Notes under the pieces: generated by a model
Database searches by the model: none
Told to the model about the DNA's origin: nothing
The model's input: only the letters and a program-made list of their open reading frames with translations
Shown: in pieces, positions 1 through 64,000 of the stretch
How positions within the stretch are numbered: the first letter of the stretch is position 1
How the letters are laid out: every line of letters starts with the position of its first letter
Program-made: the position numbers and the translations under genes
NCBI RefSeq assembly: GCF_011305415.1
Contig: NZ_JAANOQ010000007.1
Location: forward strand, 1-64,000
DNA length: 64,000 nucleotides
Source: Flavobacterium bernardetii
GTDB taxonomy: Bacteria; Bacteroidota; Bacteroidia; Flavobacteriales; Flavobacteriaceae
Direction: 5' to 3'

Positions 1-188
1 AGGCACGCAGATTGAAAGGATTAAAAGGATTGACTTTGATTATGGGATGCTTCCTTACGTCAGCATGACAAGATTGTAGAGATATGATTCTTAAGGTTTT
101 TATGTTTATTTAAGATATAAAATTAGTAAAGAAATCGATTGCGTGAAATTATTTAAAAATAATAATGATAGTACTCGTTAAATTTTAT
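1..188. other. Intergenic stretch before pdhB with a dispersed-repeat-like segment
   Basis: No gene is supported here. Roughly the first 80 bases, read on the minus strand, contain TGTCATGCTGACG followed by AAGGAAGCATC. This looks like the short non-coding repeats scattered between genes in many flavobacterial chromosomes. That family link is recalled, not searched. The rest is plain AT-rich DNA leading to the pdhB promoter. Confidence 0.35.
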
Positions 189-196
189 TATTTTTG
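189..196 (+). promoter_or_regulatory. -7 promoter box for pdhB
   Basis: TATTTTTG matches the Bacteroidota sigma-A -7 consensus TAnnTTTG and lies 27 bases before the pdhB ATG. No clear TTG was found at the expected -33 distance. Confidence 0.5.
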
Positions 197-223
197 CCTT
201 TCACTAAGTTTTAGAATTAATTT

Positions 224-1201
224 ATGAGAACAATACAGTTTAGAGAAGCAATTTGTGAAGCAATGAGCGAAGAAATGCGCAGAGATGAATCTGTGTATTT
301 AATGGGTGAAGAAGTTGCGGAATATAATGGAGCCTACAAAGCTTCAAAAGGAATGCTAGATGAATTTGGACCAAAAAGAGTAATTGATACTCCAATTGCA
401 GAGCTTGGTTTTGCAGGTATTGCAGTAGGTTCAGCTATGAACGGTTGTCGTCCAATTGTAGAATACATGACGTTCAACTTCTCTTTAGTTGGAATTGATC
501 AAATTATAAATAATGCGGCGAAAATGCGTCAAATGTCGGCTGGACAGTTTCCAATGCCAATGGTTTTTCGTGGACCAACAGCTTCTGCTGGACAATTAGG
601 AGCAACTCACTCACAAGCTTTTGAAAATTGGTTTGCTAACACTCCAGGTTTAAAAGTAGTTGTTCCTAGTAATGTTTACGATGCAAAAGGTTTATTAAAA
701 GCTGCTATTAGAGATAACGATCCAGTTATTTTTATGGAATCTGAACAAATGTATGGTGATAAAGGTGAAGTTCCAGAAGGAGATTATATTATTCCTTTAG
801 GTGTTGCCGATGTGAAACGTGAAGGTACAGACGTAACTATTGTTTCTTTCGGAAAAATCATTAAAGAAGCTTACGCTGCAGCTGAAGAATTAGCTAAAGA
901 AGGTATTTCTTGTGAAATTATCGATTTAAGAACGGTTCGTCCAATGGATTATGACTGCATTATTAATTCGGTTAAAAAAACGAATAGATTAGTTGTTTTA
1001 GAAGAAGCTTGGCCATTTGCCTCTGTTGCTTCAGAAATTACATATATGGTTCAAGAACGTGCTTTCGATTATTTAGATGCACCAATTCAACGTATCACAA
1101 CTGCTGATACACCAGCTCCATATTCACCAACTTTATTAAAAGAATGGTTACCAAACAGTAACGATGTGGTAAAAGCTGTTAAAAAAGTAATGTATAAATA
1201 G
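224..1201 (+). CDS. pdhB: Pyruvate dehydrogenase E1 component subunit beta
   Basis: This is the beta subunit of the thiamin-diphosphate-dependent E1 component, which decarboxylates pyruvate and passes the acetyl group to E2 lipoate. At 325 residues it has the usual length. It shows the transketolase-type pyrimidine-binding domain (about residues 4-180, with the PTASAGQLGATHSQ segment) and the C-terminal transketolase domain (about 200-315, with IIDLRTVRPMD). The start is fixed by the conserved MRTIQFREAI opening and the -7 box just upstream. The alpha subunit is not in this window and must be encoded elsewhere. A branched-chain 2-oxoacid dehydrogenase beta subunit is the main alternative, because the families are close. 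Confidence 0.9.
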   Translation: MRTIQFREAICEAMSEEMRRDESVYLMGEEVAEYNGAYKASKGMLDEFGPKRVIDTPIAELGFAGIAVGSAMNGCRPIVEYMTFNFSLVGIDQIINNAAKMRQMSAGQFPMPMVFRGPTASAGQLGATHSQAFENWFANTPGLKVVVPSNVYDAKGLLKAAIRDNDPVIFMESEQMYGDKGEVPEGDYIIPLGVADVKREGTDVTIVSFGKIIKEAYAAAEELAKEGISCEIIDLRTVRPMDYDCIINSVKKTNRLVVLEEAWPFASVASEITYMVQERAFDYLDAPIQRITTADTPAPYSPTLLKEWLPNSNDVVKAVKKVMYK

Positions 1202-1337
1202 ACAAAATTAGACTGCTTAGATTATTAGATTTCTTAAAATTTAGACATTTCGACTCTGCTCAGAGACTGACAGAATTAGACTTTAATAGATTCTAAAAAT
1301 CTAAAAATTCCAATTTGTCTAACAATCTAAAAAAAAG
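1202..1337. other. Intergenic region with a degenerate dispersed repeat
   Basis: This stretch is non-coding and AT-rich. Around 1248-1276 the sequence TTTCGACTCTGCTCAGAG followed by ACTGAC resembles another recurrent flavobacterial intergenic motif (the 'TTCGACTC.GCTCAG' type). Several short 'tagatt' and 'aaaatcta' words repeat around it. Nothing else is recognised. Confidence 0.3.
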
Positions 1338-1345
1338 TATATTTG

Positions 1346-1377
1346 AATCCCGATATTTATTATCGGGATTTTTTTTT
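1346..1377 (+). terminator. Intrinsic terminator between pdhB and the DUF5686 gene
   Basis: The 10-bp arms AATCCCGATA and TATCGGGATT flank a 5-base loop and are followed directly by seven more T. This is a textbook Rho-independent terminator. It lies inside a longer reading frame that begins at 1315, so the next gene must start after it. Confidence 0.85.
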
Positions 1378-1389
1378 AAAATAATTATA

Positions 1390-3870
1390 ATGAAAAACCT
1401 ATTTGCCTTTATACTTTTAGTTTCAACCCTTGCTTTTTCTCAAACAAAAGTGAGCGGTGTGATTTTAGACGATGCCAAACAACCCGTATCCTACGCAACT
1501 GTAGCTTTTAAAAATTCAGCTGAAGGAGTTATTGCTGATGAAAATGGAAAATTCTATTTAGAATCTAAAAAAACCTATACTACTTTAGCGGTTTCTTTTG
1601 TTGGCTACAAAGACAAAGACATCGAACTAACTGGAGAACATAATTACGATCTAAAAATTGTTTTAGAAAATTCCAATGAAATTGCAGAGGTAAAAATTTA
1701 TGGCGGAAAAACATCCAAAAAAAATAATCCTGCAATAGATATTTTACGTAAAATTTGGGAACGAAAAAAGAAAAACGGCTTGCGTCAATTTAATCACTAT
1801 CAATACGATAAATATGAGAAAATTGAATTTGACCTTAACTCTATTGATAGTACATTTATGAAAGGTAAAATTTTCAAAAATGTAGAATTTATTTTTCAAC
1901 ACGTTGACACTTCAGCCATAACTGGTAAAAACTTCCTGCCTATTTTCATTAATGAAACTATGAGCAAAGTGTATGGTGATAATGCAAAAAACAGATCAAA
2001 AGATGTAATTCAAGCCAATAAATATTCAGGATTTGGAAATGCAAACAACGATGGTGTAAATGCCTTTTTAAAAGATCTATATGCGGATTATGATATTTAT
2101 AACAATTATTTAAAATTTTTCGATAAAGATTTCGTGAGTCCATTATCTAGAACTGGAATTCAGGTTTATAATTACGTTTTAGCAGATAGTACTTTTATTG
2201 ACAAAAAATGGTGCTATAATATTGTATACTATCCGAGAAGAAAAAATGAATTGACTTTTAAAGGTGATTTTTGGGTAAACGACTCTACATATGCTATAAA
2301 AAGCATCAATATGGAAGCCAGCAAAAGCGCCAACATTAACTGGGTTAGAGATATTTATATTGAGCAAGAATTTGATGTTTTAAACGATTCTGTTTTCTTA
2401 TTGAAACGTGATCATATGATGACGGATTTTGCCATGACAAAAAAAGAAGGTTCCAAAGGAATGTATGGAAAACGAACCACGATGTTCAAAAACCACGAAT
2501 TCAATCAGCCAAAAGATGATAAATTCTATCGAGAGGATGTAAATAATTTTGACAAAGAAGTATATACCAAAACCAATGAATATTGGGAGGAAAATCGTTT
2601 TGAAAGTTTAAATTCCAATGAAAAAGGCATTTATGAAATGCTTGACACCTTAAAAACCATCCCGAAAATTAAGCGCTTCTACAATTTAGTTTCTATTTTA
2701 GGAAGTGGCTATATTCAAGTTGGAAAATTTGACATCGGCCCAATTTTCTCAACTTTAGGATATAATGATGTAGAAGGTCAGCGAGTTCGCTTGGGCGGAA
2801 GAACGTATTTCGGAGCCAACGATCCGTGGCGTATTCAAGGTTACACCGCGTATGGTTTTAAAGACGATAAAGTCAAATACGGAATTAACGCACGCGTAAT
2901 GCTGGATAAGAAAAATCGTTTTATTGTTTCGCTAGGAAACCGTCGAGATGTAGAACAAATTGGAGTAAGCTTAACCACTTCAAATGATGTTTTAGGCAGA
3001 AGTTTTGCTTCATCTTCTTTTTTCTCAAGCGGAACCAATAACAAATTAACCAACGTAAATCTTACTAATTTAGGTTTTGAAATTGAACCTGTAAAAAATT
3101 TAGTTTTCGAAAGTAGTTTCTCTTATCGAACCTTGTCTTCAGCTTCACCAGAATTTAAATTAGATTATTTTACAGATAATACTTTTACTACTACATCAAA
3201 TAACATAACACAATCTGAAGTTAACTTCTTAGTAAACTATACACCAAAACGCAAAATGGTAGGTTATGGTGTGGATAGAATTGACGTTGATTTAAATTAT
3301 CCTCGAATTTTCGTGAGTTATTCTCAAGGTTTAAAAGGGGTTTTTGATAGCGATTTCAACTATTCGAAACTGCAATTATATTATCGCCAACCTTTATTAA
3401 TTGGTGGATTTGGACGATTATTCTCTACTTTAGAAGTTGGAAAAACTTTCGGAACTGTTCCATTATCATTGATGGGTATAATTCCAGGAAATCAATCGTA
3501 TTTCATAATCGATAACACTTATAACTTATTAAATTACTACGATTTCGTAGCCGACCAATACACTTCGCTACATTTAGAGCATAATTTCAACGGAAAATTA
3601 TTTTCAAGAATTCCATTATTACGCAAGTTAAATTGGAGAGAAATTATTGGCATGAAAGCTGTCTATGGTTCGGTTTCAGACCAAAATAGAGCAATCAATG
3701 CTTCTGGACAAAATTATGTTGCTCCTGTTGATGGTTATTACGAGTATTCTGCAGGAATTGGTAATATTTTTAAAGTAATGCGTGTAGATGCAGCTTGGCG
3801 CGGAAGTTATTTCGACATTCCTGAAGCACGAAAATTCACTATAAAAATAGGCTTTGGTTTTTATTTTTAA
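1390..3870 (+). CDS. DUF5686 outer-membrane protein with carboxypeptidase-regulatory-like domain
   Basis: The start was set at the ATG at 1390, because the upstream part of the frame runs through an intrinsic terminator and the ATG opens a signal peptide (MKNLFAFILLVSTLAFSQ). Mature residues about 20-105 form a CarboxypepD_reg-like beta-sandwich (VSGVILDD...SVATVAFKN-type fold, ending in IVLENS). The remaining 700 or so residues are the DUF5686 region, rich in alternating aromatic strands and ending in the barrel-like IKIGFGFYF. The family is restricted to Bacteroidota and is predicted to be an outer-membrane barrel. Its substrate is unknown. The 3' end is 6 bases before the DNA glycosylase gene, so the two may be co-transcribed. 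Confidence 0.8.
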   Translation: MKNLFAFILLVSTLAFSQTKVSGVILDDAKQPVSYATVAFKNSAEGVIADENGKFYLESKKTYTTLAVSFVGYKDKDIELTGEHNYDLKIVLENSNEIAEVKIYGGKTSKKNNPAIDILRKIWERKKKNGLRQFNHYQYDKYEKIEFDLNSIDSTFMKGKIFKNVEFIFQHVDTSAITGKNFLPIFINETMSKVYGDNAKNRSKDVIQANKYSGFGNANNDGVNAFLKDLYADYDIYNNYLKFFDKDFVSPLSRTGIQVYNYVLADSTFIDKKWCYNIVYYPRRKNELTFKGDFWVNDSTYAIKSINMEASKSANINWVRDIYIEQEFDVLNDSVFLLKRDHMMTDFAMTKKEGSKGMYGKRTTMFKNHEFNQPKDDKFYREDVNNFDKEVYTKTNEYWEENRFESLNSNEKGIYEMLDTLKTIPKIKRFYNLVSILGSGYIQVGKFDIGPIFSTLGYNDVEGQRVRLGGRTYFGANDPWRIQGYTAYGFKDDKVKYGINARVMLDKKNRFIVSLGNRRDVEQIGVSLTTSNDVLGRSFASSSFFSSGTNNKLTNVNLTNLGFEIEPVKNLVFESSFSYRTLSSASPEFKLDYFTDNTFTTTSNNITQSEVNFLVNYTPKRKMVGYGVDRIDVDLNYPRIFVSYSQGLKGVFDSDFNYSKLQLYYRQPLLIGGFGRLFSTLEVGKTFGTVPLSLMGIIPGNQSYFIIDNTYNLLNYYDFVADQYTSLHLEHNFNGKLFSRIPLLRKLNWREIIGMKAVYGSVSDQNRAINASGQNYVAPVDGYYEYSAGIGNIFKVMRVDAAWRGSYFDIPEARKFTIKIGFGFYF

Positions 3871-3876
3871 CATAAA

Positions 3877-4467
3877 ATGCTTTCTAATTTACCAGAAATA
3901 TTACAAATCGAACCTAAGTTTCAAATAATTATTGACACTTATGGGCATCCTATTATCACTACTCGCCCATCTGGATTTGTAGCACTTTCGCAATTAATTT
4001 TAGAGCAACAAGTCTCAATTGCTTCGGCAAAAGCTTGTTATGATAAGATTGAAAAGTATTTAAATGGTTTCACACCAAAATTATTGTTAGATGTTTCCGA
4101 TGAAGAACTAAAATCATGTGGCGTATCCCGACAAAAAATAAGTTATATCAAAAACTTAGCACTTTGTATTGAAGAAAATAAAATTGATTTAGAAAGCTTT
4201 CAATCCAAAACCGAAATAGAAGTGTATTCTGAATTAATCCAATTGAAGGGAATTGGCAAATGGACCGCTCAAGTGTATTTGATGTTTTGTTTACAAAAAA
4301 AAGATGTTTTTCCAATTGGAGATATTGCAGTACAACACACCATGCGCGAACTTTTCCAAACAGAAACTCTAGAAGAAATGGAAAATCACGCCGATAATTG
4401 GAAACCATTTCGCTCCTTAGCGACGTATTTATTATGGCATCACTATCTTAGAAAAAGAAATAGATAA
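3877..4467 (+). CDS. DNA-3-methyladenine glycosylase-like protein (HhH-GPD, AlkA type)
   Basis: This 196-residue base-excision-repair glycosylase would remove alkylated purines from DNA. The helix-hairpin-helix is seen at LKGIGKWTA (residues 123-131), followed by the GPD region FPIGDIAVQ, with Asp149 in the catalytic position. There is no Cys cluster, so it is not the EndoIII/MutY branch. It is shorter than E. coli AlkA and lacks the N-terminal domain, as is common for small bacterial AlkA homologues. It starts 6 bases after the DUF5686 gene. Confidence 0.82.
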   Translation: MLSNLPEILQIEPKFQIIIDTYGHPIITTRPSGFVALSQLILEQQVSIASAKACYDKIEKYLNGFTPKLLLDVSDEELKSCGVSRQKISYIKNLALCIEENKIDLESFQSKTEIEVYSELIQLKGIGKWTAQVYLMFCLQKKDVFPIGDIAVQHTMRELFQTETLEEMENHADNWKPFRSLATYLLWHHYLRKRNR

Positions 4468-4481
4468 AATTTTTAAAAAAA

Positions 4482-4517
4482 CTTTTCACTTTTCACTTTT
4501 CACTTTTCACTTTTTCA
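4482..4517. repeat. Heptanucleotide tandem repeat (CTTTTCA, about 5 units) in the ppa promoter region
   Basis: Four exact CTTTTCA units (4482-4509) are followed by one with an extra T (4510-4517). The array ends 1 base before the ppa -7 box, so it fills the place where a -33 element would be. Slippage would change the promoter by 7 bp steps. Confidence 0.85.
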
Positions 4518-4518
4518 C

Positions 4519-4526
4519 TACCTTTG
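4519..4526 (+). promoter_or_regulatory. -7 promoter box for ppa
   Basis: TACCTTTG fits TAnnTTTG and is followed by C, as in many strong flavobacterial promoters. It lies 20 bases upstream of the ppa ATG. The upstream spacer is the heptamer repeat array, and no TTG -33 element is present. Confidence 0.65.
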
Positions 4527-4546
4527 CACCCGAAAATAATAAGAAA

Positions 4547-5077
4547 ATGACAGCAGATAAAATAACAACGTTTGATGTTTTGGTTGAAATTCCTAGAGGA
4601 AGCCGAAACAAATATGAGTATGATTTCGATTTAAAAAGAATGCGTTTTGATAGAATGTTATTCTCTTCAATGATGTATCCAGCAGATTACGGATTCATTC
4701 CTGAAACATTAGCTTTAGATGGCGACCCTTTAGATGTTTTAGTATTAGTAACTAAACCAACTTTCCCAGGTTGTGTAATCGAAGTAAAACCAATTGGTGT
4801 TTTCCATATGGCAGATGACAAAGGACAAGATGAAAAAATAATCTGTGTTCCTGTATCAGACCCAATTTGGAATTCTTTAAACGATTTAAGTGATGTTAAC
4901 CCGCACTTAGTTAAAGAAATTGAACACTTTTTCCAAGTTTATAAAGACTTAGAAAATAAAAAAGTAGATGTTGAAGGTTGGGGAGATGTAAATGAAGCCC
5001 GTAATATCATCAAAGAATGTGTTGATCGTTTTAACGCAATTGAAAATAAACCAGAAGGATTATTTAGTATAAAATAG
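4547..5077 (+). CDS. ppa: Inorganic pyrophosphatase, family I (soluble)
   Basis: This cytoplasmic Mg-dependent enzyme hydrolyses pyrophosphate to two phosphates and pulls biosynthetic reactions forward. At 176 residues it has the normal bacterial length. The family signature D-x-D-P-x-D is present as DGDPLDV (residues 58-64), and the upstream YPADYGFIP and EIPRGSRNKYEYD segments are conserved. It is flanked by its own promoter and a terminator, so it is monocistronic. The next gene is a membrane pyrophosphatase, so both ways of consuming pyrophosphate are encoded side by side. Confidence 0.95.
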   Translation: MTADKITTFDVLVEIPRGSRNKYEYDFDLKRMRFDRMLFSSMMYPADYGFIPETLALDGDPLDVLVLVTKPTFPGCVIEVKPIGVFHMADDKGQDEKIICVPVSDPIWNSLNDLSDVNPHLVKEIEHFFQVYKDLENKKVDVEGWGDVNEARNIIKECVDRFNAIENKPEGLFSIK

Positions 5078-5100
5078 AAATCTTTCAATAAATTTATTAA

Positions 5101-5136
5101 AAAAGGCAATTATCATTAGGATAATTGCCTTTTTTG
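5101..5136 (+). terminator. Intrinsic terminator after ppa
   Basis: A 13-bp stem (AAAAGGCAATTAT paired with ATAATTGCCTTTT) with a 7-base loop is followed by a T run. It separates ppa from hppA. Confidence 0.88.
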
Positions 5137-5138
5137 TT

Positions 5139-5146
5139 TATTTTTG
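5139..5146 (+). promoter_or_regulatory. Possible -7 promoter box for hppA
   Basis: TATTTTTG fits TAnnTTTG just after the ppa terminator and 41 bases before the hppA ATG. No properly spaced TTG was found upstream. It supports hppA having its own promoter. Confidence 0.45.
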
Positions 5147-5187
5147 TTAAAACGAATTAAAATTAACCATTAACTATTTACTAAATT

Positions 5188-7818
5188 ATGAATAATTTTA
5201 TGATCTATTTGCCTATTGTAATGGCAATAATTGGATTGCTTTTTATGGCAATGAAACGTGCTTGGGTTTTAAAACAAGATGCTGGAGATGGAAAAATGAA
5301 AGAAATTTCAGATTACATTTATGAAGGCGCATTAGCTTTCCTAAAAGCAGAATACCGATTATTAACCTTTTTTGTTATTGGCGCAAGTGTAGTTCTTGGA
5401 GCCATTTCTTTTTTTGTACCTACTACACATTGGCTAATTGTTGTTGCCTTTATTTTTGGAGCTTTCTTTTCTGCTTTAGCAGGAAATATGGGGATGAAAA
5501 TTGCAACCAAAACAAATGTCCGCACTACGCAAGCCGCTCGTACTAGTTTACCACAAGCTCTAAAAGTTTCTTTTGGTGGTGGAACAGTAATGGGATTAGG
5601 AGTTGCTGGTTTAGCAGTATTAGGTTTAACAGGATTTTTTATTGTATTTTTTAGATATTTCATGAATGGGGTTTGGACTTCTACAGAAGACATGACCATC
5701 GTTCTAGAAACATTAGCAGGTTTCTCACTTGGTGCAGAATCTATTGCTTTATTCGCAAGAGTTGGTGGTGGAATTTACACAAAAGCTGCCGATGTTGGTG
5801 CCGATTTAGTGGGTAAAGTAGAAGCTGGAATTCCAGAAGACGATCCTCGTAACCCTGCTACTATTGCTGACAATGTGGGTGATAACGTTGGAGACGTTGC
5901 AGGAATGGGTGCCGATTTATTTGGTTCGTATGTAGCAACAGTTTTAGCTGCAATGGTTTTAGGAAACTATGTGATCAAAGATATGAACGGAAAAATTGAT
6001 GATGTTTTCGGAGGAATTGGTCCAATTTTATTACCAATGGCTATCGCAGGTTTCGGAATTTTATTCTCGATCATAGGAACTATGTTAGTGAAAATTTCAA
6101 GTGATGATGCAAAAGAAGCTCAAGTACAAAAAGCATTAAATATTGGAAACTGGGTTTCTATTTTATTAACTGCTGTTTGTTGTTTCTTTCTTATAAAATA
6201 TATGTTGCCAGCAGATATGAAAATGAATTTCTTTGGTGAAGGTATTAAAGATATTTCGTCTATGCGTGTGTTTTATGCTTCATTAATCGGTTTATTTGTT
6301 GGTGGAGCTATTTCTTCAGTTACAGAATATTATACAGGTTTAGGTACAAATCCAGTAATGGCCATTGTACAAAAATCGTCAACTGGTGCAGGAACAAACG
6401 TAATTGCTGGATTAGCAACTGGTATGATTTCTACTTTCCCAACGGTTTTATTATTTGCTGCAGCCATTTGGTCAACTTATGCTTTAGCAGGATTTTATGG
6501 TGTGGCTTTAGCGGCATCAGCAATGATGGCAACTACAGCAATGCAATTAGCCATTGATGCTTTCGGACCTATTTCTGACAATGCTGGTGGAATTGCTGAA
6601 ATGAGTGAATTACCAAAAGAAGTTCGTACACGTACAGATATTTTAGATTCTGTTGGTAACACAACAGCTGCAACTGGTAAAGGTTTCGCTATTGCTTCTG
6701 CAGCGTTAACTTCATTAGCCTTATTCGCAGCATACGTAACATTTACTGGAATTGATGGAATTAATATTTTCAAAGCACCCGTTTTAGCGATGTTATTTGT
6801 GGGTGGAATGATTCCAGTAGTATTCTCAGCTTTAGCGATGAATTCTGTTGGAAAAGCAGCCATGGATATGGTTTACGAAGTGCGTCGTCAGTTTAAAGAA
6901 ATTCCAGGAATTATGGAAGGAACTGGAAAACCAGAATACGCAAAATGTGTAGACATTTCTACAAAAGCCGCTTTACGCGAAATGATGTTACCAGGAATTA
7001 TGACTATCGGTTTCCCAATCGCAATCGTATTATTAGGGAAACTAGTTTATGGAGACAACAACCAATTAATTGCTGAAATGTTAGGTGGTTATATGGCTGG
7101 AGTTACTGTTTCTGGAGTGCTTTGGGCAGTTTTCCAAAACAACGCCGGAGGTGCTTGGGATAATGCTAAAAAATCTTTTGAAGCTGGAGTTATGATTAAT
7201 GGTGAAATGACTTACAAAGGTTCAGACGCTCACAAAGCTGCGGTAACCGGAGATACGGTTGGAGATCCATTTAAAGATACATCTGGACCATCAATGAACA
7301 TTTTAATTAAATTAACGTGTTTAATTGGTTTAGTAATTGCTCCTATCTTAGGAAGTGGACATTCTGATAATGGAAAAGCAGCTTGTTGCTCTAAAGACAA
7401 AATGGAAATGGTTTGCAAAGAAGGTAAATGTGATTTATCGAAATGTGCTACTATGTCAAAAGAGGAATGTGCTAAAATGTGTGAAGAAAATGGTTGTACT
7501 CAAGAATGTAAAGATAACTGTATGTCACAATACGATGAAAACGGCAAATATACCGGAGATATGCATATTCATAGTCAAAATTGTAATCATGGTCACGATG
7601 CAGATTACGATAAACATCACCAAGATAATAGTGCAGTTGTAACCAAACAAGAATCTCAAAAAATTCAAATTAAAAGAGAAGAATTAAAAGGCGGAAAAAC
7701 GAAAGCAACTGTAAATATTACAACTACAATTGATGGAAAAGAAAACGTTGACACTAAAGTTTTTGAAGGTACAAATGCAGAAGTTGATGCAAAAATTGCA
7801 GAACTAGATAAAAAATAA
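5188..7818 (+). CDS. hppA: Membrane-bound ion-translocating pyrophosphatase with Cys/His-rich C-terminal extension
   Basis: This integral-membrane pump couples pyrophosphate hydrolysis to H+ and/or Na+ transport. About 16 hydrophobic segments are visible. The substrate motif DVGADLVGK begins at Asp202 and is followed by the D-rich NVGDNVGDVAGMGADLF block. The segment GNTTAATGKG has Ala (residue 494) where K+-independent enzymes carry Lys, which predicts a K+-dependent enzyme. The ion pumped cannot be read from sequence. The canonical protein ends near residue 723. About 153 extra residues follow, with 11 Cys and 7 His and then a charged tail. The reading frame through the extension is open and codon use does not change visibly, so this is not a frameshift artefact. 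Family members usually have 650-750 residues. Confidence 0.93.
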   Translation: MNNFMIYLPIVMAIIGLLFMAMKRAWVLKQDAGDGKMKEISDYIYEGALAFLKAEYRLLTFFVIGASVVLGAISFFVPTTHWLIVVAFIFGAFFSALAGNMGMKIATKTNVRTTQAARTSLPQALKVSFGGGTVMGLGVAGLAVLGLTGFFIVFFRYFMNGVWTSTEDMTIVLETLAGFSLGAESIALFARVGGGIYTKAADVGADLVGKVEAGIPEDDPRNPATIADNVGDNVGDVAGMGADLFGSYVATVLAAMVLGNYVIKDMNGKIDDVFGGIGPILLPMAIAGFGILFSIIGTMLVKISSDDAKEAQVQKALNIGNWVSILLTAVCCFFLIKYMLPADMKMNFFGEGIKDISSMRVFYASLIGLFVGGAISSVTEYYTGLGTNPVMAIVQKSSTGAGTNVIAGLATGMISTFPTVLLFAAAIWSTYALAGFYGVALAASAMMATTAMQLAIDAFGPISDNAGGIAEMSELPKEVRTRTDILDSVGNTTAATGKGFAIASAALTSLALFAAYVTFTGIDGINIFKAPVLAMLFVGGMIPVVFSALAMNSVGKAAMDMVYEVRRQFKEIPGIMEGTGKPEYAKCVDISTKAALREMMLPGIMTIGFPIAIVLLGKLVYGDNNQLIAEMLGGYMAGVTVSGVLWAVFQNNAGGAWDNAKKSFEAGVMINGEMTYKGSDAHKAAVTGDTVGDPFKDTSGPSMNILIKLTCLIGLVIAPILGSGHSDNGKAACCSKDKMEMVCKEGKCDLSKCATMSKEECAKMCEENGCTQECKDNCMSQYDENGKYTGDMHIHSQNCNHGHDADYDKHHQDNSAVVTKQESQKIQIKREELKGGKTKATVNITTTIDGKENVDTKVFEGTNAEVDAKIAELDKK

Positions 7819-7840
7819 CACAAAATAGTACCTACCAAAA

Positions 7841-7876
7841 AGCCTCAATTGAAAATTCAATTGAGGCTTTTTTTTT
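7841..7876. terminator. Bidirectional intrinsic terminator between hppA and the deoxynucleoside kinase
   Basis: Two perfect 12-bp arms (AGCCTCAATTGA and TCAATTGAGGCT) surround a 4-base loop. A runs lie on the left and T runs on the right, so it can serve both convergent genes. Confidence 0.88.
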
Positions 7877-7890
7877 ATTTATTTAAAACA

Positions 7891-8505
7891 CTAAAACAAT
7901 CCGTTTATTTCAGCATCTATTTTTTGAATAATAGCTCCTAAATCTTCTGGATTATTCACGTAATCTATATTGTCAACATCAATAATTACTAATTTACTTT
8001 TATCGTACGTTTGAATCCACGCTTCGTATCTTTCATTTAATCGACTCAAATATTCAATCGAAATGGTGTTTTCATAATCACGACCACGCATATGAATTTG
8101 TTTTACTAAATTCGGAATAGAACTTCGTAAATAAATCATTAAATCTGGCGGACCAACCAAATCTTCCATCAAATCAAAAAGCAATTTATAATTGGTATAA
8201 TCTCTATTAGTCATTAAACCCATTGCATGCAAATTGGGTGCAAAAATAAAAGCATCTTCATATATGGTTCTATCTTGGATGGTATTTTTACCTGTCTTTC
8301 TAATTTCCAAAATTTGTCTGAAACGACTATTCAAGAAATAAATTTGCAAGTTAAAACTCCATCGTTCCATTGAATGATAAAAATCGTCTAAATACGGATT
8401 ATCATCAACGTCTTCAAAATGCGCTTCCCATTTAAAATGTTTGGCCAACATTTTGGTTAATGTAGTTTTTCCAGCTCCAATATTTCCAGCAATAGCTATA
8501 TGCAT
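7891..8505 (-). CDS. Deoxynucleoside kinase (dCK/dGK family)
   Basis: This enzyme phosphorylates deoxynucleosides for nucleotide salvage. The P-loop GNIGAGKT lies at residues 7-14. The DR-type motif DRTIYED (78-84) and the Arg-rich lid region (HMRGRDYENTIS) are present. At 204 residues it is a normal length for bacterial dAK/dCK-type enzymes. Base specificity cannot be told. It starts 3 bases after the stop of the upstream secreted protein gene, so the two form an operon. Confidence 0.85.
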   Translation of the reverse strand: MHIAIAGNIGAGKTTLTKMLAKHFKWEAHFEDVDDNPYLDDFYHSMERWSFNLQIYFLNSRFRQILEIRKTGKNTIQDRTIYEDAFIFAPNLHAMGLMTNRDYTNYKLLFDLMEDLVGPPDLMIYLRSSIPNLVKQIHMRGRDYENTISIEYLSRLNERYEAWIQTYDKSKLVIIDVDNIDYVNNPEDLGAIIQKIDAEINGLF

Positions 8506-8508
8506 ATT

Positions 8509-9273
8509 TTATTTTTTAATTTGATAGGTACTAATTTGATAGTCGGTAAAAATAGACAAAATTCCATCCTTATAGAAGAAATTTTTAATCATTTTTTCAT
8601 CAATTGTAATATTCAATTCTATCTGATTTTCAACGGAATAATAATACATTTTATCGTTAAAAAGATAAAATAAATCGCTTTTGTCAGAAAAAATTACTTT
8701 TTCAAAAGGCTTTACTTTTCCAAGGCTTGCGATTTTTCCAAATTTATTAATGGAATACATTCCGTTTTCACCATCAATCCAATATAAATAATTATAATCC
8801 GAATGTGAATACTTAATCGCTTTATTTATTGGATTTGAAAGTAATTTATAATTTTTAGAATTTAAATTATACAACCCAATTTGCTGACTTAAACTATCAT
8901 AAAACCACAATTCATTTTGGGAAGCTGGTTTTAAAATTTCGCTATTAATTTCAGAAAAAATGGTGGAACTAATTTCGTTAAACTGAGCATCTAACAAAAC
9001 AAAAGCGTTATTTTGTTTATAAAAAACTAGTGTTTGCAACATATTAAACGTTTCCACGCCGGTTATTTTTCCAAATTTATTATTTGTATAATTTAAAGTA
9101 TCTTTTTCATTAATCTTGTACAAATTATTACTTGAAGAAAAATAATTATTTCCAGAAATATCATTCCCCCAGAAAACTTCATAATTTGCAGACTTCACTC
9201 CTACTTTCTCAAAATAAATATTTTGAGCTGAAGAGCAAAAAGTGGTAAAAAGAAACAGAAGTAAGATTCTCAT
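8509..9273 (-). CDS. Secreted protein of unknown function, propeller-like
   Basis: The family is not recognised. The protein begins with a signal peptide (MRILLLFLFTTFCSSAQ). The ATG at 9273 was chosen over a start 12 codons earlier because the longer version would overlap the predicted -7 box at 9290-9297. The mature part (about 240 residues) has repeated strand pairs with Tyr/Phe and Lys, such as YSHSDYNYLYWIDG and LFYLFNDKMYYY, suggesting a beta-propeller fold. It is probably periplasmic or on the cell surface. It lies directly upstream of the deoxynucleoside kinase, and this pairing says little about its role. Confidence 0.6.
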   Translation of the reverse strand: MRILLLFLFTTFCSSAQNIYFEKVGVKSANYEVFWGNDISGNNYFSSSNNLYKINEKDTLNYTNNKFGKITGVETFNMLQTLVFYKQNNAFVLLDAQFNEISSTIFSEINSEILKPASQNELWFYDSLSQQIGLYNLNSKNYKLLSNPINKAIKYSHSDYNYLYWIDGENGMYSINKFGKIASLGKVKPFEKVIFSDKSDLFYLFNDKMYYYSVENQIELNITIDEKMIKNFFYKDGILSIFTDYQISTYQIKK

Positions 9274-9289
9274 AAGTTCAATATTAACA

Positions 9290-9297
9290 CAAAAATA
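9290..9297 (-). promoter_or_regulatory. -7 promoter box for the secreted-protein/deoxynucleoside kinase operon
   Basis: On the minus strand TATTTTTG fits TAnnTTTG, 17 bases before the chosen ATG at 9273. It helps decide the start of that gene. Confidence 0.5.
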
Positions 9298-9367
9298 ACA
9301 AATTAGCATGTAACTATTTCAGGTTTTTGTTGTCTAAATAGATATCGAAACAAAAAAACACGTAATA

Positions 9368-10291
9368 ATGAAAAAAATATTTTTAGCTGTATTGGGTTTA
9401 TCCACTTTTATAGCAACTGCACAAAAGGATTTCCAAGGAATGGCTGTTTATGAATCTAAGACTTCTACAGCAGATTTTGCGAAAAATTTCGAAGGTAACA
9501 AAGATATTACTCCAGAAATGAAATCTCAAATTATGGAAAGAATGAAAAAAATGTTTGAAAAAACGTTTGTTCTAAATTTCGATAAATCATCATCTATTTA
9601 TAAAGAAGAAGAAAAATTAGATGCTCCAGGTCAAAACGGAGGTGGAAGAATGATGGCAAGCTTAATGGGCGGAGGCGGAACTTATTACAAAAACGTAAAA
9701 GAAAAACAATACACTGTAGACAAAGAAGTTTTTGGAAAAGAGTTTTTAATTAAAGATTCTTTACCAAATTTGAAATGGGTTTTATCTGAAGAATCTAAAA
9801 AAATTGGAGACTACACTTGTTTTAAAGCAACAGCTGTGAAAGAGGCAAGTAAATCTGATTTTAGAAACTATAGAAAAAAAGACGAAAAGAAAAAAGAAGC
9901 TGTAAAAACAGAAGAAATTAAGAAAGACGAAAGCGCTCCTACTGAAAAAAAAGACGAAAAGAAAACTAACTTTTTCGACGAAATAGATTTACCTAAAGAA
10001 ATTACGGTAACAGCTTGGTATTGCCCAGAAATTCCAGTAAATCAAGGTCCTGATGAATATTGGGGTTTGCCAGGATTAATTATGGAAGTTAACGATGGAA
10101 AAACAGTTATTATGTGTTCTAAATTGGTGATGAACGTGAAAGACAAAATGGAGATTAAAGCTCCAACTGGTGGCGATAAAGTAACTCAAAAAGAATTTGA
10201 CGACATTATGATTAAGAAAATGAAAGAAATGAGTGAAATGAATGGCGGTCCAGGATCAAAAGGTGGAATGCAAATGAGAATGGGAAGATAA
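9368..10291 (+). CDS. GLPGLI family secreted protein
   Basis: The protein has a signal peptide (MKKIFLAVLGLSTFIATAQ), followed by a roughly 290-residue exported domain. It carries the naming motif WGLPGLI at residues 232-238, followed by EVNDGKT. A low-complexity Lys/Glu stretch (about residues 165-200) and Met/Gly-rich ends are lineage-specific decoration. The family is found in Bacteroidota, usually next to a large carboxypeptidase-regulatory/outer-membrane barrel protein, exactly as here. The molecular function is not known. Confidence 0.85.
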   Translation: MKKIFLAVLGLSTFIATAQKDFQGMAVYESKTSTADFAKNFEGNKDITPEMKSQIMERMKKMFEKTFVLNFDKSSSIYKEEEKLDAPGQNGGGRMMASLMGGGGTYYKNVKEKQYTVDKEVFGKEFLIKDSLPNLKWVLSEESKKIGDYTCFKATAVKEASKSDFRNYRKKDEKKKEAVKTEEIKKDESAPTEKKDEKKTNFFDEIDLPKEITVTAWYCPEIPVNQGPDEYWGLPGLIMEVNDGKTVIMCSKLVMNVKDKMEIKAPTGGDKVTQKEFDDIMIKKMKEMSEMNGGPGSKGGMQMRMGR

Positions 10292-10314
10292 TTTTCACAT
10301 AAAAAAGAAAAACT

Positions 10315-10334
10315 AAGTCGCCTTATGGCGACTT
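10315..10334 (+). other. Stable hairpin between the GLPGLI gene and its outer-membrane partner
   Basis: Arms AAGTCGCC and GGCGACTT (8 bp, 4-base loop) are GC-rich for this genome but are not followed by a T run. It is more likely an RNA-processing or stability element than a terminator. Confidence 0.55.
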
Positions 10335-10362
10335 AAATTTATATTACAATTCTAAATATCAA

Positions 10363-13080
10363 ATGAAAAAAATAATTTTACTATTAGCCATTTTCATCTC
10401 AGGCTCAATTTCTGCACAATCTGTTAAAGTAACGGGAATCTTAAAAGACTCCGACAATTTAGTTATAGAAACAGCTAATGTTATGGCAGTAAACCAAGTT
10501 ACAAAAGCCATGGACGCTTATAATATTACTAGTGAAAAAGGAGAATTCTCATTAAATTTAAAAGCCAATACCGAATACATCATTAAAGCCGGATATATTG
10601 GTTATGCCCCTTTCGAGAGAAAAATCACAACCACAAAAGAAAACATGACTTTCGATATTGTTTTAACGGGTACAAATACCATTGAAACAGTTGAAATTGT
10701 TAAAGAAATGCCTGTTCGAATTAGTGGTGATACCATTATTTATAATTCGGATTCGTTTACAAATGGAACGGAGAAAAAATTAGAAGATGTACTAAAAAAA
10801 TTGCCAGGAGTTTCCGTAAATAAAGATGGTGAAATTGAGGTTGAAGGTAAAAAAGTACAAAAAGTAATGGTTGAAGGAAAAGATTTTTTTGATGGCGACA
10901 CCAAAATTGCTACTAAAAATATTCCTGCAGATGCGTTAGATAAAATTCAAGTTTTAAGAAACTACAATGAAGTTTCTAACTTAAAGGGCTTAGAAAATAA
11001 CGAAGACAATGTAGCCATTAATATCAAACTAAAAGAAGGTAAAAAGAATTTTTGGTTTGGTGATATGCTAGCTGGAGCTGGAGTTGGCGACACCGAAGGC
11101 AGAAGTATATTAAATCCAAAATTGTTTTATTATAGCCCAAAATACAGCGTTAATTTAATTGGTAATTTAAACAATATTGGTGAATTACCTTTAACCATGC
11201 AAGACTATTTCAAGTTTACGGGTGGTTTTAAAAATATGATGAAAAAAGGTGGTTCTAATTTCGGGGTTTCTTCTAACGATTTGGGAATTATGGGAATGAG
11301 AAACAATCGCGCTAAAAACATTGATGCCAAATTTGGCGCTGCAAACTTCTCTTACAATCCATCAAAAGCTTGGACAATTAGTGGTTTCGGAATTTATTCG
11401 TACAATAAAACCGATTTACAAACGGATAACATTTACAATCGTTCGGATAAATTACCAAACGGAACACCTATAAATGTAACAGAAAATCGTCAAGATAATT
11501 CAAAACAAAAAACCAAGTTAGGCTTGTTTAAATTAAGTTCAAGTTATGTGCCATCTGCAAAAATGCATTTAGATTACGATGCTTTGTTAAAAACGTCAGA
11601 CCAATTGGAAAGTCAGAATGTAATTTCAAATTTACAAGGAAATATCTTTACAGAAAAAAGTCAAAAACCAATATCTGTAAGTCAAAACCTAAATTACTAT
11701 TACACGTTAAATGACAAAAATGTATTTGCATTTGAAGTACAAAATTTATTTCAACAAGAAGATCCATTTTACAATGCTAATTTACAAACGCAACCTTTTG
11801 TTTTAGTGGGTTATACTCCTTTTCAAACAAGAAATGATGTCAATCAAAACAGATTTGTAAAAACAAATAAAACAGATGCTAAGTTTGATTATTACTATAT
11901 GGTAACCCCAAAAAGTAATATTAATGTTACTATAGGAAACACTTATTCGTACCAAAATTTCAATTCTAGTATGTTCCAAATTTTAGATAACGGAACACAA
12001 AACAATTTAACAGATAGTTCTAATACTAATGATGTAGATTATGCTTTCAACGATGCTTTTGTTGGCTTACATTACAAAATGTTATTTGGGAAATTTACTT
12101 TAAATCCTGGAGTTTCGTTACACCAATTTAACACGAACGATACGCAATTGAACAGTTCAAACAAAATGAGTTTCAATAGAGTTTTACCAGATTTCTATGC
12201 GTTATGGCAAATGAAAAAATCGCAATCATTAACCTATAATTTCTCATTAACTAACAATTTTACAGATATAGTTAAACTTTCTCAAGGCTATGTGTTTTCA
12301 AACTACAACAGTTTATATAGTGGAAATCGATTCTTAGAAAACTCTGTTTCTCAAGTTCATTCGTTGCGTTTCTTTAAGTTTAGCATGTTTAATATGGAAA
12401 ATATTTTTGCTAACTTAATATATACAAAACAAACGGACATTATTACTAACAAAGCTTTTATAGAGCCGTTAAATGTAAATCAGATTTCAAGTTCAGTCAA
12501 TATGAATTCTAATTTTCCAAACGAATCACTTTCTGGAATGTTTAATTATGGTCGTTCGTTTGCCCGATATTTCAAAGCAAATGCAGGCGCAAGTGTTGCT
12601 TGGAGTAAAAACAACAACATTCGTGTGAATCTTGACAAGTCAGAATACATTCAAAACACAGAATCATTTACACAAAACTATGACATCGGATTTTCAACAA
12701 ATTTAAAAAACCTACCTAACATTGAATTGGCTTATGATTTCACAATTAACGATTTCCAAGACCAAGTGAATTATGTAGATAATCCTTCAGTAACTTTAGA
12801 ATATTTCTTTTTAGATGCCTTTTCTTTTACATCTGAATATAGTTTTTACCATAACAGGAATAAAGCTAAAACTATTGACACCGAATATGATTTCTTAACG
12901 GCATCATTATCGTATCAGAAAAAAGACAGCAAATTAGAATATAAACTAAGCGCTACAAACTTATTGAACACCACTTCATTAAACGACAATACTTTTAATG
13001 CCTTAGGTGGTTCAACTAACTTTTCAAGTTATTATGTGCAACCACGTTATGTTATTTTTAGCTTAAAATATAATTTATAA
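10363..13080 (+). CDS. Outer-membrane beta-barrel protein, TonB-dependent-receptor-like, with CarboxypepD_reg domain
   Basis: A signal peptide (MKKIILLLAIFISGSISAQ) leads into a carboxypeptidase-regulatory-like beta-sandwich (about residues 22-108). A plug-like region follows (about 115-225, with DVLKKLPGVSVNKDGEIEVEGK and IPADALDKIQVLRNYNEVSN), then a long barrel (about 230-905) ending in IFSLKYNL with the aromatic-rich C-terminal strand. This is the OMP_b-brl_3 type of barrel, common in Flavobacteriia. No canonical TonB box was picked out. Its ligand is unknown. It sits 71 bases after the GLPGLI gene and is presumably co-expressed with it. Confidence 0.83.
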   Translation: MKKIILLLAIFISGSISAQSVKVTGILKDSDNLVIETANVMAVNQVTKAMDAYNITSEKGEFSLNLKANTEYIIKAGYIGYAPFERKITTTKENMTFDIVLTGTNTIETVEIVKEMPVRISGDTIIYNSDSFTNGTEKKLEDVLKKLPGVSVNKDGEIEVEGKKVQKVMVEGKDFFDGDTKIATKNIPADALDKIQVLRNYNEVSNLKGLENNEDNVAINIKLKEGKKNFWFGDMLAGAGVGDTEGRSILNPKLFYYSPKYSVNLIGNLNNIGELPLTMQDYFKFTGGFKNMMKKGGSNFGVSSNDLGIMGMRNNRAKNIDAKFGAANFSYNPSKAWTISGFGIYSYNKTDLQTDNIYNRSDKLPNGTPINVTENRQDNSKQKTKLGLFKLSSSYVPSAKMHLDYDALLKTSDQLESQNVISNLQGNIFTEKSQKPISVSQNLNYYYTLNDKNVFAFEVQNLFQQEDPFYNANLQTQPFVLVGYTPFQTRNDVNQNRFVKTNKTDAKFDYYYMVTPKSNINVTIGNTYSYQNFNSSMFQILDNGTQNNLTDSSNTNDVDYAFNDAFVGLHYKMLFGKFTLNPGVSLHQFNTNDTQLNSSNKMSFNRVLPDFYALWQMKKSQSLTYNFSLTNNFTDIVKLSQGYVFSNYNSLYSGNRFLENSVSQVHSLRFFKFSMFNMENIFANLIYTKQTDIITNKAFIEPLNVNQISSSVNMNSNFPNESLSGMFNYGRSFARYFKANAGASVAWSKNNNIRVNLDKSEYIQNTESFTQNYDIGFSTNLKNLPNIELAYDFTINDFQDQVNYVDNPSVTLEYFFLDAFSFTSEYSFYHNRNKAKTIDTEYDFLTASLSYQKKDSKLEYKLSATNLLNTTSLNDNTFNALGGSTNFSSYYVQPRYVIFSLKYNL

Positions 13081-13092
13081 GAAATAATTAAT

Positions 13093-13132
13093 AAAAAAAA
13101 TCCCGATTTGAAATTCAAATCGGGATTTTTTT
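13093..13132. terminator. Bidirectional terminator between the barrel gene and asnB
   Basis: Arms AATCCCGATTTG and CAAATCGGGATT (12 bp, 5-base loop) have an A run on the left and a T run on the right, serving two convergent genes. The stem core (ATCCCGAT/ATCGGGAT) is the same as in the terminator at 1346. Confidence 0.88.
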
Positions 13133-14999
13133 ATATTTTCATTTTAGAAAACTTATCTATTTTTTGTTGAATCTCTTGATGTGATTCGTTAAAGTCATAC
13201 AACAAACCAAACAATTCTACCGAAGCTAGTTTTCCAATAAAATAAGGATTTTCGTTTTGTAGCATATAATCTAAAGTTGCATCATCTAATTGTAAATGCT
13301 GTACCACATAGCCGTTTTTGAAAAATTCTTTTGTAAAACGCACCCCATTTAATCCGTCTATTGGTAAACCATTTTTCTTTTTGGCAACTAAATTTTGAGG
13401 TAAATATTTTTTAGCCACTTCACGCACAATCCATTTATCAGTAATAAAAGGATGTTTTTTATTGTGTAATTGAGTAGTCCAACGTGTTTTGTATTCTAAA
13501 GGTAAGTTTAAACCAAATTTCACTACATCTTCATGTAAAAATGGAAAACGTACTTCTATAGAAGAAATCATTCCCATTCTGTCATTTCGATACAATAAAG
13601 CTTGTAAATGTTTTTGCATCATTTCGAAAGAATCTAAATAATACTTTTGCTCATTTTTTGACACGAAAGAAAACAGTTCTGAACCTTCTTCGTACAACAT
13701 TTCGCTTTTATAACCATTTGCTAAACGAACATTGAAACTATCCAAATTTGAGGATTCTGAAGGAAATAAATAATTATTTAAAGCAGGATATATTTTGTAA
13801 AATTTCTTTAAAATTTCTTGAGGTAACAATAATGCTTTTTTGTAACGAGCTGCCATCAATTTGGAATAACCTAAAAACAATTCATCAGATCCTTCACCAC
13901 AAATTACGGATTTTACATCGTTTTGTCTTGCCAAATGCGCGACTCTTGAAATCGGGACACCATTCGTAAAATATACAATTGGTCCTGCATTATATTCTGT
14001 TGCAGTAACCCAATGATTTAAAAAATCTTCGGGATGAAATTCTGTTTTATGTAAAGGTAAATCTAAATGTTTTGCTAAAGCTAATGAATCTGAATATTCT
14101 GAATGTTTCCCAACAATATCAGCAGTAAACAATTGAATATTAGGCTGTGATTTTTTGGCCATTGCCGTTAAAACTGAAGAATCAATTCCACCACTCACAA
14201 ATGCACCCATTGGAAAATCTGAAACTAACATTTCATCCACAGATTTTGACAACAACGCATCAAATTCTTTGACAATTTCTGATTTTGGTTTTTTAGCTAA
14301 ATCTTTATGATAGTTCGCATCAACTTGATCTGATAGTTTATAATAATAGTCTTCTGAAATTTCTAAATTGGAAGCAATTTTAACAACAGTTCCTGGCTCT
14401 ACGTTAACAATTTCATTAAACAAAGTATAAGAAGAACTTCCTTCTAAAGTACTATTTAAAGACAACATTGTTTTATAACTATCCGGTTTCAATTGCAAAC
14501 CTTTAGCTAAAGTTCTCGATTCTGAAGCGAAGGCAAATACTTCTGAATTATTTACAAAAAACAAGGGCTTTATTCCGAAACGATCGCGAACTAAAAAAAG
14601 TTCTTTCTTTTTTACATCATAAAAAGAAAAAGCAAACATTCCTTTAATATCTCGAAGCGTTTTTTCAATTCCGAAATGAATTAAATATTGAAAAAGCACT
14701 TCAGTATCTGAAGTTGTAGTAAAATTTACAGTTGGCAAATGTTGTTTTAAGGCTAAGAAATTATAAATTTCTCCATTAAAACACAATACGAAATCATCAT
14801 TAAAAAAAGGTTGATTGGAACGACTATTCCCATCAATTAAAGACAGTCTTTGGTGAAAAAAATGAGCATTAGCTACTTTATTCCACTCTCCTGAATAATC
14901 AGGACCACGGTGTATTTGTAGTTCACTCAAACCTTTTACCAAGATTTGTTTTTTATTCTCAGGGAGATTTTTATTAATAAAACCGGATATGCCGCACAT
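13131..14999 (-). CDS. asnB: Asparagine synthase (glutamine-hydrolysing)
   Basis: The enzyme makes asparagine from aspartate, ATP and glutamine. The N-terminal class II glutaminase domain begins with the catalytic Cys2 (MCGISGF), with RGPD at 31-34 and the FNGEIYN segment. The C-terminal synthetase domain carries the PP-loop SGGIDSS at residues 269-275. At 622 residues it is the AsnB type with a full synthetase domain. Related enzymes also amidate surface-sugar or peptide substrates, so a role outside asparagine synthesis cannot be excluded. It is monocistronic with a strong promoter. Confidence 0.88.
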   Translation of the reverse strand: MCGISGFINKNLPENKKQILVKGLSELQIHRGPDYSGEWNKVANAHFFHQRLSLIDGNSRSNQPFFNDDFVLCFNGEIYNFLALKQHLPTVNFTTTSDTEVLFQYLIHFGIEKTLRDIKGMFAFSFYDVKKKELFLVRDRFGIKPLFFVNNSEVFAFASESRTLAKGLQLKPDSYKTMLSLNSTLEGSSSYTLFNEIVNVEPGTVVKIASNLEISEDYYYKLSDQVDANYHKDLAKKPKSEIVKEFDALLSKSVDEMLVSDFPMGAFVSGGIDSSVLTAMAKKSQPNIQLFTADIVGKHSEYSDSLALAKHLDLPLHKTEFHPEDFLNHWVTATEYNAGPIVYFTNGVPISRVAHLARQNDVKSVICGEGSDELFLGYSKLMAARYKKALLLPQEILKKFYKIYPALNNYLFPSESSNLDSFNVRLANGYKSEMLYEEGSELFSFVSKNEQKYYLDSFEMMQKHLQALLYRNDRMGMISSIEVRFPFLHEDVVKFGLNLPLEYKTRWTTQLHNKKHPFITDKWIVREVAKKYLPQNLVAKKKNGLPIDGLNGVRFTKEFFKNGYVVQHLQLDDATLDYMLQNENPYFIGKLASVELFGLLYDFNESHQEIQQKIDKFSKMKI

Positions 15000-15021
15000 T
15001 TAAACTAGGGGTTTAGAAGTA

Positions 15022-15051
15022 CAAAAATAGTATAAAATTCATTTTATACAA
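15022..15051 (-). promoter_or_regulatory. asnB promoter with an inverted repeat filling the spacer
   Basis: On the minus strand TTG (15051-15049) is followed after 19 bp by TATTTTTG (15029-15022), a full Bacteroidota promoter. The spacer contains the inverted repeat TATAAAAT-TC-ATTTTATA, a possible operator or simply AT-rich DNA. Confidence 0.65.
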
Positions 15052-15066
15052 CATAAAATCAATATT

Positions 15067-16317
15067 TTACATTCCAGTACGAATCGCTTCAACAGGATCT
15101 AACTTGGAAGCCGAAATTGCGGGTAAAATTCCTGAGATTAAGCCAATTGCAATTGATAAACTTGAACCTAAAATTATATTTGAAGTACTCAAAACAAATT
15201 CAAAATCTAATGCGCTTGTTAATATCATAGCAATAATCCAAACCAATAAAATTCCAATTAATCCACCAAACATTGCTAAAATTACCGCTTCAAATAGAAA
15301 CTGAAACAATATAAATTTATTTTTCGCTCCTAAAGCTTTCTGAATTCCAATTAAATTGGTTCTTTCTTTAACAGATACAAACATAATATTGGCAATTCCA
15401 AATCCACCAACTAAAAGCGAGAAAATACTAATTCCCCAACCGGCAATGTTCATTTGTCCCATAATATCATCAATAAAATCGGTAAATCCTGAAAGAATAT
15501 TTACGAAAAAATTATTAATCTCACCAGCTCTTAATCCTCTGAAATTTCTCATTTTATTAGCCACTTCAGCCTTAAACTCTTCAATATCAACATCTGCTTT
15601 TGGCTTAATTAAAATCGCTGGTGTAAAAATAGCACTATTGTCTCCATATAATTTTCTAATATTATTCACTGGTAAAAAAACTGCCACATCATTGGAATCA
15701 CCAAAGGTGTTTTCTCCCATTTTTTTCAACACACCAATTACGGTATAACGTTGACCATATAACCGAATTTGTTTTCCAATAGGCTCATTTCCTTTGAACA
15801 AACCTTCAGCAACTTCACTTCCAATAACTATAACAGCGGTTCCAGAATTGGATTCCGCTTCATTAAAAAGTCTTCCTTTTTCGACTTTAAAAGGTTCGAT
15901 TTCGAAAAATTCATTAGTAGATGGCTTTACACGAATAGAATTCACCGTATTGTCATCATATTTTATCGTTTGATTACCTGTAAAAAAATTGAAGGATATC
16001 TTATCAATATCATCCATATTTTTCTGTAAATATTGATATTCTTCATATTTTACATGAGGAAATTGATCGCGTTTCCATTCTTCAACATCGGTTGGCCCGA
16101 AAGAATATTTAAAAACATAAATCGTATTTTTATCCATACCATCTAAACTATCTACAATATTTTTTTTCAAAGAATCAACTGCTGCTAAAACCGCAATAAT
16201 AGAAAAAATACCAACCGTAACGCCTAACAAAGACAATAGCGTTCGTAATTTATTATTTCTCAAGGCATTAATCGCAAAAGCAAAACTTTCTTTTAGTAAA
16301 CGAATGTATAGTATCAT
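15067..16317 (-). CDS. ABC transporter permease, MacB/FtsX type
   Basis: This is the membrane subunit of a MacB-like ABC system. The first helix (about residues 20-45, after NNKLRTLLSLLGVTVGIFS) is followed by a large periplasmic MacB_PCD domain (about 50-260). Three C-terminal helices of the FtsX domain end in the typical SKLDPVEAIR. The ATG at 16317 is preferred because homologues begin close to the RLLKESF motif. A start 7 codons upstream at 16338 is also possible. No ATPase gene is adjacent, so the partner must be elsewhere. Substrate unknown. Confidence 0.82.
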   Translation of the reverse strand: MILYIRLLKESFAFAINALRNNKLRTLLSLLGVTVGIFSIIAVLAAVDSLKKNIVDSLDGMDKNTIYVFKYSFGPTDVEEWKRDQFPHVKYEEYQYLQKNMDDIDKISFNFFTGNQTIKYDDNTVNSIRVKPSTNEFFEIEPFKVEKGRLFNEAESNSGTAVIVIGSEVAEGLFKGNEPIGKQIRLYGQRYTVIGVLKKMGENTFGDSNDVAVFLPVNNIRKLYGDNSAIFTPAILIKPKADVDIEEFKAEVANKMRNFRGLRAGEINNFFVNILSGFTDFIDDIMGQMNIAGWGISIFSLLVGGFGIANIMFVSVKERTNLIGIQKALGAKNKFILFQFLFEAVILAMFGGLIGILLVWIIAMILTSALDFEFVLSTSNIILGSSLSIAIGLISGILPAISASKLDPVEAIRTGM

Positions 16318-16419
16318 AAAAATCAATATTCTAAACATATGTAGCTCAAAAGCAAAAAATGTTACAATTTCTAGTGGAGTTTTTTTGTACTTTATATAGT
16401 AATTTAGAAAATGAAATTA

Positions 16420-16450
16420 TTGCATTTTCTTATTCAAATACTTACTTTTG
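16420..16450 (+). promoter_or_regulatory. purH promoter
   Basis: TTG at 16420-16422 and the -7 box TACTTTTG at 16443-16450 are separated by 20 bp. The box overlaps a TTG codon at 16448 that would otherwise extend purH, so the start must be later. Confidence 0.7.
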
Positions 16451-16474
16451 CACTTTAAAACAAACAACAATACA

Positions 16475-18001
16475 ATGACTCACACAAAACAAATCAAATC
16501 GGCATTAATTTCCGTATTTGACAAAACTGGTTTAGAACCAATTATTAAAGCACTTCACCAAAATAATGTAACAATTTATTCTACTGGAGGAACGCAAGAT
16601 TTCATTAAAAACTTAAATGTTCCTGTTGTAGCTGTAGAAGACATTACTTCTTTCCCTGAAATATTAGGCGGAAGAGTAAAAACATTACATCCGAAAATTT
16701 TTGGTGGAATTTTAAACCGTCAAGACAATGAAAGTGATGTGGCTCAAATGACTGAATTTGATATCCCACAAATTGATTTGGTAATTGTAGATTTATATCC
16801 ATTTGAAAAAACAGTTGCTTCTGGAGCTAGTGAAGGTGATATCATTGAAAAAATTGATATTGGTGGAATTTCTTTAATTCGTGCCGCAGCAAAAAACTTT
16901 AAAGACACAACTATTGTGGCTTCTGTTGATGAATACGCTACTTTTTTAGGTTTTTATACTGAAAATAATGGCTCAATTTCAATCGAACAAAGAAAATTAT
17001 TAGCCACAAAAGCGTTTCATACTTCATCAAATTACGATACAGCTATTTTTAATTACTTCAACACAGAAGATACCTATTTAAAAATTAGCGAAGAAAAAGG
17101 ACAAGTTTTACGTTACGGAGAAAACCCACATCAAAAAGGGTTTTTCTTTGGTGATTTCGATAAAATGTTCACGAAATTACACGGTAAAGAATTATCATAC
17201 AACAATTTGTTAGATGTAGATGCCGGAGTGAATTTAATGAATGAATTCAAAAACAACGAACCAACATTTGCCATTTTAAAACACAATAATGCTTGTGGTT
17301 TAGCAACAAGACAAACAATGAAAGAGGCCTACTTAGATGCATTGGCTGGTGATCCAACTTCTGCTTTTGGTGGTGTTTTAATTGCGAATGGAAACATTGA
17401 TGTAGCAACTGCAGAAGAAATTAATAAATTATTTTGCGAAGTGGTAATCGCTCCTTCATACGATCAAGAAGCTATTGATATTTTAGAAGAAAAAAAGAAC
17501 AGAATTATTTTAGTAATTAACGATGTTGATTTACCTGCTAAAAATGTTCGTACCTGTTTGAATGGAATTTTAGTTCAAGATAAAGATAACATTACAGATT
17601 CAGCAGCTATCTTAAAAACAGCAACTTTAACTGCTCCAACTGCAGAAGAAATTGAAGATTTATTATTCGCTTCTAAAATTTGTAAGCATACAAAATCTAA
17701 CACTATTGTTTTTGCAAAAAACCGTCAGTTAATCTCTTCAGGAACAGGACAAACCTCTAGAGTTGACGCCTTAGACCAAGCCATTAAAAAAGCAAAAACT
17801 TTTGAATTTGATTTAACGGGTGCTGTAATGGCAAGTGATGCTTTTTTCCCTTTCCCTGATTGTGTAGAAATCGCAAATAAAGCAGGAATTACAGCAATTA
17901 TTCAACCAGGTGGTTCTATAAAAGATGAATTAAGTATCAACTATTGCAACGACAACAAAGTAGCAATGGTTATGACTGGAGTTCGTCATTTCAAACACTA
18001 G
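16475..18001 (+). CDS. purH: Bifunctional AICAR formyltransferase / IMP cyclohydrolase
   Basis: It catalyses the last two steps of IMP synthesis. The N-terminal IMP cyclohydrolase (MGS-like) domain shows ALISVFDKTGLEPI, YSTGGT and GGRVKTLHPKI. The C-terminal AICAR transformylase domain contains LRYGENPHQKG, ILKHNNACGLA and the ending FPFPDCVEIA...KDELSINYCN. The start at ATG 16475 (MTHTKQIKSALIS) was chosen because the TTG at 16448 lies inside the -7 promoter box. Length 508 residues is normal. The gene has its own terminator and precedes the mre operon. Confidence 0.95.
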   Translation: MTHTKQIKSALISVFDKTGLEPIIKALHQNNVTIYSTGGTQDFIKNLNVPVVAVEDITSFPEILGGRVKTLHPKIFGGILNRQDNESDVAQMTEFDIPQIDLVIVDLYPFEKTVASGASEGDIIEKIDIGGISLIRAAAKNFKDTTIVASVDEYATFLGFYTENNGSISIEQRKLLATKAFHTSSNYDTAIFNYFNTEDTYLKISEEKGQVLRYGENPHQKGFFFGDFDKMFTKLHGKELSYNNLLDVDAGVNLMNEFKNNEPTFAILKHNNACGLATRQTMKEAYLDALAGDPTSAFGGVLIANGNIDVATAEEINKLFCEVVIAPSYDQEAIDILEEKKNRIILVINDVDLPAKNVRTCLNGILVQDKDNITDSAAILKTATLTAPTAEEIEDLLFASKICKHTKSNTIVFAKNRQLISSGTGQTSRVDALDQAIKKAKTFEFDLTGAVMASDAFFPFPDCVEIANKAGITAIIQPGGSIKDELSINYCNDNKVAMVMTGVRHFKH

Positions 18002-18027
18002 AAAATTACCCACAAAACCTATATTTT

Positions 18028-18066
18028 AAAACGCATTAAAAATTTATTTTTTAATGCGTTTTTATT
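18028..18066 (+). terminator. Terminator after purH
   Basis: Arms AAAACGCATTAAAAA and TTTTTAATGCGTTTT (15 bp) with a 5-base loop run into more T. It lies 27 bases after the purH stop. Confidence 0.85.
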
Positions 18067-18090
18067 TTAAATAATTCCAAATAAATTTTA

Positions 18091-18098
18091 TACTTTTG
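18091..18098 (+). promoter_or_regulatory. -7 promoter box for the mreBCD-mrdA-rodA operon
   Basis: TACTTTTG matches TAnnTTTG 45 bases before the mreB ATG, directly after the purH terminator. No good -33 TTG at the expected distance. Confidence 0.55.
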
Positions 18099-18143
18099 TT
18101 AGTTGAATATAAACATACAAAATACTAAACCCTTGATATAAAT

Positions 18144-19172
18144 ATGGGATTTTTTGACTTCATGACTGAGGACATCGCAATTGACCTTGGTACCGCGAAT
18201 ACACTGATAATTCACAACGATAAAGTTGTAATAGATAGCCCTTCAATTGTTGCAAGGGACCGAATAACTGGAAAAATAATTGCTGTTGGAAAAGAAGCCA
18301 ACATGATGCAAGGAAAGACGCACGAAAACATTAAAACAATTCGTCCATTGAAAGATGGAGTTATTGCCGACTTTGATGCGTCTGAAAAAATGCTTCAAAT
18401 GTTTATCAAAAGTATTCCAGCTTTAAAGAAAAAATTATTCACTCCTGCGCTACGTTTGGTAATTTGTATTCCTTCTGGAATTACCGAAGTGGAAATGCGT
18501 GCTGTAAAAGAATCGGCAGAACGTGTAAATGGAAAAGAAGTATACTTAATTCATGAGCCTATGGCGGCTGCAATTGGTATCGGAATTGATATTATGCAAC
18601 CAAAAGGAAACATGATTGTAGATATTGGTGGTGGAACAACAGAAATTGCTGTCATTGCATTAGCTGGTATTGTTTGTGATAAATCGGTAAAAATTGCCGG
18701 TGACGTTTTCACAAATGACATCATTTACTACATGAGAACACAACACAATTTATTTGTGGGTGAAACTACTGCAGAAAAAATTAAAATTCAAATTGGTGCT
18801 GCTATCGAAGATTTAGAAAGCTCTCCAGAAGATATGTCGGTTCAAGGACGTGACTTATTAACTGGAAAACCAAAACAAGTTGATGTTTCATACAGAGAAA
18901 TCGCCAAAGCATTAGACAAATCTATTCAAAGAATTGAAGATGCTATTATGGAAACTCTTTCTCAAACTCCTCCAGAATTAGCAGCAGATATATACAACAC
19001 TGGTATTTATTTAGCTGGTGGTGGATCTATGTTAAGAGGATTAGACAAACGTATTTCGTTAAAAACAGATTTACCAGTTTATATCGCTGAAGACCCTTTA
19101 AGAGCTGTTGTTAGAGGAACAGGAATGGCACTTAAAAACTTAGCGAAGTATAAAAATATCTTAATTAAATAA
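18144..19172 (+). CDS. mreB: Rod shape-determining protein MreB
   Basis: This actin-like ATPase polymerises under the inner membrane and guides lateral wall synthesis. The actin fold is shown by phosphate loop 1 (AIDLGTANT, near residue 12), the IVDIGGGTTE phosphate-2 loop and the LAGGGSMLRGL adenosine motif. At 342 residues it has the standard length. The N-terminal MGFFDFMTEDI may be a membrane-binding amphipathic segment. It is the first gene of the elongasome operon, 11 bases before mreC. Confidence 0.96.
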   Translation: MGFFDFMTEDIAIDLGTANTLIIHNDKVVIDSPSIVARDRITGKIIAVGKEANMMQGKTHENIKTIRPLKDGVIADFDASEKMLQMFIKSIPALKKKLFTPALRLVICIPSGITEVEMRAVKESAERVNGKEVYLIHEPMAAAIGIGIDIMQPKGNMIVDIGGGTTEIAVIALAGIVCDKSVKIAGDVFTNDIIYYMRTQHNLFVGETTAEKIKIQIGAAIEDLESSPEDMSVQGRDLLTGKPKQVDVSYREIAKALDKSIQRIEDAIMETLSQTPPELAADIYNTGIYLAGGGSMLRGLDKRISLKTDLPVYIAEDPLRAVVRGTGMALKNLAKYKNILIK

Positions 19173-19183
19173 GCACGTAATAC

Positions 19184-20020
19184 ATGCAGCAAATTATAAA
19201 TTTTCTTATAAAAAACAGCTATAAATTGCTGTTTTTGCTGCTTTTGGGTGTTTCATTAACACTTACGGTAAAATCACATTCTTACCACAGAAGCCAGTAT
19301 ATCAATTCTTCCAACGCTGTATCTGGTTATACGTATAACCAAATCAATAGCGTAAAAGAATATTTTGGTTTACGACAAAAAAACGAAGATTTAGCTAGAG
19401 AAAATGCGCGTTTAAAAGAAATTCTTTTCAATAAAAAAGACACTGTTTTAGAAAGTAAATTTACGGTACCAGATATTTTATCAAACTATACAGTTCGACA
19501 AGCTAAAGTGATTAAGAATTCTTACAGTAAACAAGAAAATTTTTTAACTTTAGACAGAGGTGCATTTGAAGGATTAAGAACTGATATGGCTGTAATAAGC
19601 GACAGAGGTGTAGTTGGAATTATTGAAAAAACTTCGAAAAATTTTGCTACGGTTATTAGTATCTTACACACTAAAAACCCTTTAAACGGAAAAATTAAAA
19701 ATTCAGAACATTTTGGATCTATTACTTGGGATGGGAAAAATGCTGGTTATGTACAATTGATTGATGTTCCAAAATTAGCTACTTTGAAAAAAGGCGATAC
19801 TATTGTTACTGGAGCACAATCTGCCATATTTCCAGAAAACATTCCAATTGGAAAAATTGATAGAATCTTTGAAGAAAAAGCAACCAATAAATATGTAATC
19901 AATATTAGATTATTTAACGACATGACTTCTTTAGGCTATGTTTACATTATTGAAAACAAAAAGAAGAAAGAACAACAAGCTCTGGAAACAGAAACCGAAA
20001 AAGATCCAACTAAAAAATAA
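19184..20020 (+). CDS. mreC: Rod shape-determining protein MreC
   Basis: This bitopic membrane protein scaffolds the elongation complex. One N-terminal transmembrane helix (about residues 13-30) is followed by a coiled coil (about 62-85, with ARENARLKEIL). The periplasmic beta domains follow (about 95-260, with GVVGIIEKTSKNFATVIS and the GYVYI end). The short Lys/Glu tail is normal for the group. It shares one base with mreD (TAATG), so translation is coupled. Confidence 0.93.
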   Translation: MQQIINFLIKNSYKLLFLLLLGVSLTLTVKSHSYHRSQYINSSNAVSGYTYNQINSVKEYFGLRQKNEDLARENARLKEILFNKKDTVLESKFTVPDILSNYTVRQAKVIKNSYSKQENFLTLDRGAFEGLRTDMAVISDRGVVGIIEKTSKNFATVISILHTKNPLNGKIKNSEHFGSITWDGKNAGYVQLIDVPKLATLKKGDTIVTGAQSAIFPENIPIGKIDRIFEEKATNKYVINIRLFNDMTSLGYVYIIENKKKKEQQALETETEKDPTKK

Positions 20021-20526
20021 TGAACAGTAATTTCATTTTAAATTTAATCCGTTTTATCGTTTTATTAACGATACAAATTGTTGTGTTGGAACAAGTCAAA
20101 TTTGGCGGTTGGATAAATCCGTATTTATACATACTATTCATAATTTTATATCCAATTAACTCTAACAAATCAGGGTTCATTGCTGCAAGTTTTTGCCTCG
20201 GTTTAGTAATGGATTTATTTTGCGATAGCGGTGGAGTTCACGCAACAGCTTGTTTACTTCTTGCCTATTTCAGACCAGGTTTTTTAAAATTTGCCTTTGG
20301 TTTAAGTTACGAATACCAAACTATTAGAATTGCCGACAAATTGTCTGTTGACCGATTTACATTTATCATGTCTGCGATTTTATTTCATCATTTAGTGCTT
20401 TTTACATTAGAATTATATCGCTTCGATTTATTTTTCGAAGTCATCACGCGTACCATTTTAAGCACAATTTTCACATTCATAATTTGCATCATCAGTATTT
20501 ATTTAATAAAACCTAATAAACGATGA
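20020..20526 (+). CDS. mreD: Rod shape-determining protein MreD
   Basis: A small hydrophobic membrane protein (168 residues, about five helices), identified mainly by its position between mreC and the PBP2 gene and by the multi-helix pattern. Short conserved pieces such as NPYLYILFIILYP and MDLFCDSGGVHA fit the Bacteroidota MreD family. It ends with an ATGA overlap with mrdA. Confidence 0.88.
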   Translation: MNSNFILNLIRFIVLLTIQIVVLEQVKFGGWINPYLYILFIILYPINSNKSGFIAASFCLGLVMDLFCDSGGVHATACLLLAYFRPGFLKFAFGLSYEYQTIRIADKLSVDRFTFIMSAILFHHLVLFTLELYRFDLFFEVITRTILSTIFTFIICIISIYLIKPNKR

Positions 20527-22490
20527 GAAAGACCTTATTACCAACCATTATCATAGTAACTTCGATAATTTTATTGGCGCGTCTTTTTTATTTACAAATT
20601 ATTGATGACACCTTAAAAATTAAATCAGAAAATAACGCTATTAAAATTAAATACGACTTCCCAGAAAGAGGTTATATTTATGATAGAAACGGAAAACTTT
20701 TAGTTGCCAATCAGCCATCGTACGATATTATGGTTGTGCCTAACGAAGTTAAAGAAATTGACACACTTGAATTTTGCAGAATTCTTCAAATTACAAAACC
20801 AGAATTTTTAGAAAAAATTGCCAAAGCAAAAGTATATAGTCCAAGATTACCTTCGCTATTTCTTCCACAATTAAATAAAATGGAATTTGCTGGTTTTCAA
20901 GAAAAAATTAGAAAATACAACGGATTTTACATTCAAAAACGTGCTTTAAGAGAATACCAAACCAAAAATGGTGCAAACGTATTTGGGTTTATCACACAAG
21001 TAAACGACAACATTATTGCTAAAAAACCCTACTATAAAAGTGGTGATTTAATTGGAATGCAAGGTGTTGAAGAAGCTTATGAAGAAATTTTACGAGGTGT
21101 AAAAGGCGTTAGATATATTTTAAAAGACAAACACAATAAAGAAATCGGTTCTTATAAAGAAGGAAAATTTGATACGATTGCCAAACAAGGTAGTGATTTA
21201 ACGTTATCTATTGACGGAGAACTTCAAAAATATGGCGAAGAATTGATGATAAATAAGCGAGGAGGAATTGTTGCCATCGAACCAAGTACGGGTGAAATTT
21301 TAGCACTAGTTACTGCTCCAACTTACGATCCAGCTTTATTAGTTGGAAGACAACGTTCCAAAAATTACACCAAACTTTATAACGACTCTATTGCGAAACC
21401 ATTATATGACAGAGGTTTATTAGGAGAATTTCCTCCTGGTTCTCCATTTAAAATTTTAACTGGATTAATTGGATTACAAGAAGGCGTAATTAACGAAGAA
21501 ACATCATTTAGTTGCGGACCAGGTTTTTATTACGGTCGTGGTGCCTTTATGAAATGTCACTGTCCGGGCGGTCATATTAAACTAAATTTCGGAATTTATA
21601 AATCGTGTAATACTTATTTCGCAAATACTTATAAACGTACCATAGAAAAATACAAAAAACCAAAAGACGGTGTTAACGCTTGGGCAAATCATTTAAAAAG
21701 TTTTGGTCTAGGAAATTTTATGGGTTATGATTTACCCACTGGTAGAAAAGGGCATATTCCAACTTCTAAGTTTTATGAACGTTTTTATCCAAATGGTGGT
21801 TGGCGTTCTACAACTATTATTTCCAATTCAATTGGTCAAGGAGAAGTTTCTATGACACCTATTCAATTAGCAAATATGATGGCAACTATTGCTAATAGAG
21901 GCTATTATTATACACCTCACATCATCAAACAAATTAAAGGCAGAAAAATTGACGCAAAATACACCACAAAACACGTTACTACAATCGATAGAAAATATTT
22001 CGACCCAGTTGTGAATGGTTTATTTGATGTTTACAACAGAGGGACAGCTTCAGGTTTAGGAGTGGTAGGTTTAGAAATTTGTGGAAAAACTGGTACCGCG
22101 GAAAACTTCGCAAAAATTAATGGGAAACGTGTGCAATTAGAAGATCACTCTGAGTTTGTAGCTTTCGCACCAAGAATACAACCTAAAATTGCTATTGCTG
22201 TAATTGTAGAAAACGGACATTATGGAAATACTTGGGCTGGACCAATTGCAACTTTAATGATTGAAAAATATTTGAATAAAAAAATTACCCGAAAAGATTT
22301 AGAAAAACGAATGTTAGAAGGTAATTTAAACTATCAATATCGAAAATTATACCAAGCTAAAGATTCAATAAATAAACCGAAATTAACTAAAACAGACTCC
22401 GTTCGAATGAAGTTAAAATCGAAAAAAGAAATTGAGGAAGAAAAAAAGAATAAAGCAACGGGTAAGAAAAAAGATTCTGTAAAAAAATGA
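20523..22490 (+). CDS. mrdA: Penicillin-binding protein 2 (elongation transpeptidase)
   Basis: This class B PBP cross-links peptidoglycan in the side wall together with RodA. It has an N-terminal transmembrane helix (residues 5-25). The PBP dimer/pedestal domain follows (about 40-215, starting at FPERGYIYDRNGKLL), and then the transpeptidase domain. Catalytic Ser307 lies in SPFK, SCN follows in YKSCNTYFAN, and KTG lies at 522-524. The C-terminal tail is long, charged and Lys-rich (about 600-655), as in other flavobacteria. It overlaps both neighbours by the ATGA arrangement, showing tight co-translation. Confidence 0.95.
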   Translation: MRKTLLPTIIIVTSIILLARLFYLQIIDDTLKIKSENNAIKIKYDFPERGYIYDRNGKLLVANQPSYDIMVVPNEVKEIDTLEFCRILQITKPEFLEKIAKAKVYSPRLPSLFLPQLNKMEFAGFQEKIRKYNGFYIQKRALREYQTKNGANVFGFITQVNDNIIAKKPYYKSGDLIGMQGVEEAYEEILRGVKGVRYILKDKHNKEIGSYKEGKFDTIAKQGSDLTLSIDGELQKYGEELMINKRGGIVAIEPSTGEILALVTAPTYDPALLVGRQRSKNYTKLYNDSIAKPLYDRGLLGEFPPGSPFKILTGLIGLQEGVINEETSFSCGPGFYYGRGAFMKCHCPGGHIKLNFGIYKSCNTYFANTYKRTIEKYKKPKDGVNAWANHLKSFGLGNFMGYDLPTGRKGHIPTSKFYERFYPNGGWRSTTIISNSIGQGEVSMTPIQLANMMATIANRGYYYTPHIIKQIKGRKIDAKYTTKHVTTIDRKYFDPVVNGLFDVYNRGTASGLGVVGLEICGKTGTAENFAKINGKRVQLEDHSEFVAFAPRIQPKIAIAVIVENGHYGNTWAGPIATLMIEKYLNKKITRKDLEKRMLEGNLNYQYRKLYQAKDSINKPKLTKTDSVRMKLKSKKEIEEEKKNKATGKKKDSVKK

Positions 22491-23743
22491 AAAACCAAGA
22501 TATAAGTAGTTCAATCGATTGGATAACAATTTTGTTATACATTATCCTTGTTGTTTTTGGATGGATGACTATTTATTCAGTAACCGTACCACCAGATCAA
22601 GAATATACTTTTGATTTTAGCTTAAATTATGGAAGACAAATGATTTTTATGATCATTACCATACCAATTATCTTTGCTATTTTATTTGTCGATTCAAAAA
22701 TATTTGAAAGGTTCTCTTTTGTTTTTTATGGTGTCGGAATAGCACTTCTTCTGGGATTATTTGTCTTTGGAGTTTCCAAAAAAGGGCAAACTAACTGGTA
22801 TCAATTTGGTGGATTTGGATTTCAACCTTCCGAATTTGTTAAAACAGCTGTCGCCTTATTATTGTCGAAATATTTAAGTGATGCGCAAGTAAATTTAGCT
22901 AAGAGAAACTTCCAATATATTGCTTTTGCCATAATTGGTTTACCTGTTTTTTTAATATTAATGCAACCAGATGCTGGAAGTGCGATGATATTTTTATCGT
23001 TAATTTTTGTATTGTTTAGAGAAGGATTACCTGGCTGGTATTTATGGACTGGTGCTATTGCTATTGCTACTTTCCTTTTGGCTTTAATTATAAAACCCAT
23101 ATTCCTAATTTCATTTATTGGAGTTTTTATGGTAATCCATTATATTTTTAATCGATTAATTTCTCGAAATCCAATTGTTTATGGTTTGATATTTATAGCC
23201 ATATCCAGTTTTGCTTTTTCGGTAAGTTATATGTACGATAAAGTTTTAGAACCACATCAAAAAGACCGAATTAACGTGCTTTTAGGAAAAGATGTGAATA
23301 TGAAAAAAGAAGGTTATAATCTAAATCAATCGATGATTGCCATTGGTTCTGGAGGATTACTCGGAAAAGGTTATTTAGAAGGCACTCAAACCAAAGGTGG
23401 TTTCGTACCAGAACAACATACTGATTATATTTTTACAACCGTTGGTGAAGAATGGGGATTTGTAGGAAACCTATTAGTCATGAGTATATTTGTATGCTTA
23501 TTCATTAGAATTTTATATTTAGCCGAAAGGCAAAAAACCCGATTTAGCAGGGTTTATGGCTATTGCGTTGCCACCTATTTATTTACCCACTTTTTTGTAA
23601 ATATTGCGATGTTAATTCGTTTGTTCCCAACAATCGGAGTACCACTACCCTTTTTCTCTTATGGTGGTTCAAGTTTATGGGCGTTTACCATTATGCTTTT
23701 TATCTTTATTAAGATGGATGCGAATAAAGTAAATGAGTGGTAA
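22487..23743 (+). CDS. rodA: Rod shape-determining protein RodA (SEDS glycosyltransferase)
   Basis: This SEDS-family peptidoglycan polymerase works with PBP2. Ten or so transmembrane helices are visible. Conserved features include FQPSEFVK, the long loop FVPEQHTDYIFTTVGEEWG with its acidic and His residues, and PLPFFSYGGSS near the C-terminus. The 418 residues fit RodA rather than FtsW, and the operon context is decisive. The start overlaps the mrdA stop (ATGA). Confidence 0.95.
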   Translation: MKNQDISSSIDWITILLYIILVVFGWMTIYSVTVPPDQEYTFDFSLNYGRQMIFMIITIPIIFAILFVDSKIFERFSFVFYGVGIALLLGLFVFGVSKKGQTNWYQFGGFGFQPSEFVKTAVALLLSKYLSDAQVNLAKRNFQYIAFAIIGLPVFLILMQPDAGSAMIFLSLIFVLFREGLPGWYLWTGAIAIATFLLALIIKPIFLISFIGVFMVIHYIFNRLISRNPIVYGLIFIAISSFAFSVSYMYDKVLEPHQKDRINVLLGKDVNMKKEGYNLNQSMIAIGSGGLLGKGYLEGTQTKGGFVPEQHTDYIFTTVGEEWGFVGNLLVMSIFVCLFIRILYLAERQKTRFSRVYGYCVATYLFTHFFVNIAMLIRLFPTIGVPLPFFSYGGSSLWAFTIMLFIFIKMDANKVNEW

Positions 23744-23761
23744 GGATTAAAGCAATATACA

Positions 23762-24181
23762 ATGACTATATTTAATATACTTTTAATCTTAACTTCCGCT
23801 TATATATATGTGGATTTATCTTCAAAAGTACATGATAAAATTTCCAAAAGGAAGCTTTTTGTAATAGCAATAATTTTCTTAACTATAGGAATAATTTTTG
23901 AAATATTCTTGACAAAACCTAAAAACTTCAATTACATAACACTTAGCTTTTTACCATTAATACAATTGATTTGTTTTGAATTATCTTCTAAACTATTAAA
24001 ACCTTTTATTGGAAAATATCCTTATATGCCATTTAGAGAGAAAATAGGAGCAAAAGTTATGGGGAATGGATTTCCTAAAAACAGAAGAGTTAAATATTCA
24101 GATTATCTATTTATGTTCATTCAACTATTTATTCCATTAATTACAATAATCATTATTATTGCTCAAATTAATAAAATCTAA
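23762..24181 (+). CDS. Small membrane protein of unknown function
   Basis: The family is not recognised. It has 139 residues with four hydrophobic segments (about 2-20, 30-50, 57-75, 112-135) and a basic loop (KYPYMPFREKIGAK, NRRVKYSD) between the third and fourth. It begins 18 bases after rodA, so it may be the last gene of the elongation operon. It overlaps the stop of the convergent nuclease gene by 4 bp, with no terminator in between. Confidence 0.65.
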   Translation: MTIFNILLILTSAYIYVDLSSKVHDKISKRKLFVIAIIFLTIGIIFEIFLTKPKNFNYITLSFLPLIQLICFELSSKLLKPFIGKYPYMPFREKIGAKVMGNGFPKNRRVKYSDYLFMFIQLFIPLITIIIIIAQINKI

Positions 24182-24975
24182 AAACTCCAACCTTTATAAT
24201 CTTTACTAGCTTCTAATTTATTTTCTGAAGTATCATCTAATTTAGGGAAAAAGTCTATTCCTGTTTTCTTTTCTAATTCGTCTACTGAAACCACAAATTC
24301 ATATAACGGTTTATTTGATTTTTCATGTGGGACTAAAAAAGCAATCATTCTGGTTTTGTCTTTCGTTAATAAGACCTTGTAGAAGTATTTTGGAACGGAG
24401 ACATCTTCTGTGCCAATAGTCTCTAAATCGTCATTTAAAACGCCGCCAGTTACTACGTAAATTCCATCATATTTTCCTGCCCAATAACGCACTTTGTTTT
24501 CTAAACGATTCCAAACACCTGCATTAAAATCATATAATTGTGGTGAAGCATTGCTTGTGAAAAAGGTTTCATCAAACAATTCCTGAGTTTGTTTTCTATC
24601 GCCTGCCGGACACAAATGTCCTTTCGTATAACCCGATTTTTTATAGTTTCTCCAATGTGCAGATTCGGTTTCCACTATCGGATCTTGCTCAAAAAGTGGG
24701 CGTTCTAAATTAGAATATTTCCATTTTCCGTCTTCTAACAAATAGGCAACCCATTCGCTTTGTTCATGCGCTTCTACATAAGAAAAAGTATACCCTTTAT
24801 GTTCATAAATGGCATTTGATGTTGAAGTTGGTAAATACGAAAATTCTGTATTTTCTGTTGGTTTTTCAGAAGTTGGTACAATTTTTGTTTCAGTGGTTTC
24901 TGCTTTACTTTCATTTTTAATTTGACAAGATGTAAAAACGGAAAGAATAAATATATTTAAAAAAAAAATTCGCAT
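24178..24975 (-). CDS. DNA/RNA non-specific endonuclease, lipoprotein
   Basis: This is a ββα-Me (NUC) nuclease predicted to hang from the envelope. The ATG at 24975 gives a lipoprotein signal (MRIFFLNIFILSVFTSC, Cys17). The earlier TTG at 25008 overlaps the divergent promoter region. The active site reads TKGHLCPAGDRK, where the central His is kept but the usual D-R-G-H is replaced by T-K-G-H. The downstream FFTSNASPQ, NAGVWNRLE and the YVVTGGVL segment fit the family. About 266 residues in total. A role in nutrient scavenging from extracellular nucleic acid is inferred. Confidence 0.83.
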   Translation of the reverse strand: MRIFFLNIFILSVFTSCQIKNESKAETTETKIVPTSEKPTENTEFSYLPTSTSNAIYEHKGYTFSYVEAHEQSEWVAYLLEDGKWKYSNLERPLFEQDPIVETESAHWRNYKKSGYTKGHLCPAGDRKQTQELFDETFFTSNASPQLYDFNAGVWNRLENKVRYWAGKYDGIYVVTGGVLNDDLETIGTEDVSVPKYFYKVLLTKDKTRMIAFLVPHEKSNKPLYEFVVSVDELEKKTGIDFFPKLDDTSENKLEASKDYKGWSF

Positions 24976-24987
24976 AATTAAGTTTAT

Positions 24988-24995
24988 TATCTTTG
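24988..24995 (+). promoter_or_regulatory. -7 promoter box for the coiled-coil protein gene
   Basis: TATCTTTG fits TAnnTTTG and lies 41 bases before the ATG at 25037. It lies in the divergent region shared with the nuclease gene. Confidence 0.55.
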
Positions 24996-25036
24996 TAAAA
25001 GTAAACAAAAAAAAGTTTTACCTAATACCTACAATT

Positions 25037-25606
25037 ATGAAAAAAACACTAACAATCATGGCATTTGGTTTGTTTGCCATAAATGCAAACGCACAAGATA
25101 TAGTTCCACCTTCTACAGCCAGATCAAATGATTCGATTCAAAAAGTTGAAATAGAAAAGTTCGAAAAAGAAAAAGCAGAAAAAGAAGCATTAAAAACGAA
25201 AGAGAAAGCAGACAAAGATACTGCTAAAGAAAAGGAAAAAGCGGAAAAAGCATTAAGAGATCAACAAAAGGAAATTGAAAAAGAAAAAAACGCTTTAACA
25301 AAAGAACTTAAAGCTTCTGAAAAAGCTAGAAAAAATGCAGAAAAAGAAAGAAAAAAACTTGAAAAAGAAAGAAAACAACTTGCAGATGCAAGAGACAATG
25401 TTGCCGATTTAAAAGAGGACATTCTTAAAAATAAAGAAAAATTAGAAGACGAAAAAGAGAAGTTTGAGAAAGACAAAAAGAAAGGAAAATTATCTCCAAA
25501 TGACGAAATAAAACGTCAAGAAAAAATAGAAAAACTTCTTAAAAAAAGTACAGATTTACAAAACAAATTAGAAAAAGCTACTATTAAATTAGATAAAATA
25601 AGATAA
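25037..25606 (+). CDS. Secreted coiled-coil protein of unknown function
   Basis: The family is not recognised. A signal peptide (MKKTLTIMAFGLFAINANAQ) is followed by about 165 residues made almost wholly of Lys, Glu, Ala, Asp and Arg in heptads (about 35-185), so a long periplasmic helix or coiled coil is expected. Such low-complexity helices match many unrelated proteins in searches, so homology must be judged with care. It converges on the tail-specific protease gene across a bidirectional terminator. Confidence 0.7.
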   Translation: MKKTLTIMAFGLFAINANAQDIVPPSTARSNDSIQKVEIEKFEKEKAEKEALKTKEKADKDTAKEKEKAEKALRDQQKEIEKEKNALTKELKASEKARKNAEKERKKLEKERKQLADARDNVADLKEDILKNKEKLEDEKEKFEKDKKKGKLSPNDEIKRQEKIEKLLKKSTDLQNKLEKATIKLDKIR

Positions 25607-25630
25607 GCTTTTTACCAATCTATAGAAACA

Positions 25631-25661
25631 AAAAATGCCATTCAAAACGAATGGCATTTTT
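25631..25661. terminator. Bidirectional terminator
   Basis: Arms AAAAATGCCATTC and GAATGGCATTTTT (13 bp, 5-base loop) lie between two convergent genes and have A and T runs built into the stem ends. Confidence 0.87.
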
Positions 25662-25678
25662 TATATTTAAAACTTCAA

Positions 25679-27895
25679 CTATTTTGAAGCTAACTTTTTC
25701 TCTTTAGTTTTCTTTGCTTTTTTAGTTTTCACTAAAGTTGTATTTACATCTTTTCCTGTTAAATCAGTCAAAACATTTAACGTTTCAGTCATATAAACGT
25801 CTTTCACTAATTCTGCATGCCATCTGTCGCGTTTTTCTTTTAGCAATTCATCTTTAGCCATTAATTCTAATTCATATGGTAAAGAAGTAAACGTTAAGTT
25901 GTTTTTAAATTTTTCAATGACTTTAAATTTCTTAGTCTGCTCTTCAATTTCAGCTAACTCTTTTTTGTAAGAAGCATAATTCAAACTAATTGTATTGTCT
26001 TCTTTTCTGTCGTTTATCCATTTTGCATTTTCCGAAATTAGTTTAAAACTCTCATTACTTGCAATTCTGTTTTTACTATTAGCAATAACATTATCAAAGC
26101 TTACATTTAAAGGAGAATAAACTGCTGGTTCAATTTTATCCCAAGGTAAAGCGCTTTTTTCATCTTTTTCACCAGTTTCCATAAAACTAAAACGGTCTGG
26201 CATTACCACATCACTTTTCACTCCTTCTAATTGTGTAGAACCACCATTAACTCTGTAGAATTTCTGAGTCGTTGTTTTCAACGCTCCTAAATCTCCGTAT
26301 TGGTTTCCTCGAACAAATTCGTTTAATTCAAATACATTTTGAACGGTTCCTTTTCCGTAAGATTGCTTACTTCCAATTACAATTCCTCTTTTATAATCTT
26401 GAATGGCAGCTGCAAAAATTTCTGAAGCTGAAGCCGAATAATTATTAATCATAACTACTAACGGTCCATCCCATTGCGCATTCGGAACTGAATCTGCTAA
26501 AACTTGTGCTTTCCCATTAGCTGGTTTTACTTGAACTACAGGTCCTTTATCAATAAACAAACCTGTCATTTTCACAACTGTTTCTAAAGAACCACCACCA
26601 TTGTCGCGTAAGTCCATTACAATTCCTTGAACGTTTAATTCTTTTAATCTTTCTATTTCTTGAGCTACATCTTTAAAAGCATCTCTTTGTGATTTGTTTT
26701 CAAAAGATTGGTAAAATTTTGGCAAATAAATTACACCAAATAATTTCCCCTCTTTATTAACCACAGTTGATTTTGCAAAAGTTTCTTCAGTTTCTACTTC
26801 GTCTCTAACAATTGGCACAACCTTTACAGTTCCATCCACTTTTTTAACGGTAAGTTTTACTAAAGTTCCTTTTGGTCCTTTTATTTTTTTAATAACATCA
26901 TCTAAACGCATTCCTGCAATATCAATTGGCTCTTCGTTTCCTTGAGCTACTTTGATGATAACATCTCCTTGTTCTAATAATTTTCCTCTCCAAGCTGGAC
27001 CGCCGCTGATTAATTCTGAAACTTCAATTCCTTCATTTTTCTTTTGTAAACGGGCTCCAATTCCTTCAAATTTTCCACTCATACTTACATCAAATTTCTC
27101 TTTATCTTCTGGAGAAAAATAATAAGTATGCGGATCATATTGCGTTACAATCGCATTAAGATAAATGGAGAACCAATCTTCACGAGTTAATTCCGCAATA
27201 AAACCAAAGTTATTATTTAAATTACTTTCCGTTGTTTTTCTAGCTTTTTCTTCTAATTCTTCGAAAGTTTTTGGTTCAGACTTAACTACTTCTTTCTTTT
27301 CAGTAGCTTCTGTAACTGTTTTGTCATCATTTTTTAAGGCATCTTGAATTTCTTCTTTATCCGTAATATCACTTAAAACAGCAAACTCTAATTGCTTTCT
27401 CCATCTCTGATTTAAATCATTTGTTGATGCCGCATAAGGTAGTTTTTCATAGTCTACACTAATCGTTTCATCGTCTTTTAAATTCAATGGCTTTGAAAGA
27501 ATTGAAGTATAAATTACTTTCGATTCTTTCATTCTTTGCATTAATCTTTTGTAGGTTAAATCGAAAAAAGACAAATCTTTACTTCTAATCATATCGTCAA
27601 TTGAATTCTCATATTTTTGAAATTCATTGATATCCGATTGAATGAAATATCTTTTTGTTGGATCTAACGATTCAATATAAGACGCATACGCTTTTTTAGA
27701 GAAAGTATCGTTTAATTCAATTGGCGAAAAATGCCCTTTTTCTAAAACAAAAGACAACAACTCAATTAACATTTTATCTTTATCGTCGCCAGACGTTTTT
27801 TGAGTCGGAATAAAACTCCACAATCCCGCAGATAATATTCCAACAACCAATAAAACCTTATAATTCCTTTTCATAAATTCTATTATATTTTTCAT
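25679..27895 (-). CDS. prc: Carboxy-terminal processing (tail-specific) protease, S41 family
   Basis: This periplasmic Ser/Lys protease degrades or trims envelope proteins from the C-terminus. A signal anchor (MKRNYKVLLVVGILSAGLW) comes first, then an N-terminal tail-protease domain (about 40-235). A PDZ domain follows (about 255-345, with GIGARLQKKNEGIEVSELI). The S41 core has the Ser motif NYSASASE near residues 487-491 and the Lys in YGKGTVQ near 515. A DUF3340-like C-terminal region and a Lys-rich end follow. At 738 residues it is the long Prc type. A start 7 codons later (27874) is also possible. Confidence 0.92.
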   Translation of the reverse strand: MKNIIEFMKRNYKVLLVVGILSAGLWSFIPTQKTSGDDKDKMLIELLSFVLEKGHFSPIELNDTFSKKAYASYIESLDPTKRYFIQSDINEFQKYENSIDDMIRSKDLSFFDLTYKRLMQRMKESKVIYTSILSKPLNLKDDETISVDYEKLPYAASTNDLNQRWRKQLEFAVLSDITDKEEIQDALKNDDKTVTEATEKKEVVKSEPKTFEELEEKARKTTESNLNNNFGFIAELTREDWFSIYLNAIVTQYDPHTYYFSPEDKEKFDVSMSGKFEGIGARLQKKNEGIEVSELISGGPAWRGKLLEQGDVIIKVAQGNEEPIDIAGMRLDDVIKKIKGPKGTLVKLTVKKVDGTVKVVPIVRDEVETEETFAKSTVVNKEGKLFGVIYLPKFYQSFENKSQRDAFKDVAQEIERLKELNVQGIVMDLRDNGGGSLETVVKMTGLFIDKGPVVQVKPANGKAQVLADSVPNAQWDGPLVVMINNYSASASEIFAAAIQDYKRGIVIGSKQSYGKGTVQNVFELNEFVRGNQYGDLGALKTTTQKFYRVNGGSTQLEGVKSDVVMPDRFSFMETGEKDEKSALPWDKIEPAVYSPLNVSFDNVIANSKNRIASNESFKLISENAKWINDRKEDNTISLNYASYKKELAEIEEQTKKFKVIEKFKNNLTFTSLPYELELMAKDELLKEKRDRWHAELVKDVYMTETLNVLTDLTGKDVNTTLVKTKKAKKTKEKKLASK

Positions 27896-28028
27896 TTCTA
27901 ATTTCTAAAATCGTGCCAAAAGTGTATTCGGATACTTTTTTAAAGTACGAAAACAAATTTAATATTTTTATGTACAATAAAATCATAAAATATGATAATT
28001 TAGCAAATAATTTAACACTTCAGTCCAA

Positions 28029-28784
28029 ATGAAAAAAATTCTAATTACTAATGACGATGGCATTGCTGCTCCAGGAATAAAAGCCTTGACAGAAGTGATG
28101 CACGAATTAGGTGAAATTTTTATTATTGCTCCAGACAGCGCACAAAGCGGAATGGGACATGCCATTACCATAAATAGCACATTAGAATTGAAACATATTC
28201 CAGGTTTTTTAGGAACTGAAAACGCATATAGCTGCACTGGAACTCCCGTAGATTGCGTAAAAATGGGTATTCACGAATTAATGAAAACCAGACCAGATTT
28301 ATGTGTTTCTGGTATCAATCATGGTTCGAATTCTTCTATAAATGTGATTTATTCTGGCACGATGAGTGCTGCGGTTGAAGGAGGAATTGAAGGCATTCCA
28401 TCGATTGGATTTTCATTATGTGATTATAGTTGGGATGCGAATTTTGAAAACATCAAACCATTTATCAAAAAAATCGCATTAGAAGTTTTAGAAAAAGGAT
28501 TACCAGAAGGCGTAATTTTAAATGTAAATTTTCCAAAAACAGATAACATAAAAGGCATTAAAATTTGTCGTCAAGCGAAAGCGGCTTGGGAAGAAGAATT
28601 TGACAAACGTACCAATCCAATGGGAAAAGAATACTATTGGCTAACTGGGAAATTTGTGAATTATGATAATGGCGAAGACACAGACGAATGGGCTTTAGCA
28701 AATGATTACATTTCGATTGTGCCTGTTCATTTTGATTTGACCGCTTATCACGCAATTCAGCAATTGAATAATTGGAATTTATAG
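28029..28784 (+). CDS. surE: 5'/3'-nucleotidase SurE
   Basis: This metal-dependent phosphatase acts on nucleoside monophosphates and is often linked to stationary-phase survival. The diagnostic start ILITNDDGIAAPGI (Asp9 and Asp10 bind metal), NHGSNSS and YSGTMSAAVEG are all present. At 251 residues it has the family length. It is divergent from the tail-specific protease gene and ends 6 bases inside the convergent LacI-type regulator gene, with no terminator between them. Confidence 0.95.
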   Translation: MKKILITNDDGIAAPGIKALTEVMHELGEIFIIAPDSAQSGMGHAITINSTLELKHIPGFLGTENAYSCTGTPVDCVKMGIHELMKTRPDLCVSGINHGSNSSINVIYSGTMSAAVEGGIEGIPSIGFSLCDYSWDANFENIKPFIKKIALEVLEKGLPEGVILNVNFPKTDNIKGIKICRQAKAAWEEEFDKRTNPMGKEYYWLTGKFVNYDNGEDTDEWALANDYISIVPVHFDLTAYHAIQQLNNWNL

Positions 28785-29810
28785 TTTTCGAACCGAATCT
28801 CTTTTTCGTAATTCGGTTTTAATTACTGCGGTTTCAAATATTTTTTCTGATTCAGAATCCGGAATTTCTTCAATGCGCTTGATGATTAATTCCGCTGTTT
28901 TTTGTCCAATTTCTGGTGCGTGTTGACTAATTGTCGACAAACTTGGCGTCATTCGGCGCGACCATAAACCATCAGCAAAACCAATTATTGACACATCATC
29001 AGGAACGTGCAATCCATTTTTCAAACAAAATTTCATCGCAGTAACTACGGCATATTCGTCAATAGCAAAAATAGCATCTGGTTTTTTTTCTAAAATAAGT
29101 GTCCCCATTTTTTCATCAAAGCCCACATCAGAACCCATTAATAAAGAAATGTTTTTATCAAATTTGATATTATTTTTACGCAACGCTTCTTTGTAACCGT
29201 TTTCTCTTAAATCGCCAACGCTTAAATTATTGATTGTAGAAAATAAAGCGATTTTTTTACAATTGGTATCAATTAAGTATTGTGTCGCATTTACAGCAGA
29301 ATCGAAATCATCTACAATAACTTTATCACATTTTAATTCTTCTGCAATTCTATCAAACAAAACAACTGGTGTTCCGTGACGCAATACATTATATATGTGT
29401 GTAAAATTATTTTCTTTCTGAGTTTCTTCAGCCAAGGCCAAAATAAAACCATCAATCGCACCATTGTCTAACATTTCAATCATTTGTTTTTCTTTTTCCA
29501 AAGATTCGTTAGAGGTACACGTAATTAAATTATATCCTTTTTCATTCGCATAGGATTCGATACCAGAAAAAACTTTCGCAAAAAACGGATTTAAAATATT
29601 GGGAAAAACCACACCAATCGTATAGGAACGCTGATTTTTTAAATTTTTAGCGATACTATTGGGTTTATAATTTTTAAGTTCAGCAAATTCTTTAATTTTA
29701 ATTTTAGTTTGTTCACTAATTTCTGGGCTATTGCTTAAAGCTTTAGAAACTGTTGAAGTAGAAACACCTAATTCTTTTGCTAATTCTTTTAATGTGGCTT
29801 TTGATTTCAT
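28779..29810 (-). CDS. LacI family transcriptional regulator
   Basis: This is a DNA-binding repressor or activator controlled by a small ligand. The HTH and hinge helix lie at residues 5-55 (LKELAKELGVSTSTVSKALS, then NYKPNSIAKNL). The remainder is a periplasmic-binding-protein-like sensor domain (about 62-335, beginning TIGVVFPNILNPFF). In Bacteroidota such regulators usually control sugar use, but no sugar genes are adjacent, so the target is not apparent. A dyad that fits an auto-operator overlaps its presumed transcription start. Confidence 0.9.
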   Translation of the reverse strand: MKSKATLKELAKELGVSTSTVSKALSNSPEISEQTKIKIKEFAELKNYKPNSIAKNLKNQRSYTIGVVFPNILNPFFAKVFSGIESYANEKGYNLITCTSNESLEKEKQMIEMLDNGAIDGFILALAEETQKENNFTHIYNVLRHGTPVVLFDRIAEELKCDKVIVDDFDSAVNATQYLIDTNCKKIALFSTINNLSVGDLRENGYKEALRKNNIKFDKNISLLMGSDVGFDEKMGTLILEKKPDAIFAIDEYAVVTAMKFCLKNGLHVPDDVSIIGFADGLWSRRMTPSLSTISQHAPEIGQKTAELIIKRIEEIPDSESEKIFETAVIKTELRKRDSVRKL

Positions 29811-29869
29811 TTTGATACTTTAATCAAATTCAAAAATATAAAATAGCCGCTAATAATTGTATCAAAATG
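29811..29869 (-). promoter_or_regulatory. LacI-type regulator promoter and candidate auto-operator
   Basis: TTTGAT-ACTTTA-ATCAAA (29811-29828) is a perfect 6+6 dyad touching the start codon. A minus-strand -7 box TATTTTTG (29838-29831) places the transcription start within it. CATTTTGATAC at 29808-29818 recurs inverted as GTATCAAAATG at 29859-29869. The binding role is inferred. Confidence 0.45.
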
Positions 29870-29932
29870 AATATAAATTTAGAATAGAATTCAAAGAGTT
29901 CAAAATCAATACAAAAGAAATTTAGGTTAGAG

Positions 29933-29963
29933 TTTGTAATTTTAATAATTAATTGTACTTTTG
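29933..29963 (+). promoter_or_regulatory. rplM-rpsI promoter
   Basis: TTTG at 29933-29936 and TACTTTTG at 29956-29963, with a 19-bp spacer, make a near-ideal Bacteroidota housekeeping promoter. Confidence 0.8.
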
Positions 29964-29973
29964 CACCCCTAAA

Positions 29974-29986
29974 CCCGAAGTTCGGG
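29974..29986 (+). other. Leader hairpin upstream of rplM
   Basis: CCCGA-AGT-TCGGG forms a small GC-rich stem-loop 4-8 bases after the expected transcription start, with no T run. It could be a site for translational autocontrol by L13, as known for the rplM leader in E. coli, or a 5' stability element. Confidence 0.4.
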
Positions 29987-30021
29987 AATAGGAATGGAAT
30001 GTTTAATTAAAAATTAGTATT

Positions 30022-30477
30022 GTGAACACATTAAGCTACAAGACAATTTCGGCAAACAAGGCTACTGCAGACAAGCAGTGGATTGTTGTAGACGCTGAAG
30101 GTCATAACTTAGGTCGTTTTGCTTCTAAAGTAGCTATGCTATTAAGAGGTAAGTACAAGCCAAGTTATACGCCGCATGTTGACTGTGGAGATAACGTGAT
30201 TGTTATTAACGCAGAAAAAATCAATCTTACTGGAAACAAAATGGATGAGAAAACTTACATCCGCCACACAGGTTATCCAGGAGGACAAAGAAGTCTAACT
30301 GCAAAAGTAATGAAGGAAAAAAATCCTGCATTATTAGTAGAAAAAGCAGTTAAAGGAATGTTGCCTAAAAACAAATTAGGAGCTCAATTATTCCGTAATT
30401 TAAATGTTAACGTAGGAGATGCTCATAAACATGCAGCACAAACTCCTAAAACTGTTAACCTAAACGATCTTAAGTAA
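30022..30477 (+). CDS. rplM: 50S ribosomal protein L13
   Basis: This large-subunit protein needed early in 50S assembly has 151 residues. It has a GTG start (VNTLSYKTISANK in the DNA, read as Met) and the conserved core WIVVDAEGHNLGRFASKVAMLLRGK. The PHVDCGDNVIVINAEK segment and the MLPKNKLG motif are present. It overlaps rpsI by one base. The rplM-rpsI pairing is nearly universal in bacteria. Confidence 0.97.
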   Translation: MNTLSYKTISANKATADKQWIVVDAEGHNLGRFASKVAMLLRGKYKPSYTPHVDCGDNVIVINAEKINLTGNKMDEKTYIRHTGYPGGQRSLTAKVMKEKNPALLVEKAVKGMLPKNKLGAQLFRNLNVNVGDAHKHAAQTPKTVNLNDLK

Positions 30478-30863
30478 TGGGAGTAATTCACAAAATCGGA
30501 AGAAGAAAATGTGCAGTTGCACGTGTTTATGTTTCAGAAGGAACTGGTAACATTACAGTTAACAAAAGAGAGTTTGCTGTTTACTTTCCAACTGCTACAT
30601 TGCAGTACAAAGTGAAACAAGCTTTAACATTAACTAACAACGAAAACAATTTCGACGTTAAAATTAATGTTTATGGTGGTGGAGCAACTGGTCAAGCAGA
30701 AGCTGTGAGAATGGCTATTGCAAGAGCTATGTGTGAAGTTGAAGCAGAAAACAGATTGGTTTTAAAACCAGAAGGATTACTAACAAGAGATCCAAGAATG
30801 GTAGAACGTAAAAAATTCGGTCAGAAGAAAGCACGTAAGAGATTCCAATTCTCGAAACGTTAA
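30477..30863 (+). CDS. rpsI: 30S ribosomal protein S9
   Basis: This small-subunit protein's C-terminal tail reaches the P-site tRNA. It has 128 residues, opening IGRRKCAVARVYV and ending in the basic RKRFQFSKR. The final Lys-Arg is the conserved tail that contacts tRNA. Translationally coupled to rplM. Confidence 0.97.
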   Translation: MGVIHKIGRRKCAVARVYVSEGTGNITVNKREFAVYFPTATLQYKVKQALTLTNNENNFDVKINVYGGGATGQAEAVRMAIARAMCEVEAENRLVLKPEGLLTRDPRMVERKKFGQKKARKRFQFSKR

Positions 30864-31043
30864 TACTGGACTTGTTCCTGTATTATTTTTCAGATACATT
30901 TTTACAACAAAATTAGAATTTAAAAACAAGTTGTCGATATTTCTTTTTATTGAAAAAGAAATTAGTTTAGCATCTAAATTTTTAAGACTAGCGCAAGTTA
31001 CTACTTAAAGATTGCTAGAACACGGAACGTAAACTATTACAAA
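30864..31043 (+). promoter_or_regulatory. rpsB leader region (180 bases)
   Basis: Non-coding DNA between rpsI and rpsB. It contains a 10-bp A/U stem with a 4-base loop (30939-30948 paired with 30953-30962). No perfect TAnnTTTG box was seen, so the promoter of rpsB-tsf is unclear. A regulatory leader is plausible because rpsB leaders are autocontrolled in other bacteria. Confidence 0.35.
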
Positions 31044-31811
31044 ATGGCAAACAAAATTGACGTTAAAGAGTTATTAGAGGCTGGTGTTCATTTTGGACAC
31101 ATGACTCGTAAGTGGGATCCAAACATGGCTCCTTACATTTATATGGAACGTAATGGTATTCATATCATTAACCTATATAAAACTGCTGCAAAAATTGAAG
31201 AAGCGAATGACGCTTTGAAAAAAATTGCTGCATCTGGTAGAAAAATACTTTTCGTAGCTACCAAAAAACAAGCAAAAGATATCGTTGCTGAAAAAGCTGC
31301 TGCTTGTAACATGCCTTACATCACTGAAAGATGGCCAGGTGGTATGTTAACAAACTTCATCACTATCAGAAAAGCTATTAAAAAAATGGCTTCTATTGAC
31401 AGAATGAAAAAAGACGGTACTTTTATGACGCTTTCTAAAAAAGAACGTTTACAAGTTGATCGTTTAAGAGCAAAATTAGACAAGAACTTAGGTTCAATTG
31501 CTGACATGTCAAGAATTCCTGCTGCATTATTCGTAGTAGATATTAAAGCTGAACATATCGCGGTAAAAGAAGCAAAAAAGTTAAACATTCCAGTATTCGC
31601 AATGGTTGATACAAACTCTGACCCTCGTTTGGTTGAGTACGTTATCCCAGCTAACGACGATGCTTCTAAATCAATCGATAAAATTTTATCTTTAGTAACT
31701 GCTTCTATTACAGAAGGTTTATCTGAGAGAAAATCAGACAAAGAAGAAACTACAGATTCTACAACTGAAGCTCCAGTAGCTGAAGCTGAAGAAACTTCTT
31801 CTGAAGCATAA
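31044..31811 (+). CDS. rpsB: 30S ribosomal protein S2
   Basis: This small-subunit protein is needed for S1 binding and initiation. It has 255 residues with VKELLEAGVHFGHMTRKWDP, the TERWPGGMLTNF segment and the MVDTNSDP(R)LVEYVIPANDD block. A Thr/Glu/Ala-rich disordered tail of about 30 residues is common in the group. It is followed by tsf, the usual partner. Confidence 0.97.
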   Translation: MANKIDVKELLEAGVHFGHMTRKWDPNMAPYIYMERNGIHIINLYKTAAKIEEANDALKKIAASGRKILFVATKKQAKDIVAEKAAACNMPYITERWPGGMLTNFITIRKAIKKMASIDRMKKDGTFMTLSKKERLQVDRLRAKLDKNLGSIADMSRIPAALFVVDIKAEHIAVKEAKKLNIPVFAMVDTNSDPRLVEYVIPANDDASKSIDKILSLVTASITEGLSERKSDKEETTDSTTEAPVAEAEETSSEA

Positions 31812-31949
31812 ATAATATAAATTCCGAAAGTAAAATTCCAAATTCCAAATTAATTTAATAACTATTTGTTATAAATTATATAAAACTGGAATTTGGATTT
31901 TTACGATTGGAATTTCTTTTTTTACATTAATAATTTAAAATATAATAAA

Positions 31950-32774
31950 ATGTCAAATATAACTGCTGCTGAAGTTAACAAATTAAGAACTACAACTGGT
32001 GCTGGTATGATGGATTGCAAAAAAGCTTTAGTTGAAGCTGAAGGTGATTTTGAATTAGCGATTGAAATTTTAAGAAAAAAAGGTCAAAAAGTTGCTGCTA
32101 ACCGTTCTGATAGAGAATCTACAGAAGGTGCTGTTATTGCTGTTGTTAATGGTGATAATACTGCTGGTGTTGTTGTTTCTTTAAATTGTGAAACTGACTT
32201 CGTAGGTAAAAACGAAGGTTTCGTAAAATTAGCAAATGATTTCGCAAACTTAGCCTTAAATTTTTCTGATAAAGACGCTTTCTTAGCTGCTGACTTCGGT
32301 GGAATTACTGTTGCTGAAAAATTAATTGAGCAAACTGGTGTAATTGGAGAAAAAATTGAAATCGGTTCTTTCGAAAGATTAGAAGGTGCTTTTGTTAATT
32401 CTTACATTCACGCTGGAAATGGTATTGCTACTTTAGTAGCTTTATCTGCAAATGTTGAAGGTGGTGCTGAAGCTGCTAGAAACGTTGCAATGCAAGCTGC
32501 TGCAATGGCGCCAATCGCTTTAGACGAAGCTGGTGTTGATGCTGCAACTATCGAAAAAGAAATCGAAATCGCAAAAGATATGTTACGTACTGAAGGTAAA
32601 CCAGAAGCTATGATTGAAAACATTGCGAAAGGTAAATTAGGACGTTTCTTTAAAGATAACACTTTAGTAAACCAAGATTATATTAAAGATAGTTCTATGA
32701 GCGTTGCTGCTTACATTAAATCTGTAGATTCAGGTTTAACTGTAACAGGATTCAAAAGAGCTGCTTTAGGATAA
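31950..32774 (+). CDS. tsf: Elongation factor Ts
   Basis: This is the nucleotide exchange factor for EF-Tu. The start is at ATG 31950 (MSNITAAEVNKLRTTTGAGMMDCKKALVEA), the universal EF-Ts opening. The frame extends 19 codons further upstream, but these encode an unconserved stretch. The TDFVGKNEGF motif binds EF-Tu. The 274 residues are the normal length. It ends just before the first of two identical terminators. Confidence 0.96.
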   Translation: MSNITAAEVNKLRTTTGAGMMDCKKALVEAEGDFELAIEILRKKGQKVAANRSDRESTEGAVIAVVNGDNTAGVVVSLNCETDFVGKNEGFVKLANDFANLALNFSDKDAFLAADFGGITVAEKLIEQTGVIGEKIEIGSFERLEGAFVNSYIHAGNGIATLVALSANVEGGAEAARNVAMQAAAMAPIALDEAGVDAATIEKEIEIAKDMLRTEGKPEAMIENIAKGKLGRFFKDNTLVNQDYIKDSSMSVAAYIKSVDSGLTVTGFKRAALG

Positions 32775-32785
32775 TATATCTTAAA

Positions 32786-32832
32786 AATATCTATACCTTT
32801 AAGGCTGTCAAATTTGACAGCCTTATTTTTTT
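32786..32832. repeat. 47-bp direct repeat, copy 1 (contains the tsf terminator)
   Basis: This is identical over 47 bases to 34496-34542. The unit begins AATATCTATACCTTT and holds the terminator palindrome and T run. The two copies bracket a T9SS cargo gene. Confidence 0.95.
32801..32832 (+). terminator. Intrinsic terminator after tsf
   Basis: A perfect 24-base palindrome (AAGGCTGTCAAA and its complement) is followed by ATTTTTTT. It is repeated exactly at 34511. Confidence 0.85.
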
Positions 32833-33091
32833 GGCCTCACCTCAACCCTATTTAAAGCACAAATTAATTGGGTTTCCTTACAAAATTTTTATTTTAAGTA
32901 AAACCGTTTCTAAAAATTCTAATTTAAAACAAATAAGCGGATAATAGTATTAAAAAATTAGCACGTTACCTCTTCAAGATAACATGCTTTTAAATTAGTA
33001 ACAAAATAAAATTCTACATTAAATATTTTCTTACATTTACAACGCAACCTTTTTATAAGAAAAGCATCTAGCAAGTAAAAAACCACAAATT
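32833..33091. other. Gene-free AT-rich region before the NHL protein gene
   Basis: No open frame with gene-like features was seen. The region is A/T-rich, has a weak TTACATTTAC near 33032-33041 that resembles a -7 box with one change, and an imperfect inverted repeat around 32958-32990. It belongs to the segment bounded by the 47-bp repeats. Confidence 0.35.
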
Positions 33092-34366
33092 ATGGCTAAA
33101 TTTCTATTTTTTATAACCGTTTTTAATACCTTCTTTGGGTTTTCACAAACGGTGAGTACTGTTGCTGGTACAACTTCAGGTTATTTAGATGGGTCAGTTA
33201 ACATAGCCCAATTTAAAGACCCTTTAGGCATTTGCACTGACAATAATGGCAATATTTTTGTTGCAGATAGGTCTAATAACAGAATTAGAAAAATTGACGC
33301 TTCGGGTACTAACATGGTTACAACGATTGCAGGTAGTGGTGTAGAGGGTTACGCAGATGGCATAGGCACTTCTGCTATTTTTGGGGCACCCACTGGAATT
33401 TGTATTGATGCTTTAGGTAATTTATATGTTACAGATTTCTGGAATTTTAAAATACGTAAAATTACTCCAACTGGCGTAGTTACCACACTGGCAGGGAGCA
33501 CGCAAGGATTTGCAAATGGCAATGGCACAGCTGCACAATTTGACTACTTAGAACAAATATGTATTGATGCCTTAGGCAATTTGTATGTTGCCGATGCAGG
33601 AAATAGCAAAATAAGAAAAATTACACCTAGCGGCACGGTTACAACAGTAGCTGGCACAACATCTGGATATTTAGACGGGGTAGGTACTATAGCAAAATTT
33701 GACTATCCAAATGGTATTTGTATTGATGGAAACAATAATTTATATGTTGCAGAATATTTTAGCCACAAAATAAGAAAAATTACACCAACAGGTGTAGTAA
33801 GCACCGTAGCAGGTAGCACTTGGGGTTTTACTAACGGACAAAGTACTACCGCACAATTTAGATATCCTACAGGTATTGGTAGAGATACAAGTGGTAATTT
33901 ATATGTTACAGATTCAGGTAATAATATGATAAGGAAAATAACACTTAGTGGTATGGTAAGCACCTATACGGGTAGTGAAAATAATGGCTATTTAGATGGT
34001 AGCTTAAATAATGCCTTATTTAGTAATCCATGGGCAATACATATTAAAAATAATGTAATATACGTTTCGGAAGGAGGTAGCGATAAAATCAGAAAAATTA
34101 CTAGTAATTTAAGTTCTGAAAATTTTGAGTCTGACAATTTTAAACTATTTCCAAACCCAACCACTGGTGCTTTTACAATTGAAGTACCAAATACAACTAT
34201 CAGTAAAGTAAGTATTTATGATGTGTTAGGCAGAATGGTTTTTACAGAAAATACTAATTCTTCTTTTTCCTACACGTTCCAAAACAAATTTTTAAACAAG
34301 GGTATGTACAAAATTGTTGTTACTACAGAAAAAGGCAGTTTTACTAAAAGTTTACTCGTAAATTAA
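33092..34366 (+). CDS. NHL-repeat secreted protein with T9SS type A sorting domain
   Basis: This cell-surface or secreted propeller protein has a signal peptide (MAKFLFFITVFNTFFGFSQ). At least five NHL-type repeats follow (about residues 20-335), each with the pattern VSTVAG..., D-G-x-x-x-A-x-F, P-x-G-I-C-I-D, N-L-Y-V-A-D and KIRKI. The C-terminal sorting domain (about 345-424) reads LFPNPTTGAFTIEV, VSIYDVLGRMVF and a final KSLLVN. This marks it for export by the type IX system. Ligand unknown. It sits alone between two copies of a 47-bp terminator repeat, as if inserted. Confidence 0.88.
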   Translation: MAKFLFFITVFNTFFGFSQTVSTVAGTTSGYLDGSVNIAQFKDPLGICTDNNGNIFVADRSNNRIRKIDASGTNMVTTIAGSGVEGYADGIGTSAIFGAPTGICIDALGNLYVTDFWNFKIRKITPTGVVTTLAGSTQGFANGNGTAAQFDYLEQICIDALGNLYVADAGNSKIRKITPSGTVTTVAGTTSGYLDGVGTIAKFDYPNGICIDGNNNLYVAEYFSHKIRKITPTGVVSTVAGSTWGFTNGQSTTAQFRYPTGIGRDTSGNLYVTDSGNNMIRKITLSGMVSTYTGSENNGYLDGSLNNALFSNPWAIHIKNNVIYVSEGGSDKIRKITSNLSSENFESDNFKLFPNPTTGAFTIEVPNTTISKVSIYDVLGRMVFTENTNSSFSYTFQNKFLNKGMYKIVVTTEKGSFTKSLLVN

Positions 34367-34368
34367 TT

Positions 34369-34476
34369 TTAGACATTAACAATTCAGAAACTACAATAGA
34401 TATTTCAACCTACACCAATGGTTTCTATACTGTAGCTTTAGTAGTAAACGGAGAAATTTTAGATGCTAAAACCTAA
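34369..34476 (+). pseudogene. Relic of a T9SS C-terminal sorting domain
   Basis: Directly after the NHL gene stop, in another frame, 35 sense codons followed by TAA encode LDINNSETTIDISTYTNGFY, then TVALVVNGEILDAKT. This matches the last part of a type A sorting domain (the NGFYTVALV...GEILDAKT pattern) with no upstream gene and no start codon. It is best read as the 3' end of a lost cargo gene. Confidence 0.7.
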
Positions 34477-34495
34477 ATTAAAGAATAAGACAAAT

Positions 34496-34542
34496 AATAT
34501 CTATACCTTTAAGGCTGTCAAATTTGACAGCCTTATTTTTTT
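34496..34542. repeat. 47-bp direct repeat, copy 2
   Basis: A perfect copy of 32786-32832, about 1.7 kb away. It includes the whole terminator. The EamA transporter gene starts 12 bases after it. Confidence 0.95.
34511..34542 (+). terminator. Duplicate of the tsf terminator
   Basis: The same palindrome and T run as at 32801. It overlaps an apparent TTG start (34524) of the next reading frame, showing that the real start is downstream. Confidence 0.85.
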
Positions 34543-34553
34543 ACAAGCTTTTT

Positions 34554-35447
34554 ATGGGAAACAAAAATTCAAAATGGTATATCTTGCTAGTATTAGCAGT
34601 AGTTTGGGGAAGTTCATTCATACTAATGAAAAAAGGTTTAGATGGCGGAATGAATGCCTATCAACTAGGAGCGTACCGAATCATTTTTACTTCACTTTTT
34701 TTAGGTGTTTTTTTCGGAAAAGAATTTTTTAAAATTCAGAGTACAAAAATTAAATATATCTTTTTAGCTGGATTACTAGGTAATTTCTTCCCTATTTTCC
34801 TTTTCGCATTAGCACAAACAGAAATAAGTAGTTCAATTAGCTCTACCTTAAACTCGTTCACTCCATTAAACACACTAATAATTGGAAGTCTGTTTTTCGG
34901 TTTAACCTTTAGTAGAAAACAAATCTTAGGTTTATTTATCGGAATTATTGGTTGTTTAGTATTAGTTTATGCTGGCGCTTCAGGCAATCCATCCAAAAAT
35001 TATTGGTTTGCACTTTTAGTAATTATAGCATCTTGGTGTTATGCTGCAAATATTAATTTGGTAAAAAAATATTTATCCGATGTTTCACCACTTTCCATTA
35101 CGGTAGGAAATTTTGCATTTTTACTGATTCCAGCTGTACTAATTTTACTTTATATTGGATATGATTTTCAAACGATTCATCAAGTTTCAGATGGTTTGGA
35201 TTTTACCGATAACATTCATCCTTTAATTTATGTTGCAATTTTAGGAATTGTCGGAACCGGATTAGCCAATATTTACTTTTATAGATTGATACAAATGTCG
35301 TCACCTATTTTCGCATCAAATGTGACTTATTTAATACCAATTGTTGCTACAATTTGGAGTATGATTTTTAACGAAGGCGTAACCTTATTACAAGTTTTAG
35401 GAACAGTAATAATATTATTTGGGGTTTATATAACTAACAGAAAATGA
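34554..35447 (+). CDS. DMT superfamily (EamA) transporter
   Basis: This membrane protein with ten predicted helices has two EamA repeats (about residues 5-140 and 150-290), each with the small-residue-rich helix pattern (VVWGSSFILMKKGL; VGTGLANIYFYRLI). Members export amino acids, metabolites or drugs; the substrate cannot be assigned. ATG 34554 (MGNKNSKWYILLV) was chosen because the longer frame begins inside the terminator. The original upstream neighbour was probably tsf, before the NHL gene segment arrived. Confidence 0.88.
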   Translation: MGNKNSKWYILLVLAVVWGSSFILMKKGLDGGMNAYQLGAYRIIFTSLFLGVFFGKEFFKIQSTKIKYIFLAGLLGNFFPIFLFALAQTEISSSISSTLNSFTPLNTLIIGSLFFGLTFSRKQILGLFIGIIGCLVLVYAGASGNPSKNYWFALLVIIASWCYAANINLVKKYLSDVSPLSITVGNFAFLLIPAVLILLYIGYDFQTIHQVSDGLDFTDNIHPLIYVAILGIVGTGLANIYFYRLIQMSSPIFASNVTYLIPIVATIWSMIFNEGVTLLQVLGTVIILFGVYITNRK

Positions 35448-35486
35448 AATACTTATTTGTAATTAAAATTGTGTTATTAATTTATA

Positions 35487-35494
35487 TATATTTG
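35487..35494 (+). promoter_or_regulatory. -7 promoter box for the C25 peptidase gene
   Basis: TATATTTG fits TAnnTTTG, 29 bases before the ATG. A TTG at 35469 is only 15 bp upstream, which is shorter than usual. Confidence 0.5.
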
Positions 35495-35523
35495 TAAACC
35501 AAATCAACTTTAACTACTAACCA

Positions 35524-37752
35524 ATGAAAACAAAACTAACAATTGCATTTTTAGTATGTGCTAGTATATTAACATTTGCACAAACACAAAAAATTGTTTC
35601 AACCGAAAAAAACAATTTTACGATTCAAAACACCTCAGAAAAATATGTTTCATCGAAGAAAACAGTAGAAAATATTTCTTATGAAGATTTTTCAAAAACA
35701 ACTAAAGTAGTAACTTTAGAAAAAAACGCGCCTGCATTGCCTTTCTATTCTGAATCTGTAGAAATTTCAAACTCAGGAAAAGTGTCGTTTGAAATATCAT
35801 ATGATAGTTATGAAGAATTTTCGAATATTAATATTTTACCATCTAAAGGAAGTTTAAAAAGGAATGTAAATCCAGATAACATACCCTATGTTTTTGGAAA
35901 AGAATATTCGCAAAACACTTTTTATCCTGGAAATTTAGCAGCTGTAAGCGCCCCTTTTATTTTTAGAAGTACGAGAGGAGCAACAATTTCTTTTTATCCT
36001 TATCAATACAATCCAGTTACTAAAACATTAAGAGTATATAAAAATATTTCTGCAAAAATTATTACATCAACTGAGGAAACAGGATTAAATGAATTGAAAA
36101 CTAGATCAAACGAAACAAGTTCAGATTTTCAAGAAATGTACAAAAATTTATATATAAATGCTGCAGTCACTAATCCTGTCGTAGACAAAGGAGATATGTT
36201 GATTATCACACCAGCTTCATATGTTACAACTATTCAACCCTTTGTAAATTGGAAAATTGAAAAAGGAATTAAAACAACGGTAGCCACTTTAACTCAAACT
36301 GGCAATACTGCCACTACAATAAAAAGTTATATTCAAAATTTCTACACAGCTAATCCAGATTTAGCCTATGTAGTCTTAGTTGGTGATCATGAGAATTTAC
36401 CAAGTTATACTTATGGATTAACAGGAGCTAATGAACAATTATGGAGCGATTCTTTTTATGGACAATTAGAAGGTACCGATTTATTTCCTGAAGTTATGGT
36501 GGGAAGATTTTCTGGCTCAACCACAAATGTGCAAACTATGGTTGCTAGAGTAATTGAGTACGAAACAAATCCATTAGCTGGAGATTGGATGACAAAAGCT
36601 ATCGGTATTGCCTCTAACGAAGGTGCTGGAGCAGGTGACGAAGGCCAAGCAGATTATGTTCATTTAAGAGCTATTGCAACTAAACTAATTAACTTTGGTT
36701 ATTCTACAGTTCATGAATTTTATCAAGGTTCACAAGGTGGTAATGACGCAGCTGGCGAACCTACTCCGGCGCTAATTTCAAATGCTATTAATCAAGGTAC
36801 TGGTTTGTTAAACTATACTGGTCATGGAGATATTGACCTAATGGTTACAGGAAATTATACAAATGCAAATGTAAATACGCTAACAAATAATGGTAAATAT
36901 CCATTTGTAATTTCGGTGGCATGTAATAATGGGACTTTTGTAAATCAGACTTCTTTATGTGAGGCTTTTACAAGATTGAACTATAATAATTCACCAGCAG
37001 GTGCGATTGCAGCTTGTGGTTCTTCCATATTAATGGCTTGGGCAGAACCTATGCAAGTACAAGATGAAATAACAGAATTAATTATTAGAAGTGACAATCA
37101 AAACATAAAAACAACTTTAGGAAGTATTTTTAATAATGGATTAGTAAGCATGCTTGAAACTTACAATTTAAATGCAAGTGCACAAGAAGTAATGCAAACT
37201 TGGATATTTTTCGGTGACCCATCTACAGAATTTAGAAGTAAAATAACTACTGATATTACTGCAACTCATCCTGCTCAAATAAATCAAAATGGAGGCGCTA
37301 TTACAGTAACTTCAAATACTGAAGGAGCAACTATTTGTATTTCTCAAAATAATGAAATACTGGTAAAATCTGAAATTATTGGTGGAACTGCAAATGTTGT
37401 TATTCCAGCACTTACTTCACAAAATAATTTAAGTATTACATTAACTAAAGATAACAGAAAACCTTATAGAGGAACTATTACCGTTAACACTTTAGGTTTA
37501 TCTGAATTTGAAAACTATTTTGTAATTTATCCTAATCCAGCATCAGATTTTATTACAATTGAATCTTCAAAAATAATTGACAACGCCAATATTAAACTTT
37601 TCGATTTAAACGGAAGAGTTATTATTAATAAGCAAAACATGTCGCTAGATTCTAAATTTTCTTTACCTGTTTCTGAAATAGCTAGTGGTTTATATTTGTT
37701 AGAAATAAATGATGGTGCAAATAGAAAAATTCAAAAAATTCAAATAAAATAA
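35524..37752 (+). CDS. Gingipain-like C25 cysteine peptidase with T9SS sorting domain
   Basis: A secreted peptidase. It has a signal peptide (MKTKLTIAFLVCASILTFAQ), an N-terminal pro-region (about 20-205) and the Peptidase_C25 domain (about 215-570) starting at DMLIITPASY. Catalytic His434 lies in NYTGHGD and Cys467 in SVACNNGTF, with the same His-Cys spacing (33) as gingipain R. A C-terminal Ig-like domain (about 575-655) and a type A sorting domain (YPNPASDFITIES... to KIQIK) follow. Target proteins and cleavage specificity are unknown. PorU-type sorting proteases are also C25 but lack a sorting domain, so this one is cargo. Confidence 0.9.
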   Translation: MKTKLTIAFLVCASILTFAQTQKIVSTEKNNFTIQNTSEKYVSSKKTVENISYEDFSKTTKVVTLEKNAPALPFYSESVEISNSGKVSFEISYDSYEEFSNINILPSKGSLKRNVNPDNIPYVFGKEYSQNTFYPGNLAAVSAPFIFRSTRGATISFYPYQYNPVTKTLRVYKNISAKIITSTEETGLNELKTRSNETSSDFQEMYKNLYINAAVTNPVVDKGDMLIITPASYVTTIQPFVNWKIEKGIKTTVATLTQTGNTATTIKSYIQNFYTANPDLAYVVLVGDHENLPSYTYGLTGANEQLWSDSFYGQLEGTDLFPEVMVGRFSGSTTNVQTMVARVIEYETNPLAGDWMTKAIGIASNEGAGAGDEGQADYVHLRAIATKLINFGYSTVHEFYQGSQGGNDAAGEPTPALISNAINQGTGLLNYTGHGDIDLMVTGNYTNANVNTLTNNGKYPFVISVACNNGTFVNQTSLCEAFTRLNYNNSPAGAIAACGSSILMAWAEPMQVQDEITELIIRSDNQNIKTTLGSIFNNGLVSMLETYNLNASAQEVMQTWIFFGDPSTEFRSKITTDITATHPAQINQNGGAITVTSNTEGATICISQNNEILVKSEIIGGTANVVIPALTSQNNLSITLTKDNRKPYRGTITVNTLGLSEFENYFVIYPNPASDFITIESSKIIDNANIKLFDLNGRVIINKQNMSLDSKFSLPVSEIASGLYLLEINDGANRKIQKIQIK

Positions 37753-37837
37753 TTTGAATATATATAAAACGAAAAAGGATTTCTTTTAAATCATCCACAA
37801 AGATTAATCACTTTATAGTTAACATTAATAAAAAATA

Positions 37838-37870
37838 AGCTCGATAGTATATCGGGCTCTTTTTGTTTTT
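37838..37870 (+). terminator. Terminator after the C25 peptidase gene
   Basis: Arms AGCTCGATA and TATCGGGCT (9 bp with one G-U pair, 3-base loop) are followed by CTTTTTG and more T. Confidence 0.75.
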
Positions 37871-37992
37871 AAGTTTTATTGACTTTTACTTTTGGTCTGA
37901 TATTTTTGCATTTCTCATAAATTTTTCGATTAACTGATTGATTTTCAAGACTAAAAGACAATTTAATTTTTAACCAGCTTTAGATTATGTTC

Positions 37993-38000
37993 TAACTTTG
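37993..38000 (+). promoter_or_regulatory. -7 promoter box for the 962-residue T9SS protein gene
   Basis: TAACTTTG fits TAnnTTTG, 21 bases before the ATG. No spaced TTG was found. Confidence 0.5.
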
Positions 38001-38021
38001 TAATAATTAAATGAAAATGAT

Positions 38022-40910
38022 ATGTATAAAATTTACTTCACTTCAGGAAAGCCCCTCAATTACAAAAACCTACTTCAGAAAATTAACAACAGAGAAAAAC
38101 AATTTAGTTTGTATTTGATATTATTTTTTCTCTTTTCAATTCAAATTTATAGCCAATCTATTGGCGATTATAGGTCGAATTCTGGCGGTCTATGGACTAA
38201 CACGAACAGTTGGCAATATTACAACGGTAGTAGCTGGACAGCAGCTCCAACTTATCCTGGGCAAAACCCAACAGGAACAGGAAATGTTACAATTCAAGCA
38301 GGACACATTATCACCATTGGAAATACTGGAATAAATACTGGATTAATCGGATCAATTACCATAAGTGGAGAATTAGGTTTAACAGGAACTACTGGTGGAG
38401 GAAACAACGGAACAGACTTTGTTTTTAATACACAGTTGATAGTAGTTACTCCTCTTTTAGGTACAATTAGATTTACTGATAAAATAGATCTAATGTTACC
38501 TTCTAATGCTGTACTTTCTGTTACTTCAGACACTGCTCCAATCCCTGATTATTTTGGACTTATAGGAGATTGTAATCACAATCAAGACATTCACATAGGT
38601 TCTTCCGTTTATGCGTATTGCAACGGAGGTGGAACAACAGCTTTAACTTTCGCTGAAGTGATGGCTGGTGATGGTACTTTAAACTCCACACCAAATTCAA
38701 ACACTCCAGTTTGTGAAGGCAGTCAAATTAATCTTTTAGGAAGTTATTTAGGTACGTTTGGTACTGCTGTAACATATAGCTGGACAATTGTGGCACCTGG
38801 TGGAGGAAATAGTTCATCTGCCATACAAAATCCTGTTATAGCAAATGCTGTAGTTGGAACTTACACAGCTACACTTACTTGCACAACCACATATAGTGGA
38901 AATACTTATAATAATTACGAAACAATTTCTATTGTTGTAAATCCACGTCCAGGAACAATTACAATTGGTACAATTACACAACCAACTTGCGCTTTACCAA
39001 CAGGAAGTGTGCAATTAAACAACTTACCAGTAGGAACATGGACAATAAATCCTGGAGCAATTTCGGGAAGTGGAAGTAGTTATACTGTTAGTGGTTTGGT
39101 TCCTGCGAGCTATTCCTTCACGGTAACTAATAGTGGTGGTTGTATTTCTGTTGCGAGTAGTAGTGTCAATATTATTTCTTCAAATAAAGTTTGGAATGGT
39201 TCAAGCAGTTCAAATTGGTTTACACCAGCTAATTGGACACCAAATAATATACCGACTGCTACAGATTGTGCTACAATTACAAATATTGGAAATAGTCCTG
39301 TAATTTCAGGACCTGCAGTTGCATATGCATATTCAATTACAATACCTAGTGGCGGAAATCTAGAAATAACATCAACTGGAATATTGGAAGTTACCGATTT
39401 TATAAATGTAAACACAAACGGTATCTTCAATATTAGAAACAATGGAAGTTTGATTCAAATCAACAATGTAAGCAATACTGGAAACATCAATATGGAAAGA
39501 ATCGCTTTTGTGGATACTACTGATTATGTGTATTGGTCAAGTCCGGTAGCAGGATTTAATTCCGCAAATATTTCACCCACATCAAACAATGCTAATCTTT
39601 ACAAATGGATCCCAACTATTCCAGGAAATGGCATAGGCGAATTCGGAAGCTGGGCTAGCGCATCAGAAACTATGATATTAGGAAAAGGATATATTGAAAG
39701 AGGTCTCAACAACGCACCTACAAACTCACCTGTAAACTTCACATCGACATTTACTGGCGTTCCAAATAATGGAAATATCTCAACACCCATTTCTAGAGGT
39801 ACATACAATACTGTAGGAACGTATCCTTCTCCAAATTCACCAGTAAACGCAACACAGGATGATGACAATTGGAACTTATTAGGAAACCCCTATCCATCTT
39901 CACTTTCAGCTGATGCTTTTTTAACAACAAACGCTACTAAAATTGGAGGTTATATTAATATCTGGAGACATGGAATCGCACCAAGCACAACCGCTTCAGA
40001 CCCTTTTTATAACAATTATGCGTATAATTATGATGCATCAGATTATTTGACGTACAATCTTTCTGGACCTTCTTCTCCATTAGGTTTTGATGGCTACATT
40101 GGTACAGGACAAGGTTTTTTTGTACTAATGAACCCATTAAGTTCATCAACTTCAATGACAGCAACATTTAACAACTCTATGAGAAATAGTGGTTATCGTA
40201 ACGATCAGTTTTACAAAACTACAAATACAAACACAAACAATCATCCTGAAGGAAGAATTTGGATAGATTTAGTATCTTCAACATCTAGTAATACAATACT
40301 TATTGCCTATAAAAATGGCGCAACTAATCAAAAAGACTTAATGTATGATGCACAAGCAGATTTAAGTGCAAGTTTCAATATTTATTCTTTATTAGAAGGT
40401 TATGACAGGAATCTTATTCAGGGAAGAAGCGTGCCGTTTGACCAAAACGATCAGGTTTCAATAGCAGTTAAATTACCAACTGCTGGTAACTATACTATTG
40501 CCATCAAAGAAATTGACGGATTATTAACTAATGAAAACATTTATTTAGAAGACAAACAATTAAATTTAATTCACGATTTAAAAACTTCTCCGTACATTTT
40601 CACAGGAGTTCAAGGTGAAATTTTAGATAGATTTGTATTACGATATACAAATCAAACATTATCTACAGATGAAAATATGTTTACCAATCAAGTAATTATT
40701 TTCACAAACAATCACATCAATGTAAAATCAATAGGTCAATTGATTAAAGAAATCATTGTTTATGATATTTTAGGAAAAACGCTTGTGTATAGAAAAAATA
40801 TTAGTCAACAAGAAATCATTTTATCTGAATTAAAACCAACAACTGGCGTTTTAATAGCTAAAGTTAAACTTGAAAATGATGTAGTTATAACTAAAAAAGT
40901 TGCTTATTAA
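38022..40910 (+). CDS. Large secreted protein with T9SS type C-like sorting domain
   Basis: This surface protein has 962 residues. An unusually long basic N-region (about 30 residues) precedes the signal hydrophobic stretch LYLILFFLFSIQIYSQ. The mature part begins IGDYRSNSGGLWTNTNSWQ, a G-W-T-x-x-x-x-W motif often seen in flavobacterial adhesin-like proteins and repeated later as WNGSSSSNWFTPANWTP (near residue 390). An Ig/PKD-like part lies around 235-310. The C-terminal 70 residues (VKSIGQLIKEIIVYDILGK ... VVITKKVAY) resemble the 'type C' sorting signal rather than type A. Function unknown; adhesion or matrix formation is inferred from composition (Ser/Thr/Asn/Gly-rich). Confidence 0.82.
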   Translation: MYKIYFTSGKPLNYKNLLQKINNREKQFSLYLILFFLFSIQIYSQSIGDYRSNSGGLWTNTNSWQYYNGSSWTAAPTYPGQNPTGTGNVTIQAGHIITIGNTGINTGLIGSITISGELGLTGTTGGGNNGTDFVFNTQLIVVTPLLGTIRFTDKIDLMLPSNAVLSVTSDTAPIPDYFGLIGDCNHNQDIHIGSSVYAYCNGGGTTALTFAEVMAGDGTLNSTPNSNTPVCEGSQINLLGSYLGTFGTAVTYSWTIVAPGGGNSSSAIQNPVIANAVVGTYTATLTCTTTYSGNTYNNYETISIVVNPRPGTITIGTITQPTCALPTGSVQLNNLPVGTWTINPGAISGSGSSYTVSGLVPASYSFTVTNSGGCISVASSSVNIISSNKVWNGSSSSNWFTPANWTPNNIPTATDCATITNIGNSPVISGPAVAYAYSITIPSGGNLEITSTGILEVTDFINVNTNGIFNIRNNGSLIQINNVSNTGNINMERIAFVDTTDYVYWSSPVAGFNSANISPTSNNANLYKWIPTIPGNGIGEFGSWASASETMILGKGYIERGLNNAPTNSPVNFTSTFTGVPNNGNISTPISRGTYNTVGTYPSPNSPVNATQDDDNWNLLGNPYPSSLSADAFLTTNATKIGGYINIWRHGIAPSTTASDPFYNNYAYNYDASDYLTYNLSGPSSPLGFDGYIGTGQGFFVLMNPLSSSTSMTATFNNSMRNSGYRNDQFYKTTNTNTNNHPEGRIWIDLVSSTSSNTILIAYKNGATNQKDLMYDAQADLSASFNIYSLLEGYDRNLIQGRSVPFDQNDQVSIAVKLPTAGNYTIAIKEIDGLLTNENIYLEDKQLNLIHDLKTSPYIFTGVQGEILDRFVLRYTNQTLSTDENMFTNQVIIFTNNHINVKSIGQLIKEIIVYDILGKTLVYRKNISQQEIILSELKPTTGVLIAKVKLENDVVITKKVAY

Positions 40911-40969
40911 TCCGCTCAAACTTTTGAAATTTCTACACAGAATAAGAAATAAGGAAAGATATAAAACAG

Positions 40970-40999
40970 AAAAAGGATTGCTTTCGCAATCCTTTTTCA
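40970..40999. terminator. Bidirectional terminator
   Basis: Arms AAAAAGGATTGC and GCAATCCTTTTT (12 bp, 4-base loop) lie between the T9SS protein gene and the convergent M16 peptidase gene. Confidence 0.87.
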
Positions 41000-41015
41000 A
41001 TATCAAAATAAAAAT

Positions 41016-43076
41016 TTATTCGAAATCTTTATCAGTCACACCTTCATTAATTTTTACATCTTGTGTAATAAATTCTAATGGCATTCCAACGTCTAAAGTA
41101 ATTTTGTATGGAACTTTCACTCCTTTTACATCAACATAATCATTGAATGATGTGATCACTTTTCGTTTTTGAGCACCTTCACCTGATTCGTTTTCAGAAG
41201 CAACTCTTAATCCTGTTTTCACATCATAAAAATGTCTTGAAGTACCAGCTTGAATTACATAAGCATCCTGACCGTTAATTGTTTCAATTCCATTTAGAAC
41301 AATTGTTTTATCAGATAATAAATTTAATTCGATGAAAGGGATAGCTTCTTTTTTCTCTTTTACTAATTCATCGTCTTCAATATTTTTTTTCTGACCTCTT
41401 GCAGTTTGGTAACCCATTTTGTCACCAATTACTTGTTTCATCATTGACATTCCAGACATAGAAATATCTATAGCAGACATTCCCTTACTAGAAAATTTAG
41501 AAATCATATCCAAAGATTGCCCTTGAATAGTTCCTTTTGAAGTCACTAATAATGTTTTAACCGTTTTTAAGGCTTTTTCTCCACCAATAGCATCAACGTG
41601 TTTTTTAATTACAGATTGTGCGGTTACACCTGCAGGAATTTCTTTCTTCACTACTGGTTTCTCTGTTTTGTTTCCGAATTTATCAAAATAGAAAATTGGC
41701 ATTTTTTCTTTGGCACTCATAGCTTCTAAACCTGGTAATACATCGGCAGCTTTACCAACAATTACAACTCTTGTGTTATTAGCTAAGAAATATTTATTGG
41801 CTGCATTTCTAACATCTTCTGGAGTTACCGCATTGATATTTTTTACATAATTTTCGTAAAAATCTTCTGGTAAACCTAACGTTTTAATGTTTAATGCATA
41901 ACGTGCAATTGTAGCAGGTTTTTCAATTTGCATTACGAAATTACCAATGTATTTTGCTTTTGCATTTCTTAAATCTTCTGCAGAAACTAAGTCTGTTCTG
42001 ATTTTTTTTAATTCGTTAAAAATTTCTACAACTGCACTATCAGTAACTGTATTTCTTACAGAAGCTGTAGAAGAAAATTTAGAAATATATTTCCCAGCTC
42101 CTATATTAGAGTACGAACCGTAAGTCCAACCGTGTTTTTCTCTTAAATTTAAAAACAAACGACCTTCTCCACCACCACCAAGAATTTGGTTAGCTAAAAT
42201 AGCAGCGAAATAATCTTTATCATTCATTTTTAATCTTGATAAGTTTACTAAAGCAATTTCAGATTGAACTGCGTTTGGCACATCAACAAAATTAATTTGA
42301 GAATACTGTAAATCTTTTGGGTCGTTATAAGTTAAGTTTGGCGCTGTAGCTTTTTTCCAAACATCTGCTCCAAATAATTGCTCTACTTTTTCCTTAACTT
42401 CTTTTGTTTTCACATCACCAATTACAACTAAATAAGCATTAGCTGGTACAAAATACGTGTTATAATGATTGATTACATCTTGTAAAGTCACATTTTTCAA
42501 TGTTTCTTCAGAAGTAAATTCACCACTATAATGGTCTTTTCCGAAAGTTAAAACATTTTGAACACGGGCTGCAATTGCAGAAGTGCTTTTTTCGTCAGAT
42601 TTTAAACCTTCAATTAATTTAGCTCTTTCCGCATCAAAATCAGCTTGAGTAAATAATGGGTTTAAAGCTCCATCTGCTAATAATTCTAAAATTCTTGCTG
42701 AATATCTAGACAAACCATTTGCAGAAGCACCTGATTCATAAAAATTAATAGTAGCTCCTAAAAAGTCAATTTCTTCATTAAATTTATCTTTTGAAATGGT
42801 TTCAGTAGCATTACCAATCATGGCGCTTACTAAATCTGTTACTCCTTTTTTGCTTCCTTCAGCGAAAGGTGAATTGTCTAAAGTTAAGTTGTATGAAACT
42901 CTTGGTAATTTATTATTTTCAACTACTAATACTTTTAAACCATTTTCTAAAACGAAAGTTACTGGTTTTTTAATATTAATACTTGGTGCTGGCCCTTGTT
43001 TAGGCATTGGTCTGTCTTGTGCTTGCATAGTTATTGTTAGTAATAAACTGGCTGCGATATATAAATACTTTTTCAT
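41016..43076 (-). CDS. M16 family peptidase-like protein lacking the zinc motif, with extra C-terminal domain
   Basis: A periplasmic partner subunit. A signal peptide (MKKYLYIAASLLLTITMQAQ) is followed by two M16 domains (about 35-250 and 260-475). The zinc site HxxEH is absent: the corresponding region reads GVTDLVSAMIGNATE, so this subunit is expected to be inactive. It keeps the glycine-rich loop region GGGGEGRLFLNLREKHGWTYG typical of such partners. After residue about 495 comes a 190-residue domain (SVIKKHVDAIGGEKAL ... VKVPYKITLDVG) that resembles the LolA/outer-membrane lipoprotein-sorting fold. It lies 14 bases after the catalytic subunit gene in one operon. Confidence 0.85.
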   Translation of the reverse strand: MKKYLYIAASLLLTITMQAQDRPMPKQGPAPSINIKKPVTFVLENGLKVLVVENNKLPRVSYNLTLDNSPFAEGSKKGVTDLVSAMIGNATETISKDKFNEEIDFLGATINFYESGASANGLSRYSARILELLADGALNPLFTQADFDAERAKLIEGLKSDEKSTSAIAARVQNVLTFGKDHYSGEFTSEETLKNVTLQDVINHYNTYFVPANAYLVVIGDVKTKEVKEKVEQLFGADVWKKATAPNLTYNDPKDLQYSQINFVDVPNAVQSEIALVNLSRLKMNDKDYFAAILANQILGGGGEGRLFLNLREKHGWTYGSYSNIGAGKYISKFSSTASVRNTVTDSAVVEIFNELKKIRTDLVSAEDLRNAKAKYIGNFVMQIEKPATIARYALNIKTLGLPEDFYENYVKNINAVTPEDVRNAANKYFLANNTRVVIVGKAADVLPGLEAMSAKEKMPIFYFDKFGNKTEKPVVKKEIPAGVTAQSVIKKHVDAIGGEKALKTVKTLLVTSKGTIQGQSLDMISKFSSKGMSAIDISMSGMSMMKQVIGDKMGYQTARGQKKNIEDDELVKEKKEAIPFIELNLLSDKTIVLNGIETINGQDAYVIQAGTSRHFYDVKTGLRVASENESGEGAQKRKVITSFNDYVDVKGVKVPYKITLDVGMPLEFITQDVKINEGVTDKDFE

Positions 43077-43090
43077 CTTTATCTTAAAAA

Positions 43091-44416
43091 TTATTTAGCT
43101 GTTTTTTCTTTTGCAGGACCATAATTCAAAATCAAACGTTGGTTTGGATTTAAATATTTTTTTGCAACTTCTTTAATATCTTCTCTTGTAATTGAACGGT
43201 AAATTTCAATTTCAGTATTTACTAAATTAATGTCACCATATAATAAATAGTATGAAGCTAAATTTTCAGCAATCCCTTCAACAGTTGAATTTGAAGTTAC
43301 ATAATTGTTTTCAAATTTATTTTGAAGTTTTTGAAAATCATTTTCAGAAATTAAATTGTTTTGGATGTTCACAATTTCTTCGTCAATTTCTTTTATTAAA
43401 GTTTCAGATGTAACATCACCCATTGGCAATCCAAAAATAAAATAAGTTCCATAATCTTCTTGGCTATAATTAAAGGCATTAACTTGTAAAGCTACTTTTT
43501 TCTCATCCACCATTTTTTTGTATAATTTCGAACTCTTACCTTCAGATAAGTAAGAAGAAATCATGTCTAAAACACGAGCATCTTTCGTTTTCATAGAAGG
43601 TGTTCTATAAGCAGTAACAGTCATTGGGATTTGCACATTCGGGTCTTCCCAAGTTGCATTAATTGTTGTAGTAATTGGAGCTTCCTCAAATTTTTGTCTT
43701 TTAATAGGTTCTCCTTTTGGAATTGCTCCGAAATATTTTTTAATCCACGTTTTAGCTTGAGCGTTGTCAAACTGACCTGCAACAACTAGTACGGCATTAT
43801 TTGGAATATAGAATTTTTTATTAAATGCTTTAAACTCTTCTAAAGTAGCTGCATCTAAATGTTCCATTTCTCCAATAGTAGTCCATTTATATGGATGAAC
43901 TTTAAACATGTTTTGTTTAACAGCTTTTAATAAATTACCGTAAGGTGAGTTGTCAATTCTTAAACGTTTTTCTTCTTTAACAACTTCGTTTTGAGTATCA
44001 ACACCTTTTTGATCAATAACTGGATGCATTAATCTTTCTGATTCCATCCAAATGGCTAATTCTAAATTATTCGAAGGAAAAACTTCATAATAATACGTTC
44101 TGTCATCAGAAGTATTGGCATTATTATTACCACCATTAGAAGTAACTAATTTAAACCATTCTCCTTTACCAATATTTTTTGTCCCTTCGAACAATAAATG
44201 CTCAAAAAAGTGAGCAAAACCAGTTCGATTTGGTTGCTCGTCTTTTGCACCCACATGATACATTACTGAAGTAATAATTACTGGTGCAGAATCATCTTGA
44301 TGTAAAACAACGTGTAATCCGTTATCTAAATCAAATTCTTCGAATGCTACTTTTTGTGCATTTGCCGTGCTTCCTAACATTGCCATTGTTCCTAAAGCCA
44401 TTAACGTTTTTTTCAT
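43091..44416 (-). CDS. M16 family zinc peptidase (catalytic subunit)
   Basis: A secreted or periplasmic pitrilysin-type peptidase. It has a signal peptide (MKKTLMALGTMAMLGSTANAQ). The zinc motif HFFEH lies at residues 69-73 and the distal Glu in NEVVKEEKRLR. At 441 residues it has two M16 domains, the size of the processing-peptidase beta subunit. It is co-transcribed with a motif-less M16 protein, so an active/inactive heterodimer like mitochondrial processing peptidase is inferred. Substrate unknown. Confidence 0.9.
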   Translation of the reverse strand: MKKTLMALGTMAMLGSTANAQKVAFEEFDLDNGLHVVLHQDDSAPVIITSVMYHVGAKDEQPNRTGFAHFFEHLLFEGTKNIGKGEWFKLVTSNGGNNNANTSDDRTYYYEVFPSNNLELAIWMESERLMHPVIDQKGVDTQNEVVKEEKRLRIDNSPYGNLLKAVKQNMFKVHPYKWTTIGEMEHLDAATLEEFKAFNKKFYIPNNAVLVVAGQFDNAQAKTWIKKYFGAIPKGEPIKRQKFEEAPITTTINATWEDPNVQIPMTVTAYRTPSMKTKDARVLDMISSYLSEGKSSKLYKKMVDEKKVALQVNAFNYSQEDYGTYFIFGLPMGDVTSETLIKEIDEEIVNIQNNLISENDFQKLQNKFENNYVTSNSTVEGIAENLASYYLLYGDINLVNTEIEIYRSITREDIKEVAKKYLNPNQRLILNYGPAKEKTAK

Positions 44417-44531
44417 AAGTAAATTTATAATTATAAATGGTGATAATTAGTCTGCGAAAGATATAAATTGTTACATAAAAAGCGAAAAACTTCTTTATTA
44501 TATTTAAATTGAAGAAAAAAGAAAAGTTATG

Positions 44532-44561
44532 TTGTGTGATTAATAAATAATTGTATATTTG
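44532..44561 (+). promoter_or_regulatory. rplU-rpmA promoter
   Basis: TTG (44532-44534), a 19-bp spacer and TATATTTG (44554-44561) make a full Bacteroidota promoter, with a leader of about 30 bases. Confidence 0.75.
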
Positions 44562-44595
44562 CAAACTGAAAAAATAATAATCTAAACACATTGTT

Positions 44596-45270
44596 ATGTA
44601 CGCAATCGTAGAGATAGCAGGGCAACAGTTCAAAGTAAGCAAAGACCAAAGGTTATTTGTTCACCGTTTAGCAAGTGATGTAGACGCAAAAGTTTCTTTT
44701 GACAAAGTCTTATTAATTGATAACGGAGGAGCATTAACATTAGGCGCCCCAGCTATAGAAGGAGCTTCTGTTGAAGCCAAAGTATTAAAGCACCTTAAAG
44801 GTGACAAAGTAATCGTCTTCAAAAAGAAAAGAAGAAAAGGATACAAAAAGAAAAACGGTCACCGTCAATCTTTTACACAAATTATCATTGAAAGCATTGT
44901 TGCTTCTGGTTCTGTAAAAAAAGCTGCTGCTCCTAAGAAAGAAGCTGCTCCAAAAGCAGAAAAATTAGTTGATGCTCCTGCTGCACCAAAAGCTACTAAA
45001 GCTAAAGCTGCAAAAGGTGATGATTTAAAAATTATCGAAGGTATTGGACCTAAAGCTGCTGATGTATTAGTTGCTGCTGGAATTGACACATTTGCAAAAT
45101 TAGCTGCTACTGCTGCTTCTGATGTAAATGCAATTTTAGACGGAGCTGAAGCTAAAGTACAACATTTAGATCCAACTACTTGGGCACAACAAGCTCAATT
45201 AGCTGCTGATGGTAAAATGGATGAATTAAAAAAATTACAAGATGAATTAAACGGCGGTAAAGCAGTTTAA
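44596..45270 (+). CDS. rplU: 50S ribosomal protein L21 with C-terminal helix-hairpin-helix extension
   Basis: Residues 1-103 are a normal L21 ([18 protein letters not shown], the [16 protein letters not shown] basic patch and FTQIIIESI). An Ala/Lys/Pro linker follows (about 107-140). Then a helix-hairpin-helix-like domain (about 143-215) has the motif [21 protein letters not shown]21 is usually about 100 residues, so the protein is twice the normal size. Such an extension is seen in flavobacterial L21 proteins as far as recalled. Its job is unknown; binding to rRNA or DNA is a guess. rpmA follows 31 bases later. Confidence 0.94.
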
Positions 45271-45301
45271 TTTTAGTATTAACTTATAAAACCAAAACGT
45301 C

Positions 45302-45562
45302 ATGGCTCATAAAAAAGGTGTCGGTAGTTCGAAAAATGGTAGAGAATCAGAATCAAAACGTTTAGGCGTTAAGATTTATGGTGGTCAAGCTGCAATTGCA
45401 GGGAATATCATTGTTAGACAAAGAGGTTCAAAACACAACCCAGGTGAAAATGTTTACATGGGAAAAGATCATACTTTACATGCTAAAGTTGATGGAATTG
45501 TAAAATTCCAGAAAAAAGGTGAGAACAAATCTTGGGTTTCTATTCTTCCATTCGAAGCATAA
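45302..45562 (+). CDS. rpmA: 50S ribosomal protein L27
   Basis: This large-subunit protein's N-terminus reaches the peptidyl-transferase centre. It has 86 residues starting [16 protein letters not shown], followed by [13 protein letters not shown] and the [21 protein letters not shown] block. There is no Firmicutes-type N-terminal extension to cleave. It is the partner of rplU, as in most bacteria, and has a terminator behind it. Confidence 0.97.
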
Positions 45563-45580
45563 TCTTAAGATTACAAATAC

Positions 45581-45619
45581 AAAACCCGTCTTGTTTTAAA
45601 ACTTGACGGGTTTTTTGTG
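45581..45619 (+). terminator. Terminator after rpmA
   Basis: Arms AAAACCCGTC and GACGGGTTTT, with an inner palindrome GTTTTAAAAC in the loop, are followed by TTTTT. Confidence 0.82.
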
Positions 45620-45630
45620 TTTACGTTTTA

Positions 45631-45738
45631 ACACGGAGTTTCGCAAAGATTACCACAGAGAAACACAAATCATTTAAGTTTAACTAAAAGAAAACCTTTA
45701 AAATCTGCGTTGCGAAGCATCTACTAAATCCGCGTACC
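45631..45738. repeat. Degenerate dispersed intergenic repeat
   Basis: The words ACACGGAGTTTCGCAAAGAT, CCACAGAGAAACACAAAT and TCTGCGTTGCGAAGCAT belong to a family of non-coding 'cacagag/tttgcg' sequences. They recur at 54331-54425 and, in part, at 47024-47060 in this window. Confidence 0.55.
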
Positions 45739-45741
45739 TAA

Positions 45742-46836
45742 TTACGATTTAAACTTTGCTAAATAATTTTCCGATTGAATTTTCATAATCTCAGTCGCAT
45801 TTTTCTTCTTCAGATTATATAATTCTTTGTCGGTTTTAATTTCCGAATACACCTCATCGTAAATTGAAGCATCTGTTTTCTTTTGCAAATCGCGTTGGTA
45901 ACTATTTTGTTCGATTAATGTTTTATAACTAATTTCCGCATCTTCTAATTTAAAATCATATTCGCTTTTACTAGCTAATAATTTGGCGATAATTGGTGAG
46001 GTTTCAATAGCTAAAAACAACAACATTATAAACAAAGAAGGCAAAAACGGTAGTTTATCCAACGCATTAATTCGTGCCATTAAACCATCGAAACTATCAA
46101 TAATTGGTTGAGAATCGGTGACTTTTTTATCTAGATCAGCTTGCAATGATTTGCCTTTTGTTTCTTTTTCTGCAATTAGTTTTCCATTAGAAACTTTTAA
46201 AGAATCCAATTGTTTCGAAACCAAATCGTAAGCATCACGCTTTTCCTTATAAATCGGACCTTTTCCCATTTTCTTAGTTCCTGCCGTTCCTTCTGCTTCT
46301 GTAATGTACGATTGATATAAAGTTGCTACTTCTTTTTCCTTAGCAGTTAATTGACTTTTTAAACTATCAATCGAGGCTTGGTTTTTATCCACATCGGTTT
46401 TAAAGAAATTGGCGACTTGTTTTTTATTCGCAATTACCATTTCGTTTTTCTCTTTCAATAAAACCGTATCAATTTCTTTTTTGAAGATTTTAATTTCTAA
46501 AGGTTTTGAAATTACGATTGCGATAATCATGGCCAATACAATTCGCGGAGACGCTTGAATGAATTCATCCATAAAACTATCACGTTTTTTGATGGTTGAA
46601 ACAATAAATCGGTCCAAATTAAAAATCAACAAACCCCAAATTAATCCGAAGAATGTCGCCATATATACATTGTCAAAAACCGTATATAAAGCGTAAGAAC
46701 AGGCCACGAAAGCCATAATAGCAGTAAAAAAAACAGTAGCGCCAATTCCGGCGTATTTATTCTGTTCTCCGTTGGAGCAAGAGGCAACAATATCTTTGTC
46801 CGCTCCTGAACAAAGGATAAAAAATGATATTAACAT
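45742..46836 (-). CDS. DUF4407 membrane protein with coiled coil
   Basis: Function unknown. The ATG at 46836 (MLISFFILCSGADKDIVASC) was chosen over a GTG 18 codons upstream because family members begin at the FxxCSGAD motif. Three hydrophobic segments lie in the first 110 residues. A conserved loop reads IFNLDRFIVSTIKKRD. A long charged coiled coil follows (about 125-255), then a fourth membrane segment (about 265-285) and a C-terminal helix. The layout suggests a membrane-anchored coiled coil, perhaps a scaffold. It lies in no clear operon. Confidence 0.75.
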   Translation of the reverse strand: MLISFFILCSGADKDIVASCSNGEQNKYAGIGATVFFTAIMAFVACSYALYTVFDNVYMATFFGLIWGLLIFNLDRFIVSTIKKRDSFMDEFIQASPRIVLAMIIAIVISKPLEIKIFKKEIDTVLLKEKNEMVIANKKQVANFFKTDVDKNQASIDSLKSQLTAKEKEVATLYQSYITEAEGTAGTKKMGKGPIYKEKRDAYDLVSKQLDSLKVSNGKLIAEKETKGKSLQADLDKKVTDSQPIIDSFDGLMARINALDKLPFLPSLFIMLLFLAIETSPIIAKLLASKSEYDFKLEDAEISYKTLIEQNSYQRDLQKKTDASIYDEVYSEIKTDKELYNLKKKNATEIMKIQSENYLAKFKS

Positions 46837-47182
46837 AACGATTCGTTTTAAAAACCATAAACTTGTTCTGACTTGTCGGAAAGAAAACACTTATGGTCAG
46901 TTGATGATTGATGATGATGATTACAAATTTGTTGCCAAAAGTGGTTTTTTGTTACAGGTTTTTAGATTTATTATTTAATTGATTCTCAGAGTTGTGCCAA
47001 ATAACGCACAGTATCATTTATTTTAAACACAGATTATCACAAATTTTCACAGATTAATATCGATTATTATAGAACAAAAAAATCCCCAATCTTTCGAATG
47101 GGGATTAACAAATATTTAAACTGTTTACTTTTTCATCTAATATTTCGCAACATATAAACTTTATTTTTGCATTCGTTTATAT
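46837..47182. other. Gene-free region between the DUF4407 gene and the serine hydrolase gene
   Basis: No gene is supported. It contains a GATGATGAT run near 46900-46918, a repeat-like patch at 47024-47060 (CACAGATTATCACAAATTTTC, shortened here: 'CACAGATTATCAC' then 'TTTTCACAGATTAAT'), and the serine hydrolase terminator. A TATTTTTG box at 47162-47169 on the plus strand has no gene behind it. Confidence 0.4.
47075..47106 (-). terminator. Terminator of the serine hydrolase gene
   Basis: Read on the minus strand, the arms AATCCCCA and TGGGGATT close a roughly 10-base loop and are followed by TTTTTTT. It lies 77 bases after the stop at 47183. Confidence 0.75.
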
Positions 47183-48712
47183 TTACAATTGAACTTTTTC
47201 AAAGATATCATCTTCAAAACTTAAGCTCACAACTTGGTTGTTATTTATTTTAAAAGAAAGCACACTTCCGTTATTTGCAAATTGTACACGAATCGTATTT
47301 TCATCTTTAAAAGCTGTAGCAATAGTTGAAATATCACCCATTTTTACAATTAAACCATTGGAGTTTTGTTCAATTTTAATGGTTCCAGCAAACGAATTGA
47401 AAAAAGTTCCACAATACAATTTTTTCTCTAGCGAAAGTTTCCAAGGTCTTTCATTATTTTTTTTTACGTGATTCGCAAAACCAGATTGCATAGCAGGAAT
47501 TTCACTAACCAATTTATCCAGCTTTTTATAATAAACTTGTTCATCAAATTGAGCGCCTTCTAAATAATAATCATAAATAAATTCTTCAATTAAAAACGCT
47601 ATTCTTTCACCCAATAATGATTCGTTAGCAAATACTGCAATTCCAAGATTATTTTGACGCATCATAGCAACTTTAGAATAACTTCCAGGATACCCACCTG
47701 TATGATATTCAATCTGGTTCCCTTTGTATGTGGCACTTCTCCATCCAATTCCGTAACCCGTATCTTTAATTAATTCTCTTTCTCTATCGGTTTTTGCAGT
47801 AGCAAATAATGCATTCTCAATTATTTTTTCAGAAACTACTTGTTTACCATTAAATTTTCCTTTGTTTTGAAAAAACGACAACCAATTTCCAGCATCTTTT
47901 ACAGAACTGATCATTCCACCAGCAGAATGCATCATATTGTCTGTTTTAATTATTTCTTCGACATACTTCACCGAATCATTATAAGCAAATTTATAAGGTA
48001 TTGCCAATTTCCATTTAGATTTGTAAGCATCAGAAATGTAAGCACTAGTTTTATCCATTTGCAAAGGAGTAAATATTTTTTCTTTCAACAAAACTTGCCA
48101 ATCCAAGCCGTATTCTGCTTTTAATAAAAGGGTAAAAATATTATAGCCCAAATTGTCATAAGAAAAAGTTTTTCCTTCTGTCCTAACGGTTGTTTTTTCT
48201 TCAAGAAGCATTGTTAATGTTTCAAGAGATTTATCTCCAGTATAGGCTTCTCTCCATGTTATGTAACCGTTTTCAATTCCACTAGTATGATTTAGTAATT
48301 CTCTAATAGTTATATTCTCAAAAATTGCATTATTTTTAAGATTTTTAAAAGGCTTGTAATTTGTTAGACTCTTATCTAAATTAATTTTTCCTTCAGACTC
48401 AAGGATTAAAGCTAATAATCCTGTAAAAGATTTAGTAGTAGAGGCAATATAAAATGAGGTATAGTCCTTTACTTTTTCTGATTTTGAAAAATTTGAATAG
48501 CCATATCCTTTAACTAGAATAGGCTTACCATCTTTTACAATTGCAACTCCTAATCCGGGAAGTGAAGAACAGGATTCCATTGTTTTTTCAATAAAACCAT
48601 TTATTTTTTTAGAGTCTAATTTCTGAGCATTTGATGAGATGCTTATAAGTGCAATTGCAGCAATTGCAAAACACTTTGTAATCTTCTGTTTTTTGATTAA
48701 TGTATTTTTCAT
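47183..48712 (-). CDS. Serine hydrolase, beta-lactamase/class C family
   Basis: A secreted penicillin-binding-protein-fold hydrolase. It has a signal peptide (about residues 12-30, ending SISSNAQ) and then the catalytic domain with SxxK as STTK (Ser91, Lys94). YxN is present as SYDNLGYN and the third motif as HTGGYPG. A C-terminal lipocalin-like region (about 410-509) follows. Such enzymes are esterases, D-amino-acid peptidases or weak beta-lactamases; the substrate cannot be told. It lies downstream of the CPBP protease gene in the same direction but has its own palindromic promoter region. Confidence 0.85.
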   Translation of the reverse strand: MKNTLIKKQKITKCFAIAAIALISISSNAQKLDSKKINGFIEKTMESCSSLPGLGVAIVKDGKPILVKGYGYSNFSKSEKVKDYTSFYIASTTKSFTGLLALILESEGKINLDKSLTNYKPFKNLKNNAIFENITIRELLNHTSGIENGYITWREAYTGDKSLETLTMLLEEKTTVRTEGKTFSYDNLGYNIFTLLLKAEYGLDWQVLLKEKIFTPLQMDKTSAYISDAYKSKWKLAIPYKFAYNDSVKYVEEIIKTDNMMHSAGGMISSVKDAGNWLSFFQNKGKFNGKQVVSEKIIENALFATAKTDRERELIKDTGYGIGWRSATYKGNQIEYHTGGYPGSYSKVAMMRQNNLGIAVFANESLLGERIAFLIEEFIYDYYLEGAQFDEQVYYKKLDKLVSEIPAMQSGFANHVKKNNERPWKLSLEKKLYCGTFFNSFAGTIKIEQNSNGLIVKMGDISTIATAFKDENTIRVQFANNGSVLSFKINNNQVVSLSFEDDIFEKVQL

Positions 48713-48743
48713 AATTTAATTAATTTTAATTTAATTGTGCTTT

Positions 48744-48770
48744 GAAAGTAGACAATAATTATTGTCAAAA
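48744..48770 (-). promoter_or_regulatory. Serine hydrolase promoter with a 16-bp perfect palindrome
   Basis: GACAATAATTATTGTC (48751-48766) is a perfect palindrome. On the minus strand it lies exactly between TTTTG (48770-48766) and TACTTTC (48750-48744), a near match to TAnnTTTG. It looks like a repressor site in a promoter spacer. Confidence 0.5.
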
Positions 48771-48783
48771 CTAAAAAAAACAG

Positions 48784-49551
48784 TCATATAGCGCTGGCTT
48801 CGAGACCAAAATCACCACCAGTTATCCATAATTTCGAAGTAGTAAAACTTGGAAGAAGTAAACTTAGATCTGTATTTCCACTCACTCCAAATCCCAATAT
48901 AGTTCCTTGAGTTAAATTTGCCATAAAGTGCAATCCGATGGGCATTGCTAAACTTTTAGTTTTCAAATAAACTAAACCAAATAAAATGGATGCAATAAAT
49001 ATATTAATTGAAGCAAACATTTTTACAACACCTATCATTCCTGGATTGTTAATATGAGTAAGTAAAAACAAACCCGCTATAATGATTTGTGTTGGCCATA
49101 TTCCTAACCCCTCTTTAAATCGTTGAAATAGAAAACCTCTAAAAAATAATTTTTCTGCTAAGGCAACACTAAAACAAAGCGCAAGCCCTGATAGCAATGT
49201 TGATACTGAAAAAACATTTAAATCCCAGTTGATATAACCTAAAAAAGTTAATACTAATGCGGGTAAAGCCATTAACACTGAACCAATTCCAATTCCAAAA
49301 AAAAGTTCTTTAAACCAACAACTATTGATTTTCCCAACCAAATTAGCTATGGAATCTTTTCTTAATAATTGACAAATTACTGAGGCAATCAAAATAAGTA
49401 TCGTTTGATGCGTCATTGTTATTTCAAAAGAAAATCGATTGGCTAAAAAAATTAGCGGAAACAAAAAGGAAGCTAAAACAAGAAAGAAAATTAACATCCA
49501 CCAACCATTTCTTAATTTCTTCTCAGAATTAAAAGCAATATTTTTAAACAT
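48784..49551 (-). CDS. CPBP family intramembrane metalloprotease
   Basis: A membrane protein with about eight helices (255 residues) of the Rce1/CPBP (ABI) family. Motif 1, usually EExxxR, reads E133-K134-LFF-R138, so the second Glu is Lys. Motif 2 is FLLTH and motif 3 is HFMAN. Members cleave membrane proteins or help bacteriocin immunity; some are involved in releasing anti-sigma factors, which fits the neighbouring ECF sigma gene. It is 31 bases downstream of the small DUF6249-like gene, in the same operon. Confidence 0.85.
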   Translation of the reverse strand: MFKNIAFNSEKKLRNGWWMLIFFLVLASFLFPLIFLANRFSFEITMTHQTILILIASVICQLLRKDSIANLVGKINSCWFKELFFGIGIGSVLMALPALVLTFLGYINWDLNVFSVSTLLSGLALCFSVALAEKLFFRGFLFQRFKEGLGIWPTQIIIAGLFLLTHINNPGMIGVVKMFASINIFIASILFGLVYLKTKSLAMPIGLHFMANLTQGTILGFGVSGNTDLSLLLPSFTTSKLWITGGDFGLEASAI

Positions 49552-49582
49552 GATTTTTTTAGTTTATAACTTTTAAATAATA

Positions 49583-49927
49583 TTAGTTATCAAGTTTTTT
49601 AGTCATATTATAACCTACAAAAAGCGCAGCTCCAGCCGTTGTGAAAATTGTTGCAGGGTATAAGGCGCCTTGATCTAAAGAAGTATAAGTTGAAAGCAAT
49701 AATGCTACAAAAACACCCAATCCAATACCCATTAATAATAATGATAAATTTAGCAGTAGTATTTTAGAAAATGAGTTTGAACCTTTGTTGTTCCCCATAA
49801 AAATACTAGCATCTATGCCTTTTTCTATAAGAGCTAATCGCTCTCTGTTTCTTGTTGATAAATAAAGGTAAAAAATACCGAAAACTACTAAGAATAAGCT
49901 AATTGGAATTAAAATTTCTTCGTTCAT
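49583..49927 (-). CDS. Small membrane protein, DUF6249-like
   Basis: A 114-residue protein with three hydrophobic segments (about 5-23, 55-80, 90-107) and an intervening RNRERLALIEKGID motif typical of a small Bacteroidota family assigned from memory to DUF6249. Function unknown. It is the first gene after the leftward ECF-like promoter and probably co-transcribed with the CPBP protease gene. It may be an envelope stress sensor or effector. Confidence 0.72.
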   Translation of the reverse strand: MNEEILIPISLFLVVFGIFYLYLSTRNRERLALIEKGIDASIFMGNNKGSNSFSKILLLNLSLLLMGIGLGVFVALLLSTYTSLDQGALYPATIFTTAGAALFVGYNMTKKLDN

Positions 49928-49977
49928 GATTGATTGATTTAAAAATTGATAAATTATTTTATTTGTTCATAAGCTAT

Positions 49978-50004
49978 GACGACAAGAGTTCCATTTTGGT
50001 TACA
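49978..50004 (-). promoter_or_regulatory. Leftward ECF-sigma-like promoter
   Basis: On the minus strand TGTAACC (50004-49998), 16 bases, and CGTC (49981-49978) give the classic ECF -35/-10 layout. The transcription start would lie near 49971, about 44 bases before the small membrane protein gene. Confidence 0.6.
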
Positions 50005-50045
50005 GAAATAATAAAAATATTTTTTTTTTAAATATTTCTGTAACC
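49998..50045. repeat. 13-bp inverted repeat carrying the two -35 elements
   Basis: GGTTACAGAAATA (49998-50010) and TATTTCTGTAACC (50033-50045) are perfect complements separated by 22 AT bases. The flanking GACGAC (49978) and GTCGTC (50060) are placed symmetrically, 14 bases outside each arm. Confidence 0.9.
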
Positions 50046-50065
50046 TATTTTGACTTTTAGTCGTC
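50039..50065 (+). promoter_or_regulatory. Rightward ECF-sigma-like promoter of the sigma factor gene
   Basis: TGTAACC, 16 bases, then CGTC (50062-50065). The start codon is only 11 bases after the -10 element, so the mRNA would be nearly leaderless. The motif is the mirror image of the leftward promoter. Confidence 0.6.
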
Positions 50066-50075
50066 TTACAGTTAT

Positions 50076-50666
50076 ATGGCTAATATAGAAGATCAACATT
50101 ATATAAATTTAATCCGTAACGGAAATCAAAATGCATTTACTGTATTAGTTGACCGTTATAAGAATTTGGTTTTTACATTGGCTTTAAAAATACTAAATAA
50201 TAGAGAAGAAGCAGAAGAAGTAGCACAAGACACTTTCATCAAAGTATACAACTCGTTAAACAACTTTAAAGGTGATTCTAAATTCTCCACATGGATTTAT
50301 AAAATAACCTACAACTCTTGTTTAGATCGTTTGAAAAAAAAGAAAAAAGAAAAAACAGTTTCTTATTTAGAAGATTTTGACGAGCATCAGGCAAAGGCTA
50401 TTGAAACGATTTTAGATTCAATTGATGAAAATGAAAGAAATAAAGCCATCCAAGATTGCTTGGAAGAACTTCCTCCTGAAGATGCCTTTTTATTAACGTT
50501 GTATTATTTTGATGGGAAATCGGTTGATGAAATTTCAAAAGTTATTAATGCAAGTACAGATAATGTTAAGGTAAAATTATTTAGAGTTAGAAAAAAAGTA
50601 GGAATTATTTTTAAGAATAAATTAGAACCAGAAATATTAGATTATTATGAAAGTGGACGAAGATAA
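50076..50666 (+). CDS. ECF-type RNA polymerase sigma factor
   Basis: An alternative sigma factor of 196 residues. Region 2 (about 20-90) shows FTVLVDRYKNLVFTLALKIL and the DTFIKVYNSLNNFKGDSKFSTWIYKI block. Region 4 (about 125-180) shows ELPPEDAFLLTLYYFDGKSV, then the HTH ASTDNVKVKLFRVRKKV. No region 3 is present, which defines the ECF group. Its last 20 bases overlap a small two-helix membrane protein that probably acts as its anti-sigma. The ECF-like promoter upstream suggests autoregulation. Confidence 0.93.
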   Translation: MANIEDQHYINLIRNGNQNAFTVLVDRYKNLVFTLALKILNNREEAEEVAQDTFIKVYNSLNNFKGDSKFSTWIYKITYNSCLDRLKKKKKEKTVSYLEDFDEHQAKAIETILDSIDENERNKAIQDCLEELPPEDAFLLTLYYFDGKSVDEISKVINASTDNVKVKLFRVRKKVGIIFKNKLEPEILDYYESGRR

Positions 50667-51045
50667 ATATTTAGAAAAATTGGTTGATCATATAATGAAA
50701 GATCAAACTTTAGAGGCACCTTCTATCGATTTTACTTCAAAAGTAATGGCGCAAATGACCGCTGCTAAAACAAATGAAGTCAAAGTATATAAACCCTTAA
50801 TTTCAAAACCTATTTTGATAGGTATTATTGGATTTATTATTGCTTTGATCGCCTACTGTGCTTTAAATGAACAGCCAAACACTGGTAATCAGCAGTTAAC
50901 TTATATCGATTTTAGTTTGCTTTATGATAATTATTTTTTGAAATCAATACGCTTTTCAAAAATAACTATTTACAGTGTTGTAGTGGCTACTGCCATGTTT
51001 TTTATACAAATTTCATTTTTAAAAAATCATTTCAAAAAAGTCTGA
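50647..51045 (+). CDS. Small two-helix membrane protein, putative anti-sigma factor
   Basis: A 132-residue protein overlapping the sigma gene by 20 bases. A cytoplasmic-looking N-terminal part (about 1-55, EDKYLEKLVDHIMKDQTLE) is followed by a helix (about 56-74), a short loop and a second helix (about 104-123). No zinc-binding HxxxCxxC motif is seen, so it is not a ZAS-type anti-sigma. The role is inferred only from position, overlap and topology. Confidence 0.7.
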   Translation: MKVDEDKYLEKLVDHIMKDQTLEAPSIDFTSKVMAQMTAAKTNEVKVYKPLISKPILIGIIGFIIALIAYCALNEQPNTGNQQLTYIDFSLLYDNYFLKSIRFSKITIYSVVVATAMFFIQISFLKNHFKKV

Positions 51046-51120
51046 GTTGCTGATAAATCCCTCTTAAAATATCGGATGTAACATCTCAATATAAAATCAT
51101 AAAAAATTATCATTAAAAAA

Positions 51121-52143
51121 ATGAAACAAAAAATAAAAAAAATAATAAAATGGGGATTCTTACTATTTATCTGTCAGTTTTTCATTAGAGCTTGCATTCC
51201 TTCAAAACAAGACACAGCTGTAATTAAACCAAGGCAATCAACCAAATATTGGAGCCTAAATACAGGTTCTAAAATTGCATATACTTTTATTGAAGGGAAA
51301 GGTAACAAAAAACCATATCCAATTATTTATTTACATGGAGGTCCAGGCGGATATATACATTCAAAAGTTATTGAAGTGCTTGGACAGCTTTCAGAAAACG
51401 GTTACGATGTTTATTTATATGACCAAATTGGCAGTGGTTTATCTGGAAGACTCGAAAATGTAAATGAGTATTCCGCAACTCGTCATCAAAAAGACCTTGA
51501 ATCAATTGTGGCACTTTTAAATGCAAAAAAAGTAATTTTAGTGGGACAATCTTGGGGCGGAGCTTTAGCAACAATGTATGCTGGAGATAATCTTAACAAA
51601 GTTGACAAATTAATTCTAACTTGTCCAGGAGCAATTAAACCAATTGATGAATCAGTAGAAAAATTAAAAGCTCCAGATAGTCTAAATCTTAAAGACCCAA
51701 TAGATGTTAACAGTGAAACAATTGCTTTTGCGTTAAAACCAAGATACGTCGCAATTCGCTTTTGGGCTTTCCTAGGAAAAAAAATTGGAACAGATGAAGA
51801 AGCTGATAGTTATTTAAACAAAATGGCATCGGGATTTACTAAGGGACTTGTTTATGATCCTACAAAAACATTGCCAGAAGAAGGAGGCGGAGGCGGTTAT
51901 TGTAACATTAAAACGCCACCAAGCTATAGTAAACTCAAAGACCCACGACCAAAACTTAAGAACAATACTATTCCAACCTTAATAATAAAAGGACAATACG
52001 ATAATGTTCCTTGGGGAAACACAAATGAATATATTGAAATTTTCAAAAATAGCCAATTAAAAATAATAGAAAAGGCAGGTCACGATGTGTATATCGAAAA
52101 GCCTAACGAATATTTAGAAGCCATGAAATTGTTTTTAAAATAA
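51121..52143 (+). CDS. Alpha/beta hydrolase (S33, proline iminopeptidase-like), possible lipoprotein
   Basis: A hydrolase of 340 residues. The N-terminus (basic, then GFLLFICQFFIRAC, Cys25) looks like a lipoprotein signal. The oxyanion segment HGGPGG is at 72-77, the nucleophile Ser144 in GQSWGG and His321 in AGHDVY; the acid probably lies in QYDNVPWG. This set is typical of prolyl aminopeptidases, but the substrate could be another peptide or ester. It lies downstream of the sigma operon with a 75-base gap and its own terminator. Confidence 0.83.
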   Translation: MKQKIKKIIKWGFLLFICQFFIRACIPSKQDTAVIKPRQSTKYWSLNTGSKIAYTFIEGKGNKKPYPIIYLHGGPGGYIHSKVIEVLGQLSENGYDVYLYDQIGSGLSGRLENVNEYSATRHQKDLESIVALLNAKKVILVGQSWGGALATMYAGDNLNKVDKLILTCPGAIKPIDESVEKLKAPDSLNLKDPIDVNSETIAFALKPRYVAIRFWAFLGKKIGTDEEADSYLNKMASGFTKGLVYDPTKTLPEEGGGGGYCNIKTPPSYSKLKDPRPKLKNNTIPTLIIKGQYDNVPWGNTNEYIEIFKNSQLKIIEKAGHDVYIEKPNEYLEAMKLFLK

Positions 52144-52172
52144 AAATGCCTCTCCAATTGGAGAGGCTTTTT
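52143..52172. terminator. Bidirectional terminator
   Basis: Arms GCCTCTCC and GGAGAGGC with AATT loop, flanked by an A run and a T run, lie between the hydrolase gene and the convergent ahcY. Confidence 0.87.
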
Positions 52173-52198
52173 GTTTTAATCTAATTTTAAATATAAAA

Positions 52199-53515
52199 TT
52201 AGTATCTGTAATATTCTGGTTTAAATGGTCCAGCCACTTCAACTCCAATATACGCAGCTTGATCGTCACGTAATGTTTCTAACTCTACTCCTAATTTAGA
52301 AAGGTGTAAAGCAGCTACTTTTTCATCTAAATGTTTAGGCAACATATATACTTCATTTTTGTAGTTCGCACTGTTTGCCCATAACTCTAACTGCGCTAAA
52401 GTTTGGTTAGTAAACGAGTTACTCATTACAAAACTTGGGTGACCTGTAGCACAACCTAAGTTTACTAAACGTCCTTCAGCTAAAATAATAACTTCTTTTC
52501 CGTTTACAGTGTAAATATCAACTTGTGGTTTAACTTCGTTTTTAGTATGTCCGAAGTTTCCGTTTAACCAAGCCATATCTATTTCGTTATCGAAGTGACC
52601 AATGTTACAAACGATAGCTTTATCTTTCATTGCTTCAAAGTGACGACCTAAAACGATGTCTTTGTTTCCAGTTGTGGTAATGATAATATCAGCATTAGCT
52701 ACAACAGAATCTAATTTTTTAACTTCGAAACCGTCCATTGCTGCCTGTAAAGCACAAATTGGATCAATTTCAGTAACTGTTACAATAGAACCAGCGCCAC
52801 GGAATGAAGCTGCTGTACCTTTACCAACATCTCCGTATCCACAAACTACTACTCTTTTTCCTGCTAACATTACGTCAGTTGCTCTACGAACTGCATCTAC
52901 TGCAGATTCTTTACAACCGTATTTGTTATCAAATTTAGATTTAGTAACTGAATCATTTACGTTGATAGCTGGCATATATAAAGTTCCTGCTTTCATTCTT
53001 TCGTATAAACGGTGAACTCCAGTTGTAGTTTCTTCAGATAAACCTTTAATTCCTTTTACTAATTCAGTGTATTTATCAAACACTAAGTTTGTTAAATCTC
53101 CACCATCATCTAAAATCATATTTAAAGGCGCGCGTTCTTCACCAAAGAATAACGTTTGCTCAATACACCAATCAAATTCTTCTTCATTCATACCTTTCCA
53201 AGCATAAACTGGAATTCCAGCAGCAGCAATTGCAGCAGCAGCGTGATCTTGAGTTGAGAAAATATTACAAGAAGACCAAGTAACATCCGCTCCTAAAGCT
53301 ACTAATGTTTCAATTAAAACCGCAGTTTGAATTGTCATGTGTAAACATCCAGCAATACGAGCACCTTTTAAAGGTTGACTTGCACCAAACTCTTCTCTAA
53401 GCGCCATTAATCCTGGCATTTCAGCTTCTGCTAATAAAATTTCTTTTCTTCCCCATGCTGCTAAAGAAATATCTTTAACTTTGTATGGTACGTAAGGAAT
53501 TGTTGTTGTACTCAT
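52199..53515 (-). CDS. ahcY: Adenosylhomocysteinase
   Basis: It hydrolyses S-adenosylhomocysteine to adenosine and homocysteine, closing the methyl cycle. It has 438 residues with [16 protein letters not shown] and the [11 protein letters not shown] segment. The NAD-binding motif is [10 protein letters not shown], and the conserved C-terminus is [10 protein letters not shown]. Typical bacterial length. Its start is preceded by a good -7 box, and it is transcribed alone. Confidence 0.96.
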
Positions 53516-53547
53516 TATATTTGTATATTTATTTTAATTTAAGTCCG

Positions 53548-53555
53548 CAAAGGTA
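53548..53555 (-). promoter_or_regulatory. -7 promoter box for ahcY
   Basis: On the minus strand TACCTTTG followed by C fits TAnnTTTG, 32 bases before the ahcY ATG. The nearest TTTG upstream is only 12 bp away, so the -33 is uncertain. Confidence 0.6.
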
Positions 53556-53662
53556 CAACATAAGTTTCAAATTCAGAAATAAATTATTGATATTTATGTT
53601 TTGTTCACATCGCTAAACAACTGACTAACAATTATATAAAATTTTTATAACTCAGAATAAAT

Positions 53663-54328
53663 ATGCCTTTTTTTAAAGAAATTAAGATTAACGAACATAC
53701 AACCGCTTATTTTTGGAAAATTTCCGAAGATATCGATTGGCTTTTTGAAAATGTTCCACTTAATGAAAAGTCAAGTACTAGATTGCAAACGATGAGTTCC
53801 ATCGAACATAAAAAAGGATTTTTAACGGTGAGAATGTTATTACAACATATTGGTTTTACTGATTTTGATTTGTTTTATGATGCATTCGGAAAGCCTCATT
53901 TAGAAGATAAAAGTAAAAAGGCAAAAGGCAAAAGTTTAGAATCTAATAACCAACATATTTCCATTTCACACTCTCATGAATTTTCTTGTATTTGTATTAG
54001 CAATCAATCAATTGGAATTGATTTAGAAAAACGCAAAGAAAAAACCCTAAAAATCGCACCCCGATTTATGGATATTTCGCATTTAGAAAACCTTTCAGAA
54101 GCAGATAAAATCGCAAAAGCAACTGTTGTTTGGGGCGTAAAAGAGAGTGTTTTTAAATTAAAAAACGAAAAAGGAATTAGTTTCCCAAATCATATTTCCG
54201 AATCGCGTTTTCAATTAGAAGATAAAAAGGGAAAAGCTCATATAAATTTTAATAACGCATCAGAAGATTTTCTATTTCAGTTTGATTTTGTAGACGATTA
54301 TGTTTTCGTTTGTGTCATGAATGTTTAG
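53663..54328 (+). CDS. 4'-phosphopantetheinyl transferase superfamily protein
   Basis: It transfers phosphopantetheine from CoA to a carrier protein. The 221-residue length and the two key motifs, IGIDLE and WGVKESVFKL (the WxxKE motif), show the Sfp-type family. It may activate acyl carrier protein or a polyketide/flexirubin carrier. A short AAAAGGC heptamer duplication inside the gene encodes the Lys/Gly/Ser-rich loop KSKKAKGKSLESNN. It has no operon partner in the same direction except a distant downstream operon. Confidence 0.86.
   Translation: MPFFKEIKINEHTTAYFWKISEDIDWLFENVPLNEKSSTRLQTMSSIEHKKGFLTVRMLLQHIGFTDFDLFYDAFGKPHLEDKSKKAKGKSLESNNQHISISHSHEFSCICISNQSIGIDLEKRKEKTLKIAPRFMDISHLENLSEADKIAKATVVWGVKESVFKLKNEKGISFPNHISESRFQLEDKKGKAHINFNNASEDFLFQFDFVDDYVFVCVMNV
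53916..53929. repeat. Two AAAAGGC heptamers inside the phosphopantetheinyl transferase gene
   Basis: Two tandem AAAAGGC units followed by AAAAG. The same unit occurs four times at the start of the TonB receptor gene near 58033. Confidence 0.8.
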
Positions 54329-54330
54329 CT

Positions 54331-54425
54331 ATTTCACAGAGTTACGCAGAGTCAACACAGAGATTCACAAAAATTAAAAAACTTCGTGAATCTTTGCGAA
54401 ATCTCTTTGCGAATCTTTGCGTTAT
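54331..54425. repeat. Degenerate dispersed intergenic repeat with a hairpin
   Basis: Contains CACAGAGTTACGCAGAGTC, then ACACAGAGATTCAC and GTGAATCTTTGCGAAATC. AGATTCAC (54361-54368) and GTGAATCT (54386-54393) form a stem. The word set matches the element at 45631. Confidence 0.55.
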
Positions 54426-54446
54426 AATTCTTACTTTCGCAAAGCA

Positions 54447-55163
54447 ATGAAAAACATCTACCAAAATATTTTAGCTGCCAAACAAGCAAACAAAAAATTG
54501 TTGGCTATTTTGATTGATCCAGATAAGACTAAAGTCGGCGAAATTGAAAATTTATCTCAAAAAATAAATGAATCTCCAGCCACTCATATTTTTATCGGCG
54601 GTAGTATTGTGGAACAAATTTGCATCGATTCTCTAATTATCGAAATCAAAAAATATTGCCACTTACCTATTCTAATTTTTCCCGGGCATCCATCGCAAAT
54701 TTCAAATGAAGCGGATGGGATTTTGTTTTTAAGTTTACTTTCAGGCAGAAATCCAGATTATTTAATTGAACTTCATATCAATTCCGTAGATATTTTAACC
54801 AATTCAACTTTAGAAATTATTTCAACCGGTTACATTTTAATCGATGGCGGAAACGAAACTGCTGTTCAACGTGTGAGTCAGACTTTACCTATCGAAAATA
54901 CAAATATCGAATTAGTTTACAAAACCGCAAAAGCAGGCGAATATTTAGGTAAGAAACTCATTTATTTAGAAGCCGGAAGTGGCGCCAATCATCACGTTTC
55001 AATAGAAATGGTTTCTTTTGTTTCTAAAAATATTTCTGTTCCTTTAATAGTTGGTGGCGGAATTAGAAATCTAACAAAAATTGAAGAAATTTTTAAAGCT
55101 GGAGCAGATTTAGTAGTAATTGGAACAGCTTTTGAAAACGATTCAAACTTTTTTACTACATAA
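54447..55163 (+). CDS. Geranylgeranylglyceryl phosphate synthase-like protein (PcrB/GGGPS family)
   Basis: This TIM-barrel prenyltransferase joins glycerol-1-phosphate to a polyprenyl diphosphate. The ATG at 54447 (MKNIYQNILAAKQANKKLLAILIDPDK) fits the family start. Other motifs are FIGGS, YLEAGSGA and IVGGGIR near the C-terminus (the phosphate-binding loop). Its 238 residues fit the bacterial group II enzymes known in Bacteroidota, whose physiological lipid product is still unclear. It is the first gene of a tight operon with pnuC, DUF4301 and arfB. Confidence 0.88.
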   Translation: MKNIYQNILAAKQANKKLLAILIDPDKTKVGEIENLSQKINESPATHIFIGGSIVEQICIDSLIIEIKKYCHLPILIFPGHPSQISNEADGILFLSLLSGRNPDYLIELHINSVDILTNSTLEIISTGYILIDGGNETAVQRVSQTLPIENTNIELVYKTAKAGEYLGKKLIYLEAGSGANHHVSIEMVSFVSKNISVPLIVGGGIRNLTKIEEIFKAGADLVVIGTAFENDSNFFTT

Positions 55164-55164
55164 C

Positions 55165-55770
55165 ATGTTCGAAACCATCATCAATCAATACAAAAGCATT
55201 CCAAATTGGCAAATTAGCATTGAAATTATCGTTTTTATATTCGGTATTTTAAGCGTGTATTTTGCGAAAAAAGAGAATATTTTAGTCTATCCAACCGGAA
55301 TTATTGCAACAATTTTTTCAATTTACATCATGTACCATGCTAAATATTTTGCAGACATGAGCATTAATATTTATTATTCTGTAATGAGTATTTACGGCTG
55401 GTATGAATGGAAAAAAGTCACAAATGGAGAAACTCTTTCCATTTCTAGAACCAACACTAAAGAAAAATGTATTGGCGTAATTTTATTTATTATTACAGCT
55501 ATAGTTTGTGTTTTTATTTATCAATTTTTCGATTATAAATTACAGATTAACAATTATTTAGACATTTTCACCACCGCAATATTTTTCACAGCTATGTGGT
55601 ATATGGCTCGTAAAAAAATTGAAAATTGGACTCTTTGGATTATTGGTGATGCGATTTGTGTTTATATATTTTTCGACAGACAACTTTACATAATTGCCAT
55701 TCAATACATAATTTTTACTATTTTAGCCATCTCAGCTTACTTAGAATGGAAAAAATATTTAGCGAAATAG
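55165..55770 (+). CDS. pnuC: PnuC-family vitamin-precursor transporter
   Basis: A membrane permease with about seven helices (201 residues), of the PnuC/PnuT family that carries nicotinamide riboside or thiamin. The start is at ATG 55165, one base after the GGGP synthase stop; the frame upstream overlaps that gene. Conserved pieces are IYYSVMSIYGWYEW and ENWTLWIIGDAICVYIFF, the substrate-site regions. Because a TPP riboswitch and its TonB receptor lie about 2 kb downstream, a thiamin-carrying PnuT role is possible and cannot be excluded by sequence reading. Confidence 0.88.
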   Translation: MFETIINQYKSIPNWQISIEIIVFIFGILSVYFAKKENILVYPTGIIATIFSIYIMYHAKYFADMSINIYYSVMSIYGWYEWKKVTNGETLSISRTNTKEKCIGVILFIITAIVCVFIYQFFDYKLQINNYLDIFTTAIFFTAMWYMARKKIENWTLWIIGDAICVYIFFDRQLYIIAIQYIIFTILAISAYLEWKKYLAK

Positions 55771-57299
55771 ATTTAAAACAAATAGTTACACGCGGAAATT
55801 CTCTTGAAAAAATCATGCAACAATTGCATTATTTCAAAAACGGAATTCCAAATATCAACTTATATAAAATTGCATCATTAAAAGATGGAATTTTTCAATT
55901 TTCTGAATCGGAAATAGAAGAATTTTGCACTTATTTCGACAAACACAAAGACAAATATACTATAGAAAAATTTGTTCCTGCAAGTGGCGCAGCAACAAGA
56001 ATGTTTAATTCTTTAAACGAATTTCTAAACGCTTTTAATCCAAAAAAAGACACGATAAATTCTTATGTTAATCTTAACAAAGACAAAGATTTATCACTTT
56101 TTATAGTCGGATTAAGAAGTTTTCCTTTTTATAAAGATTTAAAAGAAAAAACTAAAGCACTTTTTACAGAGTATCCAACATATAATTCTGATCAAAAAGT
56201 GTATGCGATTGTCAAAACATTACTAACAGAAGAAGGTTTAAATTTCGCCAATAAACCAAAAGGGATTTTACCATTCCATATTCAAATTGATAAAATTTTA
56301 ACACCAATAGATGAACACGTTTTTGAAACGGATTTCTATAAGAAACCTAATGAGAAATCGAAAATACATTTCACCATTTCAAAAGAATTTGAAAACGATT
56401 TTTTGAACATTACCAATAAATATGACAACCTAGAAATTACGTTTTCTTATCAAAATGAAACTTCCGATACGATAGCCGTAAATGCCGATAACTCTCCATT
56501 TCGTACGGAAGAAAATGAGTTATTTTTTCGTCCTGGCGGACATGGCGCTTTGATTGAAAATCTTAACCAATTACAATCAGATGTAGTTTTTATTAAGAAT
56601 ATTGATAATGTTTCGCAAAATAATAGAGAACTTATTCTAAATTATAAAAAATTAATTGGCGGGATTTTACTTTACACAAAACGCCAAGTCGAAATCTCAT
56701 TAAAAAAACTAGTAAACAACGAAATCAACGAAAACAATATTAAAGAAATTATTGCTTTTGTGGAAGAAAAAATGTCGTTTCCTTTACCGAGCGAATTTAA
56801 AATGTTTCAATTTGAATATCAAAAAGAATATTTAATTAAAATTCTAAACCGACCGATTCGTGTTTGTGGAATGGTAAGAAACGAAGGAGAACCTGGTGGC
56901 GGACCATTTTGGGTTCAAGACGAAAAAGGGCGTCATAATTTACAAATTGTGGAATCTTCTCAGGTAGATTTAACAAATGAAAACCAACGCAAAATTTTTA
57001 AAAACTCTACCCATTTTAATCCAGTTGATATCGTTTGTAGTATCAAAGATTTTGAAAACAATAAGTTTGATTTAACCAAATTTGTAGATAACAAAGCAGC
57101 TTTTATTACGGAAAAAACCAAAAATGGAAAACCTATAAAAGCCTTTGAATTACCGGGATTATGGAATGGTGCCATGGCAAAATGGACGACTATTTTTGTT
57201 GAAGTTCCAATTGAAACCTTCAATCCTGTAAAAAAAGTAAACGATTTATTGAAACCAGCACACCAACCTAGTAATTTGGACACTAATTCTACTTTATAA
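55746..57299 (+). CDS. DUF4301 family protein, possibly nucleotidyltransferase-like
   Basis: A 517-residue cytoplasmic protein of unknown function. The start is at ATG 55746 (MEKIFSEIDLKQIVTRGNSL), overlapping pnuC by 25 bases; the longer frame only mirrors pnuC. Notable motifs: FVPASGAATRMFNSL (about residue 80, similar to the nucleotide-binding loop of sugar-nucleotide pyrophosphorylases), FFRPGGHGALIENL (about 260) and GMVRNEGEPGGGPFWV (about 377). These resemble the UTP-glucose-1-phosphate uridylyltransferase plan. This is inference; the family is annotated only as DUF4301. Overlaps arfB by 1 base. Confidence 0.8.
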   Translation: MEKIFSEIDLKQIVTRGNSLEKIMQQLHYFKNGIPNINLYKIASLKDGIFQFSESEIEEFCTYFDKHKDKYTIEKFVPASGAATRMFNSLNEFLNAFNPKKDTINSYVNLNKDKDLSLFIVGLRSFPFYKDLKEKTKALFTEYPTYNSDQKVYAIVKTLLTEEGLNFANKPKGILPFHIQIDKILTPIDEHVFETDFYKKPNEKSKIHFTISKEFENDFLNITNKYDNLEITFSYQNETSDTIAVNADNSPFRTEENELFFRPGGHGALIENLNQLQSDVVFIKNIDNVSQNNRELILNYKKLIGGILLYTKRQVEISLKKLVNNEINENNIKEIIAFVEEKMSFPLPSEFKMFQFEYQKEYLIKILNRPIRVCGMVRNEGEPGGGPFWVQDEKGRHNLQIVESSQVDLTNENQRKIFKNSTHFNPVDIVCSIKDFENNKFDLTKFVDNKAAFITEKTKNGKPIKAFELPGLWNGAMAKWTTIFVEVPIETFNPVKKVNDLLKPAHQPSNLDTNSTL

Positions 57300-57700
57300 T
57301 GAAAGTTGAAATTTTAAATTCAGAACTAAATTTTAAAGCAGTACGAAGCAGTGGCGCTGGCGGACAAAACGTAAATAAAGTTTCCTCAAAAATGGTTTTA
57401 ATTTTTGATGTGGCCACTTCACAAGGTTTAGATGATGCTGAAAAACTTCTACTTCAAACCAAATTAAAAACAAAAATTTCTCAAGAAAATTTATTGATTT
57501 TAACCTGCGATGAAGACCGAAGTCAACTTAAAAACAAACGAATTATCATCAAACGATTTTTCGAAATGTTAGAAAAAGCTTTAGTAAAACCTAAAAAAAG
57601 AATAGCTACAAAATCAACAAAAGGCGCTAACGAAAGACGTATTCAAGAAAAGAAAAAAGCTGGTGAAATTAAATCTGGAAGAAAAAAATTAGATTTCTGA
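57299..57700 (+). CDS. arfB: Peptidyl-tRNA hydrolase / ribosome rescue factor ArfB
   Basis: It rescues stalled ribosomes by hydrolysing peptidyl-tRNA. The release-factor GGQ motif is at residues 21-23 (SSGAGGQNVNK), and the C-terminal basic tail (TKGANERRIQEKKKAGEIKS) inserts in the empty mRNA channel. At 133 residues it is the normal ArfB/YaeJ size. It starts within the DUF4301 stop codon (TAATG). Confidence 0.92.
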   Translation: MKVEILNSELNFKAVRSSGAGGQNVNKVSSKMVLIFDVATSQGLDDAEKLLLQTKLKTKISQENLLILTCDEDRSQLKNKRIIIKRFFEMLEKALVKPKKRIATKSTKGANERRIQEKKKAGEIKSGRKKLDF

Positions 57701-57771
57701 AACACATAGCCACATAGTTTTTTTTATTTATAGCTTCTATTTAAGAAAACATAGATTCCAACTGATAAAAA

Positions 57772-57807
57772 ATTGATTTTTGAAATTGTTATTGATTTTT
57801 GAAATTG
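57772..57807. repeat. 17-bp direct repeat over the riboswitch promoter
   Basis: ATTGATTTTTGAAATTG occurs at 57772-57788 and 57791-57807 (period 19). The second copy contains the -33 TTG of the riboswitch promoter. Confidence 0.8.
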
Positions 57808-57821
57808 AATTCCTATCTTTG
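57792..57821 (+). promoter_or_regulatory. Promoter of the TPP riboswitch-TonB receptor unit
   Basis: TTG (57792-57794), 19-bp spacer, TATCTTTG (57814-57821): a complete Bacteroidota promoter placing the start just before the aptamer. Confidence 0.75.
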
Positions 57822-57826
57822 CCCCG

Positions 57827-57910
57827 TCTCAAAGGGGTGCTTGTTTTTACAGGCTGAGATTATACCCATAGAACCTGAGCAGGTAATGCTGCTAAGGAAA
57901 ATAGAGAAAA
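57827..57910 (+). ncRNA. TPP riboswitch (THI element)
   Basis: The aptamer core is clear: AAAGGGGTGC, then CAGGCTGAGA, ATACCC, GAACCTGAGCAGGTAATGC and CTAAGGAAAATAG. These are the conserved parts of the thiamin pyrophosphate aptamer. The ends are approximate (TCTC at 57827 can pair with GAGA at 57904). It controls the TonB receptor gene that starts 107 bases later, probably shutting it off when TPP is plentiful. Confidence 0.95.
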
Positions 57911-57987
57911 CAAACTTTTGTAATTCCGAACGGAGTGCGAATTCTCACCAACATTTATTAACTAATTATTTTTAACAAAGAGTAATT

Positions 57988-58016
57988 ACCCCTTTTATTC
58001 GTATTTTTTTACGAAT
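57988..58016 (+). promoter_or_regulatory. Putative riboswitch expression platform
   Basis: ACCCCTTT (57988-57995) is complementary to AAAGGGGT inside the aptamer (57831-57838). Just after it, ATTCGTA and TACGAAT (57997-58003 and 58010-58016) can form a hairpin ending one base before the start codon. A translational switch is inferred; folding was not computed. Confidence 0.45.
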
Positions 58017-58017
58017 T

Positions 58018-60201
58018 ATGTATTTATTTTTAAAAAGGCAAAAGGCAAAAGGCAAAAGGCAAAAGATTTATAAATTGAGTCTATTTTCTATTCTCTTTTC
58101 TCTGTGTTCTTACAGTCAAGAACAACCCAAAGATTCTGTTAAATCAATTGAAGAAGTATTAATTTCTGGCGTTAGAGCTAAAGACAAAAGCCCAATTACC
58201 TTTACGAATGTTTCCAAAGCACAAATTGCTCCGAGAAATTTAGGTCAAGACATTCCCATTTTATTAAATTATTTACCTTCTGTAGTGACCTCAACCGATG
58301 CTGGTGCTGGAGTTGGTTACACTTCTATGCGTGTTCGTGGTTCTGATGGTTCTCGAATAAACGTAACTTTAAACGGTGTGCCGTTTAATGATAGCGAAAG
58401 TCAAGGAACGTATTTTGTAAACTTACCAGATTTTGCTTCTTCTTTAGAAAGTATTCAGTTACAACGTGGCGTTGGAACCTCTACAAGTGGAGCTGGTGCA
58501 TTTGGCGCGAGTTTAAATTTACAAACTAAAGCCTCTCAACCAAATGGCTATGCAGAATTAGCCAATTCAGCAGGAAGTTTCGGGACAAGAAAACACACGT
58601 TAGCTTTCGGAACAGGTTTACACAACAATTTCGAAATGAACGCTCGTGTTTCAAAAATTGATTCAGATGGTTTTATTGATAGAGCTTCTTCTAATTTATT
58701 TGGTTATTATTTCGATGCCAATTATATCACAAAATCTACTATTATTAAAGCGATTGCTTTTGGCGGAAAAGAAAAAACGTATCAATCTTGGAATGGTTTA
58801 GAAGACGAAGAAAAATTAAGAAACGACAGAACGTATAATTCGGCCGGACAATATACTGATGCAAATGGGGAAACACAATTTTACGGAAATGAAGTCGATA
58901 ATTACGGTCAAAATCATTTTCAATTGCATTGGAATCAAAAATTAGCTTCAAAATGGCAATCAAATGTGGCGTTACATTACACTTCAGGAAAAGGTTATTT
59001 TGAACAGTATAAAGAAGATGAAACTTTTGCAAATTACTATTTACCAGATTTTGGAGCAGTAACTTCTACAGATTTAGTTAGAAAACGTTGGTTAGACAAT
59101 GACTTTTTCGGAACTACTTTCTCTTTAAATTATAAAACTGAAAAAACGGATGTAATTATAGGTGGAGCTGCTAATAAATACCAAGGCAAGCATTTTGGAG
59201 AAGTCGTTTGGACGCAATATTACATTCCAAACACCAATAAATATTACGATAATTTCGGAAATAAAAATGATGTGAATTTCTATTCAAAAGCATCGCAACA
59301 AATTGGAAAAATTAATGTATTTGCCGATTTACAATATCGAATGGTTTTCTATCAAGCGAATAGTATCAAATTTAATGATGTTAATGACACGTTTCGTTTC
59401 TTCAATCCGAAAGCGGGAATTACTTATACTATAAATACAGCTAGTTCTATTTATGGATATTTCGGAATTGCAAACAAAGAACCGAGAAGAGATGATTATG
59501 AAGATAAAGCTAGCAAACCAAAAGCTGAAAACTTACAAGATTTCGAATTGGGTTATAAATTCAAAAACAACAAAGCAATTCTGAATATTAATGCTTTCTA
59601 CATGAAATACAAAGATCAATTGGTAGCTACTGGTGCGTTAAATGATGTAGGAAGTCCAGTTTTTGAAAATAGCGGAAAAAGTTACCGTTTAGGTATAGAA
59701 ATAGAATCAGCAATTAAACCTTTAAAATGGTTAACAGTTTCACCGAACATTACTTTAAGCACCAATAAAAACGAAAATTTCGAATTTAAAAGAGATGGTA
59801 TTTTAACCAATTTAGGAAGCACTAATATTGCCTATTCTCCAAATTTAGTTATTGGAAATAATATCACATTTACACCAGTTAACGATTTACAAATTTCTTT
59901 CTTAACGAAGTTTGTAGGCGAACAACATATGGGAAATATTGATGCTAAAAAATCAGTTTTAGCTGATTATACCACATCAGATTTTAATATTACTTACGAA
60001 TTGAAAATTAACGAAGGAATCAAATCTATTGTGTTTTCGGGAATGATAAATAATATTTTCGATAGAGCTTACGAATCCAACGGATATTTTTACACATATG
60101 ATGACAACTGGAGTGGCCCAGGAATTACTACCATTGAAGGAGTTGGATATTATCCGCAAGCAGGAATCAATCTCTTATTTGGAATCAACTTGAAGTTTTA
60201 A
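58018..60201 (+). CDS. TonB-dependent receptor under TPP riboswitch control (thiamin uptake)
   Basis: An outer-membrane receptor of 727 residues. A basic N-terminus encoded by heptamer repeats (KRQKAKGKRQK) precedes the signal peptide core (KLSLFSILFSLCSYSQ). The plug domain (about 45-155) has RNLGQDIPILLNYLPSVV and MRVRGSDGSRINVTLNGVPF. The barrel (about 160-727) ends with an aromatic C-terminal strand (NLLFGINLKF). Riboswitch control indicates import of thiamin or a precursor. Many TPP-linked receptors in Bacteroidota belong to an operon with a PnuT and a kinase; here the permease-like gene lies upstream instead. The ATG at 58018 is the only Met codon in the first 100. Confidence 0.92.
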   Translation: MYLFLKRQKAKGKRQKIYKLSLFSILFSLCSYSQEQPKDSVKSIEEVLISGVRAKDKSPITFTNVSKAQIAPRNLGQDIPILLNYLPSVVTSTDAGAGVGYTSMRVRGSDGSRINVTLNGVPFNDSESQGTYFVNLPDFASSLESIQLQRGVGTSTSGAGAFGASLNLQTKASQPNGYAELANSAGSFGTRKHTLAFGTGLHNNFEMNARVSKIDSDGFIDRASSNLFGYYFDANYITKSTIIKAIAFGGKEKTYQSWNGLEDEEKLRNDRTYNSAGQYTDANGETQFYGNEVDNYGQNHFQLHWNQKLASKWQSNVALHYTSGKGYFEQYKEDETFANYYLPDFGAVTSTDLVRKRWLDNDFFGTTFSLNYKTEKTDVIIGGAANKYQGKHFGEVVWTQYYIPNTNKYYDNFGNKNDVNFYSKASQQIGKINVFADLQYRMVFYQANSIKFNDVNDTFRFFNPKAGITYTINTASSIYGYFGIANKEPRRDDYEDKASKPKAENLQDFELGYKFKNNKAILNINAFYMKYKDQLVATGALNDVGSPVFENSGKSYRLGIEIESAIKPLKWLTVSPNITLSTNKNENFEFKRDGILTNLGSTNIAYSPNLVIGNNITFTPVNDLQISFLTKFVGEQHMGNIDAKKSVLADYTTSDFNITYELKINEGIKSIVFSGMINNIFDRAYESNGYFYTYDDNWSGPGITTIEGVGYYPQAGINLLFGINLKF
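58033..58060. repeat. Heptamer repeat (AAAAGGC x4) in the TonB receptor start
   Basis: Four exact units followed by AAAAG, 15 bases into the coding region. The unit is not a multiple of three, so losing or gaining one would shift the frame. Confidence 0.92.
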
Positions 60202-60227
60202 GTATTTTTATATAGTTATGTTTTTAG

Positions 60228-60257
60228 AAAGGTTAGAAGAAATTCTAGCCTTTTTAT
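60228..60257 (+). terminator. Terminator after the TonB receptor gene
   Basis: Arms AAAGGTTAGAA and TTCTAGCCTTT (11 bp with one G-U pair, 4-base loop) are followed by a T run. It overlaps the stop of the convergent peroxidase gene. Confidence 0.78.
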
Positions 60258-60787
60258 TTTCCTTCAATCCAAGCCGTAATACTTCTGTCGTCTGGTTGCG
60301 TTTTTGGCGAAATGACTTTTTCTAATTCGCCATTTTCATTTAGCAAATACTTTTGAAAATTCCATTTTACAGTAGAATCTTTCACACCATTTTTCGATTT
60401 CTTAGTTAAGAATTCATAAATAGGATGTATAGAACTTCCTTTTACAGAAATTTTCTCCATCATTGGAAAAGTAACGCCATAATTGATACTACAAAATTCC
60501 TGAATATCGTTGGAATTCCCTGGTTCTTGCCACAAAAAATTATTGGCTGGAAAACCAATTATTTCAAAATTATCAGATTTATATTTGTCGTAAATTTTCT
60601 GTAATTTTTCATATTGAGGTGTTAAGCCACATTTTGAAGCTGTGTTTACAATCATCACTTTTTTTCCTTTTAAAGTGGAGAAATCAAACTCGTTGCCTTG
60701 TAAATTCTTCACTACAAATGAATGAATGGAACCTTTTGGATAGGATTTGGTGTCTTTTTTGAAAAAAGAAAAAATACGTTCCAACAT
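60254..60787 (-). CDS. Glutathione peroxidase family protein (thiol peroxidase)
   Basis: A peroxide-reducing enzyme of 177 residues. Peroxidatic Cys53 lies in NTASKCGLTPQYEKL, and the tetrad Gln and Trp are seen in FPANNFLWQEPG and WNFQKYL. Cys replaces selenocysteine, as in bacterial members, and thioredoxin rather than glutathione is the likely reductant. A short basic N-terminal tail is present without a signal peptide. It shares a base with the stop of the upstream Rieske-like lipoprotein gene. Confidence 0.9.
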   Translation of the reverse strand: MLERIFSFFKKDTKSYPKGSIHSFVVKNLQGNEFDFSTLKGKKVMIVNTASKCGLTPQYEKLQKIYDKYKSDNFEIIGFPANNFLWQEPGNSNDIQEFCSINYGVTFPMMEKISVKGSSIHPIYEFLTKKSKNGVKDSTVKWNFQKYLLNENGELEKVISPKTQPDDRSITAWIEGK

Positions 60788-61218
60788 TAATTATACACTT
60801 TTATAGTTGAAGCATCAATAACTTGTACACGATACGCTTTCATAGGATATTTTTTCCCTGCAGACAAACCTGTGAATAAACTATATTCAGCATCATCACA
60901 AGGGCATTTTGCATTAATCCCGTTAATGGTCATTGTAGAACAATCGGATAAAGCTTGATTTGGACACGCCGCATCATACGCTAAGTAATTTCCACTTCCA
61001 CCATTAAAAACAATCAAGCCTCTAATTCCTGCACCAGCAGAATTTACATAAACCGCATTAGATGGAAATGCTAAATTAGCATATTGAGGAAAACTCATAT
61101 TTAGAGTTACTTCAAACGAATAATTTGGTAAAAACGGATTACCATTATTAGAATCTTTATCTTTATCACAAGACAAACTAGCTAAAAACAAAACAACTAA
61201 GCAAAAAAATCTTTTCAT
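60787..61218 (-). CDS. Lipoprotein with degenerate Rieske-like domain
   Basis: A 143-residue envelope lipoprotein (signal, Cys17). The C-terminal domain has the Rieske fold pattern but not the ligands: C85-P-N87 replaces CxH, and C105-P-C107-D108-D replaces CxxH. The glycine turn SLFTG and a following P-x-K-x-Y-R-V strand are kept. It is therefore probably a structural or non-redox relative. Such proteins recur in flavobacteria. It is coupled to the peroxidase gene (1-base overlap). Confidence 0.72.
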   Translation of the reverse strand: MKRFFCLVVLFLASLSCDKDKDSNNGNPFLPNYSFEVTLNMSFPQYANLAFPSNAVYVNSAGAGIRGLIVFNGGSGNYLAYDAACPNQALSDCSTMTINGINAKCPCDDAEYSLFTGLSAGKKYPMKAYRVQVIDASTIKVYN

Positions 61219-61302
61219 TTTTTATTTTTATTTGAATTATCAAATTTAATTTATTTATATTTGACAAACTAATATAGTAAACGAAAAATAGTTAAATAAT
61301 TA

Positions 61303-61310
61303 TATCTTTG
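61303..61310 (+). promoter_or_regulatory. -7 promoter box for greA
   Basis: TATCTTTG followed by C fits TAnnTTTG. The transcript would begin close to 61316, immediately ahead of a terminator-like hairpin. No spaced TTG upstream. Confidence 0.6.
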
Positions 61311-61319
61311 CAAAAAGGG

Positions 61320-61343
61320 AATCCCATAGTTGTGGGATTTTTT
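61320..61343 (+). terminator. Terminator-like hairpin in the greA leader
   Basis: Arms AATCCCA and TGGGATT with a TAGTTG loop are followed by TTTTC. It sits between the greA -7 box and the greA ATG, so it would act on greA's own leader RNA. Confidence 0.65.
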
Positions 61344-61366
61344 CTATTTTATAAATTAATGAAGTT

Positions 61367-61843
61367 ATGAGCACAGTATCTTACTACACAGCAGAAGGAT
61401 TAAAACATTTAAAAGACGAGTTAGACCAACTTAAATCTATAGAACGCCCCAAAGCATCACAAGCCATCGCAGAAGCAAGAGATAAAGGAGATTTATCTGA
61501 AAATGCTGAATACGATGCCGCTAAAGAAGCACAAGGTTTATTAGAAATGCGTATTTCTAAAATGGAAGAAGTGGTTTCTAACGCAAGAATTATAGATGAA
61601 TCTACATTAGATGTATCAAAAGCATTGGTTTTATCTAATGTAAAAATCAAAAATCAAACAAACGGAATGGAACTAACTTATAAATTAGTTGCGGAAAGTG
61701 AAGCAGATTTAAAAACAGGAAAAATATCAGTAACTTCTCCAATTGGAAAAGGATTATTAGGTAAAAAAGTAGGTGAAATTGCAGAAATCAGCGTACCAAA
61801 TGGTGTATTGAAATTTGAAGTTTTAGAAATTACACGCGACTAA
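61367..61843 (+). CDS. greA: Transcription elongation factor GreA
   Basis: It stimulates transcript cleavage by backtracked RNA polymerase. Residues 1-75 form the coiled coil (YYTAEGLKHLKDELDQLKS, with the tip acidic pair in AEARDKGDLSENAEYDAAKE). The C-terminal FKBP-like domain ends with FEVLEITRD. It has 158 residues, the normal length, and is flanked by a leader hairpin and a HIT gene, a pairing common in Bacteroidota. Confidence 0.96.
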   Translation: MSTVSYYTAEGLKHLKDELDQLKSIERPKASQAIAEARDKGDLSENAEYDAAKEAQGLLEMRISKMEEVVSNARIIDESTLDVSKALVLSNVKIKNQTNGMELTYKLVAESEADLKTGKISVTSPIGKGLLGKKVGEIAEISVPNGVLKFEVLEITRD

Positions 61844-61967
61844 GACAATGTTCAATTAGGCAATAATCAATATGCCAATTTGAAAACATATAAACAACAA
61901 TAATTATTCATTTTTCACAAAGTATAGCATTGAAAATTGGCTAATTGTCAAATTGAAAATTAATTTT

Positions 61968-62357
61968 ATGAGTTCTATTTTCACAAAAATAATCAACGGA
62001 GAAATTCCTTGTTATAAAATTACAGAAAACGAAGATTTTATTGCTTTTTTAGATGTGAATCCGAATGCAAAAGGCCATACTTTATGTGTGCCAAAGCAAG
62101 AGATTAATAAAATTTTCGACATGGAAGAAGATTTGTATTTAAGACTAATGGCGTTTTCAAGAAAAGTAGCCATTGCTTTAGAAAAAACGGTTCCTTGTAA
62201 GCGAATTGGCGTGGCAGTTGTTGGTTTAGAAGTACCACACACACACGTGCATTTGATTCCATTGCAAGATATGGACGATATGCGTTTCCAACGAAAAACA
62301 ACTTTAACACCTGAAGAATTTTCAACACTAGCACAACAGATTGCTGAAAATTTATAA
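61968..62357 (+). CDS. HIT family nucleotide-binding protein
   Basis: A histidine-triad hydrolase of 129 residues. The ATG at 61968 (MSSIFTKIINGEIPCYKI) matches the family start; five extra upstream codons were dropped. The histidine triad is HTHVHL (about residues 91-96), and the AFLDVNPNAKGHTLCVPK core is present. Substrates are nucleoside phosphoramidates or dinucleoside polyphosphates. It follows greA by 124 bases of repeat-like AT DNA. Confidence 0.92.
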   Translation: MSSIFTKIINGEIPCYKITENEDFIAFLDVNPNAKGHTLCVPKQEINKIFDMEEDLYLRLMAFSRKVAIALEKTVPCKRIGVAVVGLEVPHTHVHLIPLQDMDDMRFQRKTTLTPEEFSTLAQQIAENL

Positions 62358-62364
62358 AACATAC

Positions 62365-62400
62365 ATCCACAAATTTTAAATGAGTTTGTGGATTTTTTTT
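62365..62400 (+). terminator. Terminator after the HIT gene
   Basis: Arms ATCCACAAA and TTTGTGGAT (9 bp) with an 11-base loop and seven or more T. Confidence 0.85.
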
Positions 62401-62410
62401 ATGCTGACTT

Positions 62411-63310
62411 ATGAAAAAAATCATCTTTCTATTACTATTCACAAATCTTATCTTATCACAAGAAATTGCCTCTGAAAATTATTTTTGGGAATTTAACTAT
62501 ATGAATGAAAATGGAATAGAAGCTGTAATTGGAGCAAAAAATTGTTATATCAGACAAGATGCTACATCAAACAGTCAATTATTAGATTCTTTACAAATTG
62601 GTGATAAAATTAAAGTCATAAAAAACACAACAGAAAATTTAAACATTAAAGGATTGAATTTATCTTGGGTGGAAATTGAGTATTCCAAAAACAACCAAAT
62701 TAAAACCGGTTTTCTTTGGAAAGGATTCATCGCTGTTGGAAATACAACTAAAGGAAACACTACGTTCTTAACCACAATAGATTCCAAATACAGTAAAAAA
62801 GTACAACGAGATGATTACGAATACGAGGGAGATTTTTATAGAATCTCTGTAAAAGCCATAAATTCAGAAAATCAAATTATAAGTGAAAAATCATTTTCAA
62901 AAGAACTTTCCGAAAGTCATTTTTTCCAAAACTCTGCTATAAGTAGTTGGGGCTTAAAAGATTTAAATTCCATTTACAGAATTTCGTTTAGCGGAGAAGC
63001 TTGTGGTATTCCAACTTTGTATTATTATTTCGGTTGGAACGAAAAAGAATTCTTAGAACTTCCTGAAAAATATGATATGGGAGACGCCGGCGTTTTTTAT
63101 CATTCAGAAGAATTTATTTTCCCAAAAGAGAAAGGCGGACAAACGAACACCATTATTAAAACCATTAAAGAAGCTGAAAACACAGATGAGAATTCAAATA
63201 CTTATGATTTCTTAGTTACAAAAACAACGGAATATTATTCTTGGGATGGAAAAAATTTCAAACTAATAAATACCAAAAAATTAAAACCATACATTGAAAA
63301 AGAAAATTAA
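62411..63310 (+). CDS. Secreted protein with SH3-like N-terminal domain
   Basis: Family not recognised beyond a bacterial SH3-like region. A signal peptide (MKKIIFLLLFTNLILSQ) is followed by an SH3_3-type domain (about residues 40-115, with NCYIRQDATSNSQLLDSLQIGD and VEIEYSKNNQIKTGFLWKGFI). A second domain of unknown fold follows (about 120-299, Tyr/Trp-rich). Probably a periplasmic or outer-surface protein. It ends 4 bases inside the convergent histidine kinase gene. Confidence 0.72.
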   Translation: MKKIIFLLLFTNLILSQEIASENYFWEFNYMNENGIEAVIGAKNCYIRQDATSNSQLLDSLQIGDKIKVIKNTTENLNIKGLNLSWVEIEYSKNNQIKTGFLWKGFIAVGNTTKGNTTFLTTIDSKYSKKVQRDDYEYEGDFYRISVKAINSENQIISEKSFSKELSESHFFQNSAISSWGLKDLNSIYRISFSGEACGIPTLYYYFGWNEKEFLELPEKYDMGDAGVFYHSEEFIFPKEKGGQTNTIIKTIKEAENTDENSNTYDFLVTKTTEYYSWDGKNFKLINTKKLKPYIEKEN

Positions 63311-64000
63311 CTTTCTTTCTTAAAACTGATTTGCATCGTAGTACCTTTTCCAATTTCTGAATTCACGACTCTGATTCTACCTTTGTGATATTCTTGTACG
63401 ATTCGTTTAGTAAGTGACAAACCTAATCCCCAACCCCGTTTTTTAGAAGTGTAACCTGGTTCAAAAACGGTTTTGAATTTATTCTTCGGAATTCCACTTC
63501 CACTATCGGTAACGGTGATATAGATAAATGAATCGCCTTCCACAATTTCTATAGAAAGCTTCCCTTTTCCTTTCATGGCATCAATCGAATTTTTTACTAA
63601 ATTCTCAATCGTCCAACTGTGTAAAGTTGGATTTAATGACACATAAAGTGGTTTTGAAGGCGCTCTGAAATCGAAACTAACTTGTTTGGAAGTTCTAGCT
63701 TGTAAATATTCAAAAGAAGATTTCGTTTCTTCAACAATGTCTCTTTTTTCTAAAATAGGCTCGCTTCCAATTTTCGAAAACCTATCGGTAATGGTTTGCA
63801 AACGATTAATGTCTTTTTGAATTTCTTCAATCGTACTTTCATCAATATTTTCTAATTTCAACAATTCCAACCAACCAATTAATGAAGACAAAGGTGTTCC
63901 GATTTGATGCGCGGTTTCCTTAGCCATTCCAGCCCAAAGTTTGTTTTGAGTCGCCATTTTCGTAGCGCGGTAGAAATTATATACTACGCCACCAAATAAA
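63307..64000 (-). CDS. Sensor histidine kinase (N-terminus beyond the window)
   Basis: The kinase core of a two-component sensor. The HisKA segment has the phospho-acceptor in GMAKETAHQIGTPLSSL. The HATPase_c motifs are NLVKNSIDAM (N box), DSGSGIP (G1) and GWGLGLSLTKRIV (G2). The reading frame is still open at the window edge without a stop: 14 more codons read LFGGVVYNFYRATK before the Met at 63957, the end of a membrane helix, so the gene is truncated by the window and not by mutation. The partner regulator is not seen. Confidence 0.88.
   Translation of the reverse strand, partial: LFGGVVYNFYRATKMATQNKLWAGMAKETAHQIGTPLSSLIGWLELLKLENIDESTIEEIQKDINRLQTITDRFSKIGSEPILEKRDIVEETKSSFEYLQARTSKQVSFDFRAPSKPLYVSLNPTLHSWTIENLVKNSIDAMKGKGKLSIEIVEGDSFIYITVTDSGSGIPKNKFKTVFEPGYTSKKRGWGLGLSLTKRIVQEYHKGRIRVVNSEIGKGTTMQISFKKES

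Follow-up and report, generated by a model that had tools for sequence, protein, structure and literature searches.

Two predicted back-to-back promoters in Flavobacterium bernardetii, lying in a 64,000-nucleotide stretch of DNA that was analysed as a whole (the window), are very probably both recognized by the ECF sigma factor whose gene lies next to them. One precedes the sigma gene itself, and the other precedes a divergent gene for a small DUF6249 protein, a membrane family without an assigned function; the arrangement predicts a regulator for this family and offers a setting in which it can be tested. Support for the sigma factor reading both promoters comes from the steady distances of the promoters to their genes, from their joint variation among relatives, and from a matching residue change in the sigma factor. 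The argument is built on where the elements lie, on their mirror arrangement and on their conservation, not on bare motif counts.

Predicted promoters and genes of the locus

Motif search and conservation place predicted ECF promoters of the form TGTAACC-N16-CGTC at 50039-50065 on the forward strand, before the sigma gene, and at 49978-50004 on the reverse strand, before the DUF6249 gene. As originally noted, the motif search finds this pattern on both strands with equal N16 spacing, arranged around a 13-bp inverted repeat that is exact: GGTTACAGAAATA is found at 49998-50010 (forward), where the left arm contains the -35 box of the DUF6249 promoter, and at 50033-50045 (reverse), where the right arm contains that of the sigma promoter. 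No further copies of the repeat sequence were found in the window, and shuffles gave 0. By eye, GTCGTC at the -10 end is common to both sites. The sigma-side box ends 10 nt before the sigma ATG (50076) and the DUF6249-side box ends 50 nt before the DUF6249 ATG (49927). Allowing a gap of 15-17, the TGTAACC-CGTC motif has three matches in the window against 0.01 expected from 100 dinucleotide-preserving shuffles; the third, at 33296-33322 (reverse), was taken as chance and lies inside an ORF of the other strand (33092-34366). A sigma-70 scan gave no excess (19 vs 24.6).

The sigma gene (50076-50666, forward) encodes 196 aa with Pfam sigma regions 2 (24-91) and 4 (124-174) only, joined by a linker of about 32 residues, which places it among ECF (group IV) sigma factors as defined by regions 2 and 4 only and a linker of <50 residues. 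The AAC-type -35 and CGT-type -10 that also mark this class are found, conserved, in its own promoter. The sigma gene is overlapped by an ORF (50647-51045, forward) whose 132-aa product has two predicted TM helices and is a probable anti-sigma factor. It has no Pfam match, and its structure model is helical with low confidence (mean pLDDT 61.1). The divergent DUF6249 protein (49583-49927, reverse; 114 aa) matches PF19762 with 54 bits against a Pfam cut-off of 33. Its structure model has three helices at low confidence (mean pLDDT 68.7), while a hydropathy scan marked two, and an R..ER...IEKG stretch after the first helix is invariant or nearly so across 30 sequences. Further along the same strand, a gene for a CPBP-type (Rce1-like) membrane protease (48784-49551, reverse) is probably read with DUF6249 in the window, and a PF00144 serine hydrolase gene (47183-48712, reverse), for which no motif copy of its own was seen, is a possible further operon member. 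A perfect palindrome, GACAATAATTATTGTC, lies at 48751-48766, 39-54 nt upstream of the hydrolase ATG (48712); it is the single copy in the window at <=2 mismatches, with 0.11 expected, and could be a regulator site.

Conservation of the divergent pair

Conservation was followed in the groups used by the search, here called genus, family and phylum. Among the 150 genomes of the genus set, 35 hold a sigma match at E<=1e-30 and 34 hold DUF6249 over the cut-off, all 34 being among the 35 that bear the sigma factor; the odd genome, G123, has a sigma match of only 36% identity and no DUF6249 over the cut-off. In the 30 best-scoring genus sigma loci, the window included, DUF6249 is always divergent from the sigma gene, GTAAC-N18-GTC always stands before both genes, and a relative of the probable anti-sigma factor is always present. 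The gap between the sigma and DUF6249 genes ranges from 146 to 563 bp in these loci, and the DUF6249 box lies 34-55 nt from its own gene. In many of the enlarged intergenic regions (L008-L033, by eye), TTGGAATTT-like words are repeated between the two promoters. The idea that the sigma factor drives the opposite gene is supported for DUF6249 by this comparative evidence. The CPBP gene was rejected as a conserved target: in loci that reach some 1.5 kb beyond the sigma gene, relatives of it occur in 2/30, namely the window and one of its 29 relatives. As side observations, the entire module is found in G136 at C1:1282095-1283310, and in G103 (C1:2431619-2433012) a second DUF6249-like match, just under the cut-off, adjoins a second sigma match of 36% identity; this second pair is probably a paralogous module.

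The pairing can be followed well beyond the genus, with DUF6249 over the cut-off in 97 of 199 family genomes and 84 of 296 phylum genomes sampled. We assembled 90 DUF6249 loci from the best-scoring 30 each of the genus, family and phylum searches; these loci are best-scoring rather than random and are related to each other, and the genus 30 overlap the sigma loci described above. An ECF sigma gene, searched for with a profile built for this analysis at E<=1e-5, is present within the roughly 3.3 kb fetched in 86 loci and absent from 4, and it is divergent from DUF6249 in 79 of the 86 (7 are not divergent). The exact motif stands on both sides in 63 of these 79 divergent loci, on neither side in 16 and on one side alone in none; by group, both sides have it in 29/30 genus, 23/25 family and 11/24 phylum loci, and shuffled intergenic regions gave it on both sides in 0.00 loci. 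A membrane-protein ORF lies immediately 3' of the sigma gene in 73 of the 79, two others being cut off by the locus edge and none being found in four; in L036, the relative of the probable anti-sigma factor has weak RseA_N and zf-HC2 matches below the cut-off. Seventeen loci of distant sigma relatives give a different picture: DUF6249 is divergent with both motifs in four (L034, L035, L036, L040), lies on the same strand in two (L037, L039), and was not found by the same search in 11. The pairing is therefore a property of a single branch of ECF sigma factors, not of ECF sigma factors at large. In L037 (213-1569), DUF6249, the ECF sigma gene and a third small gene lie on one strand with 4-base overlaps, as one operon instead of a divergent pair.

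Motif counts and the extent of the regulon

Searching the 3.39-Mb genome for TGTAAC-N17-CGTC gives three matches, all in the window, and the reversed control also gives three, so the motif is not over-represented genome-wide. The core GTAACC-N17-GTC gives six sites against 26 in the reversed control; four lie inside long frames. Only the two locus sites fall outside long frames. No wider regulon was seen with this exact core, a search that could miss weaker targets because only the exact core was used, and the regulon in the window's genome seems to be this one locus.

In relatives, motif sites are concentrated at the module. In 33 sigma-bearing genomes, TGTAACC-N15-TCGTC occurs at 70 sites (46 in the reversed control, summed by hand), of which 62 are at the module and 8 elsewhere. 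A comparison set of 35 genomes, in which G085 (with an ATC-type module) and G123 are not clean negatives, has three sites, all in long open frames. Five of the eight stray sites fall within open frames 333-1023 nt long (in stretches of 1027 nt), two lie upstream of a PF00144 hydrolase gene and one lies in a decayed module copy. With a looser search of five genomes, further sites outside the module and the hydrolase were mostly inside long frames. This motif-associated hydrolase gene is present in 10 of the 33 sigma-bearing genomes, and in 6 of the 10 a GTAAC-N18-GTC site closely precedes it, at 32-34 nt from the ATG by our own count; on this evidence, some relatives seem to add a PF00144 serine hydrolase to the regulon. 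In G061 the sigma gene is followed after 507 nt by the start of the hydrolase gene. No match at 1e-40 links the PF00144 gene of the window to the motif-associated hydrolase, so the two are not close relatives. The decayed copy (L148; G098:C15:3500-7000) has a sigma-like stretch with 11 stops, what by eye are remnants of DUF6249, one intact TGTAACC-N16-CGTC site and an adjoining PF00144 hydrolase gene.

Joint variation of promoters and sigma factor

The loci that depart from the exact motif are informative about how the two promoters change. Fifteen of these 16 carry the identical variant on both sides, the exception being L094, which has no clear assignment; the variants are ATC for GTC (4), GAAAC for GTAAC (8), GCAAC (1) and a spacer longer by one base (2), from a pair search that gave a small bonus to equal spacing. 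When each side was picked independently, both sides yielded a pick in 72 of 79 loci (7 were lost), and the types agreed in 68 and disagreed in 4, compared with a shuffled mean of 51.2 and 0/5000 shuffles as high. Agreement was 30/30 in the genus (shuffled 28.1), 23/25 in the family (19.4) and 15/17 in the phylum (6.0). Ten of the 16 altered loci were picked independently, and 9 of these agree. Because the shuffles ignore kinship, changes on the sigma tree are a fairer measure of joint variation, and the tree holds at least 8 changes of promoter type, of which 3 concern ATC and 2 the longer spacer.

Residues of the sigma factor can be matched to these promoter types. With L094 excluded, all 74 sigma factors of the GTC type have D, T or S at residue 84 and all 4 of the ATC type have Y or G, and no other well-filled column tells the two types apart; random sets of four tips gave a separating column in 1 of 2000 draws, or in 18 of 2000 when the tips were taken from outside the genus. 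Judged by residue spacing (W73/I77/N80/D84 against W81/I85/N88/N92), a correspondence of our own making, residue 84 matches N92 of Mycobacterium tuberculosis sigma-H, and an alignment with Escherichia coli sigma-E agrees by eye. In the excerpted account of sigma-H, N92 bonds to the -11 G:C pair and an N92A change has a modest effect only (PMC6411747). This pair is the G of the GTC triplet. Residue 166 is V or I in 69/69 sigma factors with a T-type -35 and A, T or N in 9/9 with A or C types, a separation that is mostly one deep split on the tree. The matched promoter and sigma variants form a natural series in which the sigma residues that determine promoter specificity can be tested.

These results bear directly on other explanations of the promoter pair. 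Another ECF sigma factor might read one or both promoters, or several might share them, a reading that could draw on 20 first-look ECF-like candidates in the window's genome and on the overlapping ECF regulons suggested in the excerpted study of Flavobacterium psychrophilum (PMC9723704). It is nonetheless unlikely, given that the two promoters vary jointly and in step with residue 84 of the neighbouring sigma factor, and that the motif hardly occurs in comparison genomes lacking the module (3 in 35).

The exactness of the 13-bp inverted repeat could instead point to an operator for a dimeric regulator and not to a promoter pair, and a spacing of 24-36 bp between the two -35 boxes is indeed seen in 24 of 25 family loci outside the genus. 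However, 23 of 30 genus loci have the boxes 143-456 bp apart, with each half keeping its distance from its own gene, and conservation extends to the -10 boxes, outside the repeat arms. The operator reading, which we rejected because the halves are far apart in most of the genus, is thus very unlikely. The mirror geometry is better regarded as incidental than as the working unit, because the separation of the arms varies while each box holds its distance to its own gene.

It is also highly improbable that the sigma factor reads its own promoter only, with the DUF6249 site a relic or silent: autoregulation of the sigma gene is the common case (PMC8103513, in excerpt), but the DUF6249-side site is kept with the sigma-side site in 63/63 loci and shows the same variants. 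Chance occurrence of a short pattern, which would fit the equal genome-wide and control counts (3 vs 3), has a negligible probability in the face of fixed-position conservation in 30/30 genus loci and 34/49 other divergent loci.

A predicted near-leaderless sigma mRNA

The original prediction that the sigma mRNA would have almost no leader gains support from comparison, as the first in-frame sigma ATG lies 8-10 nt past the box in 30/30 genus loci. With the sigma-H numbering, in which the triplet's last base is at -9 (PMC6411747, in excerpt), the 10-nt gap in the window would leave a leader of about 2 nt. The distance is 9-14 nt in 24 of 25 family loci, with one at 2; in the phylum, 13 of 23 loci have 10-15 nt and the others have 2 nt, 17-67 nt or no ATG found. 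A near-leaderless message is therefore predicted from sequence for the window and its genus, though not throughout the deeper relatives. In F. psychrophilum, leaderless messages make up about 5.5% of those with a mapped start, according to the excerpted study (PMC9723704), and the prediction across the genus stands out against this figure.

A proposed circuit and its relation to known systems

The conserved motif, the co-variation and residue 84 all favour the original proposal that the sigma factor drives itself, and positive autoregulation is predicted. In the mechanism we propose, the 132-aa two-helix membrane protein would keep the sigma factor inactive at the membrane until an envelope or membrane signal releases it. 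Free sigma factor would then transcribe its own operon, giving positive feedback through a near-leaderless mRNA, and would also transcribe DUF6249. As the only other conserved output, DUF6249 could be either a product with a protective role or a component of the sensing complex that provides feedback; that it works together with the sigma/anti-sigma pair is a guess. More tentatively still, and with some doubt, the module may be a widespread closed circuit, in which the core regulon is the sigma factor, the anti-sigma factor and DUF6249 only, DUF6249 acts in the sensing complex or as a feedback brake, and promoters and sigma contact residues have been re-tuned together several times.

Several known systems can be compared with this module, for which no description was found in the open-licence papers searched. 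In the Dma/Das system of Bacteroides thetaiotaomicron (ECF21), as excerpted, a Bacteroidota sigma gene likewise adjoins its anti-sigma gene, and the system's own operon is among the most changed genes on loss of the anti-sigma factor (PMC13088901). Dma, however, has a long tether and a C-terminal outer-membrane barrel, features absent from the 132-aa protein with two predicted TM helices and a low-confidence helical model, and DUF6249 is not mentioned in the excerpted description (PMC13088901). The SM6 promoters of F. psychrophilum share the CGT at -10 and have one ECF sigma/anti-sigma operon among their targets; compared by -10 box and targets only, SM6 differs in covering secretion genes and others (PMC9723704, in excerpt). 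The sigma factor described here may well fall under an ECF group number that already exists. The principle is ordinary, since AAC and CGT boxes, a neighbouring anti-sigma gene and autoregulation are listed hallmarks of ECF sigma factors (PMC8103513, in excerpt). Like the autoregulated pairs of ECF sigma and membrane anti-sigma factors outlined there, this module has an AAC-type -35, a CGT-type -10, regions 2 and 4 only, a short linker, a probable membrane anti-sigma factor as the next gene and predicted self-activation. It differs from them, as far as the excerpt goes, in its conserved divergent DUF6249 gene, its apparent one-locus regulon in this genome, its predicted near-leaderless sigma mRNA, and the co-variation of promoters and a sigma residue across the phylum.
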